Part shown: positions 1 through 62,142 of the stretch, one piece after another
How the letters are laid out: the number at the start of each line of letters is the position of its first letter
How positions within the stretch are numbered: the first letter of the stretch is position 1
Source of the DNA: Muribaculum sp.
GTDB lineage: Bacteria; Bacteroidota; Bacteroidia; Bacteroidales; Muribaculaceae
Assembly: GCA_023666965.1 (NCBI GenBank)
Contig: JAMPAZ010000007.1
Location: 1 to 62,142 of the forward strand
Direction: 5' to 3'
Length of the DNA: 62,142 bases
Notes under the pieces: generated by a model
What the model saw: the letters and a program-made list of their open reading frames with translations, nothing else
What the model was told of the DNA's origin: nothing
Databases searched by the model: none
Position numbers and translations under genes: made by a program

Positions 1-238
1 AACACTTGGCTCGTTGGAGCCGTTAACTTTTAATTTAAAAATAACCGAAGTATTGTTCTGAGATTTCTGCAAACAAACAATTTTGGGTATTAAACAAATA
101 AAATCTTCCCAAATGGCAAAAAATGTGAGTATAAATTGAAGTTTCAATCATAATTATATATATTAGGTCGAAAAGGAACTATAACATTGCGTTATCGCTT
201 AAACGCAATAACGCAACGTAAATACTGGAAGATATAAA
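1..238. other. Leading intergenic stretch
   Basis: No convincing ORF was found. The stretch is AT-rich. It holds a short hairpin near 10-22 (GGCTC/GAGCC) and the larger inverted repeat at 187-216, annotated separately as the probable terminator of the peptide gene. Confidence 0.5.
187..216 (-). terminator. Terminator-like hairpin after the Cys-rich peptide gene
   Basis: Two 12-nt arms (187-198 and 205-216) pair with a single mismatch around a 6-nt loop. The hairpin lies 22 bp past the stop of the minus-strand peptide gene. On that strand it is followed by a pyrimidine-rich stretch, as expected of an intrinsic terminator. It could act in both directions. Confidence 0.55.
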
Positions 239-532
239 TCAAGTGTCATCTGCATCGCAAATGATTGCCTTATTTGATGGACAATCCATGTTGTCGGAGC
301 TACATATAACTCCATCGGTGGGGCAAACTGGCGAATTATCAGAACCACAGACAACTGAGTCCTTAGGACAAATTGCAGTGTTAGATCCATTGCAGGTGTT
401 GTTATTACACTTACAAAAATTAATGAAACATTCCGGGTCTATCGGATTGGATAGCCCTCCTTTGATTTGGTTTAGGTCAATCGGAGGTAACGATTGCTTT
501 TCGCTTAAAATTTTAAATTTTAAATCAGACAT
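239..532 (-). CDS. Cys-rich secreted peptide precursor with double-glycine leader
   Basis: This 97-aa precursor starts at an ATG just downstream of a strong -7 box; a longer upstream in-frame start is possible but would lie above the promoter. Residues 1-26 form a hydrophilic leader ending LNQIKGG, the classic cleavage site for C39 peptidases. The predicted mature part (27-97, about 71 aa) has ten cysteines (35, 40, 42, 47, 55, 62, 70, 77, 84, 92). From residue 47 it consists of 15-residue repeats (47-61, 62-76, 77-91, partial 92-97) with a conserved Cys, Asn and Cys-Pro. The divergent neighbour encodes a C39-peptidase ABC exporter, which supports export after leader removal. It may be a bacteriocin, RiPP or disulfide-rich signalling or surface peptide. 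No modification enzyme is visible nearby. I do not recognise the core family. Confidence 0.75.
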   Translation of the reverse strand: MSDLKFKILSEKQSLPPIDLNQIKGGLSNPIDPECFINFCKCNNNTCNGSNTAICPKDSVVCGSDNSPVCPTDGVICSSDNMDCPSNKAIICDADDT

Positions 533-556
533 AATGAATGTAAATAAATTATTTCG

Positions 557-564
557 CAAATATA
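557..564 (-). promoter_or_regulatory. -7 box for the Cys-rich peptide gene
   Basis: TATATTTG on the minus strand matches the Bacteroidota TAnnTTTG consensus. It ends 24 bp before the chosen ATG at 532, implying a 5' UTR of about 15-20 nt, and it helps decide the shorter start. Confidence 0.6.
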
Positions 565-669
565 GATATAAATTTTGTGAATTGACGGCAGAATTCAATG
601 AGCGCGTGTTAATATTTGTTAAATTGATGATTGCCTATGCTTCTTGAGGTAATAATTAAATGAATTGGC

Positions 670-677
670 TATCTTTG
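670..677 (+). promoter_or_regulatory. -7 box for the C39 exporter gene
   Basis: TATCTTTG matches TAnnTTTG and ends 24 bp before the ATG at 702. The spacing mirrors that of the divergent peptide promoter, so the two genes share a 170-bp divergent control region. Confidence 0.6.
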
Positions 678-701
678 TGGAATACTATTATTATTTAATT
701 G

Positions 702-2894
702 ATGAAATTTGAACTTGTTAAGCAGAAGGATTCGATGCAGTGCGGAGTGGCGTGCCTGGCTATGATATGCCGCCACTTCGGACGGGCATATTCTATGGGG
801 GCTTTGTCGCGATATTGTTTTGCTACGGCCGAAGGGGTGTCCATGCTCGGAATCAATGAGGCGGCCGAGGAGCTAGGACTTAGTTCCAAGGCAGTAAAAC
901 TGTCGGTCGGGCAACTTGCGGAGTTTCCGATGCCGTGCATACTGCATTGGAACCAAAACCACTTTGTCGTATGTTATGGGGTTAGACGTAGCGGACGGCA
1001 ATTCCTGATAGCCGACCCTGCAAAGGGTAGGGTGAAATGTAGTATAGCTGAATTGGAATCGCACTGGGTGAGCTCCTCTTCTGAAGGAAGTGGTGTAGGA
1101 GTTGCAATGTTTTTTGAACCTGACCGGCACTTTTTTGAACTTAATTTAGATGCGGATACTCCCGAAAAAAGGTCTATTGGGTTTTTGATGGGGTATATTA
1201 AACAGTACAGAGGGTATTTTTCCCAAATTGTCTTAGGCTTGCTCTTGGGGAGTGTGTTGCAACTCGTAATGCCATTCTTGACGCAGGCTATTGTCGATGT
1301 CGGTATAAAACAGTCGGATATTAACTTCATTTGGCTAATTTTGTTGGGTGAAATGATGATAGTGTTCGGACGTGCCGCCACTGACTTTATCCGCAGATGG
1401 CTGATGCTTCATATATCCATGCGCATTAATATCTCGCTGCTCAGCGATTTCTTTATAAAACTGTTGAAATTGCCGATGTCGTTTTTCGATACGAAGCTGA
1501 TGGGCGACTTGATGCAGCGCATGGCCGACCATGGTCGGGTCCAGTCGTTTCTTACGTCGCAGACACTTAACATAGCCTTTTCCATCCTAAATTTTATAGT
1601 TTTCGGAACGGTGCTTTTTATTTATAATAAACTTATATTTGCTATATTTTTAGCGGGGAGCGTCGGTTATGGGATTTGGACTGCATCATTCTTGAATAGA
1701 CGAAAGATTTTGGACTATGAGCTTTTTGAGAAGCAGGCGATTAACCAAAATAAGACGTACCAGTTTGTCACTTCCATGCAGGAGATTAAGCTCCAGGATT
1801 GCGAAAGGCGCAGGCGTTGGGAATGGGAAGATGTACAGGCCGACCTGTTTCTTGTGCAGATGAAGTCGCTTAAACTGCAGCAGACGCAGGAGGCCGGCAG
1901 TATTTTCATCAACGAGGTTAAGAATATATTGATTACGGTGTTTGCCGCGACGGCAGTGATCCATGGCGAAATAACCCTCGGCGCAATGTTGGCGATACAG
2001 TACATCGTGGGGCAGCTAAACAGTCCGATAACTCAATTTATGGGATTTATATATTCTTTGCAAGACGTTAAAATATCATTGGAACGAATCAATGAAATCC
2101 ATGAAGGCCGGAATGAAGAAAGGCCCGAAAATAATGTGTCGGAATTTGATTCTGAGAAAAGCATTAAATTTTGCGGCGTGGTGTTCAAATATGATCCGCA
2201 TGGTCTCAGGAATATTATAGACCATGTGACGTTTGACGTCCCCGATGGCAAAGTTACGGCTATAGTTGGAGCGTCGGGATGTGGAAAAACTACCCTTATA
2301 AAGCTAATGTTAGGGTATTATCCTGTTCTTGCGGGATCTATTTCGGTGGCCGGTCATAATATAGAAAAGTATAATTTGAAATGGTGGCGAAGACAATGCG
2401 GTGTGGTAATGCAGGACGGAGTAATCTTTTCTGAATCAATTGCGCGGAATATAGCGGTTGACGATGGCGAAATAGATGTTGACAGGCTTAAATACGCGGC
2501 TTCGATTGCAAATATACATGACTACATTGAGGGGTTGCCGTTGAAGTATGACACCCAGATAGGACGTGACGGGATAGGTCTCAGTCAGGGGCAGAAACAG
2601 CGAATTTTAATTGCGAGAGCCGTGTACAAAAATCCCAAATTCATATTTCTTGATGAGGCCACTAATTCGCTTGACGCAAAAAATGAACGCTTGATAGTCG
2701 AAAATCTCGCCGAATTTTATAAGGGGCGTACTGTGGTAGTCGTGGCACATCGATTGTCAACCGTTAAGGATGCAGATAAGATTATCGTTTTCGATGGCGG
2801 CCGAATCTCTGAGGTCGGCAATCACGAGTCGCTCATAGCTCAAAAAGGAGTCTACTTTAATTTAATTAAGAATCAGCTGGAGCTTGGAGCATAA
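702..2894 (+). CDS. C39-peptidase ABC exporter (bacteriocin-type)
   Basis: A 730-aa inner-membrane protein that cleaves double-glycine leaders and exports the mature peptide using ATP. The N-terminal C39 peptidase domain (about 1-130) shows Cys14 in SMQCGVACL, His87 in NQNHFVV and Asp105 in IADPAKG. A six-helix ABC membrane domain spans about 165-450. The C-terminal ATPase has Walker A GASGCGKTT, signature LSQGQKQR, Walker B FIFLDEA and the H-loop in VVAHRLS. All catalytic residues are present and the length is typical of the family (about 700-740 aa). I chose the ATG at 702 over a TTG one codon earlier. The divergent GG-leader peptide is the obvious substrate. A full HlyD-type adaptor, normally the partner in Gram-negatives, is not seen here. 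Confidence 0.93.
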   Translation: MKFELVKQKDSMQCGVACLAMICRHFGRAYSMGALSRYCFATAEGVSMLGINEAAEELGLSSKAVKLSVGQLAEFPMPCILHWNQNHFVVCYGVRRSGRQFLIADPAKGRVKCSIAELESHWVSSSSEGSGVGVAMFFEPDRHFFELNLDADTPEKRSIGFLMGYIKQYRGYFSQIVLGLLLGSVLQLVMPFLTQAIVDVGIKQSDINFIWLILLGEMMIVFGRAATDFIRRWLMLHISMRINISLLSDFFIKLLKLPMSFFDTKLMGDLMQRMADHGRVQSFLTSQTLNIAFSILNFIVFGTVLFIYNKLIFAIFLAGSVGYGIWTASFLNRRKILDYELFEKQAINQNKTYQFVTSMQEIKLQDCERRRRWEWEDVQADLFLVQMKSLKLQQTQEAGSIFINEVKNILITVFAATAVIHGEITLGAMLAIQYIVGQLNSPITQFMGFIYSLQDVKISLERINEIHEGRNEERPENNVSEFDSEKSIKFCGVVFKYDPHGLRNIIDHVTFDVPDGKVTAIVGASGCGKTTLIKLMLGYYPVLAGSISVAGHNIEKYNLKWWRRQCGVVMQDGVIFSESIARNIAVDDGEIDVDRLKYAASIANIHDYIEGLPLKYDTQIGRDGIGLSQGQKQRILIARAVYKNPKFIFLDEATNSLDAKNERLIVENLAEFYKGRTVVVVAHRLSTVKDADKIIVFDGGRISEVGNHESLIAQKGVYFNLIKNQLELGA

Positions 2895-2911
2895 TTTTTT
2901 TTACTGAAGTT

Positions 2912-3061
2912 ATGGAACATGATCGAATTGACATAAGGTCGGATAAAGTAAGGCGGTTGCTGGATGAACGGCCTCCTTCGGTAGTGAGATACGGTACGGT
3001 AGCGCTGGTGGTTGTATTTGCCGTCGTTGGCATTGTGATTGCCTGGTGGTTTGGAATTTGA
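2912..3061 (+). CDS. 49-aa single-helix membrane protein, HlyD N-terminus-like
   Basis: A small ORF 17 bp after the exporter, same strand. It has a charged N-terminus (residues 1-22, including IDIRSDKVRRLLDERPP) followed by one hydrophobic helix (about 27-47), then a stop. From memory, this layout resembles the first 50 residues of HlyD-family adaptors that accompany Bacteroidota C39 exporters, but the periplasmic barrel and lipoyl domains are absent. It could be a truncated adaptor or a stand-alone small partner of the exporter. No frameshifted continuation is visible, because the RNase H gene ends 8 bp later on the other strand. Confidence 0.55.
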   Translation: MEHDRIDIRSDKVRRLLDERPPSVVRYGTVALVVVFAVVGIVIAWWFGI

Positions 3062-3068
3062 CTGAGGG

Positions 3069-3704
3069 TTATTTGCGGCCGAAGTCGGCGGGTATTTCCC
3101 CCCAGAGCTCAGTGTTCCATGTCAAGATTTGGTTGGGGTAGGTGTTTGTGGCCAGCCAACGTTGGGCGCGTTGGATCAGCTCTATAAGTTTGCCGTTGCG
3201 CGGAGTGGGCTTTAGAGAGGTCTTGGCCTTGCGGTTGCGCACCCATGCACGTGCAGTTTGGCTGTCGGAATAGATGGGCATAGTCCATCCCTGTTGTTTG
3301 CATAGGGCAAGTGCGTGGACCAGTGCCAGAAATTCACCGACATTGTTGGTGCCGTCTTCGACAGGGCCGAAATGAAACAGCTCCGCACCCGTGCCGACAT
3401 CAACACCCCGGTATTCCATCGGTCCGGGATTACCGGCGCAGGCGGCGTCGACAGCGATGGCGTCAAGGCGGATTTCAGGAAAGGCCGAGTAGTTTATTAT
3501 CTCCTTTTTATGCCGGCCTATGGCGCGTATCAACCCCATGTCGTCGGGATTGTCGCGGAATGCCAAGGTGGCATCGGTCTGTGAATTGAACGATTTGTGG
3601 CGAGCGCCGGGAAATCCGTCTATCTGCGCTTTGCACTCTTCCCAAGAGTCGTAGATGCCGGGACTATGGCCGATCCATACTACATAAAATTTTCTGTGAG
3701 CCAT
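3069..3704 (-). CDS. Ribonuclease H with viroplasmin-like N-terminal domain
   Basis: A 211-aa protein that hydrolyses RNA in RNA-DNA hybrids. Residues 1-48 form the small hybrid-binding (caulimovirus viroplasmin-like) domain, with RKFYVVWIGHSPGIYDSW and KSFNSQTDA. The RNase H fold follows, with acidic residues in AIAVDAACAGNPGP, NNVGEFLALVHAL and IYSDSQTA. The start was set at the ATG directly before AHRKFYV; an upstream extension in the same frame overlaps the 3' end of the next gene and has no family resemblance. The gene is convergent with the exporter operon. Confidence 0.88.
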   Translation of the reverse strand: MAHRKFYVVWIGHSPGIYDSWEECKAQIDGFPGARHKSFNSQTDATLAFRDNPDDMGLIRAIGRHKKEIINYSAFPEIRLDAIAVDAACAGNPGPMEYRGVDVGTGAELFHFGPVEDGTNNVGEFLALVHALALCKQQGWTMPIYSDSQTARAWVRNRKAKTSLKPTPRNGKLIELIQRAQRWLATNTYPNQILTWNTELWGEIPADFGRK

Positions 3705-3742
3705 GCGTTTATAGGTGGTTAAACAGCTTTTTAAAAGGATTT

Positions 3743-4924
3743 TTATGAACAGTTGAGCAGGAGATTGATGTCCATGGACCGCATTTTCACTATGTCGGCC
3801 ACTTGGCGGTTGACCGGTTTGCCTAAAAATGTGTAGACGGCACTCTGTATGCCGGGTAGCAGTTTCACGGTGTCGGCCACTCCCTCGCAGGAGATAATTT
3901 CGTGCATCAGGCTCAGGAAGGTGTTGGTCAAGGCCATTGCCGCGGTTCGTGGAACCGCATTTCCGAGATTTATGTAGCAATGCCTGCCTGGCGAAGCCAC
4001 ATGAGTATGGGTCAGCGTCGCGATGTCAACTGCAGGGAGCGACGGGAACGCCGGCGACTCGTCATGGTTGAGATCCATGACGATGGCTCCCGACTTCATT
4101 ACGCCTAATAGCTCCGGGCCGATTGTGCAGTGGTCGTTTTGCGGAGTCGCTACAACTACGTCGGCTCCTCTGAGAGCTTTTTCAAGTACGCGGGGATGCA
4201 TCGACGACACGACGACCCCGGGACCAAGTAGTCTGGCCGACTCGCGGATGCGGTAGACATCGTTGTCAAACATGTTGACAATAGCCCCCGATCCGAGGGC
4301 CGACGATGCGGCGGCGCGTGCGGCTATGCCCGAACCGAGTATGGTCACTTCGCACGGATTTACTCCGGCCACTCCACCGAGTAGTATCCCCTTGCCGAAG
4401 TCTGGCGAGGCGAGCATCGAGGAGGCTAAAGCTATCGAAGCTCTGCCGTCGACCTCCATAAGTATATCGTAGAAAGGGGTGTTGCCTTTGTCGTCGCGTA
4501 TATGGTCGATGGCCACGGCTATTATGCGGCGGTCGAGTAGGGCGCGTATATTCGATGCGGTTAGTTTCTCTGTGTGGAGGATGGACAGCAACATGGCTCC
4601 GCGACGCATCATTTTTATGTCTGACACGCTTAGAGGAGCAAGATGTATGACTATGTCGGCTTCGAGAGCCTCCTGTCGGGTGACGACATTGGCTCCGTAC
4701 TGCATAAAGCGTGCATCGGAATAGTGGATGGCCGAGGCCGCCCCCGTCTCTATCCGCACTTCAAAGCCTTTCTGCACCAAAATGTCGGCTCCTTCCGGAG
4801 TCAACGGGAAGCGGAGATCGTCGTTGCTCGAACTGGCGGGCAGTCCTAATGACAGGCGCCGCTGCTTGGTGGCGGTAGCTGTCGGCTGAGGCATAGTGAT
4901 GCAGGAGGAATCGGTGCTGATCAT
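3743..4924 (-). CDS. Alanine dehydrogenase/transhydrogenase-like protein
   Basis: A 393-aa soluble protein of the AlaDH/PntA fold. The N-terminal domain keeps the substrate Arg in LRFPLTPEG and a His in SILHTEK. The central Rossmann domain has the dinucleotide loop in VTILGSGIAARAAASSAL and an acidic residue two strands on (MFDND). The VKVKEP segment that normally supplies the pyruvate-binding Lys is replaced by VIHLAPLS, and the loop carrying the catalytic Asp reads VMDLNHDES. Fold assignment is firm; true alanine dehydrogenase activity is less certain. Its ATG overlaps the aroK stop by 4 bp (ATGA type), so the two are probably translationally coupled. Confidence 0.78.
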   Translation of the reverse strand: MISTDSSCITMPQPTATATKQRRLSLGLPASSSNDDLRFPLTPEGADILVQKGFEVRIETGAASAIHYSDARFMQYGANVVTRQEALEADIVIHLAPLSVSDIKMMRRGAMLLSILHTEKLTASNIRALLDRRIIAVAIDHIRDDKGNTPFYDILMEVDGRASIALASSMLASPDFGKGILLGGVAGVNPCEVTILGSGIAARAAASSALGSGAIVNMFDNDVYRIRESARLLGPGVVVSSMHPRVLEKALRGADVVVATPQNDHCTIGPELLGVMKSGAIVMDLNHDESPAFPSLPAVDIATLTHTHVASPGRHCYINLGNAVPRTAAMALTNTFLSLMHEIISCEGVADTVKLLPGIQSAVYTFLGKPVNRQVADIVKMRSMDINLLLNCS

Positions 4925-5457
4925 AATTTGGGGATTTTAAATTCTGAAATGAAGCGGTTTGCAGTGTCCGACTTCTCGCATTCCGAGTCGAGCAGGTCGG
5001 CTGTGAACTTTGTGAGGGCGCGTGAGTAGTAAGGCATACGACTTTCGAGTGCTGCTTGGATGAATTGGAGCAGCTCTTCGTCGTTCTTGTCGGCGATCAA
5101 GGGCCGCTTATGTCTGCCTCGCATCAGGCGTTTATGAAGCTTGTCGATTGACGTGTCTAAAAACACGGTAGTGCCGCGGGCGTTCATCCAGTCCATGTTG
5201 TCGAAGAAGCATGGTGTTCCTCCTCCGCAAGCGACGATGACATCTTCAAAATCTGCGACTTCTTGAAGCATGGCGCGCTCGCGCTTGCGAAATCCTTCTT
5301 CGCCATATTCGGCAAAGATGTCCTTGACGGTTCGATGAAACCTCTGTTCGATATAATTGTCGAGGTCGATGAACTGCCAACCGGTCAAGGCCGACACTGT
5401 CCGTCCGAGCGTCGACTTGCCGCATCCCATGTAGCCTATCAGGAATATCGGTCGCAT
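4921..5457 (-). CDS. aroK: Shikimate kinase
   Basis: A 178-aa cytoplasmic kinase that phosphorylates shikimate at the 3-hydroxyl in the chorismate pathway. It has Walker A GYMGCGKSTLG (residues 7-17), the shikimate-binding DLDNYIE with catalytic Asp (about 32-38), FRKRER, and the Walker B-like ACGGGTP (about 77-83). Length is standard. A lid-region Arg lies in RGRHKRPLI. It is the first gene of a two-gene unit with the AlaDH-like gene; its own -7 box is at 5536-5543. Confidence 0.95.
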   Translation of the reverse strand: MRPIFLIGYMGCGKSTLGRTVSALTGWQFIDLDNYIEQRFHRTVKDIFAEYGEEGFRKRERAMLQEVADFEDVIVACGGGTPCFFDNMDWMNARGTTVFLDTSIDKLHKRLMRGRHKRPLIADKNDEELLQFIQAALESRMPYYSRALTKFTADLLDSECEKSDTANRFISEFKIPKL

Positions 5458-5479
5458 ATCTGATTGCTTTTTTATTTAT

Positions 5480-5502
5480 GAAGTCGTGTTTTTAACGACT
5501 TC
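5480..5502. other. Inverted repeat in the aroK-apbE divergent region
   Basis: A perfect 8-bp stem (GAAGTCGT/ACGACTTC) with a 7-nt loop lies 22 bp upstream of the aroK start, inside its predicted 5' UTR. It may be an mRNA-stability or regulatory hairpin. In the plus direction it is followed by a T-rich run, so a terminator role on that strand is also possible. Confidence 0.45.
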
Positions 5503-5535
5503 TTTGCTTTTATGATTGAGCTTTTAATTTATACG

Positions 5536-5543
5536 CAAAATTA
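5536..5543 (-). promoter_or_regulatory. -7 box for aroK
   Basis: TAATTTTG on the minus strand fits TAnnTTTG, giving a leader of roughly 70 nt that contains the 5480-5502 hairpin. Confidence 0.5.
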
Positions 5544-5690
5544 TACAAAAGCGGTCGCTTATACTACCGTTTGCACGAAAAAATCGCGAATTTGATGTGT
5601 GTAATCGGTGATGTAGCCTTGTTTTCAACGAATCTTGTCTGCAATGAAACTATTTCTTATTAGAAATGTAACATTTTCCCGAAAAATTCT

Positions 5691-5698
5691 TACCTTTG
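5691..5698 (+). promoter_or_regulatory. -7 box for apbE
   Basis: TACCTTTG fits TAnnTTTG and ends 24 bp before the ATG at 5723, which rules out the longer in-frame start at 5696. Confidence 0.6.
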
Positions 5699-5722
5699 CA
5701 GGTTGAAGAGAATAATAAAGTC

Positions 5723-6730
5723 ATGGTTAAAAAATTTTGTGGCGTTTGCGTTGCCGCGCTTTTTATCCTCGTTGCTATGTGGGGATGCGACAACGATAAG
5801 CCCTACCGCCGATATGAAGGGGTAGCATGGAACACATCATTTCACATCACCTACGCATCAAACGTCTCTCTCGACGATTCAATACGTACCCTGATGAACA
5901 CTATCGAGATGTCGTTGTCGCCGTTCAACGTTAACTCGCTTCTGAGCAAGGTAAACCGCAACGAGTCTGACAGCATCGATGAACTTATTCGACGCGTGTT
6001 CGAGAAGTCTATATGGGTGAACAAGATCAGTGGCTCGAAGTTTGATCCCACGCTCGGGCCTCTTATAAATTTGTGGGGATTCGGAACTGCGTCGATAACC
6101 GTACTCCCCGACAAGGGCGACGTGGACAGCGTGATGAAGTATGTCGGCATTGCTGATTGTCGTCTTATCGGTGAGGACCGAATCGCCAAAAAGGACTCCC
6201 TTACGGAGTTTAACTTTTCAGCCGTCGCCAAGGGATACGGTTGCGACCTCGTCAGCCAAATGCTTCTACGCAACGGCTGCAAGGACTATATGGTGGAGGT
6301 CGGCGGTGAAATTGTTGTCAACGGGCTAAGCCCTCGTAAGGGGCCTTGGCGCGTAATGATTGACGCGCCTATCCCCAGCACTGACTCTATAATTCACGAC
6401 GGTATGGCTGTAATTGAGGTTGACTCCTGTTCGCTTGCCACGTCGGGCAATTATCGCAATTATCGCCTTATCGACGGGCAGATGGTCGGACACACCATCG
6501 ACGGCGAAACCGGCTATCCTGCCAATTCACGCATATTAAGCGTTACCGTCATTGCCCCGGAATGTATCATTGCAGACGGTCTTGCCACAGCCTGCATGGC
6601 TATGGATCTTGACGACGCTTTTCAGATGATCGACTCCCTGCCTGACACAGAAGCTCTGTTCGTAACCATGTCGCCCGACCGCCAGTGGGAGCTTCACCCG
6701 ACTGTAGGATTCCCTGAGATTGACCGTTAG
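5723..6730 (+). CDS. apbE: FAD:protein FMN transferase (ApbE family lipoprotein)
   Basis: A 335-aa exported enzyme that attaches FMN covalently to threonines of flavoproteins such as Nqr/Rnf subunits. The N-terminus is a lipoprotein signal with lipobox AMWGC (Cys about 20). ApbE hallmarks include AWNTSFHITY near the N-terminus, FDPTLGPLINLWGFG (about 110-125), FNFSAVAKGYGCDLV, EVGGEIVVNG, LATSGNYRNYR and the metal site in GHTIDGETGYP. No Nqr/Rnf substrate gene is adjacent in this window. Its stop overlaps the stop region of the convergent czcB-like gene by 4 bp. Confidence 0.93.
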   Translation: MVKKFCGVCVAALFILVAMWGCDNDKPYRRYEGVAWNTSFHITYASNVSLDDSIRTLMNTIEMSLSPFNVNSLLSKVNRNESDSIDELIRRVFEKSIWVNKISGSKFDPTLGPLINLWGFGTASITVLPDKGDVDSVMKYVGIADCRLIGEDRIAKKDSLTEFNFSAVAKGYGCDLVSQMLLRNGCKDYMVEVGGEIVVNGLSPRKGPWRVMIDAPIPSTDSIIHDGMAVIEVDSCSLATSGNYRNYRLIDGQMVGHTIDGETGYPANSRILSVTVIAPECIIADGLATACMAMDLDDAFQMIDSLPDTEALFVTMSPDRQWELHPTVGFPEIDR

Positions 6731-7932
6731 TGCGAGTGTTCGCCGTGGTCGGCCGCCATTGATGCTATATAAAAAGCGTTCGATGTCACCACAAGTGTGC
6801 TGTCGGCTATCGGTGTAAACGGATAGATTTGGATATAACCCATTTCCGTCAGTCCGGTAGCTACTTCGGTCTTCCTAAAGTGATAGACTTTATCCGCATT
6901 CTCGTCATGGATGTCCTCGACCACAAATATATAGCTTTTACCTGCGGAATTGACCACAGCATCGTCAGGAAGTGCGTCGACGCGTTCATGTCCAGTGCTT
7001 ATTAAGGCCGTGACGGCCATTCCCGGTACGAGCGAATTTTCGACACCGTCGCTAAGTCGGACTCTAACGGCGAAAGCCTTGCTGTCGGTGTCAATGGAGC
7101 GGTTGATTTCCTCTACTTCCCCTGTCAGATGGGTTGATCCGACGTTGGTGAGACGAATGTCCACTTTTTGACCGGGCTTCACCATAGCTATATCTTTTTC
7201 AAATATACTCAAACGGCAGTAGACGGCGTTGTTGTCTACGATAGTCATCACGGGGGTCTGCATGTCGGCATAACCGCCTATGTTGACACCTATTCGGCTT
7301 ACCGTTCCGGAGATAGGTGCCGACAAGGGTGCGCGCTTTGCTATTTTGCCGGACTTTACGTCCGCAGGATTAATGCCGGCCAATTCAAGCCTCGCTCTGA
7401 TTCCTTCCGCTTTGGCCTTGGCTACTCCGTAGGTCGACTGTGCGGCTTGCAGATTTTTCTGTACGCCGGCTCCTTGGGCTGACAGTGCTTTTTGACGGTC
7501 ATATTCGGTTTGTGCAAGGGTGAGCTCGTCGGATGCTTCCAGATAATTTTGTTGCAGATCTATTATCTCGCTGGCTTCTATGTAGGCCAGCGTCTGTCCT
7601 TCTCTTACCTGATTGCCCTCTACTACGGTTATGCCGCTGATTATGCCGGACACCAGGGGCGAGACATCGGCCGCGTCTTGCGGGTTGACGCTCAGTGTCC
7701 CGTTGGCATGTATGGTGTTGCTCAGCTCTTTTCGCTCTATGTGGCCGAGTTTGATGTCCACGGTATGCAATTGTGTCTCTGTAAGGGCTATTTCCGATTT
7801 CTCTCCATGGGAGTGCCCGTGTTCTGCTGTCCGGCTTTGTGAGTCATTTCCTCCTCCGCAAGCTGTGCATACAGAAGATGCGATTATTGATATGGCAGAC
7901 GCTATAAATGCGCTGTATTTAAGATTTTTCAT
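6727..7932 (-). CDS. Metal-efflux RND periplasmic adaptor (CzcB/CusB-like lipoprotein)
   Basis: A 401-aa membrane-fusion protein linking the inner-membrane pump to the outer-membrane channel. A lipoprotein signal ends in VCTACGGG. His-rich tracts flank the fold (GHSHGEKS near residue 38 and DHGEHSH at the C-terminus), suggesting metal binding. The barrel/lipoyl halves include VSPLVSGIISGI and KRAPLSAPISGTVSRIGV, separated by a coiled-coil hairpin (about 125-190). It is the last gene of the czc operon, overlapping the preceding channel gene by 4 bp. Confidence 0.9.
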   Translation of the reverse strand: MKNLKYSAFIASAISIIASSVCTACGGGNDSQSRTAEHGHSHGEKSEIALTETQLHTVDIKLGHIERKELSNTIHANGTLSVNPQDAADVSPLVSGIISGITVVEGNQVREGQTLAYIEASEIIDLQQNYLEASDELTLAQTEYDRQKALSAQGAGVQKNLQAAQSTYGVAKAKAEGIRARLELAGINPADVKSGKIAKRAPLSAPISGTVSRIGVNIGGYADMQTPVMTIVDNNAVYCRLSIFEKDIAMVKPGQKVDIRLTNVGSTHLTGEVEEINRSIDTDSKAFAVRVRLSDGVENSLVPGMAVTALISTGHERVDALPDDAVVNSAGKSYIFVVEDIHDENADKVYHFRKTEVATGLTEMGYIQIYPFTPIADSTLVVTSNAFYIASMAADHGEHSH

Positions 7933-9170
7933 TGTTTCCCTTGTAAGAAGTTTAGTTGGATTATGATTTGGTTATACTCGTTTATCGCGTCGGCATGGAG
8001 CAGGCGTATCTCCATGGCGCTTTCCATGTTCCGGATGTGTTCGGCAAATTCTATCTCGCCGAGTCGGTATGAAGTTTCCGACAGATGCTCGATCTCTTCG
8101 GCCTGAGGCATTGCTGTCAGCCGGTAGTAGTCGACATTTCGCTTTGCAGTGACGTAGCTGTTGAGCGCGGTGCGGTATTCGCTCGTGGCCGAGCGCTCGG
8201 CCTGCGTCTGCATGATGTGTGCCAGCTCAACCTCTTGTCGGGCCGCCCTCGTCTTGGCCTTTTGTGCCCCGAAGAAGAGCGGCACGGTCACTCCGACTTC
8301 GAAGCCTAAAAAATTGCCTGCTTTAAAAGGCTCGCGTGACACGTGATAGGGGTTGAATCCCTTCAAAAACATCTGTGTATAAGCCGATAAGCTGATGCCG
8401 GGCATATATCCTTGGCGAGTAAGGGCGAGGTTCCGTTCGCTTAGGCTCACTTGACGGCGCGACTGTTCTCCACGGGGCGTAGCCGCGAAGTCGAGAGTTG
8501 GCTGTACGTCGGCCTGCATTATGGTAAGTTCGGTGTCGGCTGGGATTATGGCTTTCTCCGAGTCGAGCAGTTGGGCCATGGCCTCGCATAGCGCGAAGTA
8601 CTCGTCGCCTGCCTTTTTGAGCGCTAATGAGTTGAGCTGATATGCCCGTTGCACGTTGATTTGGTCGAGACGGCTTATATCACCGGCAGCATATTTTATG
8701 TCGACAAGTTTCACGAAAGATCGGTAAAGCGAGTCTTGCATTTCACGCAAAGTCAGTGTCTTAAGCGCATGAAGCATGTTGTAATAGCAAGATGTCACGT
8801 CGCGTACCACGGTGGCCCGGGTAACGGCGAGATTGCTCCTTTCAAGTTCGGCCTCGGCCTTTAAAGCTTTATGACGGGCAACATAGACAGTTGGGAATTC
8901 GAAGTCCTGGCTTACCGTAATGGCGTTTTCCGGTCCTCCGCCTCCGGTCTCTTGACCGAGGCTGACAGCCGTCTTTTCGACATCAAACGCGGTGCCTTTA
9001 AGCGTTTCGGCTTTTTCTGCCGTGATAATGCCGGCTCGAATGCTGCGACTGCGGTTCATTGCCAATTCGAGACATTCCTCTAAAGTCAGTGCTTGGCTTT
9101 GAGATGATGAGGCTAATGGCGATATGGACGCCAATACAGTGGCGAGCAGGGCCGTCTTAATGATGTTCAT
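7929..9170 (-). CDS. Outer-membrane efflux channel (TolC/CzcC-like)
   Basis: A 413-aa TolC-family protein with a signal peptide (MNIIKTALLATVLAS...) and the usual helical repeats; LTLEECLELAMNRS opens repeat one. The start at 9170 gives a clean signal peptide and a 14-bp overlap with the pump gene. An earlier ATG at 9200 would add ten residues and a 44-bp overlap. It forms the exit duct of the tripartite metal pump with its flanking genes. Confidence 0.87.
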   Translation of the reverse strand: MNIIKTALLATVLASISPLASSSQSQALTLEECLELAMNRSRSIRAGIITAEKAETLKGTAFDVEKTAVSLGQETGGGGPENAITVSQDFEFPTVYVARHKALKAEAELERSNLAVTRATVVRDVTSCYYNMLHALKTLTLREMQDSLYRSFVKLVDIKYAAGDISRLDQINVQRAYQLNSLALKKAGDEYFALCEAMAQLLDSEKAIIPADTELTIMQADVQPTLDFAATPRGEQSRRQVSLSERNLALTRQGYMPGISLSAYTQMFLKGFNPYHVSREPFKAGNFLGFEVGVTVPLFFGAQKAKTRAARQEVELAHIMQTQAERSATSEYRTALNSYVTAKRNVDYYRLTAMPQAEEIEHLSETSYRLGEIEFAEHIRNMESAMEIRLLHADAINEYNQIIIQLNFLQGKQ

Positions 9171-12100
9171 TATCGTTGACTTTTTTAGTGAATGTTTCAT
9201 AAATTGCCGGGAGCACCATGAGTGTGAGGATGGTAGCTGTCAGAAGTCCGCCGATTACGACGGTCGCAAGCGGTCGCTGGACTTCGGCACCGTCGCCTCT
9301 CGATAAAGCCATGGGCAGAAATCCGAGTGAAGCTACAAGTGCGGTCATCACCACCGGCCTTAGCCGGAGCTCGCATCCCATCACTACACGCCTACGGACA
9401 TCTTTGATGCCTTCTCTCTCAAGATTGTTGAATTGTCCCACTAAGACTATCCCGTTAAGCACCGCTACTCCAAATAGGGCGATGAACCCTACTCCGGCCG
9501 ATATGCTGAACGGCATTCCGCGCAGCCACAGGGCGAAGATGCCGCCTATGAGCGACAACGGTATGGCCGTGAACACAAACAACGTTTCCCGGAGGCTGCG
9601 AAGAGTGGCGAAGAGCAGACAAAGTATCAAGACAAGCGCCAACGGTACTGCCAAAGCCAGTCTGGCGGTGGCTTCTTCCAGATTTTGGAACTGTCCGCCA
9701 TAGGTGTAGTGATAGCCGGGAGGCAGTTTAAAGTCGCGATCGAGAATCTTTTGGATATCCGCGACCGTCGATCGGATGTCGCGGCCCCGGACGTTAAATC
9801 CTACGTATATACGGCGCTGGCCTTCGTCGTGGGTCACTTGTGCCGGCGCGTCCTTGAAACTTATACGTGCCACTTGTTCCAGGGGGATCGAACCGCCTCC
9901 GGGCAGCGGAACCTGCAATCGTTTTACCGATTCTATGTCGTTGCGCAGATCTGATTTCAAACGTACCACCAAGTCGAACCGTCGATCCTCCTCAAAGACA
10001 TTTCCGGCCGCTTTTCCGGCAAAAGCGGTTTCGAGCACGTCGTTTGCCGTGTTTATGTCTACTCCGTACCGTGCCATTTTGTCGCGGTCGTAGTCTACTT
10101 GTATTTGCGGTAGACCATGGACTTTCTCGACGTATGGTTCGCCCACTCCCGGCACATCCTTAATTAAATCGGCGGCGCGGTTGGCGGCTTCCGACAGAAT
10201 GCTCAAGTCGGTGCCGTAGATTTTGATGGCCACATCCTGCTTAATGCCGGTAATGAGTTCGTTGTTGCGCATTTGGATGGGTTGCGACATCTCGGCTTCC
10301 ATTCCTGGAATTACGCTTAGGGCTTCTTCCATCTTTTCCATAAGTTCGTCTTTGGTGCGTGCCGAAGTCCAGTCTTTTTTCGGCAACAAAGAAATGAGCA
10401 TGTCGGCGCGTTCCACCGGCATCGGGTCGGTCGGAATCTCCGCGCTTCCGATTCGGGTAACGGCCTGGCGCACTTCCGGGAATTGCTCTTTTAAGATTTT
10501 TTCAGCTAAAGTTGTCGACTTTACCATCTGCGAGAGCGACGTGCCTTGGGCCATGCTGATTTCAACGGCAAAGTCTCCCTCTTCAAGGTTTGGTATAAAT
10601 TCACCGCCAAGTCGGCTGAACACCCAGATGCTGATTCCGAAAAGAACCGCCATGCCTCCGATAAGGGCCTTGCGGTGGTCCAGACAAAACGTCAGCACAG
10701 GTCGATATGCACGATGCAGAGTCGCCATCATTCTGTCAGACAGATTTGACTTATGTTCGCTCTTTTTGCTTAGGAAAAGCGCGCTCGCCATCGGGACGTA
10801 GGTGAGTGAAAGCAGAAATGCCCCGAGTATCGCAAAAAAGATGGTCAGAGCCATCGGCTTGAACAGTTTGCCCTCGATTCCGCTCAGCGTGAGCAGGGGC
10901 AGATAGACTATCATTATGATTATTTCGCCGAAGGCCGCGCTGTTGCGAATCTTCGATGCCGAATAGTAGACCTCTTCGTCCATCTCGGCTTGCGTCAGTT
11001 TTCGGCCGCGGTATATCCCTTTATTGTCTGAAATATGGAGGCATACTGCTTCTACGATTATCACGGCTCCGTCGACGATAAGCCCGAAGTCTATGGCTCC
11101 CAGACTCATCAGATTGCCGCTTACTCCGAACGCTCTCATCATGCCGAACGCAAACAGCATCGACAGCGGAATGACCGAGGCCACCACCAGTCCGGCTCTG
11201 AGATTGCCAAGAAACAGCACTAAGATGAACACTACGATAAGCCCCCCTTCGAGAAGATTACGGGCAATCGTATCGGTGACGCGGTCCACAAGCTGTGTTC
11301 GGTCGATAAACGGCTCTATTACGATGCCTTCCGGTAGGGTTGACTGTATTTCGGCGATACGCTCCTTGACATTTTTGCTGACCTCTTGGAAGTTTTCGCC
11401 TTTGAGCATGAGTGATATTCCGGCCACCACTTCGCCTTCACCGTTGCGGGTCACCGCCCCGTAGCGGGTGGCATGTCCGAACCTCACGTCGGCCACGTCG
11501 CCTACCGATATAGGAGTGCCGCCTACGGTCTTTACCGGAATTTTCTTGATGTCGTCGAGCGAATTTACCAGCCCGATTCCTCGGATGAAGTATTGGTCGC
11601 TGTTTTTCTCGATGTAGCTTCCGCCGGTGTTCTCATTGTTGGCTTCCAGTGCGCGGTATATGTCGGGAATGGTAAGGCCGGAGGCGATGAGGCGGTCGCC
11701 GTCGACGGCCACCTCATATTGCTTGACATAACCGCCCCAGCCGCTCACTTCGGCCACTCCTTCTGTGCCGGAGAGCTGCTTGCGCACCACCCAGTCCTGA
11801 ATCGTCCGGATGTCTGACAAGCTGTAGCGGTCTTCATAGCCGTTTTTTGCGCGTACTGTATAGTGGTATATCTCGCCGAGTCCGGTGGTGATCGGGGCCA
11901 TGCCTATGTTTGCTTTCCCTGAAGGGAGCGATTCCTCTGCCTCCTTAAGCGCTTGGTTAACTTGCTCGCGTGCCCAGTATATGTCGGCATTGTCTTTGAA
12001 TACAAGCGTTATTACCGATAGGCCACTGCGGCTGATGCTTCTCCGCTCGACGACTTTCGGTATGTTGGCCAAAGCCATCTCCACGGGGGTGGTGATATAC

Positions 12101-12288
12101 TGTTCCACTTCTTGTGCGCCGAGCGACGGGGCTGTGGTGATAATCTGGACCTGGTTGTTGGTTATGTCCGGAGTGGAGTCGAATGGCAACTTCGACAGTG
12201 AATATGCTCCCCAGACGATAAGACCCAATGTCAGAATCCCAATCACTGCCTTATGGGTGATTGAAAAGTGTATGAGTTTTTGAAACAT
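9157..12288 (-). CDS. czcA: Heavy-metal RND pump (CzcA-type)
   Basis: A 1043-aa inner-membrane proton/metal antiporter with 12 TM helices and two large periplasmic loops. The TM4 segment around residues 400-414 reads DFGLIVDGAVIIVEA. This matches the HME signature DFGx3DGAx3VEN of divalent-cation pumps (Co/Zn/Cd) except for a final Ala in place of Asn, and differs from the Cu/Ag (CusA) type. The C-terminus ends NDNEHH. The start at 12288 follows a 72-bp gap after the His-rich gene. With its adaptor and channel it should expel divalent metals across both membranes. Substrate choice is inference from the motif. Confidence 0.92.
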   Translation of the reverse strand: MFQKLIHFSITHKAVIGILTLGLIVWGAYSLSKLPFDSTPDITNNQVQIITTAPSLGAQEVEQYITTPVEMALANIPKVVERRSISRSGLSVITLVFKDNADIYWAREQVNQALKEAEESLPSGKANIGMAPITTGLGEIYHYTVRAKNGYEDRYSLSDIRTIQDWVVRKQLSGTEGVAEVSGWGGYVKQYEVAVDGDRLIASGLTIPDIYRALEANNENTGGSYIEKNSDQYFIRGIGLVNSLDDIKKIPVKTVGGTPISVGDVADVRFGHATRYGAVTRNGEGEVVAGISLMLKGENFQEVSKNVKERIAEIQSTLPEGIVIEPFIDRTQLVDRVTDTIARNLLEGGLIVVFILVLFLGNLRAGLVVASVIPLSMLFAFGMMRAFGVSGNLMSLGAIDFGLIVDGAVIIVEAVCLHISDNKGIYRGRKLTQAEMDEEVYYSASKIRNSAAFGEIIIMIVYLPLLTLSGIEGKLFKPMALTIFFAILGAFLLSLTYVPMASALFLSKKSEHKSNLSDRMMATLHRAYRPVLTFCLDHRKALIGGMAVLFGISIWVFSRLGGEFIPNLEEGDFAVEISMAQGTSLSQMVKSTTLAEKILKEQFPEVRQAVTRIGSAEIPTDPMPVERADMLISLLPKKDWTSARTKDELMEKMEEALSVIPGMEAEMSQPIQMRNNELITGIKQDVAIKIYGTDLSILSEAANRAADLIKDVPGVGEPYVEKVHGLPQIQVDYDRDKMARYGVDINTANDVLETAFAGKAAGNVFEEDRRFDLVVRLKSDLRNDIESVKRLQVPLPGGGSIPLEQVARISFKDAPAQVTHDEGQRRIYVGFNVRGRDIRSTVADIQKILDRDFKLPPGYHYTYGGQFQNLEEATARLALAVPLALVLILCLLFATLRSLRETLFVFTAIPLSLIGGIFALWLRGMPFSISAGVGFIALFGVAVLNGIVLVGQFNNLEREGIKDVRRRVVMGCELRLRPVVMTALVASLGFLPMALSRGDGAEVQRPLATVVIGGLLTATILTLMVLPAIYETFTKKVNDNEHH

Positions 12289-12360
12289 AATGAGGAATTA
12301 TGTGAAAAGTTGGTTGTTAAATGCATTTGAGGGTCGTGCGTAGGGCACCCTCTGCGCTGT

Positions 12361-12765
12361 TCAACATTTCACACGTGGCGGGGCCCGCAGTCCGTGGATT
12401 GAGGATTCGGCAGATGTAGGTACGGTCACTGTGCCGTATATCGGGTATGAGCCGTCGGCAAACGTCGGAGATGCCGGAAGTTGCCGTTCGGGTATGTAGC
12501 CGTAGATGACCGGCACCGATTGACATGACATGTCGGTGCTTTCAGAATCGGAAGAGCGCGAGACTACGTATTCGCCGCGTTCGGCGCACGGTGCGGTCCG
12601 GTCGCCGTGGTGTGAGGTGTGGCGGTCGTTTTGTGTGTGGTCATGCTCGCAATATTCCGATGCCGTACACACGGTGGCTCCATGATGATGGTGCTTCACA
12701 AACGGAATGCCAAGCAACACGGATAGGCTGAATGCCAGTATCAATATGTAAAGCCGTTGTTTCAT
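12361..12765 (-). CDS. Small His/Cys-rich exported protein heading the czc operon
   Basis: A 134-aa protein with an N-terminal signal/anchor helix (about 4-21) followed by FVKHHHHGATVC, EYCEHDHTQ and HTSHHGDRT; at least ten His and five Cys, mostly in residues 24-75. The C-terminal half is Pro/Ser-rich without recognisable motifs. Similar small His-rich proteins often precede metal-efflux operons in Bacteroidota, so a periplasmic metal-binding or sensing role is likely. Not assigned to a named family with certainty. It directly follows the operon's -7 box. Confidence 0.75.
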   Translation of the reverse strand: MKQRLYILILAFSLSVLLGIPFVKHHHHGATVCTASEYCEHDHTQNDRHTSHHGDRTAPCAERGEYVVSRSSDSESTDMSCQSVPVIYGYIPERQLPASPTFADGSYPIYGTVTVPTSAESSIHGLRAPPRVKC

Positions 12766-12778
12766 ATTGTTGTCGCCA

Positions 12779-12786
12779 CAAATGTA
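12779..12786 (-). promoter_or_regulatory. -7 box of the czc operon
   Basis: TACATTTG on the minus strand fits TAnnTTTG, 13 bp upstream of the His-rich gene start, so the leader is very short. Confidence 0.5.
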
Positions 12787-12918
12787 CGCAATTAATTTCT
12801 AAATGCGTCCATCGGGGAATATAAACTGTAAAACTCCACACTTTATGTGCATAAATCAGCGTTCGTTGAGAAATATTCGGCCCAATCGGACGTTATCACT
12901 ATATATTTCTGTAAAGAC

Positions 12919-15606
12919 ATGTCGCAACTACGAACTATTATAGGGCTCTCGGACGCTGAAGTGGCAGAAAGCCGTGCAATAAACGGTGTCAATATCCTGA
13001 CTCCCGCCAAAGGAACTCCGGTCTGGAAAAAATTTTTAGAAAAATTCTCAGACCCGCTCATCATTATACTTCTTGTCGCCGGCACGCTGTCGCTCGCAAT
13101 CTCCTGCTATGGATATTTCGGCCTTGGCGAAGGCGCGTCTGCGTTTTTTGAGCCGGTAGGTATTTTTATCGCCATTTTCCTTGCCACGGGGCTGTCATTT
13201 TATTTTGAGTATAAGGCCGACAGGGAATTTGAACTCCTCAACAAAGTCGACGACAATGAACCGGTGCAGGTGATTCGAGACGGCAATGTGACTGAGATTC
13301 CAAAGAAAGATGTAGTCGTAGGCGATATAGTGGTTATAAATACAGGAAACGACATCCCTGCCGACGGCCGGCTCTTGGAGGCGACTTCGCTCAATGTCGA
13401 CGAGTCGACCCTTACGGGTGAGCCTTCTTGCGCAAAGACCACCGACCCGAACCTGTTTGACCCCGATGCAACGTTTCCGTCTGACCAAGTGTTGCGCGGA
13501 ACTAAGGTGCTCGAAGGCCACGGACTTATGGAGGTTACGGCGGTGGGCGACGCAACCGAGAACGGCAAGGTGTTCACAGCCGCGCAGATTGACAACAGTG
13601 TGCGGACGCCGTTGAATGAGCAACTCGACGGTCTGGGACGTCTCATCTCAAGAATCAGCTATCTGTTGGCGGTGGTCATAATGATTGGCCGAATTGTAGT
13701 GTACTTTTCATCAAACGACTTTGAATGGCTTCCGTTTGTTGCCTATATGCTTCAGTCGTTGATGGTGGCCGTAACGCTTGTTGTGGTTGCCGTTCCCGAA
13801 GGATTGCCTATGGCTGTCACTTTGAGCCTCGCATATTCAATGAGGCGTATGCTTAAGTCAAACAATCTTGTCCGCAAAATGCATGCCTGCGAGACCATGG
13901 GTGCCACGACAGTTATTTGCACCGACAAGACCGGTACGCTAACCGAAAATCAGATGCGCGTATATACATCGGAGTTTTACATGCCCGAAAGCGACCTGAA
14001 ATACGTCTATCAAGGCATAGCCGTAAACTCTACGGCCGAAATTGACCGTACTTCCGAAAAGCCGAAAGTGCTGGGAAATCCTACGGAAGGTGCATTGTTG
14101 CTGTGGCTCGAATCTAAAGGAGTGGACTATATCCGGTTACGTCAGGAGGCAGAGACGGTGGGTGAATTGCCGTTTACCACTGAACGTAAGTACATGGCCA
14201 CGGTTGTACGTAACTCCGATGGCACTGAAATATTGTATGTCAAAGGTGCTCCGGAGATTGTGTTCGGGCTTTGTCAAGTATATCCCGGAGGAGTGACCAA
14301 GGCCGGGGTAGATGCGCTCTTGCAGGACTATCAAGCCCAGGCCATGCGTACGCTCGGATTTGCATATCAGGTGCTTAAACCCGGAGAGATGGCCATTTCA
14401 GATGGTAAAGTCGTGGCCGAAAGGCTGACATTTATGGGTGTAGTAGCCATTTCCGACCCCGTGCGCCCGACGGTTCCCGCCGCTATTAAAGAGGTGCTCG
14501 ATGCCGGAATCAAGATAAAGATAGTCACGGGCGATACTCCCGGAACCGCCAAGGAGATAGCGCGTCAGATCGGTCTTTGGGACGATCGCCGGGACGGCTC
14601 CTCCAACATCATAACCGGCGAAGAATTTGCCCGCATACCCGATGAAGAGTTGCCCTCGAGGGTGGAAGACTTCAAGGTGATAGCCCGTGCGCGTCCGATG
14701 GATAAAAAACGCCTTGTCGAAGCGCTTCAAAAGGATGGAGAAGTGGTGGCCGTGACCGGTGACGGAACAAATGACGCACCGGCTCTGAAAGCCGCCCATG
14801 TGGGCCTGTCGATGGGCGACGGAACGTCTGTCGCAAAGGAGGCGAGCGATATAACGATTGTCGACAATTCGTTTGCCTCGATAGGTCGCGCGGTCGTCTG
14901 GGGGCGGTCGCTGTATCTTAACATTCAGCGGTTTATACTCTTCCAGATGACCGTGAATGTCGTCGCATGTCTGATTGTGTTGTTCGGCGCTTTTATGGGT
15001 ATACAGTCGCCGTTGACCGTGACGCAGATGCTGTGGGTTAACTTGATTATGGATACGTTTGCGGCCATGGCGTTGGCATCGTTGCCTCCGTCGGAATCCG
15101 TCATGCACGACAAGCCACGGCCCCGTACGGCCTTCATCATCAACCGATCCATGAGCAAAAACATCATCTCTACGGGACTGCTATTCTTCATCATCCTTCT
15201 CGGTCTGTTGTACTACTTCGAGCATACTGATATAACCTCCCTGACCGAAATAGGTTCCGCTCCGATTGGCTCCGACAACGACGGTATGACCGGATATGAA
15301 ATGTCGTTGTTCTTCACGATATTTGTTTTCCTGCAATTTTGGAACATGTTCAATGCCCGCGCTTTCGCCACCGGGCGTTCCGCTCTGCATTTAAGCGGAT
15401 GCACGGGGTTCGGATTGACCGCCTTGATAATAGCGGGTGGACAGATTTTGATAGTCACTTTCGGCGGACGATTCTTCAGTGTGCAGCCGTTGGCCATTTC
15501 TGACTGGCTGATAATAATCTCCGCCACCTCCCTCGTCCTCTGGATCGGCGAACTCTGCCGCGCCCTCCACTACCAAAGGCCAAAGTCTTCGACTTTGTGT
15601 CTTTGA
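12919..15606 (+). CDS. P-type Ca2+-transporting ATPase (PMCA/SERCA-like)
   Basis: An 895-aa type IIB-like P-type ATPase. It has the actuator-domain TGEPS (about 166-170), ion-site PEGLP (293-297), phosphorylation motif DKTGTLT (336-342), the hinge GDGTNDAP and the TM6 motif VNLIMDTFAAMALA, which carries the N..D pair of Ca2+ pumps. About ten TM helices. I chose the ATG at 12919; a GTG at 12847 would add 24 unusual residues. The last ten residues (QRPKSSTLCL) extend past the typical end and are encoded inside an inverted repeat (15581-15597). It probably expels Ca2+; Mn2+ is an alternative. Confidence 0.92.
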   Translation: MSQLRTIIGLSDAEVAESRAINGVNILTPAKGTPVWKKFLEKFSDPLIIILLVAGTLSLAISCYGYFGLGEGASAFFEPVGIFIAIFLATGLSFYFEYKADREFELLNKVDDNEPVQVIRDGNVTEIPKKDVVVGDIVVINTGNDIPADGRLLEATSLNVDESTLTGEPSCAKTTDPNLFDPDATFPSDQVLRGTKVLEGHGLMEVTAVGDATENGKVFTAAQIDNSVRTPLNEQLDGLGRLISRISYLLAVVIMIGRIVVYFSSNDFEWLPFVAYMLQSLMVAVTLVVVAVPEGLPMAVTLSLAYSMRRMLKSNNLVRKMHACETMGATTVICTDKTGTLTENQMRVYTSEFYMPESDLKYVYQGIAVNSTAEIDRTSEKPKVLGNPTEGALLLWLESKGVDYIRLRQEAETVGELPFTTERKYMATVVRNSDGTEILYVKGAPEIVFGLCQVYPGGVTKAGVDALLQDYQAQAMRTLGFAYQVLKPGEMAISDGKVVAERLTFMGVVAISDPVRPTVPAAIKEVLDAGIKIKIVTGDTPGTAKEIARQIGLWDDRRDGSSNIITGEEFARIPDEELPSRVEDFKVIARARPMDKKRLVEALQKDGEVVAVTGDGTNDAPALKAAHVGLSMGDGTSVAKEASDITIVDNSFASIGRAVVWGRSLYLNIQRFILFQMTVNVVACLIVLFGAFMGIQSPLTVTQMLWVNLIMDTFAAMALASLPPSESVMHDKPRPRTAFIINRSMSKNIISTGLLFFIILLGLLYYFEHTDITSLTEIGSAPIGSDNDGMTGYEMSLFFTIFVFLQFWNMFNARAFATGRSALHLSGCTGFGLTALIIAGGQILIVTFGGRFFSVQPLAISDWLIIISATSLVLWIGELCRALHYQRPKSSTLCL
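15581..15597. repeat. Inverted repeat overlapping the end of the Ca2+ ATPase gene
   Basis: CAAAGTC, loop TTC, GACTTTG: a perfect 7-bp stem within the last codons, inside weaker outer arms (CCAAAG at 15573 and CTTTTGG at 15609). It could be a terminator-like or extragenic-palindrome insertion that altered the C-terminus. Confidence 0.5.
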
Positions 15607-15884
15607 TACTTTTGGATCCTATGTATGTTCGTTTTAAATTAATCCGATAAAAATACGGATAAAAAAGAAAAGTTTTTATGATTGTGCCACATATTTTGTA
15701 TATTTGCGACAAGGAATAATTAACCGATAAGAACTCCATAACCATTCAAGAAAAACCAATTTTCATTTATGGGAATAAGTCCTACTTGGCAGGGACAAAA
15801 GGACTGTGAGATAGCATAGCGCCCATCAGTATCGTAATATTTGCCAAACAATATTCGTAAACGAACTAAACGAAAACAACCGGT
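15607..15884. other. 278-bp AT-rich leader region of the accessory patch
   Basis: Contains a consensus -7 box (15698-15705), then about 170 nt of apparent 5' UTR. The UTR holds a 16-codon ORF (15769-15819) and an inverted repeat AGTCCT/AGGACT (15778-15783, 15800-15805) within it. No known riboswitch class is recognised. Confidence 0.4.
15698..15705 (+). promoter_or_regulatory. -7 box for the lipoprotein pair
   Basis: TATATTTG fits the consensus exactly. The next gene starts 180 bp downstream, so the transcript would have a long leader. Confidence 0.5.
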
Positions 15885-16604
15885 ATGAGAAACTTAAAAC
15901 TATCACTTACCACATTACTTGTCACATTGCTCTTCGTCGCTTATGGATGCCAACAAGAATCCGTACTCGACACCACTGCCGACCTCCCCTACCTCTCACT
16001 ACCCGAAAACACCGACTTCAACAATCTGTCCGATGACGAAATGCAAATAGTTATGAGCGCATTCGACCGAATCAATATCTCCGAAGACGAGCTTGGCCTA
16101 TTTCGCTTAAAACAAATTGCTGGTTGGGAAGTTGCAATTTCTGAAAATATATACCAATTCATTAAAGGATCTTTGGAAAATGCAAACAATAAAATAGTTT
16201 CCGATGTATGCATTTCGCGAAGCACCCAACTAAACAATAGCGAAACTCCTGGTGAATATCAAACCGATTGTTTGGCACGAGCAATTGCAGCCGCTTTGGG
16301 CCAAAAAGGTTCTGCCGACATTAATGCCTGGATAACCGAACGGTATGGCAATGACGGTGTTCCACCTGAAAGTGTAAATGAGGTATTAAAATATTTTTCT
16401 AATAATAGGGTCGCCAAATTAGATTACAATCAAATTCCAAATAATTCTGTATTAGGAGATAAATACATTATAATTCTAAATGATTCTCACGCGGTAAATG
16501 GTTTTGGAATTTCTAATGGCTATATAACCTACAAAGATTATCAGCTTAATGACATGTTCACAGTGCCAACTTCAAACATATCGGACATCTACTATTTCTA
16601 TTAA
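15885..16604 (+). CDS. Lipoprotein with C39/papain-like Cys-His-Asp pattern
   Basis: A 239-aa lipoprotein (lipobox VAYGC, Cys22). The C-terminal half carries YQTDCLARAIAAALG (Gln126, Cys129), then NDSHAVNGFGI (His202) and TYKDYQLN (Asp218). Order and spacing mimic C39-type peptidases (Q-x-D-C, then H-x-V, then D), so a surface or periplasmic cysteine peptidase, or an inactive relative, is plausible. The Gly after the catalytic Cys of true C39 enzymes is Leu here. The coding sequence is clearly more AT-rich than its neighbours, suggesting recent acquisition. It is followed after 3 bp by a secreted protein gene, probably one operon. No named family is assigned. Confidence 0.65.
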   Translation: MRNLKLSLTTLLVTLLFVAYGCQQESVLDTTADLPYLSLPENTDFNNLSDDEMQIVMSAFDRINISEDELGLFRLKQIAGWEVAISENIYQFIKGSLENANNKIVSDVCISRSTQLNNSETPGEYQTDCLARAIAAALGQKGSADINAWITERYGNDGVPPESVNEVLKYFSNNRVAKLDYNQIPNNSVLGDKYIIILNDSHAVNGFGISNGYITYKDYQLNDMFTVPTSNISDIYYFY

Positions 16605-16607
16605 TTT

Positions 16608-17339
16608 ATGAAACGTATTATCTATATTACATTTTTGCTCCTATCAAACATTTATTTAAATGTTTGGAGTCAAATAATTATTCCTTCAAATTATAGCGAC
16701 CTCTTGTCAAAAGCAGACATTCAATTAAATTTTCCAGAAAACTTTCATCTACTTGACATTCCCAATGACAGTTCTGTGGAATTGGAAATAAATCCTGAAT
16801 ATGTACCTAAATATGCATATCCGGGCCGTAATATCGGGTGGGCATATCCCGTCGGAGTTGAATCGGACAATAACGATGCTGTTTTCCTCTATCCCATAGT
16901 ATTTCCAAATATAATAAAAATGGGGCATTTAGTTGAGGATGAACTTCAAGCATATTATTCCGATTCTGATTTGGACATCTCAAACTTAGTCAAAACCATA
17001 CCTGGAGGCGAACTGAGTCAATATACTAATGCCGATACGATTTATGTCTACGAATTAGACCTTAAAATTCCGTTTCGAGATAAATATGTCCATGCTGTTG
17101 GGGTTTGTTTAAGGAAGATTAACCACGGAAGTTTAATGCTGAAGATGATTCTAACGGATAAAGGTATAGAGAACAAAGAGACATACTTTAAAACTCTTCT
17201 GAAGTCATTATCATACGGGGATAATCCGTCTGAAGCTGGAATAGAAGAAGAGCAAAACATAAAAAACAATGGGCAATATTTCATGAAACCTGCGGAAAAG
17301 TGGATATGGGTTAAACCAAAAGAGGGCTACATAAACTAA
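16608..17339 (+). CDS. Secreted protein of unknown function, partner of the C39-like lipoprotein
   Basis: A 243-aa protein with a signal peptide (MKRIIYITFLLLSNIYLNVWSQ). The body is mixed alpha/beta with many aromatic residues and no recognised motif. The C-terminal 30 residues are charged and end KPKEGYIN. It starts 3 bp after the preceding stop, is equally AT-rich and is presumably co-transcribed. It could be a substrate or inhibitor of the neighbouring protease-like protein; that is inference from adjacency only. Confidence 0.6.
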   Translation: MKRIIYITFLLLSNIYLNVWSQIIIPSNYSDLLSKADIQLNFPENFHLLDIPNDSSVELEINPEYVPKYAYPGRNIGWAYPVGVESDNNDAVFLYPIVFPNIIKMGHLVEDELQAYYSDSDLDISNLVKTIPGGELSQYTNADTIYVYELDLKIPFRDKYVHAVGVCLRKINHGSLMLKMILTDKGIENKETYFKTLLKSLSYGDNPSEAGIEEEQNIKNNGQYFMKPAEKWIWVKPKEGYIN

Positions 17340-17375
17340 AGACTCCGCACTTCTTGCCAAACAATAATCCGGTTA

Positions 17376-17400
17376 GGGACAGTCGAAATATGGCTGTTCC
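17376..17400 (+). terminator. Possible terminator after the accessory pair
   Basis: GGGACAG and CTGTTCC pair with one G-T wobble around an 11-nt loop, 36 bp after the stop, followed by a T/C-rich stretch. Confidence 0.4.
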
Positions 17401-17427
17401 TATCATCTTTCCCATAATCTTTTACCG

Positions 17428-17798
17428 ATGGAGCACTGTGCCATCCCGCATCTGCGTAAGAGTCTATCCCGCACACTTAGGGTAATTTTCCGTCCGGAGC
17501 ATCTGCTTCTGACGGCAACGATGGTTATCTCAATCTTTGCTTCCTATAGTGGCATGATTGAGCCTGCTACGGTGCCGAAACGGTATTTTACCCTGACGGC
17601 CATTTCCGCGACTGCAGTCTTGTTGGCTGTTAAGGCGTTGTCAGGCAGAAAGATCGATTTCGACTTCCGTTTCGTGGCTACGCTTGTTACAGCCCTATGC
17701 ACGGCAGAGACCGTGTATGCTTTGTGCCAATGGATTGGGATCGTTTTCCCGCAGGGTTACTACACAGCTACTGGATACTTCGACAATCCTGCCGGGCC
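17428..17798 (+). pseudogene. Truncated O-antigen ligase/polymerase-like membrane protein (N-terminal part)
   Basis: About 123 residues resemble the start of an O-antigen ligase-like protein: several TM helices and VFPQGYYTATGYFDNPAG, where full-length members (usually 400+ aa) continue with more helices. Here the similarity stops at the GGGCCC near 17794-17800. The frame then runs on through the antisense of a truncated transglutaminase gene to a stop at 17904. A rearrangement breakpoint is the simplest reading. Confidence 0.6.
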
Positions 17799-18380
17799 CG
17801 ACACAATGTCAATCAATACATTCCACCTGTGCGACCCGCCATTGTCGGGCGATACGAGGAATCCGTCTATCGCAGTTGGGATGCCGCACGAGCGCATGGC
17901 ATAAAGCGTCCTGTCGCAGTCGTCGACGCAGTTGCCGGCTCTGATGTTTAAAAGCGATAATGCTCCGCGATGAGGCCGGGATTTCCATTGTTCCACGGCA
18001 TCTCTGACATTGGCCGAAAGATAGTTGGGGCTTAACGTCTGTATATCGAATGTCATTGTCCGTGATTGGTAGTTATGGCGATTCCAGGTCTCTCTGCCGT
18101 CGGCATATATCTCCCACGACTCGCGTTCGCCTATAGGAGTGAGAAGTGAATCCAGAAGCTGATAAGTACGGCCGTCAAACGAACCTCGCCCCGGCATATT
18201 GGCTATCAGAAATTCAACGGCGCGGTGCTCAACACCCTCAGTCTCCGAGAGCAACCGTTCAAGCCCGGCCTGGTTGTCATCCGCCTCCTCAAGAGCCAGC
18301 CGTACATCCCGACTATTGCCACATGAGATTATAGAGGAGAACGAAATCGTGTAAACAAATATGCGCTTTAATATTTTCAT
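17760..18380 (-). pseudogene. Truncated transglutaminase-like lipoprotein
   Basis: A 206-aa frame from a lipoprotein signal (MKILKRIFVY..., lipobox IISC). It contains a transglutaminase-core start with RAGNCVDDCDRTLYAMRSCG (Cys nucleophile region) and the His in GSHRWNVL, then stops at VLIDIVSG. The last residues (PAGLSKYPVAV) are encoded by the antisense of the ligase-like fragment. The third catalytic residue (Asp) and any C-terminal domain are missing. The two half-genes meet tail to tail at about 17794-17800. An earlier ATG at 18398 is possible. Confidence 0.65.
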
Positions 18381-18410
18381 TGATGTCCCGATATTCAATT
18401 TTAACGATAT

Positions 18411-19640
18411 TTAGCCGAAGGTGAGAACGGAGCATTTATCGGGGGTGAGGAATTCGGCGGCGTGCCGAATATCTTCGGCGGTGATGCTGTTGATGCGCTC
18501 CACGATTTCTTCCGGTGGGGCCGCATAGCCGTTGAACAGCATGGCGCGTCCGGTCGAGATGGCCATCTGTTCGCTGTTGTCGCTTCCTACGGTCATTTGT
18601 CCGATGTACTGCCTTTTTGCGGCTTCGAGTGCGCGTGGCTTCATGTGCGTTGTTGCCAGTCTCGATAGAGTGTCGTAGATGATACGGCGGCATGGCTTGA
18701 CGTGTTCGGGGTCGCATCCGAAGTAGATGGTCAGCTCCCCGCAGTCGGTGAACAGCGAAGTGTAGGAGTCGACTGAATAGACGTATCCCCTGCGTTCGCG
18801 CAGCTCCACGTTGAGCAACGAATTCATGCAGGGTCCCCCGATGATGTTGTTCAGCAGGGCGAATGACCGGTTCTTATCGGCATACATACCGGGAATCCGG
18901 GTCCCTATGACAGTGTGCGACTGATGGGTGTCGCGTTTGCGGTATATGTCAAACGGCTTTACGACGGGAGGCTCTACAGATACTATGTCGGGCGACGGAT
19001 GGTGAAGCTCCGAGAAGTGTCGCTCGGCGCATTTGAACACTTTATCCGGCTTTGCCGGACCCATGTAGAAAAACACCATGTTGCCCGGGGTATAGAACGT
19101 CGACAGAAATTCCCGGCATGTCGCGGGGGTAAACGACGCAATCGTCTCTGCGGTTCCGAGAATGTTGTGCCCTAATGACGAGCCTTCAAAAAGCAGGTCG
19201 TTGAAGTCGTCAAATATGGCTTCGGCCGGAGAGTCGAGATATGAGTCCACTTCGTCAAGAATCACTTCGCGCTCCATGTCGATTTGAGTCTCGGGGAAGC
19301 GGGAGTGGGCCACTAAGTCGGCCATCAGCTCCACTGCACGAGGCAGATGCCCGGCCGGAAAACTCGAGTGAAGCACGGTGGCTTCCTCCGAAGTGTATGC
19401 ATTAAGGTCGCCTCCGATCGACTCCATGCGGTTGATGATGTGCCATGATCGGCGTCGGTCGGTCCCTTTAAAAATCGTGTGCTCGACGAAATGCGCCAAT
19501 CCGTACCGGGCAGGCGTCTCGTCACGGCTGCCGGCTCTTACGGCGAGTCCGCAATATTCCACAGGCGAATCCGACTTGCGGTGGATGATACGCAAGCCGT
19601 TTGAAAGTACGTGGTAGGTGTATATATTGTCAATAGTCAT
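18411..19640 (-). CDS. M16 family zinc peptidase (insulinase-like)
   Basis: A 409-aa metallopeptidase with the inverted zinc motif His50-Phe-Val-Glu53-His54 (GLAHFVEH) and the distal Glu ligand near residue 130 (VILDEVDSYLDSPAE), the spacing expected for M16. The C-terminal half has the family's inactive-like second domain, with the Arg/Tyr-type substrate segment around RERRGYVYSVDSY. No signal peptide is visible, so it is probably cytoplasmic. Single-chain M16B proteins of this length are common in Bacteroidota. The leader from its promoter is about 100 nt. Confidence 0.93.
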   Translation of the reverse strand: MTIDNIYTYHVLSNGLRIIHRKSDSPVEYCGLAVRAGSRDETPARYGLAHFVEHTIFKGTDRRRSWHIINRMESIGGDLNAYTSEEATVLHSSFPAGHLPRAVELMADLVAHSRFPETQIDMEREVILDEVDSYLDSPAEAIFDDFNDLLFEGSSLGHNILGTAETIASFTPATCREFLSTFYTPGNMVFFYMGPAKPDKVFKCAERHFSELHHPSPDIVSVEPPVVKPFDIYRKRDTHQSHTVIGTRIPGMYADKNRSFALLNNIIGGPCMNSLLNVELRERRGYVYSVDSYTSLFTDCGELTIYFGCDPEHVKPCRRIIYDTLSRLATTHMKPRALEAAKRQYIGQMTVGSDNSEQMAISTGRAMLFNGYAAPPEEIVERINSITAEDIRHAAEFLTPDKCSVLTFG

Positions 19641-19751
19641 ATAGTTGCATTATGTTGTTAGAGGTTCTACATATAGTCGCAAAAAAAAAATTACTCGTCA
19701 TCCCGACGAATAATCTTCTTACCTTAAATCTAATACCATGAAAAACTGATA

Positions 19752-19759
19752 CAAAGGTA
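19752..19759 (-). promoter_or_regulatory. -7 box for the M16 peptidase gene
   Basis: TACCTTTG on the minus strand fits TAnnTTTG and leaves a leader of about 100 nt. Apart from this box and a small TCGTC/GACGA hairpin, the 19641-19865 gap holds nothing recognisable. Confidence 0.5.
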
Positions 19760-19865
19760 TGGAGATTTTATGAAACAACAAATATTAGTGAGAAAAAAAT
19801 TGTTGCCTTTAACAAATTTTAAATAAAACATAAAGAGCGACACTCTCTATTCACCTTGCCATCGG

Positions 19866-20117
19866 TTAGAAGTCACCGTCGAACATGCCCGAATCAAGGT
19901 CGTCGTCATCGCGTAGCGCTTTGCTAGCAAAGAACTCCTGCTGAATGTAATCATTATTGCCGTAACTACGATAATCATCATGGTGATCATCATGATGATT
20001 CTGATATGCATAACGCTGGCTCTCCCTCTGGCGTTGCTCCCAAAAGGATTCCTTCTTACGGTGTCCGAATAACCAATCAAACACCAACATATCACGCATA
20101 AAACTCCAAAATCCCAT
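19866..20117 (-). CDS. Small Asp/His-rich conserved-looking protein
   Basis: An 83-aa protein starting MGFWSFMRDMLVFDWLFG (aromatic and hydrophobic). A charged middle follows with NHHDDHHDDYRS, then an acidic tail (RDDDDLDSGMFDGDF). Similar short proteins with an aromatic head and His/Asp run occur in Bacteroidales, from memory. Function unknown; metal binding is possible. The start sits 10 bp from the left end of repeat copy 1, which must separate it from, or supply, its promoter. Confidence 0.6.
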   Translation of the reverse strand: MGFWSFMRDMLVFDWLFGHRKKESFWEQRQRESQRYAYQNHHDDHHDDYRSYGNNDYIQQEFFASKALRDDDDLDSGMFDGDF

Positions 20118-20126
20118 AGTGTTGGA

Positions 20127-20387
20127 GGCTGTGTCATAATACCATTTGCTTCTGAAAGAAGATTTACTTGTGTAGCCGGGCGAGGCGGTCGTTAGACCGA
20201 TTTGCCCGGTTTTATATTGGAGTAATATGCGAAATCTGCGAAGATTTATTGTTGATTAATAAGTTGTTAAATCTTTCCGGATTTTATTACTGTTTCAAAC
20301 ATAAACCGGAGATAGGCGCTTTGCGCCAATCCCCGGCTAATCAGTTTTGTGCATCTTTCAGATGCGATAATTGCATTTTGACACACC
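20127..20387 (+). repeat. 261-bp dispersed element, copy 1 (MITE-like)
   Basis: Shares near-complete identity over 261 bp with copy 2 (45154-45414). The ends are inverted: GGCTGTGTCA at left and TGACACACC at right. Internal features: a hairpin clamped by GCCGGG/CCCGG with an inner CGGTC/GACCG stem and a following TTTTAT; AAATCT/AGATTT; a CCGG-clamped hairpin around GGCGC/GCGCC; and GCATCT/AGATGC. There is no transposase and an in-frame ORF inside is not conserved at protein level. It lies between the small Asp/His-rich gene and the macroglobulin gene. Confidence 0.8.
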
Positions 20388-20520
20388 GTCTTTATTCTCT
20401 ACAATTTACCGGGGGGTCGCATTCGCTCACGCCCCGGCTACACAAAGATTCCGAGGTTTTGCAACATCCTCTACGCAAATTTAGAATCTTTCAGATGCGA
20501 TAATTCCATTTTGAACAGCC
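20388..20520 (-). repeat. Related partial element abutting copy 1
   Basis: Read on the minus strand from 20520, this stretch begins GGCTGTTCAAAATGG, continues ATTATCGCATCTGAAAGAT like the right end of the 261-bp element, and later has GTGTAGCCGGGG...CCCCCCGG, a variant of its CCGG-clamped hairpin. It runs straight into copy 1's right end, so copy 1 probably landed in or next to an older relative. Confidence 0.5.
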
Positions 20521-20542
20521 CTATGTAAAAGGGTATGTCGGA

Positions 20543-23500
20543 TTATTCCTTGACGGTCAGTGTTGTGCCTGAGGAGTGGGCCGATAGGGCGGGAGCATAC
20601 TGGCTTTGGGCGGATGCTATTCCGGCCGAGAAGGTCCCGGCATTGTTGACATACATCTCGTAGCTGAGCCTGTAGGTGCCTTTGGGAAGATGTGTTATGA
20701 ACAGGTTGGTAGCGCTGTCGCGGTTTTCGCGGTAGAAGCATAGTCCTTCGGAATATATCGGAGCAGGAGTCTGTTCCGCCGGTTCAAGACATGCTCCGCG
20801 GTCGTCGATGATGGCCACATAGTCCATGTCGCGTCCTACGGTGAGGGTGAGGTTGACTTGAACGACATCGCCTACCTTAAGTTCGGCCGCCTCTTCCCAT
20901 TTTACGCCGGAGTCGGAAACGCTTCGGCGGTAAAGAACCTTTTCGATTGACAAATCGGGACACGAAGCTGCGCTTATATCGGTCATCCGGTTACGGTAGC
21001 GCGAGTAGACGGCTCCCCATGAGGGGGTGTCGCCCCGCTTGTTGACAGAAAGTTTTGCCGACGAGGGATTGTAAGAGGATATGTCTTCGCGGAAATATCC
21101 GAGCAGGCTGTCGACTTTGGCGACGGCTACCGGTCGGCCATTTATGCTGACGATAGAGCCTTGTGCCGGACGTGTCCATTTAGAGCCGCTTAGCAATATC
21201 GACGATATGGCCTCGGATGTTGACACTGATATGCCCCAGTCTTTAGCCTCCTTTTGAAGAATAAGCCACTGACGTATAAGGTCGATGTCTGTCGATCCGG
21301 GTTCTACTTCTGTAAATGCATCGAGCACGAGGGCGGTGGCACTGATTTTGCCCATCGACCATACGGTCATGTTGTCGAGCGACGGCCACCACAGACCTTT
21401 ATCGGGCTTCGACACGCCGAAGTCGCGGATTGAAGCTACGATCTCTTTAGCCACCGAGGAATAACCGTTCTGATTCAAAATGATGGCATCGATGGCCTTT
21501 GACGGTATGTCGTGTTGTTTCCAATTGCGGGATACCACACCGAGGGTGTTGTTGACGAAATTCTTAACAGTGGCCGACATGGCTACTTCGGGATAATTCT
21601 TCCTGATCATCACAAACAGCGGATTGGTGTAGTCGGGCGACTTTATATACGACTTTTCGGTCTGTGAATCGTAGTATTTTACCGCTCTGTCGAGCATGGC
21701 CTTTAACTCGCCGTTGTCAGGCAGGTAACCTAACCTGCGCAGACGGCCCATCATGCCGAGTATATTCTCGGTTATCCACATCGATGATTCTTTATGCTGT
21801 TCAATCCAAGACCAACCGCCGTCGGTGCAAACCAATGACGACAGCTTCTTAATGGCTTCGGAATATGTCGACTCGATAGTTTTGGAGTCAAACAAAAGCG
21901 CAAGCCGCTCCATCCTCTCCGTCTGCGACTGAGCGTCCATCACCCACGGCGTAGAGCTAAGGAGCACGGTCTTAAGGTCGGCATTGCGTTGAAGCATCGA
22001 CACAAGGGTGGAGTCGGACTTGTCAGATGAATTCCACATTTTTATGGCCTCTGCTATTGCCGGGTCCGTGCGTAGAATGCCCTCGGCTATCGCTGCCGAG
22101 AATATCGCGGCCGAGGCGGATAGCGCACCGTTAAGCTTTCCGTCGCGCAGTCCGGGCAATGCGGTGACGACATACCATGTGGGATTCTCGCAGAACTGGA
22201 GCGTGACGAGAGCGTCCTTGGGCATCTTCGGGAGTTTGATGCTAAAGTCGGTGGTTTTAGCCGGAATGTAGAAGGGAGTAGTCTCGATGACCGGTTCTAC
22301 AGAGGGTAGGACGGGTATGATCGCTTGTTCGCCGTCGGTAAAGTGTCCGTCGGTCGATTTCACTCTATAGCCTATTAAGTTGGCGTTGTCGGGCGCGTCG
22401 ACCCAGGTGCTGATAGTCGAAGATTCAAGCGCGCCCATGGACCGGCTATATGTCTCCGTGGCTATCACCCGGCCGCTAGCGGGGTCGAATATTTCAACAG
22501 TCGAGCTTACCGACGCGACAGAATCGGTATTGTTCATGACAGCCGACATGACACATACGCGGTCGCCGTTGCGCATGAATCTTGGCAAGTTAGGCTGAAC
22601 CATTACCGGCTTCGAGGCGATAGCCTCACGAGTCAGATTGGCTACCGACATGTCGCGGGAATAGGTGTATGCGCCGAGTTTCCATGTCGTGTTGGCGTTG
22701 GGAACGGTGAACGTAAAGTTCAGCACACCGACGGAGTCCGTGGTCAGCGACGGACGGAAAAACGCCAAAGGAGTCTCAGGCATACGATATTCAAAGGCTT
22801 CCTGGACTCCGGAGTCAGCGTTGCCGGCTCCCGCATCTGTCTCAGACATTTCGGCAATGGCCTCGTCAAGTTCCATTTCGCCGTCGTTAACCTTGGCAAA
22901 AGTTACGGCCGAAGATTCTTCCATCGCGGAATTATATGTGGCCGATTCGACTTTAGCCATTTTCTGTCCTGCAAAGTCGGCTGTTGAGCGGCTGCCCCTT
23001 ATGTAGACGTGCTGCTCGGTGAGCATACGGCCGACTCCATAGAACGGCGACATCGAGATGAAGTATTCGGGGACACCTACCGGCACGCAGTTTTTGCCGT
23101 GGAAGGCCGTGGCAAGCCTCTCGGAGCCGTTTAGTGAGTAGCCTCTGTCTATGGCATAACGCATACGTTGGCCCACGGACGGATTTATCGTGAACGTCCG
23201 ATAGGCAAGGTTGTCAATGGATTTGGCGTACATGTCGAGAGCCACGGGGGCCTGAATGCCACGACCTTGGGCGTCGGTCACTCGGAAAGTCCACCTCTCG
23301 ACGTTGCCGGGAGTCAGTTTATCGCGGAAGCTTTCTATCGACAGTTTGATTGACTTGTCGGATTCGGCGGTTGACACCTTTACATTTTGGTCGGCACTGC
23401 GATAGCGTGAGGTGCACGACAGCGTAACGGTTACGTTGTCAATCTCTTCCGGCAGATCGTATTCAAATCGGTGCATACCCGATTTCTGCTTTAGCCAACC

Positions 23501-26332
23501 CTGGTCGACCATTGCAGAGTCGGTGTAGACGGCATAGTGGATATGGTTTTCGTGTCCGGTCACACCGTACAGTATAGATGCATGGCGCGAGCCGGTTAAA
23601 GTAAGCGACTTAACAGGTACCCAAAGAGTGGCATCGGGGAGGGGACATGTCTTATCGGTCGGACGGTACAGTATCCGGCCTTTGACTACTTCCATGTCGG
23701 CAAGCGTAGAGTCGACCGGATAAAATATGAAAGTGTATTTGCCCCCTGGCACGCCTGACAGATCGGCAATGGGATTAGCTGTAGAAACGACCCCGGAGGC
23801 CACTTCCTGCTTGTCTGAATTTTTTATCACGTACCTTACGTCAGCTACTGTCTTCTTGCCGGATAGGTCGCTCATCGTCAAATCGAGATTTACGGGGTTG
23901 GCAATATCGATCACCTCGGGGAGCATACATCTGATGAAGTTTGGCTTGCCCTGTGTGAAAGATGCCGAGGTGGTTTGAGTCTCGCCTGTAGATGAGGTCG
24001 CGGTAAAGTCGGCTACATAAATCGGGTTAGATTCGGGAGCCGATTTCAATAGTTGCTCCGGAAGTTCGACAGAAAAGTCTCCGTTACTGTCAGTTTTGGT
24101 TGTGGTGGCATAAAATGTCCGGTCATCGCCGAGATTGCCTCGCCACACCCCCCACATGCGGAATATGGCCTTGAGGCTGAGGTCTATCTCGGCCATTGCT
24201 ATCGGAAACCCGGAATAGGACAGCGCGCGGCCCTTGAGGGTCACATCGCCTTTCTTTGGCGAATCGCGCTGTATATCGGTCACCTCCACATAATATGTCG
24301 GGAGCTTGTAGTCGGAGACGGTGAAACCTATGCTTCCGACCGATCCTTTGTGCCGCTTTTCGGAGTCGACGAGGCGGAAATCGATGCTGAACTGTCCGGT
24401 CAGACCCGCGTCGGGCAGGTTGAACAGGCCGTTGGCTCGTCCCCATTCGTCGGTAGTCACTTCTGCGGTGTCGATCGATTCGGCATTGGCGTTGCGCAAT
24501 ATGGCTCTTACTTTAAGCGACGGCTCTACTTGGGCATTGCCGAGCAAGTAGCTCTGAGACACTATGTTCCAGCGCACGGTGTCGCCGGGGTGGTATATTG
24601 CCAAATCGGTAAGCGGGCACACTTTGATGCGGCGCTCCTTGTCGAAGCTTGAATAGTTCGACGAATATTGCGGCGAAGCGAATGTGTCGGTTCCTTTCTT
24701 GACATAATATCTTCCTCCCTTTCCGGTCAGGCTCGCCATGCCGTCGTTTGCCGTGGTGAACGACTCCAAAGTCAGCGACTTATTGGTGTCCACAAGGTCG
24801 ATTTTCGCACCGGACACGGGCGAGCCGGTCATAGGATTTACCACTATGCCCCAGCGCTCGGCTCCGAACGACGCGGTGCTAAGGTTCAGATTTGAACAGT
24901 GGATGTATGTATAGCTGTAATTTTCATCGCCCTCCGAGCCGTCGGGATATTTGGGCACTATGATATAGCATCCGGGCTTGTCGAATGTCAGTTTGGCCGA
25001 GTCGGTGGCTCTGAATGGAGCGTTGCCGGTCGCCTTGAACGGTATTGACTTTACCAATTGCGGCCGACTGTCCGATTTAAAGCGATACGATGTTTCTCCG
25101 TTCCAAGGATATGGAACTTTGTAGACCTTCAAAACAAACTCCGGTGTGTTGCGGTTAGTGATTTCTATCTCGAGTGTGTCTCCCGGCACTATTTCTGTGG
25201 GATGAGAGACATATACGTTGGGCTGCTTAAGCTCGCTGACCGTATTATAGAGGCATCCGTTCGACTGATAGCTCGGATATGCCTTCATTTGAGCTTCCGA
25301 CAGGGTGCAATATTGTTCGAGTACATCGGTTTCGGTGTCAGTGGATATGTATTCTCCGGCGGCCACAAGTGCCTCGGTGGCGTAGGGGGAGTTGCGGTGG
25401 CGCTCATAGAGATCCATAAGCAGACTGTAAGTCTTGGGTGCGGGAGACGGAGTCCATTTATGAGTTTCGGATGGGTCGTAGTAGTAATCCTCGTCAATGA
25501 CTGTGTCTTCATCCGACCTGCCGAAACGCCTTAGATGTTCGGCGATATATTGGATGCGTTTAACGTCGGCCAAAATCAGCGGAGCCGTATCGTCGCGGTG
25601 AAATTCGATCAGCTGCCGGTAGAGCTCGAGTATATGTTTTTGTACAGGCGACTGATAGGTGAATTGTTCTCTGACATAGACATCCGTGGGCGTGAGAAGC
25701 CCGAACGAGAACAGATAATATGCCGGTGCCAGGCTTTTGAAAATATCGATACTTTTATAGGCGGCGAAGTCAAAGAGTGTCGGGTAAAATATGAGGTCTT
25801 TTTTATCGGTAAGGCCGCATACGCGTCCGTATTCGGCTAAAGGAGCTTTCTTGAGCTCGTCACTTTCAGCTAATGTCTTGTCGACATATCCTGTAATCAC
25901 TTGGCTGAACTGCTCTCCGTTCCATAGATTGTAGTCGGCGGGGAGGGGTTCGGACGGCTGTTTGCGTCCGTCGTATATCCATCTGCGTTGATTATACAGG
26001 TCGCTATAGATGGTGGCCACGTACAGGTTAAGGAGCGCACGTACGGGTGCTCCCACACGTTTGTCGTCCACTACGCTGGCTATCGTGTCTATGGCGGCTT
26101 GGATGCTGTCGGGATCCTTGGCCGTTATGAGGGCATCGTAGAGTATTGCCGAGCGGGCTGCTTCCTTAGTGTCGCCTTCCGACAGATATTCGGCGAGTTT
26201 TTTCAGCTCTTCCCTCGATTGTTGTCCGGGCATGGAGAAGTCGGGATCCGACTTTTCGGGGAGTGCCCCTTCCGCTACTGTCGACATAAAAATGGTCAGT
26301 GTTAACAGGCAAATAATTTTCTTGATGTTCAT
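20543..26332 (-). CDS. Alpha-2-macroglobulin family protein
   Basis: A 1929-aa exported protein with a signal peptide (MNIKKIICLLTLTIFMST). The N-terminal half is helical with TPR-like stretches. Serial MG domains follow (LEIEITNRN..., GWGLVVNPMTGSPVSGAKI-like segments, the bait-region neighbourhood around 1100-1190), with a C-terminal alpha/alpha toroid-like domain (VCTDGGWSWIEQ...). The CxEQ thioester of protease-trapping homologues is not seen, as in other long Bacteroidota members. It probably acts in the periplasm or at the cell surface in protease defence or envelope integrity. I preferred the ATG at 26332 over one five codons earlier. Confidence 0.88.
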   Translation of the reverse strand: MNIKKIICLLTLTIFMSTVAEGALPEKSDPDFSMPGQQSREELKKLAEYLSEGDTKEAARSAILYDALITAKDPDSIQAAIDTIASVVDDKRVGAPVRALLNLYVATIYSDLYNQRRWIYDGRKQPSEPLPADYNLWNGEQFSQVITGYVDKTLAESDELKKAPLAEYGRVCGLTDKKDLIFYPTLFDFAAYKSIDIFKSLAPAYYLFSFGLLTPTDVYVREQFTYQSPVQKHILELYRQLIEFHRDDTAPLILADVKRIQYIAEHLRRFGRSDEDTVIDEDYYYDPSETHKWTPSPAPKTYSLLMDLYERHRNSPYATEALVAAGEYISTDTETDVLEQYCTLSEAQMKAYPSYQSNGCLYNTVSELKQPNVYVSHPTEIVPGDTLEIEITNRNTPEFVLKVYKVPYPWNGETSYRFKSDSRPQLVKSIPFKATGNAPFRATDSAKLTFDKPGCYIIVPKYPDGSEGDENYSYTYIHCSNLNLSTASFGAERWGIVVNPMTGSPVSGAKIDLVDTNKSLTLESFTTANDGMASLTGKGGRYYVKKGTDTFASPQYSSNYSSFDKERRIKVCPLTDLAIYHPGDTVRWNIVSQSYLLGNAQVEPSLKVRAILRNANAESIDTAEVTTDEWGRANGLFNLPDAGLTGQFSIDFRLVDSEKRHKGSVGSIGFTVSDYKLPTYYVEVTDIQRDSPKKGDVTLKGRALSYSGFPIAMAEIDLSLKAIFRMWGVWRGNLGDDRTFYATTTKTDSNGDFSVELPEQLLKSAPESNPIYVADFTATSSTGETQTTSASFTQGKPNFIRCMLPEVIDIANPVNLDLTMSDLSGKKTVADVRYVIKNSDKQEVASGVVSTANPIADLSGVPGGKYTFIFYPVDSTLADMEVVKGRILYRPTDKTCPLPDATLWVPVKSLTLTGSRHASILYGVTGHENHIHYAVYTDSAMVDQGWLKQKSGMHRFEYDLPEEIDNVTVTLSCTSRYRSADQNVKVSTAESDKSIKLSIESFRDKLTPGNVERWTFRVTDAQGRGIQAPVALDMYAKSIDNLAYRTFTINPSVGQRMRYAIDRGYSLNGSERLATAFHGKNCVPVGVPEYFISMSPFYGVGRMLTEQHVYIRGSRSTADFAGQKMAKVESATYNSAMEESSAVTFAKVNDGEMELDEAIAEMSETDAGAGNADSGVQEAFEYRMPETPLAFFRPSLTTDSVGVLNFTFTVPNANTTWKLGAYTYSRDMSVANLTREAIASKPVMVQPNLPRFMRNGDRVCVMSAVMNNTDSVASVSSTVEIFDPASGRVIATETYSRSMGALESSTISTWVDAPDNANLIGYRVKSTDGHFTDGEQAIIPVLPSVEPVIETTPFYIPAKTTDFSIKLPKMPKDALVTLQFCENPTWYVVTALPGLRDGKLNGALSASAAIFSAAIAEGILRTDPAIAEAIKMWNSSDKSDSTLVSMLQRNADLKTVLLSSTPWVMDAQSQTERMERLALLFDSKTIESTYSEAIKKLSSLVCTDGGWSWIEQHKESSMWITENILGMMGRLRRLGYLPDNGELKAMLDRAVKYYDSQTEKSYIKSPDYTNPLFVMIRKNYPEVAMSATVKNFVNNTLGVVSRNWKQHDIPSKAIDAIILNQNGYSSVAKEIVASIRDFGVSKPDKGLWWPSLDNMTVWSMGKISATALVLDAFTEVEPGSTDIDLIRQWLILQKEAKDWGISVSTSEAISSILLSGSKWTRPAQGSIVSINGRPVAVAKVDSLLGYFREDISSYNPSSAKLSVNKRGDTPSWGAVYSRYRNRMTDISAASCPDLSIEKVLYRRSVSDSGVKWEEAAELKVGDVVQVNLTLTVGRDMDYVAIIDDRGACLEPAEQTPAPIYSEGLCFYRENRDSATNLFITHLPKGTYRLSYEMYVNNAGTFSAGIASAQSQYAPALSAHSSGTTLTVKE

Positions 26333-26371
26333 AAGCCTTTTGTGCAAATGTTGGATAATCTAACTTGAAAC

Positions 26372-26414
26372 AAAAAACAGATATATCCGGATTAACGGAT
26401 AACATCTGTTTTTT
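26372..26414 (-). terminator. Terminator of the sigma/membrane protein/Spy-like operon
   Basis: A perfect 11-bp stem (AAAAAACAGAT/ATCTGTTTTTT) with an inner CCG/CGG helix and flanking A/T runs, so it can work on both strands. It lies between the Spy-like gene and the macroglobulin gene. A second AT-rich hairpin (AGAGTTTTT/AAAAACTCT) is at 26424-26444. Confidence 0.75.
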
Positions 26415-26467
26415 ATTTTAATTAGAGTTTTTAAAAAAAACTCTTGGCGGATATGTTTATTTCCGGT

Positions 26468-26950
26468 CTAATTCCTTGGATGTTTTTCCTTCATGCGTGA
26501 GTGTTGCTTCATAAGTTCTCGCGTGAAGTTGCGTTCGGCTTGCTTGAGCTTAAAGAGTTGCTTCGGAGTGAGAACGCTTTTGAATTTTGCGAAGTACTGC
26601 TCTTCGATTGCGGCCTCTTTGCCCTTGACTTCAACCAACGCTTCAGCGGCCTTTTCATATTCGAGGTCTGTGACACCTGACTGCGAACGGTTGATTTTGT
26701 TCTCCATTTCCATAGATTCGTGCTGAATCCGGTGCAGTTTCTGTTCCATATCGTCGTAGAGCGGGAAGAACTTGCCTTGTTGCTCCTTGCTGAGACACAA
26801 TTCCTTTGCCATGAAGTCGTGCTTATATTCGCGCATCTGGCGGAACCATTCTTTTCGGTCAGGCCGCTTATCTCCGGGTCCTTGAGCCAAGGCGGGCATT
26901 CCGGTCGCCAAAATCAGGCAAAGCATAAATGCCGTAATTATTCGTTGCAT
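26468..26950 (-). CDS. Spy/CpxP-like periplasmic protein
   Basis: A 160-aa secreted, mostly helical protein: signal peptide to about 22 (LATGMPALAQ), then charged helices with an LTxxQ-type motif (SVLTPKQLFKLKQAE, about 126-140) and an earlier LSKEQQGKFFPLYDD. This matches the layout of Spy/CpxP chaperone-like sensors. As the third gene of an operon behind an ECF sigma factor and a membrane protein, it may be the envelope-stress effector or feedback component. Confidence 0.75.
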   Translation of the reverse strand: MQRIITAFMLCLILATGMPALAQGPGDKRPDRKEWFRQMREYKHDFMAKELCLSKEQQGKFFPLYDDMEQKLHRIQHESMEMENKINRSQSGVTDLEYEKAAEALVEVKGKEAAIEEQYFAKFKSVLTPKQLFKLKQAERNFTRELMKQHSRMKEKHPRN

Positions 26951-26968
26951 ATCAGGGATTTGGTTATG

Positions 26969-27361
26969 TTATTTGTATGAGGCCAAAGTAAATCCTTGGT
27001 CATAAAGTTCGTTGAGCAATTCATATTCATCCACTTCGGTGTCGCAGTAGTCATAGATTTGGTCGGAAGCGAGCACGCTGGCTATGACAGGATTTTTAGT
27101 CATGTCGTCATACGAACTTCTGCCTGAGATGTCGTTGAAAATCCACATCATCAGCCATATTCCGCAGAACATAGCCGCCATATAGGCGTATGGACGAACC
27201 CGTTGCCACAATGTACGCGGCAATATGCGCTCTTCTGAACGTATCTCTTTCTCCGGAAGATTCTGCATCATGCGTGAGGCAAAATCCTCGAAATAACCGT
27301 TCGGGACAGTCATGCCTGACCGCCGGTTGAGTTGATTCAATATGTCGCTGTCCTGTTTCAT
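26969..27361 (-). CDS. Single-TM protein, putative anti-sigma factor
   Basis: A 130-aa protein: cytoplasmic N-terminus of about 60 residues (LNRRSGMTVPNGYFEDFASRMM...), one TM helix (about 74-92, YMAAMFCGIWLMMWIF) and an acidic periplasmic tail. It sits 70 bp downstream of an ECF sigma gene and 18 bp upstream of a Spy-like gene. Position and topology suggest an anti-sigma regulator. The N-terminal PxGYFE motif is often seen in Bacteroidota proteins in this position, from memory. No canonical zinc anti-sigma motif is present. Confidence 0.6.
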   Translation of the reverse strand: MKQDSDILNQLNRRSGMTVPNGYFEDFASRMMQNLPEKEIRSEERILPRTLWQRVRPYAYMAAMFCGIWLMMWIFNDISGRSSYDDMTKNPVIASVLASDQIYDYCDTEVDEYELLNELYDQGFTLASYK

Positions 27362-27431
27362 ACGGTTGAGGGTTATAGTTAATTTCTCTCTCTTGGTTGT
27401 TTAGGTTTAGACTAAGAGCCGGGGAAAAGGT

Positions 27432-27992
27432 TTAATCTGTTTCGTTGAAATATTGCTCTATTTTTTTTGTGGCCAGATGATAGGATGCCTTAAGGGCCCC
27501 TACGGATGTGCCGAGTATCTCCGACATCTGCTCGTACTTCATATCGTCGAAATACCTCATGTTGAACACGAGCCGTTGCTTCTCAGGCAGTGTCGCTATG
27601 GCTTTACGGAGCTTTAGAGCCAACTCGTCGCCGTCGATATGGGAGTCGGCCTCGATGACATTGGCCAGATGCGACTCTTCATCGTCGAGCGACAGATTAA
27701 GTCGCCTGCGTTCGCGTGCCATGAAGGTGATGCTCTCATTGATGGCTATCTTGTAGAGCCATGTCGACAGCTTGGCGTCGCCGCGGAAATTCTCAATCGA
27801 CGACCACGCTTTCATAAAAGTGTTTTGGAGAAGGTCGTCGGCATCTTCGTGGCTCTCCACCATACGGCGTATCTGCCAATAGAGCGGTTCGCCGTAGAGC
27901 TTAATCACTTCACCGAAAGCATCACGGCACTGAGCCGGGTCGCGTAGCCTCGCTATCAGTTCTGGTGGATCCTGTTGGAATTCTTTTGCCAT
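27432..27992 (-). CDS. ECF RNA polymerase sigma factor
   Basis: A 186-aa sigma-70 family factor. Region 2 includes HEDADDLLQNTFMKAWSSI and FRGDAKLSTWLYKIAINES. Region 4 includes LPEKQRLVFNMRYFDDM and the HTH YEQMSEILGTSVGALKASYH. The ATG at 27992 was chosen because region 2 then begins at the usual distance; an in-frame extension to 28070 spans the promoter. It heads a three-gene unit with a putative anti-sigma and a Spy-like protein. Confidence 0.92.
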   Translation of the reverse strand: MAKEFQQDPPELIARLRDPAQCRDAFGEVIKLYGEPLYWQIRRMVESHEDADDLLQNTFMKAWSSIENFRGDAKLSTWLYKIAINESITFMARERRRLNLSLDDEESHLANVIEADSHIDGDELALKLRKAIATLPEKQRLVFNMRYFDDMKYEQMSEILGTSVGALKASYHLATKKIEQYFNETD

Positions 27993-28027
27993 CGGTGAAA
28001 TTTGTGGTTTATAACTGAATTTATTGC

Positions 28028-28035
28028 CAAAATTA
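28028..28035 (-). promoter_or_regulatory. -7 box for the ECF sigma operon
   Basis: TAATTTTG on the minus strand fits the housekeeping TAnnTTTG box, 35 bp before the start at 27992. It supports the shorter start. Confidence 0.5.
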
Positions 28036-28136
28036 CGGAATCTTTTTCGTAATTTCGTCCTAAACGGCATTTAAATTGTTGTAAAAACACTTAAAGTAAT
28101 GTTCTTGGACATTCCGAGGGATTTTTAGACATATTT

Positions 28137-28144
28137 TAATTTTG
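28137..28144 (+). promoter_or_regulatory. -7 box for the ZIP transporter gene
   Basis: TAATTTTG fits TAnnTTTG, 15 bp before the ATG at 28160. Confidence 0.5.
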
Positions 28145-28159
28145 ACGTAAACATTGTCT

Positions 28160-28963
28160 ATGGAGGTAGAATTGACATTTAACAATGTGGCGGCCGCGCT
28201 GTTGCTCACTTTGATAGCGGGTTTGTCGACCGGCATAGGAAGTCTAATGGCTTTTTTTGCCAAGCATACCAACACGCGTTTTCTCTCCTTTTCGCTCGGG
28301 CTTTCGGCCGGAGTGATGGTCTACGTATCGTTCATGGAACTTATGCCCGATGCCATGGAGTCGATGCTGTCCATTCATCAGGGGAAGATGGGGATGCTGT
28401 ATACGTTGCTCGCCTTTTTTGCCGGTATGGGTTTGATTGCCCTGATTGACTTCATGGTGCCCGATGCAGAAAATCCGCATGAGTTCCACGACATACACAA
28501 CCCCTCGTCGGGCGGTCGGCTTAAGCATACCGGTTATCTGTTGGCTTTGACCATCGGCATACATAATTTTCCAGAGGGTATCGCCACTTTTGTCTCCGGA
28601 CTCGAGGGTTTGGACATTGCGTTGCCGATAGTGGTGGCCATCGCCATACACAACATTCCCGAGGGCATTGCCGTGTCGGTGCCCATCTACCATTCCACAG
28701 GAAGCAGGAAGAAGGCCCTCGTTTATTCCATCCTTTCAGGCGTGGCCGAGCCGATAGGTGCGCTGTTTGCCATCGCTTTTCTTCTTCCGATATGGACTCC
28801 GGCGGTAAATGCTGTGTGTATGGCCGCCGTGGCCGGAATCATGGTCTTTATTTCGTTCGACGAACTGCTGCCCGGAGCCGAGGAGTATGGCCATCATCAT
28901 TTGGCCGTGTGGGGCGTGATAGTCGGAATGGCGGTGATGGGCTTAGGGCTGTTGCTTTTTTAG
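28160..28963 (+). CDS. zupT: ZIP family zinc transporter (ZupT-like)
   Basis: A 267-aa inner-membrane divalent-cation importer with eight predicted TM helices. The family hallmarks are the TM4 metal site HNFPEGIATFVSG and the TM5 site IAIHNIPEGIAVSVPIY, each with His and Glu ligands in the HNxPEG pattern. A short His-containing cytoplasmic loop (NPHEFHDIHN) lies between TM3 and TM4. The length fits ZupT. It could import Zn2+, Fe2+ or Mn2+. Confidence 0.93.
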   Translation: MEVELTFNNVAAALLLTLIAGLSTGIGSLMAFFAKHTNTRFLSFSLGLSAGVMVYVSFMELMPDAMESMLSIHQGKMGMLYTLLAFFAGMGLIALIDFMVPDAENPHEFHDIHNPSSGGRLKHTGYLLALTIGIHNFPEGIATFVSGLEGLDIALPIVVAIAIHNIPEGIAVSVPIYHSTGSRKKALVYSILSGVAEPIGALFAIAFLLPIWTPAVNAVCMAAVAGIMVFISFDELLPGAEEYGHHHLAVWGVIVGMAVMGLGLLLF

Positions 28964-29036
28964 TGCTTGTCGCTCAAATATGTGACAAAGTCTATAATCA
29001 CTATATATAGCGATTGCGCACGGGCCGAATAAGGCG

Positions 29037-29044
29037 TAATTTTG
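29037..29044 (+). promoter_or_regulatory. -7 box for the TonB receptor operon
   Basis: TAATTTTG fits TAnnTTTG, 34 bp before the ATG at 29079. Confidence 0.5.
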
Positions 29045-29078
29045 CGATTGTTAAAAATTATGCCAATATTCCCAAAAA

Positions 29079-31358
29079 ATGATAAAGAGATTATATATGG
29101 CCCTTGCCGCAGGCTTCTCGTTGACAGCCTTTTCGGCTCCCGTATCGTCGGAGTGGTCCGACACTACGCTTAACCTTAACGAGGTGTCGGTGACGGCGAT
29201 AAAGTTGTCTGATAAAGTGGATCGGTTGCCGGTGGCTTCTACGGTGATAGATCGCAGGCAAGTCGAGCGTCTAAATATAGTCACCATGAAGTCGGTTAGC
29301 GAGATTGCCCCCAATTTCTTCATCCCCGACTATGGTTCGCGTATGACATCCTCCATATATGTGCGCGGAATCGGTGCGCGTATCGACCAGCCAGTAGTGG
29401 GGCTGAACATCGACAATGTGCCATATCTCAATAAGGACAACTACGACTTCGACCTTCCCGACATAGAGCGCATCGAGGTGCTTCGCGGCCCGCAGAGCAC
29501 GCTGTATGGAAGAAACACTATGGGCGGACTCGTTAATATATATACGCTTTCGCCGATGAACTACCAGGGTATAAGGGCCTTGGCTGAGTACGGCACGGCC
29601 AACACCGTCAGAGCGTCGGTCGGAGCCTATGAAAAGCTGACGGACGATCTGGGCATGTCGTTAAGCGCGTATTTTACCCACACCGACGGATTTTTCAGGA
29701 ATCTTTACAATGGCAAGAAGGTCGACAAAGAAAATCAGGGCACTCTGCGGTGGAAGACTGTCTGGAACCCTTCTTCCGGACTCTCGATCGAAAATGTCGC
29801 TTCGCTTCAGATAGCACGTCAGGGTGGTTATCCCTACCAATTCATTGAGACCGGAGAGATTAACTATAACGACACGTGCTACTATCGCCGAAATTCGGTG
29901 AGCGACGGCCTTACGGTCAACTGGCGCGTAGGGAATGTAAACTTGTCGAGCATCACGAGCTTCCAATATATCGACGACGATATGACGCTCGACCAAGACT
30001 TTTTGCCGAAAGACTATTTTACTCTGACGCAGGCTCGTAAAGAGTGGGCGTTTACCCAAGATTTTATCGGAAGAGGCTCGGTCGGAGCATACTCGTGGCT
30101 CGGCGGCCTATTCGGATTTTATAAGAAAGCCAAGATGGATGCGCCCGTGACTTTCAAGCAGGAAGGCATCAGCGACATTATCACCGGAAACGTCAATTCC
30201 AACGAAAAAATACCTATCAAGCTTCAATGGGACGACGACCATCTTCTGCTCGACAGCCACTTCGACAATCCCGTGTATGGCGCGGCGTTTTACCATCAGA
30301 GTTCGCTCAACCTTGGTCGGTGGAATCTGTCCGTGGGGCTTCGTCTCGACATTGAACATAACAAGCTGGACTACAATAGCCTTTGCGACACTCACTTCTC
30401 CATACTTCCCAAGAGTCCGGCCATACCAATTCCACCGATGAACAATTTGCCGGTGAACATCGACGAGTCCGGCCATTTGTCGCGCACTTTTGTTGAACTC
30501 CTGCCTAAATTTACGGCCACGTATGCTTGGTCGGATGTGTCGGGCAATAATGTCTATGCCTCGGTTGCCAAGGGATATAAGGCCGGGGGCTATAACACTC
30601 AGATGTTCAGCAACGTGCTTCAGCAGAAGCTGATGCAGGAGATGATGAAATTTATGCCTTCCATGGGTGGACGGGCTGACGATGAAGGTTCAGATCCGGA
30701 ATCAACTGCCGATGACGTGGTCTCCTATAAACCCGAATACAGCTATAATTATGAGCTCGGGGCGCATGTGGCCACCGCCGACGGACGCTTCAACGGCCAG
30801 CTGGCACTGTTCTACATCGACTGCCGCGACCAGCAACTCACGAAGTTTCCCGACAACGGCGGTACGGGGCGAATGATGACCAATGCCGGAAAAACCCGCA
30901 GCTTCGGCGTAGAACTCTCGGCCCGCTATGCACCTGCGCAACGATGGCTGTTCAACGCTTCTTATGGCTACACTAACGCTAAATTCCGCAAATACGACGA
31001 CGGCCACGACGACTGGGCCGGTAAATATATTCCTTATGCTCCGCAACACACCATGTTTGTCGGGGCGACTTACACTCAGCCTCTTCGTGCTTCGTGGGCC
31101 GACAAGTTAGTGTTCAACGTCAATTGCCGTGGCGTAGGACAAATCTATTGGAATGAGGAAAATACTGTTAAACAACCCTTTTATTCATTAATTGGAGCTT
31201 CAATCAGTTTGGAACATAAAAATTATTCATTAATTTTGTGGTGTGAAAATCTCGCAGATGCAAATTATGACACGTTTTATTTCGTTTCAATCAATAACGC
31301 ATTTCTACAACGTGGCAAAAAACGCCAGACCGGCATCACACTCCGATTTAATATTTAA
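29079..31358 (+). CDS. TonB-dependent outer-membrane receptor
   Basis: A 759-aa receptor. Signal peptide to about 20, an N-terminal TonB-box-like stretch (LNLNEVSVTAIKLSDKV), a plug domain (VDRLPVASTVIDRRQV to IERIEVLRGPQSTLYGRN) and a 22-strand barrel ending in an aromatic C-terminus (GITLRFNI). It lacks the carboxypeptidase-like extension of SusC proteins, so it is closer to siderophore, vitamin or metal receptors. It is followed 24 bp later by a lipoprotein gene. The barrel holds a Met/Gln-rich insertion (QMFSNVLQQKLMQEMMKFMP, about 510-530). Substrate unknown. Confidence 0.92.
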   Translation: MIKRLYMALAAGFSLTAFSAPVSSEWSDTTLNLNEVSVTAIKLSDKVDRLPVASTVIDRRQVERLNIVTMKSVSEIAPNFFIPDYGSRMTSSIYVRGIGARIDQPVVGLNIDNVPYLNKDNYDFDLPDIERIEVLRGPQSTLYGRNTMGGLVNIYTLSPMNYQGIRALAEYGTANTVRASVGAYEKLTDDLGMSLSAYFTHTDGFFRNLYNGKKVDKENQGTLRWKTVWNPSSGLSIENVASLQIARQGGYPYQFIETGEINYNDTCYYRRNSVSDGLTVNWRVGNVNLSSITSFQYIDDDMTLDQDFLPKDYFTLTQARKEWAFTQDFIGRGSVGAYSWLGGLFGFYKKAKMDAPVTFKQEGISDIITGNVNSNEKIPIKLQWDDDHLLLDSHFDNPVYGAAFYHQSSLNLGRWNLSVGLRLDIEHNKLDYNSLCDTHFSILPKSPAIPIPPMNNLPVNIDESGHLSRTFVELLPKFTATYAWSDVSGNNVYASVAKGYKAGGYNTQMFSNVLQQKLMQEMMKFMPSMGGRADDEGSDPESTADDVVSYKPEYSYNYELGAHVATADGRFNGQLALFYIDCRDQQLTKFPDNGGTGRMMTNAGKTRSFGVELSARYAPAQRWLFNASYGYTNAKFRKYDDGHDDWAGKYIPYAPQHTMFVGATYTQPLRASWADKLVFNVNCRGVGQIYWNEENTVKQPFYSLIGASISLEHKNYSLILWCENLADANYDTFYFVSINNAFLQRGKKRQTGITLRFNI

Positions 31359-31382
31359 TAAAAAACTATAATTGACAAATAA

Positions 31383-32276
31383 ATGAAGAAAACCTACAGA
31401 TTCCTCTTCGGTGCTATGGTTGCAGTGGCTTTGGCCTCATGTAACTCAGGTAAGAACGAATATAATCAGACCGTCACGCGTGACATGCTGACCGTGACCA
31501 TCGGCAATGGACAGAAGGCTTTTACTAAAAATCAAGCTGTATATAATTTCGACATGTATAATCCAAGCGATGCATCGTTTGCGATCAGTTCGCTGAATAT
31601 ACCCGCCGCTTCGAGCATAAACAACGTCGTTTTTTCAAATCTTTCGTTCAACGTTAAGCAAGGCTCGGTAGGCGACGGATCCACAGTCAGCAGCGGTTAC
31701 AAGTTCTCCCTTGCTGGCACCTCGACCTGTCCGGCCCTCAACGGCTACAGCATTTCGTCGTTTGATGTCTATCTCGGTGGATACAACTATGCCAACGCGT
31801 CTTACTCCATCACGCTCGACAATAACATCTTCATAGCCAGCTTCGCTACTGTCCAGGCTTACTTTACGAAGACCTCTGTAAGCGAGCAGAATAGCGCAGG
31901 TACCGACTTTGTGACTTTCGGCTCTCAAACCAACCAGGTGCAGATTAATATCAACGCCGATATGCACACAGCCGATGTGACTATCTATCAGGCTAAATTC
32001 TCCGAAAACCAGACAGCCCAGGATATAGTTTATCGCAATCTGCCCGTCGATATGGATGCTACACGCTTGATGATTACGTCGAACAATCCCGTCGTTCCAA
32101 CCAAGACAGGCACCAGCACCACCGACAATACGCTTCCTGATTTTACCGCCGACTCGTTCATGATCACGTTGAACACCTGCTATTCTGCTGAAGGAAGAAT
32201 GCAGTTCCGCATCGGCGACAAGCTCGTAAACGCAGCTCTACTTGAGTTCCTCCCCGCATCTACTCTGAATCCATAA
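31383..32276 (+). CDS. Lipoprotein partner of the TonB receptor
   Basis: A 297-aa lipoprotein (signal MKKTYRFLFGAMVAVALASC, Cys20). The rest is beta-rich with many Ser, Asn and Thr and few charges, typical of a surface-exposed beta-sandwich. There is no SusD signature. Co-transcription with the receptor and a strong terminator right after it suggest a dedicated ligand-capture or accessory role. Family not recognised. Confidence 0.7.
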   Translation: MKKTYRFLFGAMVAVALASCNSGKNEYNQTVTRDMLTVTIGNGQKAFTKNQAVYNFDMYNPSDASFAISSLNIPAASSINNVVFSNLSFNVKQGSVGDGSTVSSGYKFSLAGTSTCPALNGYSISSFDVYLGGYNYANASYSITLDNNIFIASFATVQAYFTKTSVSEQNSAGTDFVTFGSQTNQVQININADMHTADVTIYQAKFSENQTAQDIVYRNLPVDMDATRLMITSNNPVVPTKTGTSTTDNTLPDFTADSFMITLNTCYSAEGRMQFRIGDKLVNAALLEFLPASTLNP

Positions 32277-32305
32277 CACTCGACTTAAAATATTTCTTAA
32301 TAAAG

Positions 32306-32339
32306 AAGCGACGGTTTCCTCGATTGGAGACCGTCGCTT
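32306..32339 (+). terminator. Strong intrinsic terminator after the TonB receptor operon
   Basis: A 14-bp stem (32306-32319 with 32326-32339, one G-T wobble) closes a 6-nt loop and runs into a TTATATTT tail, 29 bp after the lipoprotein stop. Confidence 0.85.
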
Positions 32340-32527
32340 TATATTTATCTGTATACCGAGGGGGGCGAATGGCGGCTATTTCATCCGCACAAGTCAGGAT
32401 TTTTTCCTTTCGCTGAACCTCTTCCTTTGTTCTTATAACGCTATTGCTGAGACGATTGTTCGGCATGTTGACTCCTTACCGGAAAATTTTACCCCAATTT
32501 TGCAGTATAATCGGACCGAAGCGGTAT

Positions 32528-32535
32528 TAACTTTG
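32528..32535 (+). promoter_or_regulatory. -7 box for the terminase-associated pair
   Basis: TAACTTTG fits TAnnTTTG, 23 bp before the ATG at 32559. A host-type promoter directly before a phage-like gene suggests stable chromosomal expression. Confidence 0.55.
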
Positions 32536-32558
32536 CGGTAGAATCAAATTTTAATGCT

Positions 32559-34721
32559 ATGAAAACTATCTCAATTCATCCCCAATTGCCGAGGGGCAAC
32601 GATGTCGTCTCGACGGCTGTCAATCTTAGGGTCAACCCGTTAGAGGGTTCATCGGTTAAACCTCCGTTAACCCCTGCAGTTGCCGAATCTCCCGACTGCC
32701 CGTCGGATTCAGGCAGAGCCGACGTGGCTCCGCGACGTTATCCTCCAATATCGTTTAAAGCCATGTCAAGACAGGTTTATACCGACTGTACACGTGAGTT
32801 TACGCTGTCGGGCGATGCCGACTATCTGCATTGGAGCGGGCCTGTGGCCGAGTCAGACGCGGCGGCGGTGAGGGCCGACTTACAGTCGCTCTATCTCGAC
32901 ATTTCCGACAGAGCGCGCCGTGCCGGTCTGTACACTCAGCCCATGATGGTGTGGTATAAGGTCATTGACTCTGACCGCAATGAACTGTATCGGTCGGCGC
33001 CGGTCGTAGTCGGGGTCGGGGAGCAGGCTCTCGGCAAGCTTTCTGTCACACCCGACGGAGGCTCGTCGGCCTCTCCGTCTTTCTCCGGATTCAAGATGTC
33101 GATAGAAGCGTTTCGGCTCGGCGTGGTGTTCCCTGAAGAAATTTCCGGCGACTACGAAGATGCGGCGGCGTTGGAGATTATGGTGACTCCGCAGTTGCCT
33201 GTGGTATCGCTCGGATTTGATGCATCTGTGGCCATGGCGCGTGACGATGCCGGCGGGAGAGTCCTTGAGGCGAGGTTGTCGAAATCTCCTTACGCTGATT
33301 CGCTGATTCCTGCCATGCTCGACCGATTGGATCGGGTCAGTGAAGAAACGTATCGGTTCGGACGTGCGTTTTTCACCGAGATTGACTCTCTCGCCGGAAC
33401 GGAGATTGCAGTTACGCCTTTGCGGGAGATGTCAGTTTCTAATGAAAGTTCCTCTTTGATGAAGAAGCTTAAGACGGCTTTACCTGCGGTAGATAAAGTT
33501 GTCACCGAGACTTCGGTTCCGCATGGATTTTCGGCCAACGTAGCCACTCGCATCGCCGACATGATGGTATATGCCGATGTGACTCCTGTGCACTGTAAGC
33601 CTCCACGTCTATCCGAAATATCCGAGCCGTCTGATTCGCCCTCCGCCTGGACCGGAGTAGTCAGGGTGACGATTGCCGGCGATTCCGGTAAAGAGGAGGT
33701 GCTGTCGACGACGGAGAGCGGAATGTCGGGAATGCCCCTCGGATTGTCTCCCCTGATGGCCTATCCGCTTCCTAATGCGGTCAGAATGCAGGTTCAGGTT
33801 ACTGCGGCCGATACTGGTGAGCGGAGACTGCTGGACTTCCCTCTGCGACCTACACCGGCAGGAACTATGGCATATTGGGCCGACCGCGAGCTCGCTCCGG
33901 TTAAGATTGCATCGGGCGATTTGTCGGCTACGCCTTTGGCTCCGGTCAACCGTCAGGAGGAATTTCGACATCCGGGATTGATAGCCGTTGCTTCGGTCGA
34001 CAATCCCCGGCAGATTACAGCCTGTATCAATGTCTGCGATGGGTCAATAGTGTCGGTAACACCCTCGGTACGCTCTTCCGGAGCGTGGGACTTCGGCCGG
34101 CGTCATCTCTATGCTTTTTCGACCGACGGGGTATATTCGGTGGCGGTCAATACGTCGTGTACGCTGCTTTCGGCTCATTTGATTGACGCTTTGCCGGTGG
34201 AGGAGGGCTGCCATACGGCATATTCTCCCTATGGTGTCTATTTCTTGTCAGGCGACTCATTGTGGAAGGCGCTCGGATCTCGTGCTGTCCACACTTTGTC
34301 GGGCGTGGAGGCAGATGCCGTGGTTTGGAATAAGGAAAGTAGAGAATTGTGGTGTCTCCGCGATGGAGACAATGGACATATTGTATTGGACAATGGAGGA
34401 TGCTGGTATCTGTCAAAAGCTTCTTCCGGAGTTGAATGGTCGACCCGGATCTCCATCGGGGGAATGACCCCCATGCCTTTACGTCGCCTTTGCTGGCTCG
34501 TGGCCGGCTCCGGGTTGTCGGTTGATTTGGAAATTTCGGGCGACAACGGCAATCCTGACGAGGCCGTGGCCGTCTCCAACTTACGTGTAAGCGGTGATTT
34601 GAGTGCGCCGGTGCGCACCGCTGTGATAAGCCGGCCATATAGGTATCTGACCGCCAAGATAAAGGGGACGGTTAACGACGATTTTAAGCTTTCCGGACTG
34701 ATGCTCGGATTTGTTGACTAA
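32559..34721 (+). CDS. 720-aa protein of unknown function paired with terminase
   Basis: No signal peptide or TM helix is evident. The N-terminal third is Pro/Ser-rich and acidic. The C-terminal 280 residues show repeated short hydrophobic strands with sensor-like phrases (LYAFSTDGVYSVAV, YSPYGVYFLSGDSLWKAL, NKESRELWCLR), suggesting a beta-propeller or tail-fibre/baseplate-type beta structure. The stop is 2 bp before the terminase ATG, so the two are one translational unit. The gene follows its own host-like promoter. GC appears similar to neighbours. Function unknown; a structural phage-derived role is an inference from the partner. Confidence 0.65.
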   Translation: MKTISIHPQLPRGNDVVSTAVNLRVNPLEGSSVKPPLTPAVAESPDCPSDSGRADVAPRRYPPISFKAMSRQVYTDCTREFTLSGDADYLHWSGPVAESDAAAVRADLQSLYLDISDRARRAGLYTQPMMVWYKVIDSDRNELYRSAPVVVGVGEQALGKLSVTPDGGSSASPSFSGFKMSIEAFRLGVVFPEEISGDYEDAAALEIMVTPQLPVVSLGFDASVAMARDDAGGRVLEARLSKSPYADSLIPAMLDRLDRVSEETYRFGRAFFTEIDSLAGTEIAVTPLREMSVSNESSSLMKKLKTALPAVDKVVTETSVPHGFSANVATRIADMMVYADVTPVHCKPPRLSEISEPSDSPSAWTGVVRVTIAGDSGKEEVLSTTESGMSGMPLGLSPLMAYPLPNAVRMQVQVTAADTGERRLLDFPLRPTPAGTMAYWADRELAPVKIASGDLSATPLAPVNRQEEFRHPGLIAVASVDNPRQITACINVCDGSIVSVTPSVRSSGAWDFGRRHLYAFSTDGVYSVAVNTSCTLLSAHLIDALPVEEGCHTAYSPYGVYFLSGDSLWKALGSRAVHTLSGVEADAVVWNKESRELWCLRDGDNGHIVLDNGGCWYLSKASSGVEWSTRISIGGMTPMPLRRLCWLVAGSGLSVDLEISGDNGNPDEAVAVSNLRVSGDLSAPVRTAVISRPYRYLTAKIKGTVNDDFKLSGLMLGFVD

Positions 34722-34723
34722 CT

Positions 34724-36601
34724 ATGAAGAACGCAGATATGAAACAGATTTTGGAAGAAAATGCACGTCGTGTGGCATCGTTGCGTAGCCACTACGACCC
34801 CATGACGGGCGTTGGGTGTGCGGGCGAGCGCGTAGAGGTTGAACGCGGAGGAAAGATGCTCCGTCTGCCTGCTCGTATGGTGGCCGATGAGAAGTATCGG
34901 CTTGTCGTGGCAGATGATGCCGCGTTTGCCGAATTACGGATGAAGCACGATTTTGAATACTGGGCGGCATGTTGCGTGACGGTCAAGGATAAAGTGTCGG
35001 GGATGGACATGAGGCTTCGGTTGAACCGTCCGCAAAGGCGCGTGTTATGCGAGCTTGAGAAGCAACGGCTTGCCGGAAAGCCAATCAGAATGATTATGCT
35101 CAAAGCGCGTCAGTGGGGTGGCAGTACACTCATACAGACATATATGGCGTGGATTCAATGTCTGCATCGTCGTAACTGGAACTCGCTGATTTGCGCGCAC
35201 GTAAAGGATACGTCGGCCACTATCCGCGGGATGTATACGAAGCTTCTTGCCAACTATCCCGAGGAATTTTGGCTCGAGGACGCAAAGCCTTGTTTCAAGC
35301 CGTTTGAACGTTCGGTCAACACGCGTGTCATCGAGGGCCGCGGTTGCATGGTGACCGTAGGGTCATGCGAGGGTCAGGAGGCGGTCAGAGGCGGAGACTA
35401 CGCCATGGCCCACTTGTCGGAAGTGGCGTTTTGGCCCGATACGGTCAACCGTTCGCCCGAGGGATTTATCCGTGCGGTGTGCGGTGGCATTGCACGCGTC
35501 CCGCTTTCTCTGATTGTGCTTGAAAGCACGGCAAACGGAGTCGGTAACTTCTTCCACAACGAATGGTTGCGGTCGGTGCGTGGCGAAAGCGACAAAGTGG
35601 CCGTATTTGTCCCTTGGTATGAGATAGACATCTATTCTTCGCCCGTCGACGATGCCGAGACGCTCTGGACTTCTCTTGACGACTACGAGAAAGGGCTTTG
35701 GGAACGCGGTTGCACGTTGGAACAAATCTGTTGGTATCGAGGCAAACGGCGAGAATATCCTACACGCCAACTGATGGCCGCTGAGTATCCCACTGACGAT
35801 GTTGAAGCGTTTGCCAATACCGGCAACGGGGTGTTCGACATTAATCATGTCGACCGCTTGCGTTCGCTGTGCCGTGAAGCGCCGATGAGGGGCGAGCTGG
35901 CGGTGGGTGCTGTCACCGGGATCGGTGCGCTCGATGTCAAAGGCTTCGTGGAGGATGCCAAGGGAGCATTGTCGGTCTGGAAAACGCCCGCTGAAGGTGT
36001 TTCGGGACGGGGACGGTATGTGGTGGCTGTAGATGTTGGCGGCAGGTCGGCGGCGAGCGACTACTCCGTGATTGCCGTGATTGACCGTTTTGGCGAAGGC
36101 GGTCTGCCGGAAGTGGCGGCTCAGTGGCGAGGTCATATCGACCATGATTTGTTGGCGTGGAAGGCGGCCTCGATAGCTTCGTGGTATTGCGGAGCGTTGC
36201 TTGTCATAGAGAGCAATACCCTCGAGACAGAGCATACCGACGGCGATCCGAGCCTGTATATCTTGACGCAGTTGAGCGATGTCTACCGTAATTTATACTA
36301 TCGCGAGTCGGGCAATCATGCCGGAGGATTAAGGGTGGGGTTTCATACGAATCGTGCAACTAAATCATTGGTCATATGTCATTTGATAGGGCTGGTGCGC
36401 GAGTCGGCCTATATTGAGCGCGATGCCGCGGCGTGCGATGAAATGGTGGTTTATGAGTGCGGCTCCACGGGAGTGTTCGGAGCCAAGGCAGGCTATCACG
36501 ACGACATCCTGATGACGCGTGCCATAGGGCTATACGTTGCTTCCACGATGCCACCGCCGATTAAGGCGATAAAAGTGCCGAGAAGAATTTATAAGTGGTG
36601 A
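34724..36601 (+). CDS. Phage terminase large subunit-like protein (orphan)
   Basis: A 625-aa DNA-packaging-type motor protein. The ATPase shows Walker A-like KARQWGGST (127-135), Walker B-like AHLSEVAFW (229-237) and the coupling motif LESTANG (266-272). The RNase H-like nuclease shows an Asp in VVAVDVGGRSAASDYS, a Glu in LLVIESNT and an Asp in YHDDILMTRA. Domain order and length fit TerL. The Walker B acid pair is Ser-Glu rather than Asp-Glu. No small terminase, portal, capsid or tail genes are in the window; housekeeping genes flank the pair. It may be a domesticated phage remnant or an undescribed DNA-translocating system. Confidence 0.85.
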   Translation: MKNADMKQILEENARRVASLRSHYDPMTGVGCAGERVEVERGGKMLRLPARMVADEKYRLVVADDAAFAELRMKHDFEYWAACCVTVKDKVSGMDMRLRLNRPQRRVLCELEKQRLAGKPIRMIMLKARQWGGSTLIQTYMAWIQCLHRRNWNSLICAHVKDTSATIRGMYTKLLANYPEEFWLEDAKPCFKPFERSVNTRVIEGRGCMVTVGSCEGQEAVRGGDYAMAHLSEVAFWPDTVNRSPEGFIRAVCGGIARVPLSLIVLESTANGVGNFFHNEWLRSVRGESDKVAVFVPWYEIDIYSSPVDDAETLWTSLDDYEKGLWERGCTLEQICWYRGKRREYPTRQLMAAEYPTDDVEAFANTGNGVFDINHVDRLRSLCREAPMRGELAVGAVTGIGALDVKGFVEDAKGALSVWKTPAEGVSGRGRYVVAVDVGGRSAASDYSVIAVIDRFGEGGLPEVAAQWRGHIDHDLLAWKAASIASWYCGALLVIESNTLETEHTDGDPSLYILTQLSDVYRNLYYRESGNHAGGLRVGFHTNRATKSLVICHLIGLVRESAYIERDAAACDEMVVYECGSTGVFGAKAGYHDDILMTRAIGLYVASTMPPPIKAIKVPRRIYKW

Positions 36602-36824
36602 TTTTTCTTTTCGGATGAATTAATTTTGTCTGATTGTAGCAGAAGTGCTTATAAATTTTAATTAAAATTTCTGATTTACGAATCGAAATTGAACTAAAAT
36701 CGTATTTTAGCACAAATAAGTGCTTAATGTGCCAATGGTTAACGATATGTTAAAGCATATTTGCCAATTAAAATAATTATTATATTTGTAAAAATGTTAT
36801 AAATCTAAATCAACATATTTCGCT
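36602..36824. promoter_or_regulatory. Palindrome-rich control region of the vor operon
   Basis: A very AT-rich gap with an 18-bp perfect palindrome (36653-36670), a 7-bp inverted repeat with 3-nt loop (CTAAAAT/ATTTTAG, 36694-36710) and a direct repeat AAGTGCTTA (36643-36651 and 36718-36726) 75 bp apart. A promoter follows (-33 TTTG at 36760-36763, -7 box at 36781-36788). These look like operator sites, though AT-rich DNA yields palindromes easily. Confidence 0.5.
36781..36788 (+). promoter_or_regulatory. -7 box of the vor operon
   Basis: TATATTTG, exact TAnnTTTG, with a TTTG -33 element 17 bp upstream and the vorD ATG 37 bp downstream. Confidence 0.65.
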
Positions 36825-37055
36825 ATGGCAAAAGTTCAAGGAGTCGTAGTCATCAATGAAGAGCGGTGCAAGGGGTGCGACCTGTGTGTGGTGGCATGTC
36901 CGACCAATGTACTCCAACTTCAAAGCATGGAAGTCAATGACCGAGGGTATCATTTTGCATCAATGGTCAACCCCGAGCAGTGTATAGGATGCGCGAGTTG
37001 TGCCATGGTGTGTCCCGACGGATGCATCGAAGTTTACAGAGTCGTTAACAAATAA
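36825..37055 (+). CDS. vorD: 2-oxoacid:ferredoxin oxidoreductase delta subunit (2x[4Fe-4S] ferredoxin)
   Basis: A 76-aa iron-sulfur protein with two classic clusters: Cys15, 18, 21, 25 (CKGCDLCVVACP) and Cys53, 56, 59, 63 (CIGCASCAMVCP). It passes electrons from the TPP centre of the neighbouring catalytic subunits to ferredoxin. It is the first gene of a four-gene unit (delta, alpha, beta, gamma) with a 79-bp gap before the alpha gene. Confidence 0.9.
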   Translation: MAKVQGVVVINEERCKGCDLCVVACPTNVLQLQSMEVNDRGYHFASMVNPEQCIGCASCAMVCPDGCIEVYRVVNK

Positions 37056-37134
37056 TTGATATTCAATTAACAAACCATGCGTAGGGCGATGACTATAAAG
37101 TGAGCCGGACGCAAAACTATCCTACATAACAAGT

Positions 37135-38226
37135 ATGAGTGAAGAAGTAAGATTGATGAAAGGCAATGAGGCCATAGCCCATGCCGCTATCAGATATGGT
37201 GCCGATGGTTATTTCGGCTACCCGATTACACCTCAGAGCGAGGTGCTTGAAACTCTTGAGGAACTGATGCCGTGGGAGACTACCGGAATGGTCGTCCTGC
37301 AGGCCGAAAGCGAAGTGGCGGCCATCAACATGGTCTATGGAGGAGCCGCCTGCGGTAAGGCCGTTTTCACTTCTTCTTCGTCGCCGGGTGTCAGCTTGAA
37401 GCAGGAAGGAATCAGCTACATTGCCGCCGGAGAATTGCCGGCGCTCATCATAAATGTGATGCGCGGAGGTCCCGGTCTGGGTACTATTCAACCCTCGCAG
37501 GCCGATTATTTTCAGGCCACTAAAGGTGGAGGCCACGGCGACTACCACTTGATAACGCTTGCTCCGTCTTCTGTGCAGGAGATGGCTGACTTCGTAGGCT
37601 TGGGATTTGACCTTGCATTTAAATACTGCACTCCGTCAATCATCCTTGCCGACGGAATTGTAGGGCAGATGATGGAGAAGGTAGTGCTTCCGCCTCAGCG
37701 TCCGCGCCGCACTGCCGAGGAGATTGCCCGCCAATGTCCGTGGGCGGTGACCGGAAAGCCGGCTTCTCGTAAGCGCAATGTTATGACCACTCTCGAACTT
37801 GAACCTTCGGCCATGGAGGTTATCAACAATCGCCTACAGGAAAAGTATAAGCTGATCGAGGAGAACGAAGTGAGGTTCAGCACATACGAGGCTGACGATG
37901 CCGAATATCTCGTGGTGGCGTTCGGCTCGATTGCGCGGATATGCCAGAAAGCCATCGAGGAAGCCCGCGAGCAGGGCATCAAGATCGGCTTGCTTCGTCC
38001 CATCACGCTTTGGCCGTTCCCGAAGGACGAGATTGACCGCCTGTCGAAGAAAGTCAAGGGAATACTCGTTGTGGAGATAAATGCCGGACAGATGATAGAA
38101 GATGTCCGCCTTGCCTGCCGCGACCGTGTACCCGTCTATCATTTTGGCCGTCTCGGCGGAATGATTCCGGATCCGCAGGAGGTGTTGGATGCATTCTTTA
38201 ATCATTTTCCCGAAGCTAACAAATAA
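37135..38226 (+). CDS. vorB: 2-oxoacid:ferredoxin oxidoreductase alpha subunit (VorB-type)
   Basis: A 363-aa subunit with the pyrimidine-binding domain at the N-terminus (YGADGYFGYPITPQSE, then VLQAESEVAAINMVYGGA and TSSSSPGVSLKQEGI) and a transketolase-C-like domain near the end (KIGLLRPITLWPFP). The order and length fit the branched-chain 2-oxoacid (Vor) class, which makes or consumes isobutyryl-CoA and related acyl-CoAs anaerobically. A 2-oxoglutarate (Kor) specificity cannot be excluded from sequence alone. Confidence 0.88.
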   Translation: MSEEVRLMKGNEAIAHAAIRYGADGYFGYPITPQSEVLETLEELMPWETTGMVVLQAESEVAAINMVYGGAACGKAVFTSSSSPGVSLKQEGISYIAAGELPALIINVMRGGPGLGTIQPSQADYFQATKGGGHGDYHLITLAPSSVQEMADFVGLGFDLAFKYCTPSIILADGIVGQMMEKVVLPPQRPRRTAEEIARQCPWAVTGKPASRKRNVMTTLELEPSAMEVINNRLQEKYKLIEENEVRFSTYEADDAEYLVVAFGSIARICQKAIEEAREQGIKIGLLRPITLWPFPKDEIDRLSKKVKGILVVEINAGQMIEDVRLACRDRVPVYHFGRLGGMIPDPQEVLDAFFNHFPEANK

Positions 38227-38243
38227 TAAAATTCGTCACCGAT

Positions 38244-39014
38244 ATGGAGAAACATGAGATAATAAAAGAAGAGAATCGAGTGTATAAGCGTCCGAAACTG
38301 CTTACCGACAATATAATGCACTATTGTCCGGGCTGTAGCCACGGTGTCGTACATAAGTTAGTGGCCGAGGTGATAGAAGAGCTTGGACTCGAGGAGAAGA
38401 CCATCGGCATCGCCCCCGTTGGATGCGCGGTGTTTGCATATAACTATATCGACATCGACTGGATCGAAGCTGCCCACGGACGTGCTCCGGCAATAGCCTC
38501 GGCAGTAAAGCGTCTGATGCCCGACAAGATGGTGTTTACCTATCAAGGCGACGGTGACTTGGCCGCTATCGGTACGTGCGAGTCGATTCATGCCGCCAAC
38601 CGCGGCGAGAACATCGTCATTATATTTATCAACAACGGTATATATGGTATGACAGGAGGCCAGATGGCCCCCACCACCTTGGAGGGGATGAAGACTTCGA
38701 CCACCCCGTATGGCCGGCGAGTGGATTTGAATGGCTATCCGCTGAAAATCAGTCCGCTTTTTGCTCAACTCGACGGTACATGCTATGTGACCCGCCAGAG
38801 CGTACACACTCCTGCCAACACGCGTAAGACGAAAGCGGCTCTTAAGCAGGCTTTTCAAAACGCCATGAACGGTCTGGGAACCTCGGTAGTCGAGGTGGTC
38901 AGCACGTGCAACTCCGGTTGGAAAATGACTCCTGCGCAAGCTAATAAGTGGATGGAAGAGAATATGCTGGTGAAGTATCCGTTGGGCGACCTTAAAAACA
39001 CTGTAAAGAAATGA
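38244..39014 (+). CDS. vorA: 2-oxoacid:ferredoxin oxidoreductase beta subunit (TPP-binding)
   Basis: A 256-aa subunit holding the thiamine pyrophosphate site: YCPGCSHGVVHKL near the N-terminus, the GDGDLAAIG Mg/TPP loop (about 98-106) and NNGIYGMTGGQMAPTT (about 129-144). It overlaps the gamma gene by 4 bp (ATGA), indicating coupled translation. Confidence 0.9.
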   Translation: MEKHEIIKEENRVYKRPKLLTDNIMHYCPGCSHGVVHKLVAEVIEELGLEEKTIGIAPVGCAVFAYNYIDIDWIEAAHGRAPAIASAVKRLMPDKMVFTYQGDGDLAAIGTCESIHAANRGENIVIIFINNGIYGMTGGQMAPTTLEGMKTSTTPYGRRVDLNGYPLKISPLFAQLDGTCYVTRQSVHTPANTRKTKAALKQAFQNAMNGLGTSVVEVVSTCNSGWKMTPAQANKWMEENMLVKYPLGDLKNTVKK

Positions 39015-39547
39015 AGACTGAAATAATTATAGCCGGATTCGGCGGACAGGGCGTCCTGTCAATGGGTAAAATTCTGGCATACGCGGCACTGATGAACGAC
39101 TTGGAAGTGACCTGGATGCCTGCCTACGGACCAGAGCAACGTGGCGGTACGGCAAATGTAACAGTCATTCTGAGCGACAAGCAGATAAGCTCGCCCGTGC
39201 TTAACCGCTACGACATAGTGGTGGCATTGAACCAACAGAGTCTCGACAAGTTTGAGTCGAAGGTGAAGCCCGGAGGAATTCTGATTTATGACGCATACGG
39301 CATACACCGCGCTCCGACTCGCACTGACATAACGGTTAAGAAGATTCCTGCAATGGACGTTTGTCTGGAGATGGGCAACACCAAAATCTATAATATGGTG
39401 GTGCTCGGAGCGGTGCTCGGAATGCGCGACATGCTTCCGCTCGATGCAGTGACGCGTGGATTGAAAAAGACACTTCCCGAACGTCACCATCATCTCATAC
39501 CTCTGAATGAAGAGGCCATAAAACGTGGCATGGAGCTTGTGAAATAA
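39011..39547 (+). CDS. vorC: 2-oxoacid:ferredoxin oxidoreductase gamma subunit
   Basis: A 178-aa protein of the POR gamma family: IIAGFGGQGVLSMGKILAYA at the N-terminus, WMPAYGPEQRGGTANV (about 35-50) and VALNQQSLDKF. It completes the delta-alpha-beta-gamma set. The stop codon lies inside the left arm of a strong bidirectional terminator. Confidence 0.9.
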   Translation: MKTEIIIAGFGGQGVLSMGKILAYAALMNDLEVTWMPAYGPEQRGGTANVTVILSDKQISSPVLNRYDIVVALNQQSLDKFESKVKPGGILIYDAYGIHRAPTRTDITVKKIPAMDVCLEMGNTKIYNMVVLGAVLGMRDMLPLDAVTRGLKKTLPERHHHLIPLNEEAIKRGMELVK

Positions 39548-39584
39548 TAATAATGCCGGGCACATCGCCCGGCATTATTATTAT
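39544..39584. terminator. Bidirectional terminator between vorC and the aldolase gene
   Basis: A perfect 18-bp stem (39544-39561 with 39567-39584) with a GCCGGGC/GCCCGGC core, AAT-rich flanks and a 5-nt loop. A run of A/T on each side serves both convergent genes. Both stop codons (39545-39547 and 39581-39583) are inside the stem. Confidence 0.9.
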
Positions 39585-40639
39585 GCGATGGTGATTTCTT
39601 TGTCGAGATATATGTCCTGAATGGCGTTGAGGAGTTTGACTCCGTCGTCCATCGGGCGTTGGAAAGCCTTTCGGCCACATATCAACCCCATTCCTCCGGC
39701 ACGCTTATTGATGACGGCCGTCGTGACAGCGTCGAGCAGGTCGGTCTGTCCGTTTGATGCCCCGCCTGAATTTATCAGTCCGACCCGGCCCATATATCCG
39801 TTGGCCACTTGATAGCGGCAGAGGTCAATTGGGTGCGAGGTGGTCAGGTCGGTATATACCTTATCGTCTGTTTTGCCAAAGTTAATGGCTTTGAAGCCTC
39901 CGTTTGTGGTAGGTAATTTTTGCTTTACGATGTCGGCCTTAATGGTTACGCCCAGGCGGTCGGCCTGACCGGTGAGGTCTGCGGCCGTGTGATAGTCTAC
40001 TCCGTCTTTTTTGAAGGCATTGTTTCGCAGATAGCACCATAGTACGGTGACTAATCCCAGCTCGTGGGCATATTCAAATGCTTCGGCCACGTGTATCAGT
40101 TGCTCGCGACTCTCCGTAGACCCGAAATATATTGTTGCGCCTACTGCCGCGGCTCCCATATCCCATGCTTCCTTGACTGTACCGAACATCACCTGATTAT
40201 AGCTGTTGGGGTATGTCAGCAACTCATTGTGGTTGAGCTTTACGAGGAATGGAATCTTGTGGGCGTACTTTCGCGCTACAGCTCCGAGATTGCCGAAAGA
40301 GGAGGCTACGGCATTGCAACCGCCTTCGATGGCAAGACGTACGATGTTCTCAGGGTCGAAATAGACAGGATTTTTTGCGAATGAAGCGCCTGCGCCATGT
40401 TCAATGTCCTGGTCGACGGGAAGGATGGAGAGGTATCCGGTGTTGGCAAGCCGTCCGTGGCCGAGCAGCCGCTGTAGATTGTTAAGCGTCGGGATGTTAC
40501 GGTCAGTATCAATCCATAATTTGTCGACGGTTTCGGGCGATGGCAGATGAATCATCGACTTGTCGATGCACCGGCATTTGTAGTCGAGCAGATACTCGGC
40601 TTTATCGCCAAGAAGGGTTATGATGTCGGAATGTGTCAT
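39581..40639 (-). CDS. fbaB: Class I fructose-bisphosphate aldolase (FbaB/DhnA type)
   Basis: A 352-aa Schiff-base aldolase that cleaves fructose 1,6-bisphosphate. Family segments include [31 protein letters not shown] (Lys region), VGATIYFGS, the Schiff-base Lys neighbourhood in [14 protein letters not shown], and phosphate-binding [12 protein letters not shown] and [17 protein letters not shown]. Length matches archaeal/bacterial FbaB. It stands alone between a terminator and a transporter gene. Confidence 0.93.
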
Positions 40640-40758
40640 ATTTGTGAGACTTATGAGTATGTAATTTAATGATTATATCGAGTTAACAAATGTGGGGGAC
40701 AGTTCGTTGCGGCGATTAACATTTCTTGGCTCTGATTTCCGGATGGTCGTACTCTTCG

Positions 40759-42456
40759 CTATACAATCAGGGGCACAAGCATACCGGCAATGATGAGTGT
40801 GATGCTCCCGACTGCGTACGTCACGGTATAGCTCATGGCCGGAAGAGTACTGTCGAGACTGTCCTGGATAGCACCGAGGGCTGCTACGGCGTTTCGGCTG
40901 CCCGCAACGCAGCCTAATGTCACGGCCGGGGGAAAATGAAATATCTTAGAGCCTATCAAAATGGCTAAAATCAGCGGAACAGACGTGCAAACAACGCCGG
41001 CTAAAAACATTTCAAGACCTACCGTTTTCAGTCCGGCTATGAATGTCGGTCCGGCTCCAAGCCCTACGACGGCAATGAACATGTTAAGCCCCATGTTATT
41101 CATAAACCATATCACTGGTCGGGGAATGCGTCCGTATGTGGGCCGTTTGTTTCTCAGCCATCCTAAAATCAGCCCGGCAAGTATAGCTCCTCCGCTTGTT
41201 GAAAGGGATACCGGTATTCCATTGAAATACACAGTCAATGCTCCTATAAAGCAACCAACGGCTATGCCGAGTCCTGTAAATGTCATGTCGGTATCTTCCG
41301 TAGGCCGGTCGGAATATCCTATTTCGGGAACTGCCTCTGCGACATCTTGTGGCAGTCCGACGAGCGTTATTATGTCGCCGGCCTCAAGAACAGTCTTACT
41401 TCGCATTGGTATGGAGTTGTCGTCGCGAACTATTTTTCTGACCATCACGCCGCGCATGTAGTCCTGTCGACGTAATTCGCCGATAGTCATTCCTGAAATT
41501 CCTGATTTCGAGATTGTGACAGGCAGGTTTTCGGCGGTGAAATTCAGAAGCTCATGGTCGGTGACTTCAGGGCCTATCCATCCGGCATCGTCAATGATAG
41601 ACTCCCGTCGGCCACTTAAGACGATTACGTCGCCTTTTCTAATTCTTAATCCGGGTTGCGGGTCGGAGATTTCACCTCGCAGACGAAGCCGTTCGATGAA
41701 ATGGCGCAGTCCCATCTCTTTTATGTGGCGTTCGACCTCTTCGACCGAGCGGGAATGGTTGAAGTAGTCAGATTCAACTCGATAGGCGCGGAATGAAATC
41801 GGCCGATTGGCTACAAACGTTCCGGGTTCGGGAACAAAATCGCCCGAGTCCATTTCTGCCTCCAGTTTTGCTGTTTGCTCCTTAACTTTTGACAAACCGC
41901 CAAGCAATATCGGCCCCAGATTGGCTATAACCCAGGCCGATCCGATGGTGCCGAAGACGTAGCATACTGCGTAACAAGCGGGAATTATTTCGATATACGA
42001 CTTTTCAGTTGCCTCCGGAAGTCCGAGCGAGTGTATGGTGCTTGCTCCGACTCCAATGACGGCGGAGAATGCCTGAGAACCGGAAAAGAGCCCCACGGCC
42101 ATACCTTTGTTATAACCCATAATCAGGCTTACGGCTACAACCGTAGTTATACACAACGCCACCTCTACCAATGCGAATCCTATCTGCTTCAAACCATCTC
42201 CCCTTAGAGAGCGAAAGAACTGAGGGCCGACACTATAGCCGATGGCAAAGAGAAAGAGCATGAATGAGACATTTTTCAGTTCGTCAGATACGGGAATGTC
42301 AAGTTGCCCGATGATGACTCCGACTATCAGAGTGGCCGTTACGGGGCCAAGAGAGAAAGATCGGTATTTAAGTCCGCCGAGCCAAAATCCTAATCCGATA
42401 GTTAAAAATATGGGAATTACGGGGTTATTACGAAATATTTCAGCAATCCACTCCAT
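40759..42456 (-). CDS. AspT/YidE-type transporter with two RCK_C domains
   Basis: A 565-aa inner-membrane protein of the AspT-YidE-YbjL duplication family. About five helices at each end (GFWLGGLKYRSFSLGPVTATLIVG and a similar GLGIAVGCFIGALTVYF... block) flank two regulator-type RCK_C domains (VIVLSGRRESI and DIITLVGLPQDV). Known relatives exchange aspartate or other anions; substrate unknown here. The start at 42456 (MEWIAEIF) was chosen because the extension to 42516 is polar and unlike the family. Confidence 0.85.
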   Translation of the reverse strand: MEWIAEIFRNNPVIPIFLTIGLGFWLGGLKYRSFSLGPVTATLIVGVIIGQLDIPVSDELKNVSFMLFLFAIGYSVGPQFFRSLRGDGLKQIGFALVEVALCITTVVAVSLIMGYNKGMAVGLFSGSQAFSAVIGVGASTIHSLGLPEATEKSYIEIIPACYAVCYVFGTIGSAWVIANLGPILLGGLSKVKEQTAKLEAEMDSGDFVPEPGTFVANRPISFRAYRVESDYFNHSRSVEEVERHIKEMGLRHFIERLRLRGEISDPQPGLRIRKGDVIVLSGRRESIIDDAGWIGPEVTDHELLNFTAENLPVTISKSGISGMTIGELRRQDYMRGVMVRKIVRDDNSIPMRSKTVLEAGDIITLVGLPQDVAEAVPEIGYSDRPTEDTDMTFTGLGIAVGCFIGALTVYFNGIPVSLSTSGGAILAGLILGWLRNKRPTYGRIPRPVIWFMNNMGLNMFIAVVGLGAGPTFIAGLKTVGLEMFLAGVVCTSVPLILAILIGSKIFHFPPAVTLGCVAGSRNAVAALGAIQDSLDSTLPAMSYTVTYAVGSITLIIAGMLVPLIV

Positions 42457-42566
42457 CTCACAAATTTTATAGTAGATTTTTGAATTAAGAACGAGCGAAA
42501 TAACGGTCTTGTTCATAACTTACATCGCAGGACGATGTGGAATTTGTGCGGCGAATGGAAATTATG

Positions 42567-42574
42567 TATATTTG
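42567..42574 (+). promoter_or_regulatory. -7 box for the thioesterase-HAD-kinase unit
   Basis: TATATTTG, exact consensus, 20 bp before the ATG at 42595; it excludes the longer start at 42535. Confidence 0.6.
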
Positions 42575-42594
42575 TATGGCTTTCACAAAAAAAT

Positions 42595-43077
42595 ATGACT
42601 GAGATGAGAGAAGCAATAATATTGCCTCCGAGCGGCAATCCGAGGGTTCCCGAACAGGAATTCCCGTTTCGGCATATTCTGCCGTTGCAGATTCGGTTCA
42701 ATGACATTGATATGCTCGGCCACCTTAATAACGGCGTTTATCTGACATTTTTCGATCTGGGGAAGGCCCGCTATTTCCAAGATGTGTTTCCGCAACGGAT
42801 TGAGTGGCGCAAGATTAATATAGTGGTGGTAAATATAAACTGCGACTTTTATGCTCCGACGTTCATTGACGAAAAGATTTCGGTTGTGACGACCGTAACG
42901 CATGTCGGTGAAAAAAGTCTGCGTTTAGAGCAACGTATAATCAATCCGGAGAGCGGAGAAGTCAAGTGCCTCGGACGTACGACAATGGCCGGAATCAATT
43001 TAGCTACCGGAAAGTCGGCTCCGCTCGAGCCGGAATGGGTGGCGGCTCTTGAAGCATACGAGGGACGCAAGCTATGA
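42595..43077 (+). CDS. Hotdog-fold acyl-CoA thioesterase
   Basis: A 160-aa protein of the 4-hydroxybenzoyl-CoA thioesterase/YbgC type: IRFNDIDMLGHLNNGVYLTF (catalytic Asp plus HLNN helix), then NINCDFYAPTF and LGRTTMAGINLATGK strands. It hydrolyses acyl-CoA thioesters; the acyl chain is unknown. It overlaps the next gene by 4 bp. A second in-frame ATG three codons on is possible. Confidence 0.85.
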   Translation: MTEMREAIILPPSGNPRVPEQEFPFRHILPLQIRFNDIDMLGHLNNGVYLTFFDLGKARYFQDVFPQRIEWRKINIVVVNINCDFYAPTFIDEKISVVTTVTHVGEKSLRLEQRIINPESGEVKCLGRTTMAGINLATGKSAPLEPEWVAALEAYEGRKL

Positions 43078-43919
43078 CGACTCTTTATGTCAGCGATATG
43101 GACGGCACATTGCTCAACGACAATAGCCGTGTGAGCGATGTCAGTGCCGGCATAATAAGTGGTCTGAGCCGTGAAGGAGCTTTGATTACTGTTGCGACCG
43201 CGCGGACACCCGCAACGGTGGAACCGTTGCTTTCCGACACTTATACGTCGATCCCTGCTATAGTTATGACCGGAGCTTCGTTTTGGAACCGTGCGGATCA
43301 ATCTTATCTTGAGACTCGGTTCATTCAGCCAGCGACGGCAGAGCGCATTCGAGGAATAGCGCGTGAACATGGCGTGCATCCGTTCGTCTATACGCTCGGC
43401 GACGACGGAGTGCTAAATGTGTATAAGGATTCTCCCTTGACGGAGCTTGACCGGACGTTTATCGACGAACGGCGCGGACTTAAGCTGAAACGCTTTTTGA
43501 TTGACAGTCCGGATGCCTCTGCATTGTCAGACAAGCGAACCATGCTGATGTTTGCCTCGGGTCCGAAAAATGTCATTTCGGAGACTGCGGCGGACTTGCG
43601 CGAGAAAGTGGACTGCTCCCCGGGTAACTATCTTGATATATTCGACCCTGCCATAGGCTATCTTGACGTTTATGCTTCGGGAATTAACAAGGCTGAGGCT
43701 GTCAGGCGTTTAGCCGCTAAAGTCGGGGCCGAAAGAGTGGTGGTTTTCGGCGACAACCTTAACGACATTCCGATGATGAAGGCGGCCGATGTGGCCGTTG
43801 CTGTAGAAAATGCCCTCCCCGAGGTCAAAGAAGCCGCGCATAGGGTGATAGGGTTGAATACAGACGATTCCGTTGCTCGATTTATCGAGGCAGACTATCG
43901 TCAGAACCGCAATAATTAG
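43074..43919 (+). CDS. HAD-superfamily Cof-type phosphatase
   Basis: A 281-aa cytoplasmic hydrolase with HAD motif I VSDMDGTLLND (Asp8/Asp10), a class IIB cap, a conserved Lys in SGINKAEAVRRLA, and motif IV VVFGDNLNDIPMM. Substrates of Cof-type enzymes are sugar phosphates, nucleotides or FMN; specificity cannot be read here. Its stop is 25 bp before the kinase start. Confidence 0.9.
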   Translation: MTTLYVSDMDGTLLNDNSRVSDVSAGIISGLSREGALITVATARTPATVEPLLSDTYTSIPAIVMTGASFWNRADQSYLETRFIQPATAERIRGIAREHGVHPFVYTLGDDGVLNVYKDSPLTELDRTFIDERRGLKLKRFLIDSPDASALSDKRTMLMFASGPKNVISETAADLREKVDCSPGNYLDIFDPAIGYLDVYASGINKAEAVRRLAAKVGAERVVVFGDNLNDIPMMKAADVAVAVENALPEVKEAAHRVIGLNTDDSVARFIEADYRQNRNN

Positions 43920-43944
43920 TCGTTCAGAACCGTTATCTACGCGT

Positions 43945-45153
43945 ATGGCAAATATTTATGATACCCGGCGTTACGGCACCATAGCTTTCTTCATAGTGGC
44001 TGCGGTGCTCGTTTTGGTGTTTTTGGGCGTGTCAGACAATATTGCCCGTCAGCTATCGAGTCAAGAACGGGACCGGATGGAGATCTGGGCCGATGCCACT
44101 AAAGCCATCGTGAACTCACCGTCGGATGTCGACGATGCACCTCAGTCGGCCGATTTGGACTTCCTTTTGAGTATCATCGAGCGTAACCGTAATATACCGC
44201 TTTTGCTTACGGATCAGGACGGTAACATCATAGATCATCGTAATTTCGATCTTCCCGAGCCGGTTGACAGCGCATCGCCTCTATATATTTCCGACAGAAA
44301 CAAGGCGTTTTTGCAGAGTAAGCTCCGGTCGTTGCGTCATTCTCCGAATGTGATTCAGATTGAGATTGCGCCCGGATTGGTGCAAAATTTGTATTATGAA
44401 GATAGCCGACTTTTGAAGCTTCTTAGTTATTATCCTTATGTACAGGTGCTTGTGATGCTTGCGTTCGTAGCTTTGGTCTACTTTGCCGTTATGACAACCA
44501 AAAAGGCTGAGCAGAACAAAGTGTGGGTGGGTTTGTCGAAAGAGACCGCCCATCAGCTCGGCACTCCGATTTCGTCGCTGATGGCATGGATGGAATTGCT
44601 TGAATCGATGGGTGTGGATAAGGATATAACCGGCGAGATGAACAAGGATGTCAATCGGTTGACCACTATAGCTTCACGGTTCGGCAAGATCGGGTCGCGT
44701 CCGGCGATGGAGCCGGTCGATGTCAATGTGGTGGTTGACGATGCCGTCAAGTATATGTCGACGCGCATCTCCAAGCGTATAGGTCTTGAAGTCCATTGTT
44801 CTTCGGAGCCTCTTGTGACGGAGTTGAGCGATTCGCTTTTTCAGTGGGTAATGGAGAATCTGATAAAAAACGCTGTCGATGCCATGGATGCCGAGGGTTC
44901 AATCACGGTAACGACCTGCCGAGAGGACGATATGGCGCGAATTGATGTGGCTGACACCGGGAAAGGACTTCCACGCAAGCGTTTCAAGACAATATTTAAT
45001 CCGGGCTATACGACGAAGAAGCGCGGGTGGGGCCTTGGTTTGGCTCTTGCAAAGCGCATTATCGAGCAGTATCACGGGGGACGCATTTTTGTAGCCTCCT
45101 CCGAGCCGGGCTTTGGTACGACATTCAGAATCCTGCTTCCGCTGTGCATATGA
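43945..45153 (+). CDS. Membrane sensor histidine kinase
   Basis: A 402-aa kinase: TM1 about 12-30, a periplasmic sensor of about 130 residues (LLLTDQDGNIIDHRNF resembles a PAS/Cache edge) and TM2 about 164-183. There is no HAMP domain. The H-box His203 lies in KETAHQLGTPISSL, the N-box in ENLIKNAVDAM, and the G-boxes in DVADTGKGLP and GWGLGLALAKRIIEQYHGG. No response regulator is adjacent, so it is an orphan in this window. The stop codon directly abuts repeat copy 2. Confidence 0.9.
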   Translation: MANIYDTRRYGTIAFFIVAAVLVLVFLGVSDNIARQLSSQERDRMEIWADATKAIVNSPSDVDDAPQSADLDFLLSIIERNRNIPLLLTDQDGNIIDHRNFDLPEPVDSASPLYISDRNKAFLQSKLRSLRHSPNVIQIEIAPGLVQNLYYEDSRLLKLLSYYPYVQVLVMLAFVALVYFAVMTTKKAEQNKVWVGLSKETAHQLGTPISSLMAWMELLESMGVDKDITGEMNKDVNRLTTIASRFGKIGSRPAMEPVDVNVVVDDAVKYMSTRISKRIGLEVHCSSEPLVTELSDSLFQWVMENLIKNAVDAMDAEGSITVTTCREDDMARIDVADTGKGLPRKRFKTIFNPGYTTKKRGWGLGLALAKRIIEQYHGGRIFVASSEPGFGTTFRILLPLCI

Positions 45154-45414
45154 GGCTGTGTCAAAATATCATTTGCTTCTGAAAGAAGATTAACTTGTAT
45201 AGCCGGGTAAAGCGGTCTTTAGACCGATTTGCCCGGTTTTATATTGGAGTAATCTGCAAAATCTGCAAAGATTTATTGTTGATTAATAAGTTGTTAAATC
45301 TTTCAGGATTTTATTGCTGTTTCAAACATAAACCGGAGATAGGCGCGTTGCGCCAATCCCCGGCTAATCAGTTTTGTGCATCTTTCAGATGCGATAATTG
45401 CATTTTGACACACC
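45154..45414 (+). repeat. 261-bp dispersed element, copy 2 (MITE-like)
   Basis: Same length and order of hairpins as copy 1, with scattered substitutions that mostly keep the stems paired. The left end GGCTGTGTCAAAA begins right after the histidine kinase TGA and the right end is TTTTGACACACC. The first hairpin followed by TTTTAT would terminate the kinase transcript. The rest of the 45154-45458 gap holds nothing else. Confidence 0.8.
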
Positions 45415-45458
45415 GTTGTTGATTATTAAGCTTTGCCTTAAGGATGGTCGAAAACAAG

Positions 45459-46502
45459 TCAGTTGTTTTCGGGGCGGAGGGAGCGGACTGTCTCTGCGGC
45501 GCGCCACATCTCGCTTTCGCGAAGCTGACGAAGTTCTTCTTCAAGTCCTTCTCGATAGTCTGCCTTGGTGTTGGAGTCGATTGAGCGTTGTGCCTCGCGC
45601 CCGGTTTTTACGCTGTCGTAAAGTTCATACATTACGGGCTTGATGGCATCGTGGAACGGTCCCATCCAATCTAGAGCACCGCGCTGAGCCGTGGTAGAGC
45701 AGTTGGCGTACATCCAATCCATTCCCTTGGCGGCGAATAGGGGCATGAGCGACTGAGTCAGCTCTTCTACTGTCTCATTGAATGCTTCGGAGGGTGTGTG
45801 TCCGTTTTCGCGAAGCACTTCATACTGGGCGAGGAACAGGCCCTGAATGGCACCCATCAGAGAACCTCGCTCGCCGGTAAGGTCGGAAACGGCCTCGCGC
45901 TGGAATGTGGTTTCGAACAGATAGCCTGATCCTATGCCTATGCCGATGGCGAGAGTGCGTTCGAGCGCCCTGCCGGTGGCATCTTGGTAGACAGCAAAAC
46001 TTGAATTTGTGCCTTTGCCTTCTTTGAAGAGTACACGCAACATAGTGCCAGAACCTTTTGGCGCCACCATTATGACATCAACATCTGCGGGAGGCACGAC
46101 ACCGGTGCGATCGCTCCAATTGATAGCGAATCCGTGGCTGAAATAGAGCGCCTTTCCGGGTGTGAGGTGCTTCTTGATCGTGGGCCATTGAGAGATAACT
46201 GCCGCGTCGCTAAGAAGGCACATGATTATAGTGCCGCGCTTACAGGCTTCTTCGATTGAGAATAGGGTCTCACCGGGAACCCATCCGTCGGCTACTGCTT
46301 TTTCATACGTTTTTCCTTCGCGTTGTCCGACGATTACGTTAAAGCCGTTGTCGCGGAGGTCAAGACCCTGACCGGGGCCTTGGACGCCGTAGCCAAGCAC
46401 GGCGAGAGTCTCGCCTTTCAATACTTCACGCGCTTTTTCCAGAGTGAACTCCTCACGTGTGATGACGGTCTCGTCTACGCCGCCAAAGTTTAATGTTGCC
46501 AT
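45459..46502 (-). CDS. ilvC: Ketol-acid reductoisomerase
   Basis: A 347-aa class I KARI that isomerises and reduces acetolactate/acetohydroxybutyrate in Val/Ile synthesis. NADPH-binding loop in LAVLGYGVQGPGQGLDLRDN, Mg2+ acidic residues in SDLTGERGSLMGAIQGLF, and a C-terminal knotted domain (EVLRENGHTPSEAFNETVEEL). Last gene of ilvD-ilvB-ilvN-thioesterase-ilvC. Confidence 0.95.
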   Translation of the reverse strand: MATLNFGGVDETVITREEFTLEKAREVLKGETLAVLGYGVQGPGQGLDLRDNGFNVIVGQREGKTYEKAVADGWVPGETLFSIEEACKRGTIIMCLLSDAAVISQWPTIKKHLTPGKALYFSHGFAINWSDRTGVVPPADVDVIMVAPKGSGTMLRVLFKEGKGTNSSFAVYQDATGRALERTLAIGIGIGSGYLFETTFQREAVSDLTGERGSLMGAIQGLFLAQYEVLRENGHTPSEAFNETVEELTQSLMPLFAAKGMDWMYANCSTTAQRGALDWMGPFHDAIKPVMYELYDSVKTGREAQRSIDSNTKADYREGLEEELRQLRESEMWRAAETVRSLRPENN

Positions 46503-46534
46503 ATTAAATTGTAGGTTTTATTGTGAATAGATAT

Positions 46535-47272
46535 TTAAATGATTTCATTATAGATTATTGAGGCTCTTGCACAAGTCCCTGAGTCGCCATTGATTTCGCA
46601 TCGGTATTCGCCGGGCTCTTTCGGCTCTACGGCCACGTTGACATGCTCGCCGAAATGGGATTCGTGCATGAAGGCTATGTCCAGTCGATGCATACGATGT
46701 GTGTCGTGAAACTGAAGGTCCCACTGGTCGAGCAGAAGTTCGATGTAGCGCACAGTATTCACGTGGCGGTTGAAGTCGCAGTCGGTGTAGCGGAATGTAT
46801 ATTCGTTGACTTTAGCCACGGAGGGGTCTACCGCCGTTAATTTCGGGCACTTTGCAATGGGACATGGCCGGTCGGAGACAACTTCGCCGAGCTTCTCGAG
46901 TCCGTTGAGTTGGCCTCCTTGACGTGTGCGGATGTTGATGGTCATCCAGACCGACCGGGCATATCCGAGCACACGTCCTTCGGAATCGGTAATTTCAAAG
47001 TCGCGTTCCGAGAAGTGCCGATTGTAGCCTTCGACCCAAGTGCGCAGCGAGTATGGCTTATTGACTTCGGGCCAGCGAAGCATCTCGATCGACAATCTGG
47101 AAAGCACCCATGCCGTTCCGTCTTCGAGTAGGCGTTCGTAGCCCACTCCGAGTTGGTTGGCGTGCATAGTGGCAATCTCGATAAGACGATTTGCAATTAG
47201 CGTGACGGGTATAGTGCCTTCCGGAGAACATTCGCCGGCGGTCAAGAAATAGTCGGATACGTATTCGTTCAT
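46535..47272 (-). CDS. Acyl-ACP thioesterase
   Basis: A 245-aa double-hotdog enzyme releasing fatty acids from acyl carrier protein: AWVLSRLSIEMLRWPEV near the N-terminus and the catalytic YTDCDFNRHVNTVRYIELL. It lies inside the ilv operon between ilvN and ilvC. Branched-chain oxoacids prime branched fatty acids, so the location may couple fatty-acid release to branched-chain metabolism (inference). Confidence 0.88.
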   Translation of the reverse strand: MNEYVSDYFLTAGECSPEGTIPVTLIANRLIEIATMHANQLGVGYERLLEDGTAWVLSRLSIEMLRWPEVNKPYSLRTWVEGYNRHFSERDFEITDSEGRVLGYARSVWMTINIRTRQGGQLNGLEKLGEVVSDRPCPIAKCPKLTAVDPSVAKVNEYTFRYTDCDFNRHVNTVRYIELLLDQWDLQFHDTHRMHRLDIAFMHESHFGEHVNVAVEPKEPGEYRCEINGDSGTCARASIIYNEII

Positions 47273-47296
47273 TCGTGTGGATTTTTTGTAAAGCTC

Positions 47297-47839
47297 TTAA
47301 TTTCGGTTAAGCCTGCGCTCCTGCTCTTCGAGATACATTGTCAGGTATTCTTCGGGCGACTTTGTGACGGCAACTCGGCCGGAACGTACGAATTGGCGAA
47401 TGTCGTACTTTTTAAGTTCCTCAAAAAGGGCTTCGGTCTCGTTGGAATGTCCGGTTTTTTCGATGATCACATATTCGCGTGTGATTTCGAGAATCCGTGC
47501 ATTGTGTCGGCGAATAATTTCTTCAACGGTTCTGTCGTCGAGAAGTTGAGGCGTAGGCACTTTATATAACGCCACTTCTTGATAAACTATTTCATCGTCG
47601 GTGTATAAAAATGACTTGAGAACGTCGATTCGCTTCTCGATTTGTTTAACAACTCGCTCCATCATGGGCCGGTTGCTGAAGCACGTAATGGTGAATTTAT
47701 GTATTCCGCTGATAGACGAGGGGCTGACTGACAGACTCTCGATGTTTAGATTGCGTCGGGTGAAGATGATGGAAATCTGATTGAGCAGTCCCACTTGATT
47801 TTCGGTAAACACTGTCACTGTGAATAGTTGTTCGTCCAT
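47297..47839 (-). CDS. ilvN: Acetolactate synthase regulatory subunit
   Basis: A 180-aa small subunit: an N-terminal ACT domain (TVTVFTENQVGLLNQISIIF, LNIESLSVSPSSI) that binds valine for feedback inhibition, and a second ACT-like C-terminal half. It follows ilvB by 21 bp. Confidence 0.93.
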   Translation of the reverse strand: MDEQLFTVTVFTENQVGLLNQISIIFTRRNLNIESLSVSPSSISGIHKFTITCFSNRPMMERVVKQIEKRIDVLKSFLYTDDEIVYQEVALYKVPTPQLLDDRTVEEIIRRHNARILEITREYVIIEKTGHSNETEALFEELKKYDIRQFVRSGRVAVTKSPEEYLTMYLEEQERRLNRN

Positions 47840-47860
47840 AATCTGTGCTGTATTATAATG

Positions 47861-49576
47861 TTAATCGGTGGGATATACTTCATTCGGGTTAAGCATCACA
47901 TAGTCGACATTTCCGCCTGCGGGGGTCATAGGGAACACCATGTCGGTCTCGTCGATGTTGACGTTGATCAGGTAAGGGCCGTCGTGGTCGAGCATACGCT
48001 GGATAGCTTGGTCGAGCTTGTCGCGGGAAGGCACGTCTTCGGCCTCAATTCCGTAGGCTTTGGCAATCATCACGAAGTCGGGGTTGACAAGCGGAGTCTG
48101 AGAGAAGCGGTTCTTAAAAAAGAGTGCCTGCCATTGGCGCACGTTTCCCAAAAAATTGTTGTTCAGGAGGATTATTTTTACCTGTGTACCATACTCCATT
48201 ATGGTTCCCAGCTCCTGAATAGTCATTTGGAGACCGCCGTCGCCGGTGAAGAAGCACACGGTTCGGTCGGGGCAACCCATTTTTGCTCCAATGGCGGCCG
48301 GCAAACCGAACCCCATTGTGCCGAGGCCCCCGGAAGTGACTATGCTTCTTGGTTCGGTGAAGCGGGAGTAGCGGGCGGAAAGCATCTGGTTTTGTCCGAC
48401 ATCAGTGACCACGATGGCTCGATGATCGGTGGCTCCGCTGACTTTTGCCACTACTTCGCCCATGGTCATTTTTTGTCCGGCGGGGTGGAGCTCGCGCTCA
48501 ATGACCTTTTCACGTTCTACATCTTCCGGCTTGTCGAACATGGCGAGCCAACGAGGACGCCGTCGAGGTTCAACAAGCGGCAGCAACCGCAGGAGGGCTT
48601 GACGGGCATCGCCGTGGATGGTGGCCGTGGTGGGTATGTTTTTGTCAAATTCGGATGCATCGATGTCGATGTGCACTATCTTGGCATTTGGAGCATAGGT
48701 CTTGACGTTGCCGGTGATTCGGTCGTCGAATCTCATGCCGATGGCAATGATTAAGTCGGCGCGGTTGGTGTTGATGTTAGGGCCTATGTTGCCGTGCATA
48801 CCGAGCATACCTTTGTAGAGAGGATGGTCGGAAGGTATGGTGGAGAGTCCGAGAAGGGTGGCGGCTACCGGTATGTCGGACTTTTCGGCCAGTTGCGCCA
48901 ATTCCGTTTCCGCGCCTGAAATCATCACTCCGTGCCCCGACAGAATCATCGGTCGCTCGGACTGATTGATTAAGTCGGCTACTTTAAGCACGTCGGCTTC
49001 CGGAATGTCAGGCATCGGATTGTAGGAACGGATAAACGTGCATGGTTTGTAGTCGAACTCGGTCACTCCGACTTGTGCATCTTTGGCAATGTCGAGCACC
49101 ACCGGACCCGGACGGCCTGTCGATGCTATATAGAATGCGCGTGCTACAGCCCATGCCACATCTTCGGCACGGCGTATTTGGTAGCTCCATTTGGTGATTG
49201 GTTGAGTGATTCCCACAACGTCAGTCTCTTGAAATGCGTCGAATCCTAAGAATGGGGTTGCCACCTGACCCGTGATAACCACTAACGGGGTGCTGTCCAT
49301 CAGCGCGTCGCTCAAACCGGTGATGACGTTGGTGGCCGCCGGTCCGGAGGTGACAATGACTACGCCTGTCCGTCCGGTCACACGTGCATAACCTTGTGCG
49401 GCGTGGGTGGCTCCCTGTTCGTGGCGCACGAGAATGTGTTTCAGCCGATCTTGATAGTCGAATAATCGATCGTATACCGGCATAATGGAGCCTCCGGGAT
49501 AGCCAAAAATCAGGTCGACCCCTTCACAGATGAGCGACTGTATAAGCGCGTCGGATCCTGTAATAAGTTCTTTCAT
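47861..49576 (-). CDS. ilvB: Acetolactate synthase catalytic subunit
   Basis: A 571-aa TPP- and FAD-dependent enzyme. N-terminal PYR domain with FGYPGGSIMPVYD and the catalytic Glu in VRHEQGATHAAQGYAR. Central FAD domain (LGMHGNIGPNINTNRADL). C-terminal TPP domain with GDGGLQMTIQEL and LLNNNFLGNVRQWQ. It condenses pyruvate with pyruvate or 2-oxobutyrate. Confidence 0.95.
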   Translation of the reverse strand: MKELITGSDALIQSLICEGVDLIFGYPGGSIMPVYDRLFDYQDRLKHILVRHEQGATHAAQGYARVTGRTGVVIVTSGPAATNVITGLSDALMDSTPLVVITGQVATPFLGFDAFQETDVVGITQPITKWSYQIRRAEDVAWAVARAFYIASTGRPGPVVLDIAKDAQVGVTEFDYKPCTFIRSYNPMPDIPEADVLKVADLINQSERPMILSGHGVMISGAETELAQLAEKSDIPVAATLLGLSTIPSDHPLYKGMLGMHGNIGPNINTNRADLIIAIGMRFDDRITGNVKTYAPNAKIVHIDIDASEFDKNIPTTATIHGDARQALLRLLPLVEPRRRPRWLAMFDKPEDVEREKVIERELHPAGQKMTMGEVVAKVSGATDHRAIVVTDVGQNQMLSARYSRFTEPRSIVTSGGLGTMGFGLPAAIGAKMGCPDRTVCFFTGDGGLQMTIQELGTIMEYGTQVKIILLNNNFLGNVRQWQALFFKNRFSQTPLVNPDFVMIAKAYGIEAEDVPSRDKLDQAIQRMLDHDGPYLINVNIDETDMVFPMTPAGGNVDYVMLNPNEVYPTD

Positions 49577-49627
49577 ATATACTTTCCAATACTTTGTGTT
49601 ATGTCACCAATGTTTGATGCATGCAGT

Positions 49628-51454
49628 CTAAAGCATTCTCACACCGCCCTTGTCGGCAGACGAAACCATCGCGGCATAGGCCCGGAGCGCAAGGCTGACA
49701 CTGCGGTCGCGACCACGGGGGGAGAATGCTTCTGGTCCTCTTGCCTCTTCTTCGGCGCGGCGTCGCGACAATTCTTCATCGCTGACCCTTACGTTGATAG
49801 CTCGGGCGGGAATGTCGATGTCTATAATGTCGCCGTCGCGAACCAGTCCGATAGCTCCACCGGCAGCGGCTTCCGGCGATATGTGTCCGATCGACAGCCC
49901 CGACGTGCCTCCTGAGAAGCGGCCGTCGGTGATTAGGGCGCACTCTTTGCCAAGATGCTTCGACTTTATGTAACTGGTGGGATATAGCATCTCCTGCATT
50001 CCGGGACCGCCTTTAGGCCCTTCATGGGTAATGACCACCACGTCGCCGCTGTTTACTTTGTCGCGGAGAATGCCGTCGACCGCCTCTTCTTGTGAGCGGA
50101 ATACTCTGGCCGGCCCGCTGAACCGGAACAGCGCTTCGTCGACACCCGCTGTCTTGACAACGCATCCGTCGAGCGCAATGTTCCCGCGGAGCACCGCTAA
50201 ACCGCCATCTTTAACGTAGGCGTGTTCAAAATCGCGGATACAACCGGAGGCGCGGTCGTTGTCGAGCGAGTCGTATTGTGCGGATTGCGAGCCGAGGTGT
50301 ATGTTGCGTCCTCCGCCGGGTGCGCTCAGCCATAAGTCGCGTGCTTTGTCGGAAAAACGGGTGCCTTCGATGGCGTAAAGGTCGATGGCCTCGGCCAAAG
50401 TCAGTCCGTCGACGCGCTTCACCGATGTGTCGAGTAGCCCACGGTCGGCAAGCTGGCGCATTATTGACATGATGCCTCCGGCTCGGTTGACATCCTGGAT
50501 GTGGTATTTTGAATTTGGTGCCACTTTGCACAGCACCGGTGTCACTCTCGACAGCCGGTCTATGTCGGAGATGGTGAAGTCGGCTCCGGCTTCGTGTGCT
50601 ATGGCGAGGAGGTGCAGGACGGTGTTGGTCGAGCCGCCCATGGCTATGTCGAGCGACATGGCGTTGAGCATGGCCTGGCGCGATGCAATGGAGCGTGGCA
50701 GTACGCTTTCGTCGCCGTCGCGATAGTATGCGTAGGAGTTTTCGACAATTTTACGGGTGGCTTCGCGGAACAGTTCGTTGCGGCGGGCGTGGGTGGCTAC
50801 GAGGGTTCCGTTTCCGGGGAGTGCCAGTCCGAGTGCTTCGTTAAGAGAGTTCATTGAGTTGGCCGTGAACATACCGGAGCACGAACCACAAGTGGGACAC
50901 CCTTTCTCTTCGAGGAGCTTAACGACATTGTCGCTTACGGAATCGTCGGCAGAGTCGACCATGATGTCGATCAAATCGAGTGGACGTCCGTTGAGTTCGC
51001 CGGCCTCCATCGGGCCGCCGGACACGAATATTGCCGGGATGTTGAGCCGCATAGCCGCCATCAGCATTCCCGGAGTTACTTTGTCGCAATTTGAAATGCA
51101 TACCATAGCGTCGGCCTTATGGGCATTTACCATATATTCGACCGAATCGGCGATCAAGTCGCGTGAGGGCAGGGAGTAGAGCATACCGTCGTGTCCCATG
51201 GCGATGCCGTCGTCAATGGCGATGGTATTGAACTCGGCGGCGAAGCATCCGAGGCGCTCTATCTCTCGTTTTACGGTTTGGCCTATTTCGTGGAGATGCG
51301 TGTGGCCGGGAACAAACTGTGTGAATGAGTTGACCACAGCGATTATGGGTTTTCCCATCTGCTCTTCGGTCATTCCGTTTGCTCGCCACAGAGCCCTTGC
51401 TCCGGCCATTCTGCGGCCGGATGTGCTGGCGGCGCTACGTAAAGGCTTTTTCAT
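49628..51454 (-). CDS. ilvD: Dihydroxy-acid dehydratase
   Basis: A 608-aa Fe-S dehydratase making the 2-oxo acid precursors of Val and Ile. Cluster Cys residues lie in [11 protein letters not shown] and [34 protein letters not shown] is near the C-terminus. First structural gene after the attenuator leader; the gap to ilvB is 51 bp. Confidence 0.95.
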
Positions 51455-51552
51455 ACGTTCTTTTCAATATTTCTTTTTTTCTTTTTCATACATTTCGGGT
51501 CCGTCGGGCTTTATGAAGCGTTTTCGAAACATACCCGGTTAATAATATCGGC

Positions 51553-51588
51553 AAAGCCCCCGTGTCGGTCAACGACTACGGGAGCTTT
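51553..51588 (-). terminator. Attenuator hairpin of the ilv operon
   Basis: Minus-strand RNA forms an 11-bp stem (AAAGCUCCCGU with ACGGGGGCUUU, one U-G pair) with a 14-nt loop. Seven bases of its 5' arm (51579-51585) are exactly complementary to the end of the leader ORF (51629-51635), giving a mutually exclusive antiterminator helix. The tail after the stem is weak in U (UUU inside the stem, then GCCG), so termination strength is uncertain. Confidence 0.65.
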
Positions 51589-51624
51589 GTATGGATTATA
51601 TAATGCTTTATATTGGCAATAAAA

Positions 51625-51699
51625 TCACGCTCCCGCCTGATGTAGAAGGGTAATGACCACTCGCAGGTGGCTCGTGATAATAATGACATCAGTAAGCAT
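51625..51699 (-). CDS. ilv leader peptide (attenuation)
   Basis: A 24-codon ORF starting about 28 nt downstream of the -7 box. Eleven residues are Leu, Ile or Val, clustered as V-I-I-I, L-R-V-V-I and T-L-L; it ends H-Q-A-G-A. This is the composition of branched-chain leader peptides known from enterobacterial ilv operons. Its last codons (GCG GGA GCG) overlap the antiterminator strand, so ribosome stalling at scarce Leu/Ile/Val tRNA would free that strand to break the downstream hairpin. Confidence 0.8.
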   Translation of the reverse strand: MLTDVIIITSHLRVVITLLHQAGA

Positions 51700-51726
51700 T
51701 CGATGTATATTTGTAGTATTTGAGTG

Positions 51727-51734
51727 CAAAAGTA
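51727..51734 (-). promoter_or_regulatory. -7 box of the ilv operon
   Basis: TACTTTTG on the minus strand fits TAnnTTTG, with a TTTTGG -33 candidate about 19 bp upstream. Transcription would begin around 51720, just before the leader ORF. Confidence 0.65.
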
Positions 51735-51846
51735 TGATATTTTGCCAAACTGACCAAAACTTTTAAGAAAAAATTGCAGTTAAAACACCATTTTTATTAT
51801 TTTTAGGCGGAAATGATACAATGGTGTCTTAAAATCCTGTAAACGA

Positions 51847-52815
51847 TCATTTATTCTGATAGTTTTCAAACATACGTCTTATGGCATCAAAACGTAGCTG
51901 ATGGTAAAGTTTGGCCTGTGGCGAGTCGGGAACAACACCTTCAAAGGCATGCATCACACCGGGAATGACATGGATTTCTGTGCTGACGCCTGCACAAATC
52001 AATCGTTGTGCATACTTCAGACTAGCCATGCAGAAGAGGTCGAGCGAACCAACTATGATGAATGTCGGAGGCAGATTGTCCACATTCTTTGCAAGGGCAG
52101 CTGAGAAATAGGGGAGTTCTTCTTCTGTCAGTTTCTGATTGCCGAGGAGTGTTGACCAGCCCAAGCGGTTATACTCAGGTGTCCAAATAAAATCTCCTGC
52201 GTATGGGTTCGGCATCTGATCGTCAGCCGTGCAGGTGCGACAGTCGAGCATGGGGTAAGTAAGCGCTTCGCCGCAGAGAGGCACACGGCCTTTGTCGCGA
52301 TTGTAAAGAGCGAGTCGTGCAGCAAGGCCACCGCCGGCGCTTTCACCGGTTATGACTATGCGCTTGGGGTCGGCACCGAATTCTGCCGCATGGTCATAGA
52401 CATATTCAAGACCGGCGTAGCAGTCATGTATGTCGGCAGGGAAAGGCGCAATCGTAGCTATACGGTATTCAACACTTACAAGTATGGCCTGTAATTCATT
52501 GGTTATCACATCCGGCGGTGTAAGCATCGTGTTGGCATCGCCTATTACGTATCCTCCGCCGTGGATGAAGTACACGATAGGGAGCGCCCCTTGTCGGGTA
52601 AGTTTTGTGGGCTTCCAGATATAGAGGTCGATGGAATTGCCATCTATACCTTTGATGGTGATTTTTTCCGAGCCGGGCAATTTTTTGCCTCCGGCCAGCA
52701 TCCCTATGAGTGGGTTTTTGTCGAGAGGCATCTGTCCGGCCGCATATATCTCGTCGATATTGGGGAGTTGATACTCCTTGGCCAAAAGATATTTTGACTT
52801 AATTTTTTGTTCCAT
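51847..52815 (-). CDS. Alpha/beta hydrolase (hormone-sensitive-lipase type)
   Basis: A 322-aa esterase-like protein with oxyanion motif HGGG (85-88), nucleophile Ser159 in GESAGGG, Asp in VGSLDLFC and His in IPGVMHAFEG. No signal peptide. It follows the glutathione peroxidase gene by 8 bp on the same strand. Acts on small esters; substrate unknown. Confidence 0.88.
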   Translation of the reverse strand: MEQKIKSKYLLAKEYQLPNIDEIYAAGQMPLDKNPLIGMLAGGKKLPGSEKITIKGIDGNSIDLYIWKPTKLTRQGALPIVYFIHGGGYVIGDANTMLTPPDVITNELQAILVSVEYRIATIAPFPADIHDCYAGLEYVYDHAAEFGADPKRIVITGESAGGGLAARLALYNRDKGRVPLCGEALTYPMLDCRTCTADDQMPNPYAGDFIWTPEYNRLGWSTLLGNQKLTEEELPYFSAALAKNVDNLPPTFIIVGSLDLFCMASLKYAQRLICAGVSTEIHVIPGVMHAFEGVVPDSPQAKLYHQLRFDAIRRMFENYQNK

Positions 52816-52823
52816 AATTTTGG

Positions 52824-53378
52824 TTATATGATTTTCTGAATTTCTTTTTCTACGCTCTCCATTGAGTCGGTCGGCTCAAATCTGGCCACAACGTTTCCTT
52901 CACGATTAATCAGGAATTTTGTAAAATTCCATTTGATGTCAGGACTCTCAGCATAGTTCTGATCTTGTTTCGACATCATCTCGTCCAGTATCTTACCGAA
53001 CGGTGTGTTGGTGTCAAAGCCACCGAACCCCTTTTGCTGCTTGAGCCATTTGTATAGTTCAGTCTGATTGGACCCATTTACCTCAATTTTTTTGTATTGA
53101 GGAAACTTGGTGCCGTAGTTAAGCTGACAGAACTGAGTGGTTTCCTTGTCGCTTTCGGGTGATTGTTGCCCGAATTGATTGCATGGGAAGTCGAGTATTT
53201 CCAGACCTTTGTCATGATACTTCTCATAGAGTCGCTCCAAATCTTCATATTGGGGCGTAAAGCCACAACGGCTTGCCGTATTGACAATCAGCAATACTTT
53301 CCCTTTAAAGCCTGACATGGGGATAGAATCGCCGGATTGCGATACTATCTTAAAATCATAAATGCTTTTATTTGTCAT
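52824..53378 (-). CDS. Glutathione peroxidase-like thiol peroxidase
   Basis: A 184-aa peroxidase with peroxidatic Cys38 in NTASRCGFTPQY, then DFPCNQFGQQSP (Gln plus probable resolving Cys) and the Trp motif KWNFTKFL. Cys-type rather than selenocysteine, so it likely uses thioredoxin. Part of a stress-flavoured cluster with the hydrolase and HdeD-like gene. Confidence 0.92.
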   Translation of the reverse strand: MTNKSIYDFKIVSQSGDSIPMSGFKGKVLLIVNTASRCGFTPQYEDLERLYEKYHDKGLEILDFPCNQFGQQSPESDKETTQFCQLNYGTKFPQYKKIEVNGSNQTELYKWLKQQKGFGGFDTNTPFGKILDEMMSKQDQNYAESPDIKWNFTKFLINREGNVVARFEPTDSMESVEKEIQKII

Positions 53379-53494
53379 ATTTGTGTCCTATTATTCCTGC
53401 CCTAAATAAGTTTGGCATGGTTATGTACTTGATATAGGTAGGTTTTGCCTTGTTTATAGCGGGGCAAAGCCTACCGGTTACTCACTTTGCTGTG

Positions 53495-53650
53495 TTAACG
53501 ACGATGTTCTTCGACGTAGCGTTTTGTTTTTTCAGCTTCTTTGAGAGCTTTGAAGCCGAGAGTTGTTGCCACTCCGATGAGTGCGAACTTTGCCACCTCA
53601 CAGATTACTTTGAGGCAGAGATGATTGTTTGAATGTTCTTGCGTTTTCAT
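53495..53650 (-). CDS. 51-aa small protein with an amphipathic or TM helix
   Basis: An ATG 12 bp past the HdeD-like stop opens a 51-codon frame. Hydrophilic head MKTQEHSNNH, a hydrophobic stretch (about 11-33, LCLKVICEVAKFALIGVATT) and a basic, helical tail ending YVEEHRR. It lies in the same orientation and spacing as an operon member. The two Cys (12, 17) may matter. Function unknown; a small membrane protein is likely. Confidence 0.55.
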   Translation of the reverse strand: MKTQEHSNNHLCLKVICEVAKFALIGVATTLGFKALKEAEKTKRYVEEHRR

Positions 53651-53662
53651 AATTTTATAAAT

Positions 53663-54232
53663 TTAGAAACTTATTTCGCGGTTTATTTTATGAATCTTGG
53701 TAGAAAGCATCAGTCGGTAAATGCCAAAGCAGATGAAGGATATGCCTATATAGAGCCAAACTGCAACACCTCCGGCAATAGGCCCGGCGAGGAAGATGAC
53801 TGTCAGAACAAGGGTTATCAGTAGAAAGGCGAGAAACCATCCAAGCATACCCGAGTCATAAGATGTCAGCATACACGATTCTGCAATTGAGTTGATTACT
53901 GCAAATATCAAATATAAGCCGATGACATAAATAAAAGTGACAGTCAGAACGCTCTGAGGCAGAGTAAAAAGCCAGATACCACAAATCACTTCCAGTATTC
54001 CCAGTGCGAGTGGCCATCCCCATGTCGGCAATACCTTTCTTGAAGTAATGGCGAGACAGATATTGGCGATACCGGCTACGGTAATCAGCGCTGTGAATAC
54101 GTATGCCAAGATAGGTAATGAAGTTGTAGGGGAGCATAAGCACCATATTCCGATGCCTATGGCAAAGATGCCTGTCAACATGGGAACCCACCAATATTTA
54201 GTGAGACCCCCCTTGAAAATCATATCTTTCAT
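53663..54232 (-). CDS. HdeD-like (DUF308) membrane protein
   Basis: A 189-aa inner-membrane protein with six TM helices in three similar pairs (GIFAIGIGIWCL, LALGILEVICGIWLF, FLLITLVLTVIFLAG). The repeat pattern is typical of the HdeD/DUF308 family, linked in E. coli to acid resistance. It starts 12 bp downstream of the 263-aa membrane protein gene. Confidence 0.82.
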   Translation of the reverse strand: MKDMIFKGGLTKYWWVPMLTGIFAIGIGIWCLCSPTTSLPILAYVFTALITVAGIANICLAITSRKVLPTWGWPLALGILEVICGIWLFTLPQSVLTVTFIYVIGLYLIFAVINSIAESCMLTSYDSGMLGWFLAFLLITLVLTVIFLAGPIAGGVAVWLYIGISFICFGIYRLMLSTKIHKINREISF

Positions 54233-54244
54233 AATATTTCGTTT

Positions 54245-55036
54245 TTAACGTTTCAAAACCATTTTCATTGTGCCTTGAACGACAAGCACGCACAGGCAGC
54301 AGGTAATGATACCCATAAGTTGAGTGCAGAACCAGGGCATCTCAAGATCGTTGATTGCAAAGGCTGTGGTCATCGCTACAGCCGAATTCACGCCGAGGTA
54401 AGCCAACGGCAGGATTACAAGAGCCCAGAGGCTTCTTATGCCATTGAAGTAATCTCGATAGCGATATAGAATGGCTATCCCGAGGAACAGACCGGCATTG
54501 TTCATAAACATCCACCAGAGAGGCATGTTGACACTTCCGCCAATCACGACTAAAGGCTGGTTTCCATAATAAACATAAAGGCCGCCGACACCGAGGAATA
54601 CTATTTCGGCAATTACGTCAGTCAATACTGCCAACCAATAAACAGTCCATAGTTTCTTGGTTGAAGCGTTATCAAGAAGTGCCTTATACATTGTATAACC
54701 TACCACGGCAACATAACTCCACCAAACAATTACTACATGCAGATCCATTTTGTGGCCTAAAAGAGTAAATAAGGTGAATTTTTCGTTTGGTGATACTGTC
54801 CAATAAATGCAATTAAGCAAGCAGTTTACGGCTTCCGGGAAAACAAACAGAAACCCGGCAATCCAGATTGTTACCGGTAACCAGTTGTCTGTTTTCTTTG
54901 CAAGACGACAAGCAAGGACAAGGTAGATAATTCCGGCCAATATCAGTGCCGCGCATATCCACCACACATGCGCCATGTTATAGGCATATCCCATTGGAAT
55001 TTCGGGAATTTGAGGTAGTGAGAAGTAATTATCCAT
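54245..55036 (-). CDS. Multi-pass membrane protein of unknown function
   Basis: A 263-aa protein with about seven TM helices and an extracytoplasmic aromatic-rich N-terminus (FSLPQIPEIPMGYAYN). Conspicuous motifs are FVFPEAVNCLLNCIYW, GGLYVYYGNQPLVVIGG and LWWMFMNNAGLFLG. The YYGNQPL...PLWWxxxN pattern weakly recalls AveC-like membrane proteins of actinobacteria; this is memory-based and uncertain. First gene of the HdeD/small protein cluster. Confidence 0.55.
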   Translation of the reverse strand: MDNYFSLPQIPEIPMGYAYNMAHVWWICAALILAGIIYLVLACRLAKKTDNWLPVTIWIAGFLFVFPEAVNCLLNCIYWTVSPNEKFTLFTLLGHKMDLHVVIVWWSYVAVVGYTMYKALLDNASTKKLWTVYWLAVLTDVIAEIVFLGVGGLYVYYGNQPLVVIGGSVNMPLWWMFMNNAGLFLGIAILYRYRDYFNGIRSLWALVILPLAYLGVNSAVAMTTAFAINDLEMPWFCTQLMGIITCCLCVLVVQGTMKMVLKR

Positions 55037-55126
55037 AGTTGAAATATTTTAGTTCGTTAATGAACTTATAACAACTATGGGATATTAAAGAATTGTCCCG
55101 CCGGATAACAGTATTGGTCTATTGGA

Positions 55127-55357
55127 CTACATTTTCTCGTTTACTGGCAATTCGTGCAAACATAAGTACAGTCCGACAGCCAGACCGAGCATACTCATAG
55201 ACAAGCCCATCTGGACCAATGAAGGCGTGGCATGGAAAACCTCTGCCGGCGATGGTAAAGTGGGCAGATACATGTCGGTCACAAATAAGCCGAAAGCCGA
55301 CAATATGCCTAAAAATACGATGAGGAAAATGAAATATTTGCGTCCGGATTCTTTCGT
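55127..55357 (-). pseudogene. Decayed N-terminal fragment of a Bcr/CflA-type MFS drug exporter
   Basis: The minus-strand frame reads KESGRKYFIFLIVFLGILSA, LFVTDMYLPTLPS and SLVQMGLSMSMLGLAVG, the TM1-TM2 signature of Bcr/CflA transporters (normally about 400 aa). The codon where Met is expected is ACG (55355-55357). After LAVG the similarity is lost, and a stop follows 14 codons later. It sits 12 bp from the AraC regulator stop, as if once regulated by it. Confidence 0.7.
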
Positions 55358-55369
55358 ATAGATTGTATA

Positions 55370-56296
55370 TTATTGTTGTATGCGATATGCCTTAGGGGAA
55401 AGCCCGGTGTGGCGTTTGAAGTATTTGCCGAAGAATGATTGGTTTGAGAAATTAAGTGCGTATGCTATTTCCTGGATGCTCATCGGCGAATACTTAATGA
55501 GATTTTTTGCTTCGAGTATGACATACTCGTCAATCCATTCAGTGGCGAGACGTCCGCTGGCTTTTTTGATTACAAGGCTAAGGTATTTCGGGCTTAATCC
55601 CATCTTGTCGGAATAGAATCTTATGGAGTGGTGCTTCATATAGTTATCTTGCAGAAGCCGCATGAATCGGTCGAAGTGACTGTTGTCCTGTATGGGGAGC
55701 TTTCCCGCAGTAAGGGAATTTTTATACTGGTCGGTGGTTTCGTAGAGTATGCGGTAAATCAAAGACTTTAACGAAGCCCTCACCATTTCGGGATAATAGA
55801 GGTTGGCCTTGTCGCATCTGATTAAATTCTCAGAAATAGACATCAACAAACTTATTTCACGGCAACTTTCAGAGGATAAGGTGAAGAATTGTTGTTGCCG
55901 GACAATCTTATGCTGTAGAGGTATGTTCTCGAATTTTATACCGAGCTCGTCAATAAATTCCTGAGTGAAAATCATTAGATGCATCCGGCTCGGCTGAATG
56001 GTATTAATGCGTACAATAGTTCCGGGATTATATAGGAACAAGCTGTTTGATGATAATGTCCCATGGAATAGATTACAGGTCAGCTCTATCAATCCATTTG
56101 AACAAATGACCAAAATATAGGCATTTATCCTGACGGGATATTTGAATATGTCCTTATCTGTGTCGGTGCTTATTTCTTTAAGACAACAAAATTTGCCGAA
56201 TCGGGTACATTCTCGAAGCAATTTGCTAATCGACAATAGTTTGTCAAACGACAAAGCTTCCATATTTTCCGGCAAAAGTTCTGAATCATTTTCCAT
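55370..56296 (-). CDS. AraC-family transcriptional regulator
   Basis: A 308-aa regulator: an N-terminal cupin-like sensing domain of about 190 residues and a C-terminal double HTH (YSDKMGLSPKYLSLVIKKASG and MSIQEIAYALNFSNQSFFGKYFKRHTGLSPKAYR). A consensus -7 box at 56301-56308 lies only 4 bp upstream of this ATG, so the mRNA would be leaderless. A start at the internal Met12 (56263) is an attractive alternative. Likely targets are the downstream cluster and the divergent RND pump. Confidence 0.9.
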   Translation of the reverse strand: MENDSELLPENMEALSFDKLLSISKLLRECTRFGKFCCLKEISTDTDKDIFKYPVRINAYILVICSNGLIELTCNLFHGTLSSNSLFLYNPGTIVRINTIQPSRMHLMIFTQEFIDELGIKFENIPLQHKIVRQQQFFTLSSESCREISLLMSISENLIRCDKANLYYPEMVRASLKSLIYRILYETTDQYKNSLTAGKLPIQDNSHFDRFMRLLQDNYMKHHSIRFYSDKMGLSPKYLSLVIKKASGRLATEWIDEYVILEAKNLIKYSPMSIQEIAYALNFSNQSFFGKYFKRHTGLSPKAYRIQQ

Positions 56297-56300
56297 GGCA

Positions 56301-56308
56301 CAAAGTTA
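56301..56308 (-). promoter_or_regulatory. -7 box for the AraC regulator
   Basis: TAACTTTG on the minus strand, exact TAnnTTTG. Its closeness to the annotated ATG argues for leaderless mRNA or the internal start at 56263. Confidence 0.5.
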
Positions 56309-56460
56309 ATGAATAAATCGGACAATCGATTAAAAAAATCCAAATTCGACCAATAGAACAATGTTTGAGAAAAACCAACCTCTTTTATGCGAATTAAGGG
56401 ACAATGCAGACTAATCTTTAATTGTTATTAAGATAAATTATACTATATCATTGTGTCGTC

Positions 56461-57516
56461 ATGTTTCAACTATTAGACTACAGTAAATTAATTCCAGTGG
56501 CCGGTGCCTTAATGGTGCTGAGTGCCTGTGGGCACAGTAACCCCGAAATCCATGGGGGTAACAATGACCCTGTAAGAGTTAAAGTAATGTGCTCGTATTC
56601 TCCGTCGGTCAATGCGTCGGACAGTTATTCGGGTACGGTAGAGGCGGGGAGTTCCACCACGCCGAGCTTTTCCGTGGCCGGAACTATAAGCAAGATCTAT
56701 GTCACGGAGGGGCAACGGGTAAGTAAAGGACAGAAGATTGCAAGCGTAGACGGGGCATCGCTTAAAAATGCGAATGATATAGCGGAGGCGGCTTTGCGTG
56801 AGGCTCAAGACGCTTATAATAGAATGAAGAAGCTGCATGAGGCCGATGCGCTGCCTGAAATGCAGTGGGTAGGTGTTCAGGAGCGACTTAAACAGGCGGA
56901 GGCCGCGGCCAGAATTGCGCGCACCGGCATGAATGACGCAAATCTATATTCACCGATTGACGGAGTCGTGGCTCAAAAAATTGCGGATGTCGGTCAGACT
57001 GTGGCTCCCGGAATGCCGGTCGTTGAGTTGATGGATGTCGGAACGCTTAAGGTCAAGATTTCAGTGCCTGAATCAGATTTGAGGGTGATGGAGCCAGGCT
57101 TGTCGGCCAATGTTGTAGCGGGTGGAAAGACTTATTGCGCAAAATTGGTTGAAAAAGGGGTGGCCGCCAACACGTTGTCGCGTAATTACGATATTAAGTT
57201 CCGAATAATGAATCCTGACAGCAATCTTTCGCCGGGTATGATCTGCAGTGTCTCGGTTGACGGAGAGCGCAAATCGACGGAGTCGGATCCGGCCGGAGAT
57301 ATTGTTTTGCCTCCGCAGGCTGTAGTGCTTGACTGGAACAACACATATTATGTATGGATAAAGCGGGATGGCTTGGCAGAGCGTAAAAGAATTGAAGTCG
57401 GCGGACTCGATGCCCGAGGCATTATAGTAGTCGGTGGCGTCTCGTCCGGCGACAGCGTGATCGTCGAGGGACAGCAAAAATTAAGTCGTGGACTTAAGGT
57501 GGTGGCAATAAACTAA
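56461..57516 (+). CDS. RND efflux periplasmic adaptor lipoprotein
   Basis: A 351-aa membrane-fusion protein: lipoprotein signal ending LSACGHS, lipoyl halves (VAGTISKIYVTEGQRVSKGQ and NLYSPIDGVVAQKIADVGQTV), a short coiled coil (about 100-155), a beta-barrel and a membrane-proximal domain (GQQKLSRGLKVV at the end). First gene of an adaptor-pump-channel operon; a 6-bp gap separates it from the pump gene. Confidence 0.9.
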   Translation: MFQLLDYSKLIPVAGALMVLSACGHSNPEIHGGNNDPVRVKVMCSYSPSVNASDSYSGTVEAGSSTTPSFSVAGTISKIYVTEGQRVSKGQKIASVDGASLKNANDIAEAALREAQDAYNRMKKLHEADALPEMQWVGVQERLKQAEAAARIARTGMNDANLYSPIDGVVAQKIADVGQTVAPGMPVVELMDVGTLKVKISVPESDLRVMEPGLSANVVAGGKTYCAKLVEKGVAANTLSRNYDIKFRIMNPDSNLSPGMICSVSVDGERKSTESDPAGDIVLPPQAVVLDWNNTYYVWIKRDGLAERKRIEVGGLDARGIIVVGGVSSGDSVIVEGQQKLSRGLKVVAIN

Positions 57517-57522
57517 GGCGCT

Positions 57523-60500
57523 ATGGAAAGGTTTAAGAATCCGAATATTGTCTCCATCGGGCTACAATACAGGCGTATAGTGATTTTAATCACCTGCGTG
57601 TTGATAGCATGGGGCGTTTACTCGCTGATTGAGATGGACAAGAATGAGTTTCCTTCGTTCACCATCCGCGAAGGAGTGGTGGCGGCGGTATATCCCGGTG
57701 CCGATGCGACACAGGTAGAGCAGGAGGTGCTCAAACCTCTGCAGGACTACGTGTTCAGTTTTAAGGAGGTTAATAAAGAGAAGACGACCGCGCAGGTGTC
57801 TGACGGCATGGTGATGATTTTTGTTACGCTTGACGATAATGTTGACGATAATGAGTCAGACCAGTTTTGGGATAAATTTAAGCTTGGCGTAGACAATGTC
57901 AAGGCGACACTTCCTCCCGGAGTTCTTGCGGTGGAGACTATTTCCGACTTCGGCAACACGTCGGCACTGCTGCTCACGATGCAAGGAACTGATAAGACTT
58001 ACCGCGAACTGCGTGACTACATGAATCAATTGCGCGACCGATTAAGGGCCGTGCCGAGCATCGGCACGATGACTGTGTACGGCGAGCAGACAGAGCAGAT
58101 TAGTGTTCATATCAATACTGAAAGGCTGTCGCATTACGGTATTGACGAAAAGACTCTTGCACTTACTCTGTTAGCGCAGGGCTTTGAAACTACCGGCGGC
58201 CGGTTAAAGTCGGACCGATATACGATGCCCCTTTATGTGGCTGAATCGTTCAATTCGGTCAACGACATAAAGCAGACGGTGGTGCTCTCCACTCCGACAG
58301 GTGATGTCGTGCGGCTTGGCGACATAGCCGATGTGGTTCGCGAATATCCGGAACCGTCGAGCTATATCACCAATAACGGAGAGAAATGTCTGCTTTTGAG
58401 TATTGAGATGAAGGATGGAGAAAACATCGTGGCGATGGGCAATGCCGCAGGGAAAGTCATAGATGATTTTGCGGCTGATATGCCGGTCGACATGGAGCTG
58501 TTTAAGATTACGGATCAGCCAACGGTGGTCAATCTCAGCGTTTTGGACTTCCTTCGGGAACTTTTGATAGCAATCGTTGCGGTGTTGGTGGTGATAATGT
58601 TCCTGCTTCCATTAAAGGTGGCATTTATAGCTGCGCTTACAATACCGGTGAGCATTTTTATCTCGCTCGGTTTGTTTTATGCATTCGGAATAGAGCTTAA
58701 TACGGTGACTTTAGCCTGTCTGATCGTGTCGTTGGGTATGATTGTCGATAATTCGGTAGTGATAATTGATGAGTATGTGGATCTTATCTCAGGCGGAATG
58801 CCCCATAAGCAGGCTACCATCAATGCCGGCACGATGTTTTTCCGCGCTATCGTTTCGGCTACACTTGCTATTTCCATCACATTTTTCCCATTCCTGATCA
58901 CTATGACCGGAATGTTCCGCGACTTCCTTACCGATTTTCCGTGGGCTATATTGTTGATTTTGACAATCTCGTTGATAGTGGCGGAATTGCTTGTCCCGTA
59001 TCTTCAATTCAGGATGATAAAGGAGCCTATTTATGCCATTGAAAAGGAGGCAATTCAAAGCGGGAAGAAAAAATTTTCATTCTTTGTCAGTCTGCAAAAG
59101 TGGTACGACAAATTGATAGCACTTTGTTTTGCGTGGCCAAAGACGAGCATCGTTATCGGTGTCGTATCGGTCATTGTCGGGACATGGGCGTTTATTACAC
59201 GACCTATTCAACTGATGCCCATTGCAGAACGCGACCAGTTTGCCGTTGAGATTTATTTGCCGACAGGTTCTTCACTGTCAGCCACAGATGCGATAGCGGA
59301 CAGTCTGGCCAAGATACTTCGAAAGGACGATCGCGTCATCTCTGTGGCATCGTTCCACGGCATGTCGTCGCCTCGATTTCAGACTACGTATGCTCCTCAG
59401 GTGGGAGGCCCGAATTATGCGCAGTTTATAGTAAACACGAAGAGTGACGAGGCCACTATTGAATTGCTTAACGAATACACTCCTAAGTATCAGGATTATT
59501 TTCCCGGTGCATACGTGAAGTTTAAGCAGTTAAGCTATTCTAATGCCAAATATCCCGTTGAGGTACGCTTGGCGGGCCTGGACTATGAACAGAATCTTAA
59601 GGTTGCCGACACTGTCATGTCCATAATGAGGAGGATTCCGGGACTGACACTTGTGAGACCTTCGGCCGGCAGTCAGCTCGTTGCGGCGACCGTGGAACCT
59701 AATACCATGCAGATGTCGCGCCTTGGACTTAACAACACGCTTCTTGAGATGACGTTAGCCATGAGGTATGGCTCGGGAGTGCCGATGGGTACTCTTTGGG
59801 AGGGAGACTATGGGATAAGTATTGTCGCCAAAACCCAAAATTCCGATAGCTCGACGTATTCCGCTTTGATGCGAGAGCCTATTCCTGTCATGGGAATAGG
59901 CAATTCTCCGCTCCGTGCCTTTGCGGAAGTCAAACCTTCTTGGCATCCCGGACAGATTGACTATCGCGGCGGCATACCTACCGCAATTATATCGGCCGAT
60001 AATGTGCGTGGCGAGAATTCTTTGGCTCAGACGGCAATTCTTCAGAAAGAATTGAAAAATATTGAGCTTCCGGACGGGGTGGCTTTAAGCTACGGCGGCG
60101 ACTTTGAACAGTCGGAAGAGATTATCCCTCAGATGGGTATGGCCCTTTTGATAGCGGTGGTCATTATATTTTTTATTTTGGTCTTCCACTATAAGGGTGT
60201 AACGGTTCCCGTGTTGATGCTTGTTTCATTGGTATTTATTATGCCAGGGACGGGTCTCGGACTTGTCGTAATGAACGAAGTTATAAGTCTGACCTGCACA
60301 CTCGGCTTGATTAGTCTTATGGGTATTCTTGTCAGAAATGTCATAATTATGTTTGACTATGCCGAGGAGCTCCAGGAACAAGGGATGTCGGTTAAGGATT
60401 CTATTTTCCAGGCGAGCGAGCGCCGAATGCGTCCTATATTTCTGACATCGGCGGCCGCGACTATGGGCGTGTTGCCGATGGTGGTGTCGGGAAGTGCGCT

Positions 60501-60675
60501 TTGGAAGCCTATGGGTATAGTGATCTTTTTCGGGACACCGATTACGATGGTGTTCATCTTGACTGTAATTCCGTTGCTTTATTGGAAGTTCTGCAAGAAA
60601 GCGGCTCCGACTATTGAACTGCCGGTTTATCCAGAGGAAGAAACTGCAGATGTACAACCTACTCAACAAAAATAA
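57523..60675 (+). CDS. RND multidrug efflux pump (HAE1/AcrB-like)
   Basis: A 1050-aa proton-driven inner-membrane pump with 12 TM helices. The TM4 relay segment reads GMIVDNSVVIIDEYVDL (one Asp before Asn, then a second acidic residue) rather than the metal-pump DFG...DGA motif. Periplasmic porter segments follow the AcrB order. It ends about 30 residues after TM12. It works with the adjacent lipoprotein adaptor and TolC-like channel. Drugs, bile salts or fatty acids are plausible substrates in a gut bacterium (inference). Confidence 0.92.
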   Translation: MERFKNPNIVSIGLQYRRIVILITCVLIAWGVYSLIEMDKNEFPSFTIREGVVAAVYPGADATQVEQEVLKPLQDYVFSFKEVNKEKTTAQVSDGMVMIFVTLDDNVDDNESDQFWDKFKLGVDNVKATLPPGVLAVETISDFGNTSALLLTMQGTDKTYRELRDYMNQLRDRLRAVPSIGTMTVYGEQTEQISVHINTERLSHYGIDEKTLALTLLAQGFETTGGRLKSDRYTMPLYVAESFNSVNDIKQTVVLSTPTGDVVRLGDIADVVREYPEPSSYITNNGEKCLLLSIEMKDGENIVAMGNAAGKVIDDFAADMPVDMELFKITDQPTVVNLSVLDFLRELLIAIVAVLVVIMFLLPLKVAFIAALTIPVSIFISLGLFYAFGIELNTVTLACLIVSLGMIVDNSVVIIDEYVDLISGGMPHKQATINAGTMFFRAIVSATLAISITFFPFLITMTGMFRDFLTDFPWAILLILTISLIVAELLVPYLQFRMIKEPIYAIEKEAIQSGKKKFSFFVSLQKWYDKLIALCFAWPKTSIVIGVVSVIVGTWAFITRPIQLMPIAERDQFAVEIYLPTGSSLSATDAIADSLAKILRKDDRVISVASFHGMSSPRFQTTYAPQVGGPNYAQFIVNTKSDEATIELLNEYTPKYQDYFPGAYVKFKQLSYSNAKYPVEVRLAGLDYEQNLKVADTVMSIMRRIPGLTLVRPSAGSQLVAATVEPNTMQMSRLGLNNTLLEMTLAMRYGSGVPMGTLWEGDYGISIVAKTQNSDSSTYSALMREPIPVMGIGNSPLRAFAEVKPSWHPGQIDYRGGIPTAIISADNVRGENSLAQTAILQKELKNIELPDGVALSYGGDFEQSEEIIPQMGMALLIAVVIIFFILVFHYKGVTVPVLMLVSLVFIMPGTGLGLVVMNEVISLTCTLGLISLMGILVRNVIIMFDYAEELQEQGMSVKDSIFQASERRMRPIFLTSAAATMGVLPMVVSGSALWKPMGIVIFFGTPITMVFILTVIPLLYWKFCKKAAPTIELPVYPEEETADVQPTQQK

Positions 60676-60676
60676 G

Positions 60677-62014
60677 ATGAAGACTAAGAACATAGTATAT
60701 TCGAGTATTGTATCCGCGCTTTTGGCATGTCCATTTACGGGGTTCGGGAAATCTCTGCCTTCCGACACTCTGACATTGACGCTCGAACAGTGCCGCGAAA
60801 TGGCTCTAACGGGAAACGCCGCGGCCAAAACGGCGATAAACGATGTAAAAGTGGCGAAAGAGACTTCGGATGAGGCTTTTACGAAGTATTTTCCGGAAAT
60901 ATCAGCGGCCGGGATGTCGTTTTGGGCCAATCATGACATTATTCAGTATAATGTACTGGACATGTTTCAGCTTGGAATGATAAAGAAAGGCGTGACGGCT
61001 GGTGTGGCCGCAGTGCAACCTATATTCGCAGGGGGCCAGATTGTAAACGGCAATGCTCTTGCCCGGTTAGGCGAGTCAGTGGCGGAATTGCGCAGACGGC
61101 AAACCGACGAGGAGATATGTGTATCAGTGGATAAGTATTATTGGAAGCTGGTGTCTTTGCAATCGCAGAAAGAGACGTTGGCTTCGCTCCTTGTGATGCT
61201 TGACACGTTGGCGTATCAGACGCAAGTGGCGGTGGCGGCGGGAGTTATTCTTAAGAACGATCTTTTGAGAGTGGAGCTTCAGCGTAACGATTACAATGCG
61301 GTCATGATTGATCTTGACAACGGGATAGCCCTGTGCTCTAATTTATTGGGGCAATATGTAGGCGCGGGTCTGACACCTGTTAAAGTCACTGAACGAGTCG
61401 TGCCCGGAGCGACTCCCGATTTTCCGTATGATTTGTGGCGTGAACCGCAGGATGCAGTTGCAAACACGGCTGTCTACGGGATGCTTAATTCGGCGGTCAA
61501 AGCTTCTGAATTGGAGAAGAAAATGACGATAGGGAGCAACTTGCCGACGGTGGGGCTTGGCGCGGGTTGGTTTTACCACAATTTACTGCGTCAGGATCAT
61601 AATTTTGGAGCAGTTTTTGTTGCCGTGAATGTGCCATTGTCCGGTTGGTGGGGTGGTTCACATGCAATAAAGCGTAAGAATTTAGAAATTCAAAATGCGC
61701 GTATTCAATTTGAGGACGGAAAGGAGATGCTCCAAATAGCAATGAAAGACGCGTGGGACAATCTGACGGCCTCATACCGCAAGATGGGGAATGCTTCCGA
61801 ATCCATAACGCAGGCTACAGAAAATTTACGCTTGAATGAAAACTATTATAGGGTGGGAGTAACTTCGATTACAGATTTGCTTGATGCACAGACTTTATAT
61901 AAGAAGGCTTGCGACCAATATGTGGGAGCCTATTCCGATTATCGAGTCCGCCACACTGAATACTTAAAGGCTACGGGTCAACTCACACCGGTAGTGACCG
62001 AGGAAACTAAGTGA
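60677..62014 (+). CDS. Outer-membrane efflux channel (TolC family)
   Basis: A 445-aa channel: signal peptide (MKTKNIVYSSIVSALLACPF), repeat one LTLEQCREMALTGN and repeat two ending in RLNENYYRVGVTSITDLLDAQ, the standard TolC signature. The ATG lies 1 bp after the pump stop; an in-frame start at 60614 would overlap the pump and lacks a signal peptide. Confidence 0.9.
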   Translation: MKTKNIVYSSIVSALLACPFTGFGKSLPSDTLTLTLEQCREMALTGNAAAKTAINDVKVAKETSDEAFTKYFPEISAAGMSFWANHDIIQYNVLDMFQLGMIKKGVTAGVAAVQPIFAGGQIVNGNALARLGESVAELRRRQTDEEICVSVDKYYWKLVSLQSQKETLASLLVMLDTLAYQTQVAVAAGVILKNDLLRVELQRNDYNAVMIDLDNGIALCSNLLGQYVGAGLTPVKVTERVVPGATPDFPYDLWREPQDAVANTAVYGMLNSAVKASELEKKMTIGSNLPTVGLGAGWFYHNLLRQDHNFGAVFVAVNVPLSGWWGGSHAIKRKNLEIQNARIQFEDGKEMLQIAMKDAWDNLTASYRKMGNASESITQATENLRLNENYYRVGVTSITDLLDAQTLYKKACDQYVGAYSDYRVRHTEYLKATGQLTPVVTEETK

Positions 62015-62050
62015 AAATCTTTGCAGATTTCACATATCACCGCAATATAA
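62011..62050 (-). repeat. Inverted fragment of the dispersed element
   Basis: Read on the minus strand, 62050 to 62014 gives TTATATTGCGG...AAATCTGCAAAGATTT, closely matching the interior of the 261-bp element (TTATATTGGAG...AAATCTGCAAAGATTT). The plus strand also forms a GTGA(A)AATCT/AGATTTCAC hairpin at 62011-62033, which may terminate the efflux operon. Confidence 0.5.
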
Positions 62051-62053
62051 GAC

Positions 62054-62142
62054 GGTGTGTCAAAATGTCATTTGCTTCTGAAAGAAGATTAACTTGTGTA
62101 GCCGGGTAAAGCGGTCGTTAGACCGATTTGCCCGGTTTTATA
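62054..62142 (+). repeat. 261-bp dispersed element, copy 3 (cut by window end)
   Basis: Begins GGTGTGTCAAAATG, a near-perfect inverse of the element's right end, and follows copy 2 almost base for base (same AGCCGGGTAAAGCGGTC hairpin) to the window edge. It lies 40 bp after the TolC-family stop, in the same orientation. Confidence 0.75.

Follow-up and report, generated by a model that had tools for sequence, protein, structure and literature searches.

The window analysed here, a stretch of 62,142 nucleotides from Muribaculum sp., is one complete contig of a genome that is 83% complete, and carries on its minus strand a branched-chain amino acid operon headed by ilvD. The locus raises the question whether the short reading frame upstream of ilvD encodes a leader peptide through which the ribosome governs transcription of the operon, as in the enterobacterial leader attenuators of E. 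coli ilvGMEDA, ilvBN, trp and his. A preliminary description had interpreted it in this way. We consider it likely, on the sequence evidence given below, that the element is a ribosome-mediated transcription attenuator of the trp/ilv kind, acting on the operon composed of the following genes:

49628..51454, minus strand, ilvD, dihydroxy-acid dehydratase (NF009103 and TIGR00110 above cut-offs)
47861..49576, minus strand, ilvB, acetolactate synthase large subunit (TIGR00118 above cut-off)
47297..47839, minus strand, acetolactate synthase small subunit (TIGR00119 above cut-off)
46535..47272, minus strand, acyl-ACP thioesterase, flanked within the operon by the small subunit gene and ilvC (PF01643 and PF20791 above cut-offs)
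45459..46502, minus strand, ilvC, ketol-acid reductoisomerase (TIGR00465 above cut-off)

The nearest named relative of the IlvD protein is that of Heminiphilus faecis, with 85% identity, and the genes are ordered on the minus strand as listed. Elsewhere in the window, positions 19681-19748 of the minus strand match FopS, a Bacteroidetes paralogous sRNA family (RF04319, 59.2 bits with a gathering score of 56). Upstream of ilvD the minus strand reads, from 5' to 3', esterase gene (stop at 51847), hairpin, promoter box, leader ORF, second hairpin and ilvD, with these features:

51780..51832, minus strand, hairpin 3' of the esterase gene (-16.3 kcal/mol for 51775-51850; 0 of 200 shuffles as good)
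51727..51734, minus strand, promoter box TAnnTTTG, TACTTTTG (from the sequence)
51625..51699, minus strand, predicted leader peptide ORF of 24 codons, MLTDVIIITSHLRVVITLLHQAGA, 11 of the 24 being Ile, Leu or Val (from the sequence; similar ORFs in relatives)
51643..51660, minus strand, last control codon cluster, codons 14-19, Val Val Ile Thr Leu Leu (from the sequence)
51629..51636, minus strand, predicted antiterminator segment at the ORF end, pairing with 51585-51578 (0 of 50 shuffles as good; co-change between lineages)
51552..51589, minus strand, predicted terminator hairpin, whose 5' arm contains the antiterminator partner 51585-51578 (folding energy against shuffles)
51540..51555, minus strand, weak U-tract after the hairpin (U score 3.62, 8th lowest among 145 loci)

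The promoter box and the 24-codon ORF with its 11 Leu, Ile and Val codons (51699-51625) were found where the preliminary description had placed them. The box lies 35 nt before the leader ATG, and 20 nt further upstream of it stands a TTTG (51758-51755), which fits the phylum's -33 element. In relatives a TAnnTTTG box is present within 110 nt upstream of the leader ATG at 114 of 136 loci (mean of 20 shuffles 14.7, maximum 21), typically 28-39 nt before the ATG. The VVIT core of the window leader is common to three other genomes of the same genus (L082, L083 and L084), and the codons for the operon's own amino acids are clustered, as in attenuators of the trp/ilv type.

Taken by itself, the window ORF is only slightly enriched in Ile, Leu and Val (binomial P = 0.02 for an assumed background of 0.26). 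This, and the position of the region between two genes, would suit an ORF that arose by chance next to the ordinary terminator of the esterase gene upstream. That reading is hardly credible, as the esterase gene has its own hairpin at 51832-51780, probably its own terminator, the promoter box stands in between, and ORF, pairing and spacing recur in relatives. The hairpin before ilvD was accordingly rejected as the ordinary terminator of the upstream gene because that gene has a hairpin of its own.

Conservation was assessed in 209 Bacteroidota ilvD upstream regions, namely 62 from named genome contigs, 40 from a sample of the family (window included) and 107 from a sample of the order. The named contigs gave 80 loci, from which 16 that were not Bacteroidota according to the record title (L031, L032, L046-L048, L055-L057, L061, L062, L067, L069, L070, L076-L078) and the duplicates L001 (= L082) and L003 (= L100) were removed. 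The family sample comprised 41 genomes with a match, less a fragment in G027; the order sample represents 107 of 126 genomes with a match; three of the others belonged to the family sample as well, and 16 whose matches were of lower score, partial or paralogous were left out. A short ORF with at least 5 Ile, Leu or Val in 8 codons, 35-330 nt before ilvD, occurs in 152 of the 209 regions; the other 57 are without one, which counts against the attenuator reading. At the stricter level of at least 6 in 8 codons the ORF is found in 139 of 209 regions vs 12.7 in shuffles, and a composition test gave P<=0.01 in 88 of 209 (2.5 in shuffles) and P<=0.001 in 43 (0.3 in shuffles). By a fixed rule, which asks for such an ORF and for a hairpin that begins no more than 110 nt away and folds at -12 kcal/mol or better, the element is present at 86/107 order loci, 39/62 named contig loci and 15/40 family loci (L103 would be a sixteenth by eye); the distance from hairpin to ilvD is variable among these relatives. 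The short Ile/Leu/Val-rich ORF that had been expected upstream of ilvD in Bacteroidales relatives is thus conserved in position and composition, and because of this conservation the window element is judged to be more than chance.

By the same fixed rule the element is missing at 25 of the 40 family loci (e.g. L085, L088, L090, L092, L094, L095, L104 and L106), a distribution that suggests repeated loss of the predicted ilvD attenuator in the window's family. Several members without it have, by eye, a TTTG-type promoter close to ilvD, so that loss seems common near the window. In Marinifilum, Labilibaculum and Marinifilaceae (L049, L065, L071) two complete units, each of an Ile/Leu/Val leader ORF and a U-tailed hairpin, were seen by eye in tandem about 430 nt upstream of ilvD. 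Outside the order an ORF with at least 6 Ile, Leu or Val in 8 codons is present in 12 of 36 ilvD upstream regions, a raw count without shuffle control, and some of these ORFs are long and probably due to chance. Short Ile/Leu/Val-rich ORFs about 110-200 nt before ilvD, some of them alike in pairs, were noted at L350, L356, L357, L363 and L373 in other orders, likewise without control. At L139 a long hairpin (374-470), about 310-410 nt upstream of ilvD, gave sub-threshold matches to several microRNA precursor families, which are taken as the sign of a long inverted repeat.

The end of the leader ORF and the 5' arm of the hairpin can pair with each other. CGGGAGC (51635-51629) is perfectly complementary to GCTCCCG (51585-51579), exactly the 7-nt match that had been pointed out earlier, and a G-U pair between 51636 and 51578 extends it to 8 bp. 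The duplex of ORF tail and arm reaches -17.3 kcal/mol in the window, vs a shuffle mean of -10.2, and was matched by 0 of 50 shuffles. By energy the local antiterminator fold of the window is ordinary, with 23 of 200 shuffles as good, a point against the attenuator reading. The same duplex was evaluated at 145 loci, 7 of the 152 being left out for hairpins weaker than -9 kcal/mol; hairpins were chosen with a bonus for T, the plain choice having sometimes taken the antiterminator itself (e.g. L034, L054). The best duplex averages -13.1 kcal/mol vs -8.1 for shuffled tails; no shuffle of 50 was as good at 68 of the 145 loci and at most 2 of 50 at 102, so that two helices sharing one arm are found in the window and in most of these relatives. 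The remaining 43 loci failed and only 7 of the 40 family loci passed, both of which weigh against an attenuator.

For a separation of shared ancestry from co-change, loci with unlike arms were kept and their partners exchanged. The letters of the hairpin arm differ by lineage (e.g. CCTTTCTC, CCATTCTC, CCTCTCC and GCTCCCG), and the own partner gave -10.6 to -13.1, the exchanged partner -8.2 to -9.7. Of 5000 permutations, 0 or 1 did as well as the real mean when 15-27 representatives were used; for 8-9 representatives the numbers were 2, 9 and 189, the last in one draw of 8. As own partners beat exchanged ones, the lineages vary the letters yet keep the match on average. The own arm was the single best partner in 4-5 of 15-16 and 5-8 of 26-27 representatives, which counts against. 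The comparison with relatives that the preliminary description had called for favours its reading: ORF tail and arm show co-change between lineages, and the complementarity itself is conserved through changed letters and at a near-fixed distance from the control codons.

This distance agrees with a ribosome-dependent switch. Counted from the first nucleotide of the last control codon, the pairing segment begins at a median of 14 nt (quartiles 12 and 17), roughly where a stalled ribosome would end; at 94 of 145 loci the interval is 12-18 nt, vs 12.6% of shuffled tails. The distance of the segment to the stop codon is looser (10th-90th percentile -21 to +7), and in 100 of 102 loci the segment overlaps the assumed footprint of a ribosome at the stop codon. 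Across loci the spacing is therefore one in which a stall would free the antiterminator segment and a ribosome at the stop codon would cover it. In the window the segment stands 9 nt, not 14, from the last Leu codon; this counts against the attenuator reading and would require a stall one or more codons earlier.

Folding with an assumed ribosome footprint masked, before the 3' arm of the terminator is made, was carried out for the 102 loci with good duplexes. The antiterminator formed at 93 of them with a stall in the middle of the cluster, at 72 with a stall at the last codon, at 61 without a ribosome and at 1 with a ribosome at the stop codon. In the window it formed with the mid-cluster stall and without a ribosome; it did not form with a ribosome at the stop codon or with the last-codon stall, the latter failure counting against. 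The spacing test on all 145 loci is fairer than this masked folding because the 102 loci had been selected by their duplex. With the hairpin complete, the terminator is the favoured fold whatever the state of the ribosome (mean 0.79-0.96), and the switch would therefore have to be co-transcriptional.

As judged by folding, conservation of a protector (1:2) hairpin is weak at best, and such a hairpin is left out of the proposed mechanism. The segment is paired upstream at 0.67 vs 0.56 with shuffled upstream RNA, 75 of 102 loci being above their own shuffled mean; with the arm present at least half of the segment is paired upstream in 40 of 102 loci, and in the window no upstream pairing of the segment was found under that condition. 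Because the protector is weak at best, ON may be the default state wherever one of these leaders goes untranslated. Of the enterobacterial ilv logic that had been proposed for the operon, the switch between antiterminator and terminator stands; the protector hairpin is at best weak and the U-tract is poor in the window.

The hairpin itself (51589-51552) is strong. It has 12 bp and, past a one-base bulge, 4 bp more, with -25.9 kcal/mol, z -5.7 and 0 of 200 shuffles as good; the preliminary description had given its position correctly and its stem, at 11 bp, too short. The weakness of the U-tract, raised there as a caveat, is real: a simple terminator scan of 51400-51900 returned 0 sites, and the low U score of the window is shared by its eight-member clade, with a median of 3.6 vs 5.33 in the 137 other loci (one-sided P 6e-6, ignoring kinship, the clade having been chosen after the hairpins had been read). 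Because the U-tract is short, termination in the window's genus is probably leaky; alternatively, it may be helped by another factor.

The same tail could mean that leader and helices work in relatives, and that in the window's genus the hairpin has become a pause, a Rho-dependent site or a decaying relic, with control weak or lost. The low scores of the clade beside the 5.33 of the other loci and the 5.4 of the his leader in the same genome point this way, as does the absence of the element in many family members. We think this reading unlikely, though by no means negligible: the window hairpin belongs to the stronger ones and retains its pairing partner, and the 14 hairpins at convergent gene ends of a same-genus genome have U scores with a median of 3.52, so that tails of this kind are not unusual there. 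The terminator baseline from genomic stretches is small (1 hairpin in the window; 14, 6 and 11 in three other genomes) and therefore shows no more than that weak U scores are not rare. The weak U-tract would also suit a leader ORF and helices that govern ribosome access to ilvD or RNA stability, with no termination involved. This is quite improbable in view of a hairpin that ends 97 nt before the ilvD start and does not include it, of a hairpin-to-ilvD distance that varies, and of the U scores of the other 137 loci, which are as expected of terminators.

Riboswitches and T-box elements regulate amino acid genes in other phyla, and a metabolite riboswitch or T-box with an incidental ORF has to be weighed against an attenuator. 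An ilvD motif of mechanism unknown has been described from Veillonella and called a weak riboswitch candidate (PMC8632094). Rfam release 15, which includes leaders, T-boxes and riboswitches, gave no match at gathering score near the leader, nor any at E<=1 between 51400 and 51900. The matches that reached gathering score in 20 relatives were two tRNAs and a small SRP RNA, with no cis-regulatory family among them; the leader region of L169 has a sub-threshold His_leader match (28.9 vs 49 bits, E 0.25). Rfam thus offers such an element no support in the window or the 20 relatives, and the codon content of the leaders follows the operon, with His at hisG and Trp at trpE/trpB, which together make it very improbable.

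His-rich leaders, with 4 or more His in 8 codons, precede hisG at 24 of 30 loci of the same order, the best 30 of 37 genomes with a match, and shuffles gave 0. The window's own genome has one (L260, G000:C11, before hisG at 228449), MTAVFIHQCQHHHHHQSTTGGQNRMYV, and behind it stands a strong hairpin whose U-tract is good. Trp-rich leaders precede trpE/trpB; leaders with at least 3 Trp in 8 codons occur up to 1500 nt upstream of trpE, in many cases ahead of the gene before it, at 22 of the 26 loci L278-L303 (0.7 in shuffles), and these leaders contain runs of Trp (WWW). All 26 trpE loci, like every trpE match, are below the curated cut-off of the family, and L304-L307 were left out. Neither His-rich nor Trp-rich leaders were found at the other operons tested. 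Upstream of leuA, Ile, Leu or Val at 6 in 8 codons was found at 15 of 27 loci over the cut-off (L335-L337 left out) vs 2.7 in shuffles; the leuA upstream region of the window's own genome has no such leader at 6 in 8. That a single architecture should vary its codons with the operon is difficult to account for unless sensing depends on translation. The sequences themselves show a leader ORF, two helices that exclude each other and vary jointly from lineage to lineage, a nearly constant spacing, and a leader composition specific to the amino acid of each operon. The ilvD leader is one of a widespread set of predicted leaders.

Like the enterobacterial attenuators, the window has a leader rich in codons for the product, an antiterminator and a terminator that share an arm, and a spacing that fits a stalled ribosome. 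It differs from them in belonging to the Bacteroidota, which mostly do without Shine-Dalgarno initiation, in having the pairing segment at the very end of the ORF or over the stop codon, in a protector that is at best weakly conserved in the leaders of this phylum, and in being predicted here from sequence. A genomic survey of leader-peptide attenuation by Lopatovskaya et al. in 2010 reportedly treats the same kind of element and may include Bacteroidetes. Among the matches listed from the open literature, titles and the beginnings of abstracts contain no description of a Bacteroidota ilvD leader; the 2010 survey may cover one.

For the Corynebacterium ilvBNC leader and the ilvB-II, ilvB-OMG and Leptospira ilvB motifs attenuation has been proposed (PMC10272879). 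As presented there, these resemble the window in an Ile/Leu/Val-rich upstream ORF, an ilv operon and a terminator stem; they differ in standing before ilvB, where the window has ilvD, and in their lineages, and the window leader is without an Rfam match. In Bacteroides thetaiotaomicron a putative attenuator of the pheA operon, taken from Merino's web site, is listed in Table 7 of PMC1173090. It is likewise predicted at an amino acid operon of the Bacteroidota; the operon is another one, and the passages on it give neither a leader peptide nor a test. Long 5' UTRs of the same species contain short ORFs 'reminiscent of leader peptides', for example at BT_4401 (PMC7366714), so that leaders are recognised in the phylum in general terms, ilv not being named in that passage.

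The attenuator interpretation of the preliminary description is upheld by the conserved Ile/Leu/Val ORF and the conserved complementarity of ORF tail and arm, and very probably, as far as the sequence indicates, the arrangement shuts the branched-chain amino acid operon down when Val, Ile and Leu are plentiful. For the leader we infer translation, stalling, termination and its regulation as follows. The RNA would start downstream of the TAnnTTTG box, and a ribosome would begin the leader ORF. With charged Val, Ile and Leu tRNAs it would reach the stop codon and cover 51636-51629; the hairpin 51589-51552 would then fold and RNA polymerase would stop before ilvD. Were one of these tRNAs scarce, the ribosome would stall within the Val-Val-Ile-Thr-Leu-Leu stretch and leave 51636-51629 free just ahead of it, to pair with 51585-51578 before the 3' arm is made; with the antiterminator formed, transcription would continue into ilvD.

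Shine-Dalgarno initiation is mostly absent from the Bacteroidota. A more general view, which we offer tentatively and hold to be rather doubtful, is that the Bacteroidales possess a set of leader-peptide attenuators (for Ile/Leu/Val, His, Trp and probably Leu) in spite of this scarcity, so that ribosome and RNA polymerase would have to be kinetically matched without it, and that most of them are two-helix switches lacking a protector, in which an untranslated leader would mean ON, unlike in E. coli trp. The interest of the element lies in the phylum, in its scarce Shine-Dalgarno initiation and in the tests that it makes possible. If the attenuator works in this way, it would supply a ready-made reporter for whether transcription and translation run in step in Bacteroidota as well as amino-acid-responsive switches for gut Bacteroides, and would explain a class of short ORFs in their genomes. 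If the switch works as proposed, many Bacteroidales would tune branched-chain synthesis by the codon-wise reading of a peptide, and histidine and tryptophan synthesis likewise.
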